Part shown: positions 1 to 8,551 of the stretch, one piece after another
Numbering within the stretch: position 1 is the stretch's first letter
Layout of the letters: every line of letters begins with the position of its first letter
NCBI GenBank assembly: GCA_021819725.1
Contig: JAKAQR010000081.1
Location: 1 to 8,551 of the forward strand
Length of the DNA stretch: 8,551 bases
Direction of reading: 5' to 3'
From: Actinomycetes bacterium
GTDB taxonomy: Bacteria; Actinomycetota; Acidimicrobiia; Acidimicrobiales; Acidimicrobiaceae
Program-made: the position numbers and the translations under genes
The notes under the pieces: generated by a model
The model's database searches: none
Told to the model about the DNA's origin: nothing
Seen by the model: the letters and a program-made list of their open reading frames with translations, nothing else

Positions 1-39
1 GGACTCGATGCTGGTCCGGCGAAGGATTGAGGGAGTTAG

Positions 40-846
40 TTATGGTCGTTGTGACAGTCCCATCTGGGCGGCCAGTTCGCCGACGCCCCCTTCGTTATTC
101 GACGGCACCAACTTGGCGCCCGTTGAGAGGATCGCTGGGTGTGCGTTGGTGACCGCGAAAGGATGACCGACAATAGTCAGCATTGGCAGGTCGTTGAGAT
201 GATCGCCGACCGCGACACAATCTTCAAGCGGAACTCCAAGGATCTCCGCAGCTAGCCCGATCCCAAAACCCTTGTTGACCCCTCGCGGTACGATCTCAAC
301 CCAGTCAGTCGAGCCGCTGATGAGTTGTACATCGGCGAGAACCTGACGGATGATCGGGGCCAGTTCATCGGCATGAACGTCAGGATGCCGACAGATGAGA
401 CGGACCGCTGGTTCGACCTCGAAGAGCTGGTCAAGCTCGTACTCGATTGGCGCCAAGGGATGCACCTTGAGGAAGTCGCGCTGGGGCCAGAATTGAGTAA
501 CGGTAGAGGCAGCAAAATAGAAGCCAGTGTCGTGATGCAAGAGCTGTTCTATTGCGGAGCGCACGAAGCCGGAGGGCAGCTCTCTCACCCAGAGCAGAGC
601 ATCAAGGTCGAGGTGGTAACCAACGGCTCCGTTATGACAGACGGCGAGTGGCCCAAGTCCAGCAACTTTCGCGACGTTACGGACTCCGTTGATGCCGCGA
701 GCGGTCGCTGGTACGATAGCGACCCCACGAGCTCGGGCGTTGCGCAGTTGAGTTACCACCGATGGCGAGACGCTCTCTTCAGCATTGAGCAGAGTGCCAT
801 CGAGGTCAGTAAATAGCAACGATAGTCGATTGAGTGGTTGCATCAT
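40..846 (-). CDS. Cof-type HAD-superfamily phosphatase
   Basis: This gene encodes a 268-residue cytoplasmic hydrolase of the haloacid dehalogenase superfamily, Cof/YidA-like branch. Members are Mg2+-dependent phosphatases of small phosphorylated metabolites such as sugar phosphates. Motif I is DLDGT at residues 14-18, with D14 the expected nucleophile and D16 the acid/base. Motif II is the Thr in VPATARG (T48). Motif III is the Lys in VNKGFG (K192). Motif IV is GDHLND (214-219), with the metal-binding Asp pair. The segment between motifs II and III (about 80-185) is long enough for a C2-type cap, and the tail SNNEGGVGEL resembles the usual Cof C-terminus. The length is normal. The ATG overlaps the stop of the upstream oxygenase gene (ATGA), with a second ATG directly after it, so translation is probably coupled. 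The substrate cannot be read from the sequence. Confidence 0.92.
   Translation of the reverse strand: MMQPLNRLSLLFTDLDGTLLNAEESVSPSVVTQLRNARARGVAIVPATARGINGVRNVAKVAGLGPLAVCHNGAVGYHLDLDALLWVRELPSGFVRSAIEQLLHHDTGFYFAASTVTQFWPQRDFLKVHPLAPIEYELDQLFEVEPAVRLICRHPDVHADELAPIIRQVLADVQLISGSTDWVEIVPRGVNKGFGIGLAAEILGVPLEDCVAVGDHLNDLPMLTIVGHPFAVTNAHPAILSTGAKLVPSNNEGGVGELAAQMGLSQRP
843..846 (-). promoter_or_regulatory. ATGA stop/start overlap coupling oxygenase and phosphatase
   Basis: The TGA stop of the DUF2236 gene shares two bases with the ATG of the HAD gene. No clear Shine-Dalgarno sequence precedes that ATG, so re-initiation by terminating ribosomes is the likely mode of translation. A second ATG follows immediately in frame (843-841). 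Confidence 0.75.
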
Positions 847-1625
847 TGACTGCGACCGTATCTGACCAGTGCTTGTGCGCGGCGAGGGGACGGCACGGCG
901 GCGGCATTGGCGAGTTCGCCGCCGACTTTGAGGAGTATCCAGGTCGTCAGCTCATCCAAGGGTCGACTGGGCTTGTCGAGTGGAATCGTTACCCACGGCG
1001 GTAAGGAGGCGTAGATCCAGCGCATGACGAGTGGATAGACCTGCCCAACGAACCCCGCTGGACGCAGCCGATCAAGCAGTGTGAATGCTTCGACGGTGGA
1101 CTTGTTGATCACGAGCGAAGGCTGGCGCCAGATCCAATGATTCAGTGCTGCATAGGTAGCTGGCACCTCATTGAGGTCGCAGCCCATCAGCTTTGCTAGG
1201 CGCTGCATTTCTAGGACGTAAGTGTCCAGCAGTTGAACCTGAATACCGGGGTGAAAGTTGCGGTACGCATAACAAACCGACTCCACCATGGCATTGTGCA
1301 CCCAGGCCAAGAGGTAAGGGTCGTTTGCCGAAAATGGTGCGCCAGTCTCAGGAACTACACCTTGCACCGGTTCGTGGAGTAACCGGACGGCGCTGATGGC
1401 CGCTTCAACCTCGTCCAGTGCGGCGTAGGTGATTGTGTCAATGAAGTCGATCGTTTCAAGTAGGCGTTGATCGGGATGCTCGCCAAAACGCGAGAACTGC
1501 TGAACCCCAGCCAGCGCTCGTGGCTCGAGGGCTTGGATCGCCAGCGCACGCAGACCACCGATTAAGCCTGAGAAGTCGCCGTGAAGCTCCCACACGGCTG
1601 AGTCTGGCCCAAAGAGAGATTCCAT
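843..1625 (-). CDS. DUF2236 / MpaB-rubber-oxygenase-family protein
   Basis: The product is a 260-residue protein of the oxygenase MpaB family (DUF2236), related to the latex-clearing rubber oxygenase Lcp and fungal MpaB. Characterised relatives bind a b-type haem through a His. The family signature YLLAWVHNAMVES (numbered from the GTG at 1631, residues 106-118) contains the conserved His (H112), followed by YAYRNF and a predicted helix with YVLEMQRLAKLMG. The N-terminal half carries the usual pattern of a Q-x-x-x-P segment near 33-37, then SRFGEHPDQRLLETIDFIDTITYA at about 47-70, interrupted here only for description. No signal peptide is seen. I chose the ATG at 1625 because GGTAG lies 7 bases upstream; GTG codons at 1631 and 1628 are alternatives. 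It is the first gene of a two-gene unit with the HAD phosphatase. Actinobacterial genomes carry many such paralogues of unknown substrate, so the family is secure and the reaction is not. Confidence 0.85.
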   Translation of the reverse strand: MESLFGPDSAVWELHGDFSGLIGGLRALAIQALEPRALAGVQQFSRFGEHPDQRLLETIDFIDTITYAALDEVEAAISAVRLLHEPVQGVVPETGAPFSANDPYLLAWVHNAMVESVCYAYRNFHPGIQVQLLDTYVLEMQRLAKLMGCDLNEVPATYAALNHWIWRQPSLVINKSTVEAFTLLDRLRPAGFVGQVYPLVMRWIYASLPPWVTIPLDKPSRPLDELTTWILLKVGGELANAAAVPSPRRAQALVRYGRSQ

Positions 1626-1672
1626 CACCACACTACCAAATTAGCTCCGCTGCCAATAGCCTGGATCGTGTG

Positions 1673-2068
1673 GTGCGTTCGGATGTGCCCAAACGGCTGA
1701 TATTCGTAGGTTCGCTCTTCGCAGCGAGCATCTTGCTGTCAGCCTGTGGGGCGAGCGCCTCGTCGGACGCGACACGGGCCTGTGTTCTGGTCCACCGTTC
1801 GATCCGGCTCTATGAGGCCGCTAAGTCCGTCACGAAGACCCAGGCGCACGCGGATCTCGCTCGGGCAGAACGGCTGTTGGCTGAGGCGGTGTCGCCAGCG
1901 AATCTAGCCGCCTCTACCAATACCTACTGGCAGGCACTTGCGGGGACGCTTGCGGAAGCCCAGCAGCTTCCAGAGTCTCGTCTCGTCGTTTCGCTCAAGG
2001 CTCAGTGTTCAGCCGCCTCGGCGAATGAGGGTGAGTATGTCGTCCCGTATAAGTCCGAGGGTCAGTGA
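1673..2068 (+). CDS. Small secreted lipoprotein of unknown function
   Basis: I do not recognise a family. The reading frame gives about 131 residues with a lipoprotein signal peptide: a short basic N-region (RSDVPKR), a hydrophobic stretch LIFVGSLFAASILL, and the lipobox LSAC with the lipidated Cys at residue 25. After a Ser/Ala-rich linker the mature part is mostly helical and Ala-rich. It has one Cys near each end (ATRAC and KAQC), which could form a disulfide outside the membrane. A helix near the middle has an alternating charged pattern (HADLARAERLLAEA). The start is uncertain: GTG codons occur at 1670, 1673 and 1685, and none has a convincing ribosome-binding site. The frame also stays open back to 1520, but that part is antisense to the oxygenase gene and unlikely to be coding. 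The gene diverges from the oxygenase gene with only about 47 bp between the starts. Confidence 0.7.
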   Translation: MRSDVPKRLIFVGSLFAASILLSACGASASSDATRACVLVHRSIRLYEAAKSVTKTQAHADLARAERLLAEAVSPANLAASTNTYWQALAGTLAEAQQLPESRLVVSLKAQCSAASANEGEYVVPYKSEGQ

Positions 2069-2099
2069 GCTGTGTCGGCCTGGTTCCTCCTGAGGTAGC

Positions 2100-2144
2100 C
2101 TAGGCGGTTCCGGCCTAGCGTCAGTGAGATATTCGCACTGATGC
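2100..2144 (+). terminator. Back-to-back hairpins after the lipoprotein gene
   Basis: Two stem-loops lie 30 bp past the lipoprotein stop. The first pairs CTAGGC (2100-2105) with GCCTAG (2113-2118). The second pairs GCGTCAGTG (2118-2126) with CACTGATGC (2136-2144), with one G-U pair and a 9-base loop. They share base 2118. Neither is followed by a T-run, so a terminator role is inferred only from position. The 9-mer GTCAGTGAG of the second hairpin also spans the lipoprotein stop codon (2061-2069), forming a direct repeat. Confidence 0.4.
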
Positions 2145-2175
2145 GGTGTCGCCACCCGGCGCCAACACGGTCGCA

Positions 2176-2188
2176 GGACATGATGTCC
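2176..2188. promoter_or_regulatory. 13-bp palindrome GGACATGATGTCC
   Basis: This is a perfect odd-centred dyad (GGACAT-G-ATGTCC), the size and shape of a binding site for a dimeric helix-turn-helix regulator. It lies about 100 bp upstream of the permease promoter candidate. No regulator gene is in the window, so function is inference. Confidence 0.35.
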
Positions 2189-2221
2189 CAGTGACACAAA
2201 CGCCCATCTCTGGGGCCATTG

Positions 2222-2265
2222 TTTTGCTAGCTACTAGCGAGCGGGCGATGCGTTTAGTAGCAAAA
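2222..2265. repeat. Long inverted repeat upstream of the permease promoter
   Basis: The left arm TTTTGCTAGCTACTA (2222-2236) and the right arm TAGTAGCAAAA (2255-2265) pair over 11 bp, with an unpaired GCTA in the left arm and an 18-base spacer. The arms begin with TTTT and end with AAAA, so this is not a classical terminator on the plus strand. Its end lies 20 bp before the -35 candidate at 2286, which fits an operator or activator site for the permease gene. Confidence 0.4.
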
Positions 2266-2285
2266 TTGTAACGTGACCGGTGAAC

Positions 2286-2314
2286 TAGACATGTTTATGC
2301 GGTTATGTTATGGT
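2286..2314 (+). promoter_or_regulatory. Candidate promoter of the permease gene
   Basis: A -35 element TAGACA (2286-2291; 5 of 6 to TTGACA) is followed after 17 bp by a -10 element TATGGT (2309-2314; fits TAnnnT). Transcription would start near 2321, giving a leader of about 53 bases. TATGTT (2304-2309) is an overlapping alternative -10. Confidence 0.5.
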
Positions 2315-2362
2315 GATCATTAACAGCGGGCCTTAGGTGGCAGGCTGCTTGGTTACACCAAA

Positions 2363-2370
2363 AAGGGGGA
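2363..2370 (+). promoter_or_regulatory. Ribosome-binding site AAGGGGGA setting the GTG start
   Basis: A strong purine run ends 3 bases before the GTG at 2374. This supports the GTG over the in-frame ATG at 2416, whose GGGAG abuts the codon too closely. Confidence 0.65.
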
Positions 2371-2373
2371 AAT

Positions 2374-4020
2374 GTGCAAACTGGTCAACAAAGGACAGGA
2401 CGGCTCCGGCGGGAGATGTCCTATCTTGATCTCAGCTTTGCTGGGCTCGGTGCTATTATCGGGTCTGGATGGTTATTTGCGGTACTTTATGCCGCGCAGA
2501 CCGCAGGTCCTGCGGCCGTCATCTCTTGGGTTCTAGGCGGCGTGGCGTGCCTATTTATCGCGCTTGTCTACGCGGAGCTATCTGGTTTTCTTCCGGAGGC
2601 CGGTGGCGCTACTCGTTACCCACAGTACTCGCACGGACCTCTGGTCGGCTTTATCGTCAGCTGGGCGGCGTTCATTGCCTATGCTTCGGTGCCTGCAATC
2701 GAGGCCGAAGCGGTTGTCCAGTATGCATCTCACTACATCAAGGGCTTTGGGACGACGGTGAACGGGAGTTTTAACGCAAAACAGCCCGTCGCGTTCATAG
2801 TTGAGGCGGCCCTCCTGGTGGTCTTCTTTCTGCTCAACGTCTACGGTGTCAAGCTCTATGCGAAGGTCAACAGTTTCGTTACGTTCTTGAAGTTCCTGAC
2901 TCCGACGCTGACGATTTTGGTGGTCCTCTTCGTTGCGAAGAACTGGTCGAACTACTCCGCCCCAGCGACCCATGGGTTTGCCCCTTACGGGACCGCCGGT
3001 GTCTTGGTGGCGGTGTCCACGGCAGGAATTGTATTTTCTTTCTTGGGCTTTCGCCAGGCCGTGGAGATGGCCGCCGAGGCGAAGAACCCCCAGCGTGACG
3101 CGCCCCGGGCAATTTTGACGGCGCTCATTGCCGGCATGATAGTGTACGTGCTCCTCCAGGTTGTGTTCATTGCGGCGATTCCCAAGTCGGAACTCACGCA
3201 TGGCTGGGCAGCCTTGAGCTTGAGCTCGCCGTTTGCACAGGTTGCATCTGCCCTAGGACTCGGTTGGTTGGCAACCATCCTCTATGCCGATGCGGTCCTT
3301 TCGCCGTCGGGCACCGGGTTGGTGTATTTCGCATCGACCCCGCGCATTATCCTGGGGAGCGCTCGCAACGGGTACCTCGGGCGCTCATGGCGTAAGATTT
3401 CCGACAAGACCGGCATTCCAATCTATCCAATGGTGGCGACGATTATTGCGTCGTTGATTTTCCTGCTTCCGTTCCCGACGTGGCAGTCCTTAGTCGGCGT
3501 TATCTCCGCGGCAACGGTGTTCACCTACATCATGGGTCCGGTCTCCCTGGCGGTATTCCGACGTCACCATAGTGATGCACATCGGCCGTATCGCCTCGGT
3601 GGAGCGAGTGTGATCTCTCCGATCGCCTATGTCATGGGTGCGTTGATCATCTATTTCAGCGGATGGGAGACGGTTTGGAAACTGACGGTTGGGTACGCTA
3701 TCGGGATCATCATCTACCTGATTGTCTCGGCTGCGCGTGGTGATCTCGCCAAGATCAATGCAAAGGCGTGGAGGCAAGGTGTCTGGTTGGTGGTCTTTAT
3801 CGGGGTATCGTTGCTCGAGACGTATTTCGGCTCCGCGCGCTTTGGCGGGCAGTATAACAAGCTCCATGGTCTCATCCACTATCCATGGGACCTCGTGGTT
3901 GTGATCGTGGTGGCCCTGGCATTCTATTACTGGGGCGTGGCTTCAGGGAGCGCAAGCGACGATACCGACCAGGCCATCGAGCGTGCCAGTCAGTTGAATC
4001 AGCCCAATACGACCGATTAA
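2374..4020 (+). CDS. APC-superfamily amino acid permease
   Basis: The product is a 548-residue integral membrane transporter of the amino acid-polyamine-organocation superfamily. It probably imports an amino acid or related amine by cation symport or exchange. The TM1 signature GLGAIIGSGWLF (24-35) is the unwound substrate-binding glycine motif of the family. The cytoplasmic loop motif EAKNPQRDAPRAI (235-247), between the sixth and seventh helices, is another hallmark. Hydrophobic segments occur near 21-42, 46-68, 88-112, 140-160, 166-188, 207-228, 248-270, 290-310, 351-369, 374-396, 413-429, 437-453, 467-484 and 505-524. That is about 14 spans rather than the basic 12, in line with its length. 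The C-terminus is short, acidic and cytoplasmic. The GTG start is set by AAGGGGGA just upstream. The gene has its own promoter candidate and ends at a strong hairpin, so it is probably monocistronic. The substrate is unknown. Confidence 0.9.
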   Translation: MQTGQQRTGRLRREMSYLDLSFAGLGAIIGSGWLFAVLYAAQTAGPAAVISWVLGGVACLFIALVYAELSGFLPEAGGATRYPQYSHGPLVGFIVSWAAFIAYASVPAIEAEAVVQYASHYIKGFGTTVNGSFNAKQPVAFIVEAALLVVFFLLNVYGVKLYAKVNSFVTFLKFLTPTLTILVVLFVAKNWSNYSAPATHGFAPYGTAGVLVAVSTAGIVFSFLGFRQAVEMAAEAKNPQRDAPRAILTALIAGMIVYVLLQVVFIAAIPKSELTHGWAALSLSSPFAQVASALGLGWLATILYADAVLSPSGTGLVYFASTPRIILGSARNGYLGRSWRKISDKTGIPIYPMVATIIASLIFLLPFPTWQSLVGVISAATVFTYIMGPVSLAVFRRHHSDAHRPYRLGGASVISPIAYVMGALIIYFSGWETVWKLTVGYAIGIIIYLIVSAARGDLAKINAKAWRQGVWLVVFIGVSLLETYFGSARFGGQYNKLHGLIHYPWDLVVVIVVALAFYYWGVASGSASDDTDQAIERASQLNQPNTTD

Positions 4021-4053
4021 AAGCTCGGCCTTGGCTGTTCAAATGGCGGGCTT

Positions 4054-4086
4054 GTGGGGTTTGGCTTCAAGGAAGCCAGACCCCAC
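4054..4086 (+). terminator. Strong hairpin terminator of the permease gene
   Basis: A 15-bp stem (4054-4068 with 4072-4086), complete except for one G-U pair, closes a 3-base loop AAG 34 bases after the permease stop. The following bases are GTTCGTGTG, with no U-tract. Many actinobacterial terminators lack one, so termination is likely though not certain. Confidence 0.7.
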
Positions 4087-4167
4087 GTTCGTGTGCTCTA
4101 CCGCACGCTTACACTCCATGGGTGATAGGGGTCTTGCTCACAGCTGAGTCCGGGCATGGCGAGCGCA

Positions 4168-4173
4168 TAGAAT
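4168..4173 (+). promoter_or_regulatory. Possible -10 element upstream of prfC
   Basis: TAGAAT matches the TAnnnT consensus and lies 73 bp before the prfC start, downstream of the permease terminator. No good -35 hexamer sits 16-18 bp upstream (TGAGTC at 4145 is weak), so this is tentative. Confidence 0.28.
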
Positions 4174-4190
4174 GGGAGGCGTTGGCCGCA

Positions 4191-4206
4191 GGTGCCTGGT
4201 GGCACC
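4191..4206 (+). promoter_or_regulatory. Perfect stem-loop in the prfC leader
   Basis: GGTGCC (4191-4196) pairs with GGCACC (4201-4206) around the loop TGGT, 39 bp upstream of the prfC start. It would lie within the leader RNA if transcription starts near the -10 candidate at 4168. No known riboswitch is recognised. Confidence 0.35.
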
Positions 4207-4245
4207 GTTGGGATGGCACGTAGTTGAAGTGGATTTGGCGCAGGT

Positions 4246-5853
4246 ATGTCGATGGATGAGTCGGAAAGATTGGAGATACTGACCGAGGCATCTAGACGAC
4301 GAACGTTTGCGATCATCAGTCATCCGGATGCCGGTAAGACGACGCTCACAGAGAAATTTCTGCTCTATGCTGGCGCGATCGCCGAAGCTGGCGCCGTCAA
4401 GGCCCGCACTGGACGTCGAGATACGCGTTCTGATTGGATGGCGATGGAACAGGAACGTGGGATTTCCGTGACATCGACCGCGCTGCAGTTTGAGTATCGT
4501 GGTGCTTGGATCAATCTTCTTGACACACCCGGACACCGGGACTTTTCCGAGGATACGTACCGCGTTTTGACCGCGGTCGATGCCGTCGTGATGGTTCTCG
4601 ATACCGCAAAGGGTATCGAAACGCAAACCCTCAAGCTCTTTGAGGTCTGCCGATCGCTAGGATTGCCGATGCTGACATACCTCAACAAGTTCGATCGTCC
4701 AGGCAAAGCACCACTGGAACTCCTTGATGAAATCGAAGACAAGATCGGTGTACGACCCACTCCGATGACCTGGCCAGTAGGTATTCCTGGCGAGTTTCGT
4801 GGAGTCATCGATCGAGTGACCGGCGTGTTCACTCGCTTCGAGCGGAGTGTGCGTGGCAGGACGATGGCCACCGAAGTGCCCCTCGACGCGTCCGTTGCGG
4901 CGGCTGAGGAGGGTCCCGCTTGGGAGAACGCTGTGGATGAGTGTGCGCTTTTGGAGGCGGTTGGCGCGACCCACGATCAGGCGAGTTTTCTGAGCGGTAA
5001 GACAAGTCCTTTGTTCGTTGGCTCTGCAATGAATAACTTTGGCGTACGCGCGTTGCTTGATGCTGTGGTTGATCTGGTTCCTTCGCCGAGTCCGCGGCGG
5101 TCGATCGATGGTGAACTCCGTCCTCTTGATGCACCGCTAGCCGGGTTCGTCTTTAAGATCCAAGCCAATATGGACCCATCGCATCGAGATCATGTTGCAT
5201 TTGTTCGCATCTGTTCAGGCAGGTTCGTCCGCGGGGTTACACTTACGCACGCGGTTACCGGCAGGACGTTTTCAACGAAATACGCCAGTTCACTCTTCGG
5301 GGCTGATCGCTCTACGATTGAGGTCGCCTACCCGGGTGACGTCGTGGGTCTGGTCAATGCCGGAGAGTTGCGCATCGGTGACGCGCTTTACGCGAGGAAC
5401 CCTGTGGTTTTCCCGTCGTTCCCACAGTTTGCGCCCGAAATCTTCCGACGTGTCCGTGTCAAAGATCCTGGCCGTGCAAAGCAGTTCCGGAGGGGATTGG
5501 AGCAGCTGGAGCGCGAAGGCGTGTTGCAGGTGCTCTACGAGTTAGATGGTGATCCACTCCCGGTCTTGGCCGCGGTCGGTGAGATGCAGTTCGAGGTCTT
5601 TCATTATCGGATGGAGCATGAGTTCGGCGCGGTCGTTGAGTTCTTGCCCACACCGTACCGGGTCGCACGCGTAATAAGTTCTGACGGAGCTGCCCTGTTG
5701 GGTAGGATTCCCGGTGTACGTGTGCTCCGTCGCGGTGATGATACGCTGCTCGTTCTTTTTGAGAGCCAGGTTCGTTTGCAGACCGTCGAACGGGACCATC
5801 CCGAAGTTGACTTCGGGATGCTGTTGGGTTCAGGCTTTCCGGCGTTTACGTAG
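4246..5853 (+). CDS. prfC: Peptide chain release factor 3 (RF3)
   Basis: This gene encodes a 535-residue translational GTPase, close to the 529 residues of the Escherichia coli protein. RF3 uses GTP to remove RF1 or RF2 from the ribosome after peptide release. The G1 loop is SHPDAGKTT (25-33), with SHPDAGKT typical of RF3 where EF-G and EF-Tu have GHVDxGKT. The switch I region is QERGISVTSTALQF (69-82), as in RF3. G3 is DTPGHRDF (93-100) with the catalytic His at 97. G4 is NKFD (147-150) and G5 is GSA (259-261). A beta-barrel domain II follows at about 295-390, then a C-terminal domain III with VGEMQFEVFHYRMEHEFGA, a close match in position to the VGxLQF segment of the family. The ATG at 4246 is preceded by only a weak CAGG site, and ATG at 4252 is an in-frame alternative. 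RF3 is patchily distributed in bacteria. No frameshift is seen. Confidence 0.96.
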   Translation: MSMDESERLEILTEASRRRTFAIISHPDAGKTTLTEKFLLYAGAIAEAGAVKARTGRRDTRSDWMAMEQERGISVTSTALQFEYRGAWINLLDTPGHRDFSEDTYRVLTAVDAVVMVLDTAKGIETQTLKLFEVCRSLGLPMLTYLNKFDRPGKAPLELLDEIEDKIGVRPTPMTWPVGIPGEFRGVIDRVTGVFTRFERSVRGRTMATEVPLDASVAAAEEGPAWENAVDECALLEAVGATHDQASFLSGKTSPLFVGSAMNNFGVRALLDAVVDLVPSPSPRRSIDGELRPLDAPLAGFVFKIQANMDPSHRDHVAFVRICSGRFVRGVTLTHAVTGRTFSTKYASSLFGADRSTIEVAYPGDVVGLVNAGELRIGDALYARNPVVFPSFPQFAPEIFRRVRVKDPGRAKQFRRGLEQLEREGVLQVLYELDGDPLPVLAAVGEMQFEVFHYRMEHEFGAVVEFLPTPYRVARVISSDGAALLGRIPGVRVLRRGDDTLLVLFESQVRLQTVERDHPEVDFGMLLGSGFPAFT

Positions 5854-5915
5854 ACAAGTAGTGTGCTGTTTTGTGCGAGCGAGTGATGATTGAGTTTCGG
5901 GGGTCTGCGTTGCGT

Positions 5916-5933
5916 GATGCGAACTGCCGCATC
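5916..5933 (+). promoter_or_regulatory. Stem-loop just before the reductase start
   Basis: GATGCG (5916-5921) pairs perfectly with CGCATC (5928-5933) around a 6-base loop, ending 11 bases before the reductase ATG. It could influence initiation or act as a weak end for prfC transcripts. There is no T-run. The 91-bp prfC-to-reductase gap otherwise shows no clear promoter. Confidence 0.3.
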
Positions 5934-5944
5934 GAGCCTGGCGA

Positions 5945-6739
5945 ATGAGCACGCTCGGTAGTCTGGCCGGTCGAGTTGCTTTGGTGACGGGCGCTGGATC
6001 AGAGACGGGAATCGGGTACTCGACCGCGAGGGTTCTGGGTGAGCTTGGTGCCCGTGTAGTAATCACTTCGACGACGGAGCGCATCTATGAGCGCGTTGAC
6101 GCCTTGGGAAAGCTTGGCATCGTGGCGGCTGGTTACGTCGCAGACCTTACGGATCCGTTCGCGGTCGAGCAACTACGCGACGTGAGCTTGTCGGCTTTTG
6201 GGAGGGTGGATATTCTCATCAACAATGCGGGAATGACCTCATTGCACCAAGGTTCGGATGTGATCGGTGTGCTCGAGTCACTCACCGTACAGGCCTGGCA
6301 TACAGGACTCGAGCGTAATTTGAGTACGGCGTTCATGGTGACGCGAGCCTTCGTCGGTCCAATGAAGGAGCGAGGTTGGGGGCGTGTTGTTATGATCGCC
6401 TCCACTACTGGCGCGGTCAATTCGATGCCTGGCCACGCAATCTATGCAACCGCGAAGGCGGCGATGATCGGACTGACACGTTCGCTCGCACTCGAGGTAG
6501 CGTCGAGAGGTGTGACGGTCAATGCCGTTGGACCGGGTTGGATCGCCACCGGGTCTGCGAGTGCGGAGGAGATCGCCTTTGGCAACGCCAGCCCACTCGG
6601 ACGTTCCGGCTCTCCCGAGGAGGTAGCGGCGGTCGCTGGGGCGCTCTGTTTGCCAGGGATGTCGTATGTGACGGGCCAACTGATTGTTGTTGACGGTGGC
6701 AATTCGATCGCGGAGGCGCGCGCCGTTGGGGACCGCTAG
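5945..6739 (+). CDS. Short-chain dehydrogenase/reductase, FabG-like
   Basis: The product is a 264-residue classical SDR oxidoreductase with a single Rossmann domain that uses NAD(P)H. The cofactor loop is TGAGSETGIG (15-24), two residues longer than the standard TGxxxGIG. NNAG is at 93-96, the structural Asn in ERNLSTAF at 125, the catalytic Ser in IAST at 153, and the catalytic YATAK at 167-171. The PG motif is at 197-198 in AVGPGWIATGSA. The C-terminal VTGQLIVVDGG (242-252) is typical of FabG-like reductases. No acidic residue follows the second strand (VVITSTTERI), which favours NADPH over NADH by family rule, so this is inference. Best guess is a 3-oxoacyl or hydroxyacyl-thioester reductase or a related secondary-alcohol dehydrogenase; the substrate is not known. 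The gene follows prfC in the same direction after 91 bp and ends with a TAG stop. Confidence 0.92.
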   Translation: MSTLGSLAGRVALVTGAGSETGIGYSTARVLGELGARVVITSTTERIYERVDALGKLGIVAAGYVADLTDPFAVEQLRDVSLSAFGRVDILINNAGMTSLHQGSDVIGVLESLTVQAWHTGLERNLSTAFMVTRAFVGPMKERGWGRVVMIASTTGAVNSMPGHAIYATAKAAMIGLTRSLALEVASRGVTVNAVGPGWIATGSASAEEIAFGNASPLGRSGSPEEVAAVAGALCLPGMSYVTGQLIVVDGGNSIAEARAVGDR

Positions 6740-6887
6740 TAGTTGCCTTATGCAGACGTTTTGCGATGAGCCGGTTAAACGCTATCCCGCTGCGTGGCCG
6801 TCAGCCTCCTTGTGGGCTTGTTGGTCTGCCTACTGTCATACCTCGGGCGTGGATAAACATCAAGGTATCCACAGCCGATGGCGGCGT

Positions 6888-6917
6888 TTGTCGCAGAGTG
6901 TCTGCTCACGATAGGCT
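6888..6917 (+). promoter_or_regulatory. Candidate promoter of the thioesterase gene
   Basis: TTGTCG (6888-6893) and TAGGCT (6912-6917) are spaced by 18 bp, acceptable as -35 and -10 elements. They sit 42 bp before the start codon and downstream of the inverted repeat at 6849-6872, which could be an operator. Confidence 0.3.
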
Positions 6918-6946
6918 GAGTTCTGGGTCAGCTGTTAAAGAAGAGC

Positions 6947-6952
6947 GAAAGG
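6947..6952 (+). promoter_or_regulatory. Ribosome-binding site GAAAGG favouring the GTG start
   Basis: GAAAGG ends 7 bases before GTG 6960 and 10 bases before the adjacent ATG 6963. The spacing fits the GTG slightly better, and the two proteins differ by one residue. Confidence 0.5.
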
Positions 6953-6959
6953 TTGGTGG

Positions 6960-7403
6960 GTGATGGGGGAGCAGAACTGCTTTGCGTGTGGCGGCGACAA
7001 TCCAGTCGGGCTGCACCTTGAGTTCGCGGGCGCTGACGGCCATGTGCGCGCTACCTACCGAGCCGAGGATCGTTTCGTCGGGTGGGACGACATCCTCCAT
7101 GGTGGAATTACCGCCACGATCTTGGATGAGGCTGCAAGTTACGTACCGTATTCGATGGGTTTCGTGACGGTAACCGCTCGTCTTGAGGTGCGTTACTCGC
7201 TGCCGATTCGAGTGAATGAGGTACTCGCAGTCGAGGGTAACCTAGTCGATCGTCGGCGTAATGTCGTACGAGCAGAGTCGACGATTCGTGATGGTGCCGG
7301 TGTCGTGCGAGCCAGTGCTACAGCCAGGCTTGTCATCCTCGGGGAGCGAGGAGACGGAGCGTCCGGGGCGGCAGGGTTTCTGAGCCAGGGTCATCGAGAA
7401 TGA
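6960..7403 (+). CDS. PaaI-family hotdog thioesterase
   Basis: The product is a 147-residue cytoplasmic protein of the hotdog-fold acyl-CoA thioesterase superfamily, PaaI/YbgC-like. Such enzymes form dimers or tetramers and hydrolyse acyl-CoA thioesters. The N-terminal NCFACGGDNPVGLHLEF (6-22) is typical of a subgroup that begins with C-F-x-C-G-x-x-N-P-x-G-L. The central helix begins with the motif HGGITATILDEA (47-58), where HGG and the Asp/Glu at 56-57 mark the active-site region. Strands VTARLEVRYSLPIRV and NVVRAESTIRDGAGVVRASATARLVIL complete the fold. The last 20 residues (from about 128) are Gly-rich and lie beyond the domain. It has its own promoter candidate and is probably transcribed alone. 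It is the last intact gene before a stretch of mobile-element debris. Confidence 0.88.
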   Translation: MMGEQNCFACGGDNPVGLHLEFAGADGHVRATYRAEDRFVGWDDILHGGITATILDEAASYVPYSMGFVTVTARLEVRYSLPIRVNEVLAVEGNLVDRRRNVVRAESTIRDGAGVVRASATARLVILGERGDGASGAAGFLSQGHRE

Positions 7404-7410
7404 ATCGGCC

Positions 7411-7430
7411 GAAACCTCTGCTCGGGTTTC
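7411..7430 (+). terminator. Weak hairpin after the thioesterase gene
   Basis: GAAACC (7411-7416) pairs with GGTTTC (7425-7430) around an 8-base loop, starting 8 bases after the stop. The stem is short and no T-run follows, so this is a weak terminator candidate. It lies about 20 bp upstream of the inferred intron 5' end. Confidence 0.3.
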
Positions 7431-7451
7431 CCGTAATAAAGTTAGAAGCTT

Positions 7452-7965
7452 GTGTGTGGCGCGTCCTGAAAACTGGATCATCCCAGCGGGTGCAAGTCCC
7501 GTCCGGGTAATCACCGGAGAGTCCCTGGTACGTCGTCGAGGGGAGCTGGCTGCGTGGGGTGTCAAAAGCCTCCTTGGAGGAAGCAAGCGTGCGAGCCGTA
7601 GGGCCAACAGGCAGGGGTCTAGCAGCCTCGTCCCATTTACATTGGGCAAGCCAGCCGCTCATGTCAAGGCGCAGGCCACGTCCATTCCGGTTGTGACACA
7701 GGTCGGGTCGTTCCGGGGTATAGGGAGCTGCGCGTGCGCAAGGGATGGTTCTGGGTCGGAGAGACCCGATTTGCCGACCTCGTCAACGAAGACCGCTCGT
7801 ATAAGCCAACGGTGAAGTCGACCGGAGGCAAGCGGTTGCCCGACGGGGTCATGGTGCCGCTGAATCGCTGCGAGAAACGTAGCGGGAGGAAAGGGCCCGG
7901 ACTTCGGTCACGCCGCTGTGAAGGTAAGCGCGAAGGCATGACCGGTCCAACTATCTCGACGGGTG
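7452..7965 (+). mobile_element. 5' fragment of a group II intron
   Basis: From GTGTG at 7452 or 7454 (fits the GUGYG 5' end of group II introns) the sequence has domain I-like features. CGGG-TGCAAGT-CCCG forms a hairpin at 7487-7501, a hallmark GGGTGCAAGTCCC stretch of bacterial introns. CCGG/CCGG pair at 7503-7517, CCTCC-TT-GGAGG at 7569-7580, GCGTGCGAGCCGTAGGG follows at 7588, and GGGTC/GACCC pair at 7753-7767. Near 7840-7940 the plus-strand frame reads DGVMVPLNRCEKRSG and later KREGMTGPT. This resembles the leader that precedes the reverse transcriptase/maturase in introns I know from Actinobacteria. No reverse transcriptase motif, domain V or domain VI follows, so only the 5' quarter or so seems to remain. 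The exact 3' boundary of the fragment is not visible. Recognition is from memory of such introns, not from a search. Confidence 0.6.
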
Positions 7966-8060
7966 TACGCCCGTTGCCACCGTGCCGGCACTCGACCCAA
8001 GATGAACTCCGCCTCGTTTGCTGGATACCCTTCGCCCGGCTTCCCATACCGACGGGATAG
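7734..8060 (+). pseudogene. Remnant leader of a group II intron maturase ORF
   Basis: An open frame of 108 codons starts with GTG inside the intron fragment and ends at TAG. The first 75 or so residues (KGWFWVGETRF, then DGVMVPLNRCEK, then KGPGLRSRRCEGKREG) look like the translated segment that lies upstream of the maturase domain in related introns. After MTGPTIST the resemblance stops, and the remaining residues are unlike any reverse transcriptase. No YADD motif or maturase X domain is present. It is probably a truncated, non-functional remnant; it may also simply be structured intron RNA that happens to be open. Confidence 0.35.
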
Positions 8061-8305
8061 CTGGGGCTATCGTAGTGTCGGGCCGTCTTGAACGTAACGC
8101 GATGAGCCATCGCTCTGACCAGCCTTGCCGCATACCGCTCCAAAATACATACACACTCATATACACCTCTTTTGTTTTCGCTCTCCAGCCGCCTTTGCGT
8201 GTTCTGCTCTATCCACAGGAACAGAACTAGGGCGAGTCGATGGTTGTTTACCTCCCACGTCCAACTTTCGTTGTCGTGGTTTGCTTGGAGCCCTGCCGTG
8301 AGCGG
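7966..8305. other. Non-coding debris with short hairpins
   Basis: No gene is convincing here. Three stem-loops are visible: GATAGC (8056-8061) with GCTATC (8066-8071), GCGATG (8099-8104) with CATCGC (8108-8113), and GTTCTG (8201-8206) with CAGAAC (8222-8227). The 8140-8190 stretch is AT-richer than its surroundings. The left part may be intron residue and the right part the 3' end of a broken minus-strand frame. Confidence 0.4.
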
Positions 8306-8314
8306 TAGCTCCGT
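8306..8314. repeat. Left 9-bp target-site duplication
   Basis: TAGCTCCGT, identical to the copy at 8425-8433, directly abuts the left end of the 110-bp inverted-repeat element. Confidence 0.65.
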
Positions 8315-8424
8315 AAGGGATATCCATCTGAGCCGACCCAGCGCCGGCGGGACCCAAGCTGTAGTGGCCCGACTCTGCCGATGACGCAAGATGCTGTGGT
8401 CAGTCGGGTCAGATGGATATCCCA
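8315..8424. mobile_element. MITE-like 110-bp element
   Basis: The arms at 8317-8337 and 8403-8423 are inverted repeats matching at 20 of 21 positions. The outer 15 (GGGATATCCATCTGA) are perfect. The mismatch is at arm position 16. Perfect 9-bp direct repeats lie immediately outside, leaving AA at the left end and A at the right end between the repeats and the arms. There is no room for a transposase, so the element would be mobilised in trans. A 9-bp duplication is found in several DDE insertion-sequence families, such as IS1 and IS4, and the family here is not identified. Inside, CCCGACT (8368-8374) can compete to pair with AGTCGGG (8402-8408), so the transcript could fold in two ways. Confidence 0.65.
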
Positions 8425-8433
8425 TAGCTCCGT
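8425..8433. repeat. Right 9-bp target-site duplication
   Basis: TAGCTCCGT, identical to the copy at 8306-8314, directly abuts the right end of the 110-bp element. Confidence 0.65.
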
Positions 8434-8551
8434 TTTCAACACACGTATCTCGGACACCGTTGTCAGTGGTCCCCAAAGGGACGATACGTGCTCCAACTCG
8501 GCTTTGCATTCGGCGTAGGAACCTCTCATCAAGGATCTTCTTCACCTCCGT

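Follow-up and report, generated by a model that had tools for sequence, protein, structure and literature searches.

A 111-bp IS1595-type MITE with a predicted NrdR operator pair in the Acidimicrobiales

Insertion of a MITE into a tnpB tail

The window analyzed here, i.e., the whole stretch of 8,551 bp, belongs to a genome (G000; 2.42 Mb, 161 contigs, 95.5% complete) of the Acidimicrobiaceae. Positions 40-7403 contain ordinary genes for a HAD hydrolase, a protein with an MpaB/Lcp-type oxygenase domain, an amino-acid permease, release factor RF3, a short-chain dehydrogenase and a 4HBT thioesterase. They are followed by a region (7800-7945) that resembles loci in G031 (81%, 7823-7945) and G039 (73%, 7800-7915), gave no Pfam match in the two frames tested and is perhaps another mobile-element end. 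Closer to the end of the window, a MITE is inserted in the 3' end of a tnpB gene (Table 1).

Table 1. Features of the MITE insertion and their positions in the window
Feature	Position	Strand	Details
Target, tnpB 3' end of a multi-copy IS607-like element; MITE inside C-terminal tail	8135-8551	-	Uninterrupted versions in G000 and same-genus G001 align to 8135-8314 and 8425-8551
Target-site duplication AGCTCCGT, copy 1	8307-8314	.	8/8 versus 8426-8433; single in five aligned uninterrupted targets
MITE, 111 bp	8315-8425	-	Reads ATGGGATATCC...GGATATCCCTT on the minus strand; 111/111 copy at G000:C37; 23-bp ends common to the IS at G000:C107
Terminal inverted repeat, low-coordinate arm	8317-8337	+	Identical to both IS ends
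NrdR-like box 2, CCACTACAGCTTGGGT	8352-8367	-	12.9 bits; pair 27.4 bits; 32 bp start to start, 16-bp spacer
NrdR-like box 1, CCACAGCATCTTGCGT	8384-8399	-	14.5 bits; matrix from boxes at the reductase starts of seven relatives
Terminal inverted repeat, high-coordinate arm	8403-8423	-	Inverted-repeat pair
Target-site duplication AGCTCCGT, copy 2	8426-8433	.	8/8 versus 8307-8314

The element is short and transposase-free and ends in terminal inverted repeats. For 21-base inverted matches within 250 bp, the window has a maximum of 20/21, and 15 dinucleotide shuffles reached 15-17/21; in an extended form, the inverted-repeat pair covers 8314-8337 and 8403-8426 with a 92% match. A first-pass annotation of this DNA had described the 20/21 arms together with the 9-mer TAGCTCCGT at both flanks, and these are indeed present, the 9-mer at 8306-8314 and again at 8425-8433. 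It had also given the element a size of 110 bp and a 9-bp duplication, which we correct to 111 bp and 8 bp. With a 9-bp duplication, two identical copies of the MITE would require unlike ends; thus, the duplication is 8 bp, and 8315-8425 is the single boundary that fits both copies. In this common frame, the insertion reads ACGGAGCT ATGGG...CCCTT ACGGAGCT, and the ninth matching base of the direct repeat in the window, an extra T, is a coincidence. In five of seven insertions, the first base of the element equals the target base directly after the duplication, stretching the apparent direct repeat; this equality may hint at a target preference.

Several lines of evidence support that the element reached its site by transposition, as had been proposed. 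First, uninterrupted versions of the target exist. Positions 7800-8551 match 20 of the 42 genomes of the family, chiefly via 8135-8314 and 8425-8551. Seven target-like loci were fetched, of which two (C50 and C141) did not match the anchor and five could be aligned, four from G000 and one from G001. Each of the five has one TAGCTCCGT and lacks the MITE, i.e., is an empty site. The copy in G001 is a 569-aa frame whose Cas12f1-like TNB domain passes the Pfam cut-off and whose NCBIfam match to TnpB stays below cut-off; it adjoins a resolvase fragment (Pfam above cut-off; NCBIfam IS607 transposase below cut-off). Because the insertion adds 119 bp, the reading frame of the tnpB tail is shifted in the window. 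Second, an identical copy of the MITE lies elsewhere in G000 within a different duplication. Third, an insertion sequence in G000 has the same ends.

Copies, an IS1595-family partner and relatives in the order

A search of G000 with 110 bp of the element gave four matches, i.e., the window copy, a copy on C37 (100%) and two facing 23-bp matches to the ends of an insertion sequence on C107. The C37 copy (L006:1069-1179) has 111 bp, is identical to the window copy at 111/111 positions and is flanked by the 8-bp duplication AGCGAGGT, so that two copies in one genome each have a duplication of their own (AGCTCCGT versus AGCGAGGT). Further copies with different flanks had been anticipated, and the identity of these two fits the suggestion that the event was recent. 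The C37 copy lies ∼60 bp past a tnpB frame and 73 bp ahead of a glutathione-peroxidase-like frame (1253-1753) with NCBIfam matches below cut-off.

The insertion sequence on C107 has 1109 bp, shares 23 bp at each end with the MITE and lies within the 8-bp duplication TTACCTTT; a same-genus insertion sequence (G004:C28) has 1048 bp and the 8-bp duplication TTGCACAT, and a shortened 280-bp relative in G000 (C45; L068:617-896) has the 8-bp duplication ACCTGGCT. The C107 transposase matches, in two frames, the N-terminal Zn-ribbon PF12760 (E 1.1e-11) and the DDE_Tnp_IS1595 domain PF12762 (E 1.7e-31), and the second frame also matches NCBIfam NF033547 with 141 bits against a cut-off of 75. When 11 sequences are aligned, two aspartates characteristic of the DDE domain show no variation. 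Among 8000 candidates scored, 7978 matched; in the best 120 of these 7978 matches, intact-length relatives exist, and the top one among the matches listed has 346 aa, contains both domains and is 96% identical over a 227-residue piece, while one named IS1595 family transposase, from Ferrimicrobium sp., is at 83% among the matches listed. The full-length element with the same ends and a transposase that the first-pass annotation had called for is present as far as its length and ends are concerned; its transposase, however, is frameshifted, the reading frame being broken between the Zn-ribbon and DDE parts (L005:606-1647). C107 is the sole full-length IS1595-type copy seen in the G000 assembly, in which no intact partner transposase was seen and the only other PF12762 match is partial, on C132.

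The IS1595 family (Siguier et al. 2009, as described in the available part of PMC8101967) makes 8-bp target duplications, as do the insertion sequences with the ends of the MITE. Because the partner is an IS1595-family element, the earlier suggestion of an unrecognized, possibly undescribed, family is unsupported; judged by its ends and domains, the mobilizer of the MITE likely belongs to the known family IS1595. The MITE differs from the family in being gene-less, and its interior is not an IS remnant. Local alignments of this interior with the insertion sequence scored 15 and 17, values reached by 199/200 and 152/200 shuffles, and we reject its origin as an IS deletion product. MITEPye1 of Paracoccus yeei, as presented in the available text of PMC11578231, is similarly short and gene-less, with paired IS-like ends and duplications; however, it is tied to IS1182, and that text mentions no repressor operator.

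By BLAST, any match to the MITE was obtained in two of the seven genomes of the genus and three of the 42 genomes of the family (G000 included in both), and a full copy was found only in G000, the remaining 41 family members having none. Of 397 genomes sampled from the order, seven had a BLAST match, three a match to a pattern spanning an end and the motif of the interior, and eight a match to a covariance model built, with the interior included, from three elements (the window copy and two of G215). The model found 20 places, and at 14 of them a duplication of 7/8 or 8/8 coincides exactly with the ends that the model predicts, compared with 5/3000 random placements; four of these 14 either served to build the model or are the identical C37 copy. 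A 1-bp shift yields an 8/8 duplication at G073:C56, which is among the 14, and at G388:C92b, which is not. No target duplication was found at G388:C92a or at the four copies in G125. Together, these places support that the 8-bp rule holds beyond the first copies. The BLAST match in G336 shows no ends, and G215 has MITE copies yet no PF12762 match. G072 has a three-copy 102-bp MITE (C72, C130 and C131; L093, L097 and L101) with similar ends and perfect 8-bp duplications. The G125 element, at four places (L095, L099, L102 and L104) and 126 bp in each, has perfect ends, TAGGAGCGTGGGACAGAACC, unrelated to those of the window MITE; it lacks an 8-bp duplication and has TA at both borders in 4/4 copies, conceivably a TA duplication as in IS630-type elements.

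Outside these genomes, the MITE had no match in the plasmid collection, and an 18-base pattern of its end had no exact match in viral contigs. In genome contigs, this pattern occurred in four records compared with 3.7 expected by chance by our own estimate: an Acidimicrobiales MAG record has one end, and the Poribacteria, WOR-3 and Clostridiales records have no convincing second end, with one 3-mismatch inverted match in Poribacteria.

We also considered that the 111 bp represent a structured RNA or a conserved chromosomal repeat rather than a transposon. The predicted RNA fold is strong (z −5.5 and −4.8), and such folding is expected from the long inverted arms. The empty sites and target duplications, the restriction, by BLAST, of full copies to G000 within the family and the lack of any Rfam match at curated thresholds leave this reading a negligible probability, and we reject it. 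Thus, the observations named in the first-pass annotation as speaking against a mobile element were not made; instead, other copies and empty sites exist.

A pair of NrdR-like boxes inside the element

The motif CACAGCATCTTG of the MITE interior is also present in elements from other families within the order. It resembles NrdR boxes, and we put this likeness to the test. The gene for the ribonucleotide reductase large domain (PF02867) was located in seven of the eight genomes asked, i.e., in all seven relatives, and a stretch of 3.8-4.6 kb that leads up to and enters the reductase domain was scored in each; in all seven, the best-scoring pair of this stretch is close to the gene start. The pair precedes the longest reductase frame in G113 and G072 and overlaps its first codons in the other five, in which, by the likeness of the N-termini, we would place the true start further down. 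The domain was not found in the G000 assembly, perhaps because of an assembly gap, and the operator of the host itself could, therefore, not be read. The scoring matrix was made from the 14 boxes of the seven relatives, themselves picked with an NrdR-box consensus.

With this matrix, the pair in the window scores within the range of the seven promoters left out in turn (20.6-35.8 bits). None of 2000 column-permuted matrices matched the score of the window element (best 26.2), none of 300 matched the mean of 13 elements, and 20,000 random 111-bp windows had a median of −5.5 and a 99% point of 6.3. To score relatives, five of the 20 places were dropped as (near-)identical (C37, two of G072 and two of G125), and the partial G215:C183 and G073:C64 were left uncounted. 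A pair is present in 12 of the 15 elements scored, including six G215 copies (21.9-33.9), G073:C56 (18.9), G113:C66 (22.0), G388:C92b (21.1) and the G125 element (40.6), and absent in G388:C92a (0.4), G397 (−2.8) and the G072 element (−11.0), the last offering a natural comparison without boxes; this share is biased upward because the related elements, G125 included, were found with a model containing the interior. Because three of the 15 elements lack it, the pair is not needed for IS1595-type mobility. The two IS copies also lack it, with scores of 2.6 and 0.7 (the median of random 1109-bp windows being 2.4), as does the 280-bp derivative (−0.3).

The spacer between the boxes measures 16 or 17 bp in the 12 box-bearing elements. 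Across the fetched loci, which overlap in part and total 377,481 bases, all distinct pairs of at least 18.9 bits at a spacing of 31-33 bp lie at a reductase promoter or in a MITE-like element. At a cut of 15 bits, 28 distinct pairs occur at spacings of 31-33 and 7-11 per three control spacings; the background fraction of 0.0005 obtained earlier, when the elements were scored with the matrix, is too high, the reductase loci L113-L119 being included. In a sample of 221,275 bases of G000 with the window left out, no pair reached 18.9 bits at spacings of 18 to 47; the best scored 18.7 (L139:5627-5674) and spans the beginning of a frame that resembles a membrane protein.

Box-like sequences could also arise if an internal hairpin of a plain IS1595 MITE happened to match; the consensus fold of the model does have an inner hairpin over box 1, and the likeness to NrdR boxes was noticed after the fact. 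Given the pair score, the fixed spacing and the control scans, we regard such a coincidence as distinctly improbable. In its details, the pair resembles NrdR operators of reductase genes, which, in the available parts of PMC9110341 and PMC12051234, consist of two 16-bp palindromic boxes with a C and a G conserved in each and a 16-17-bp spacer. The C and G, nine positions apart, are conserved in both window boxes and in 19/20 boxes of 10 elements, and the spacer of 16 bp falls within the 14-17 bp that NrdR accepts (PMC12051234). Deviations are an AG in place of the usual central AT in box 2 of the window copy and weak second boxes in G388:C92b and G113:C66 (3.3 bits each). Here, however, the pair is within a transposon in a tnpB tail and not upstream of ribonucleotide-reductase genes. 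The host has an nrdR gene (TIGR00244, above cut-off), adjoining lexA; a pattern search around the reductase loci of the relatives found no nrdR. We conclude that the boxes are, as a strong sequence prediction, an NrdR operator pair.

The boxes are also conserved. For the 10 elements whose ends are of the IS1595 type, pairwise identity averages 0.75 and 0.70 for the two arms and 0.77 and 0.60 for boxes 1 and 2, compared with 0.32 for the linker and 0.33 for the part past box 2; with one copy from each of five genomes, the values are 0.76 and 0.68, 0.74 and 0.54, and 0.23 and 0.38, respectively. Six of the 10 elements are from one genome, and the queries that retrieved all 10 included the interior, which favors box-bearing copies. 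The pair is centered 5-6 bp off the element center in the 111-113-bp copies and lies at the center of the G125 element. Conceivably, the core was taken up from a reductase promoter and has been retained through shared ancestry, or merely soaks up NrdR. Consistent with this, the copies within G215 are related, and every copy found comes from the single order searched with the model. However, the boxes have been preserved although the intervening 16 bp are close to random, and the element with unrelated ends has a pair too, which makes a by-stander role quite unlikely. Rather, the presence of one operator in elements of two end types argues for its being of importance to them.

Possible roles of NrdR binding

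Altogether, we consider it probable that the element is an IS1595-type MITE with a functional NrdR-binding site. What NrdR would do there is less certain. Tentatively, and at less than even probability, we suggest that NrdR binding pairs the ends of the element. The ends of the MITE would be recognized in trans by an IS1595-family transposase making 8-bp duplications. According to the available text of PMC9110341, Streptomyces NrdR binds with dATP plus ATP (or ADP) and not with ATP or dATP alone, and it kinks each box by ∼90 degrees, leaving a sharp 180-degree turn; NrdR accepts spacers of 14-17 and 24-27 bp, with Streptomyces NrdR preferring 15-17 (PMC12051234, available part). An NrdR tetramer loaded with dATP and ATP could, by occupying both boxes, fold the DNA back near the middle of the 111-bp MITE, bringing the ends side by side in an element whose short length keeps it from bending readily on its own. 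The mobility of the MITE would thereby follow the dATP level. More broadly, and as a possibility that we hold no more firmly, transposons with two or more types of ends, all within a single bacterial order, may have adopted the NrdR operator as an architectural site at which the dATP-loaded repressor pairs the ends, so that deoxynucleotide supply would license transposition.

The same anatomy would suit the opposite effect, in which core-bound NrdR blocks synapsis or access of the transposase and thereby confines movement of the element to low dATP levels. This timing function agrees with NrdR being a repressor (PMC12051234 and PMC9110341, in their available parts); we nevertheless hold it to be unlikely. 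We are similarly doubtful that the MITE is a mobile operator that carries NrdR control to neighboring genes and is kept where helpful. The conserved boxes and the position of the C37 copy ahead of the glutathione-peroxidase-like frame agree with such a function, but the window copy is inside the tnpB tail and not ahead of a gene, and a promoter and terminator scan of 8200-8551 gave no match.

Host-protein sites in short mobile repeats have a parallel. Correia elements are MITEs with sites for IHF. They share with the element described here a site for a host DNA-bending protein; the site in the window MITE differs in being a two-box NrdR operator. A literature search by titles found no paper on an NrdR operator in a MITE or transposon, and none was found on MITEs of Acidimicrobi-named taxa; an IS1595 MITE is not reported in the portions of the literature examined and may have been published elsewhere.

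Should these elements be bound by NrdR, a DNA-precursor sensor that is widespread in bacteria would act on mobile DNA as well. Such binding would connect transposition to nucleotide supply in a simple and testable way, and it would provide IS1595-type elements with a host factor and NrdR operators with a route to spread. It would also serve as a warning that an NrdR box pair in a genome is not always a reductase promoter.
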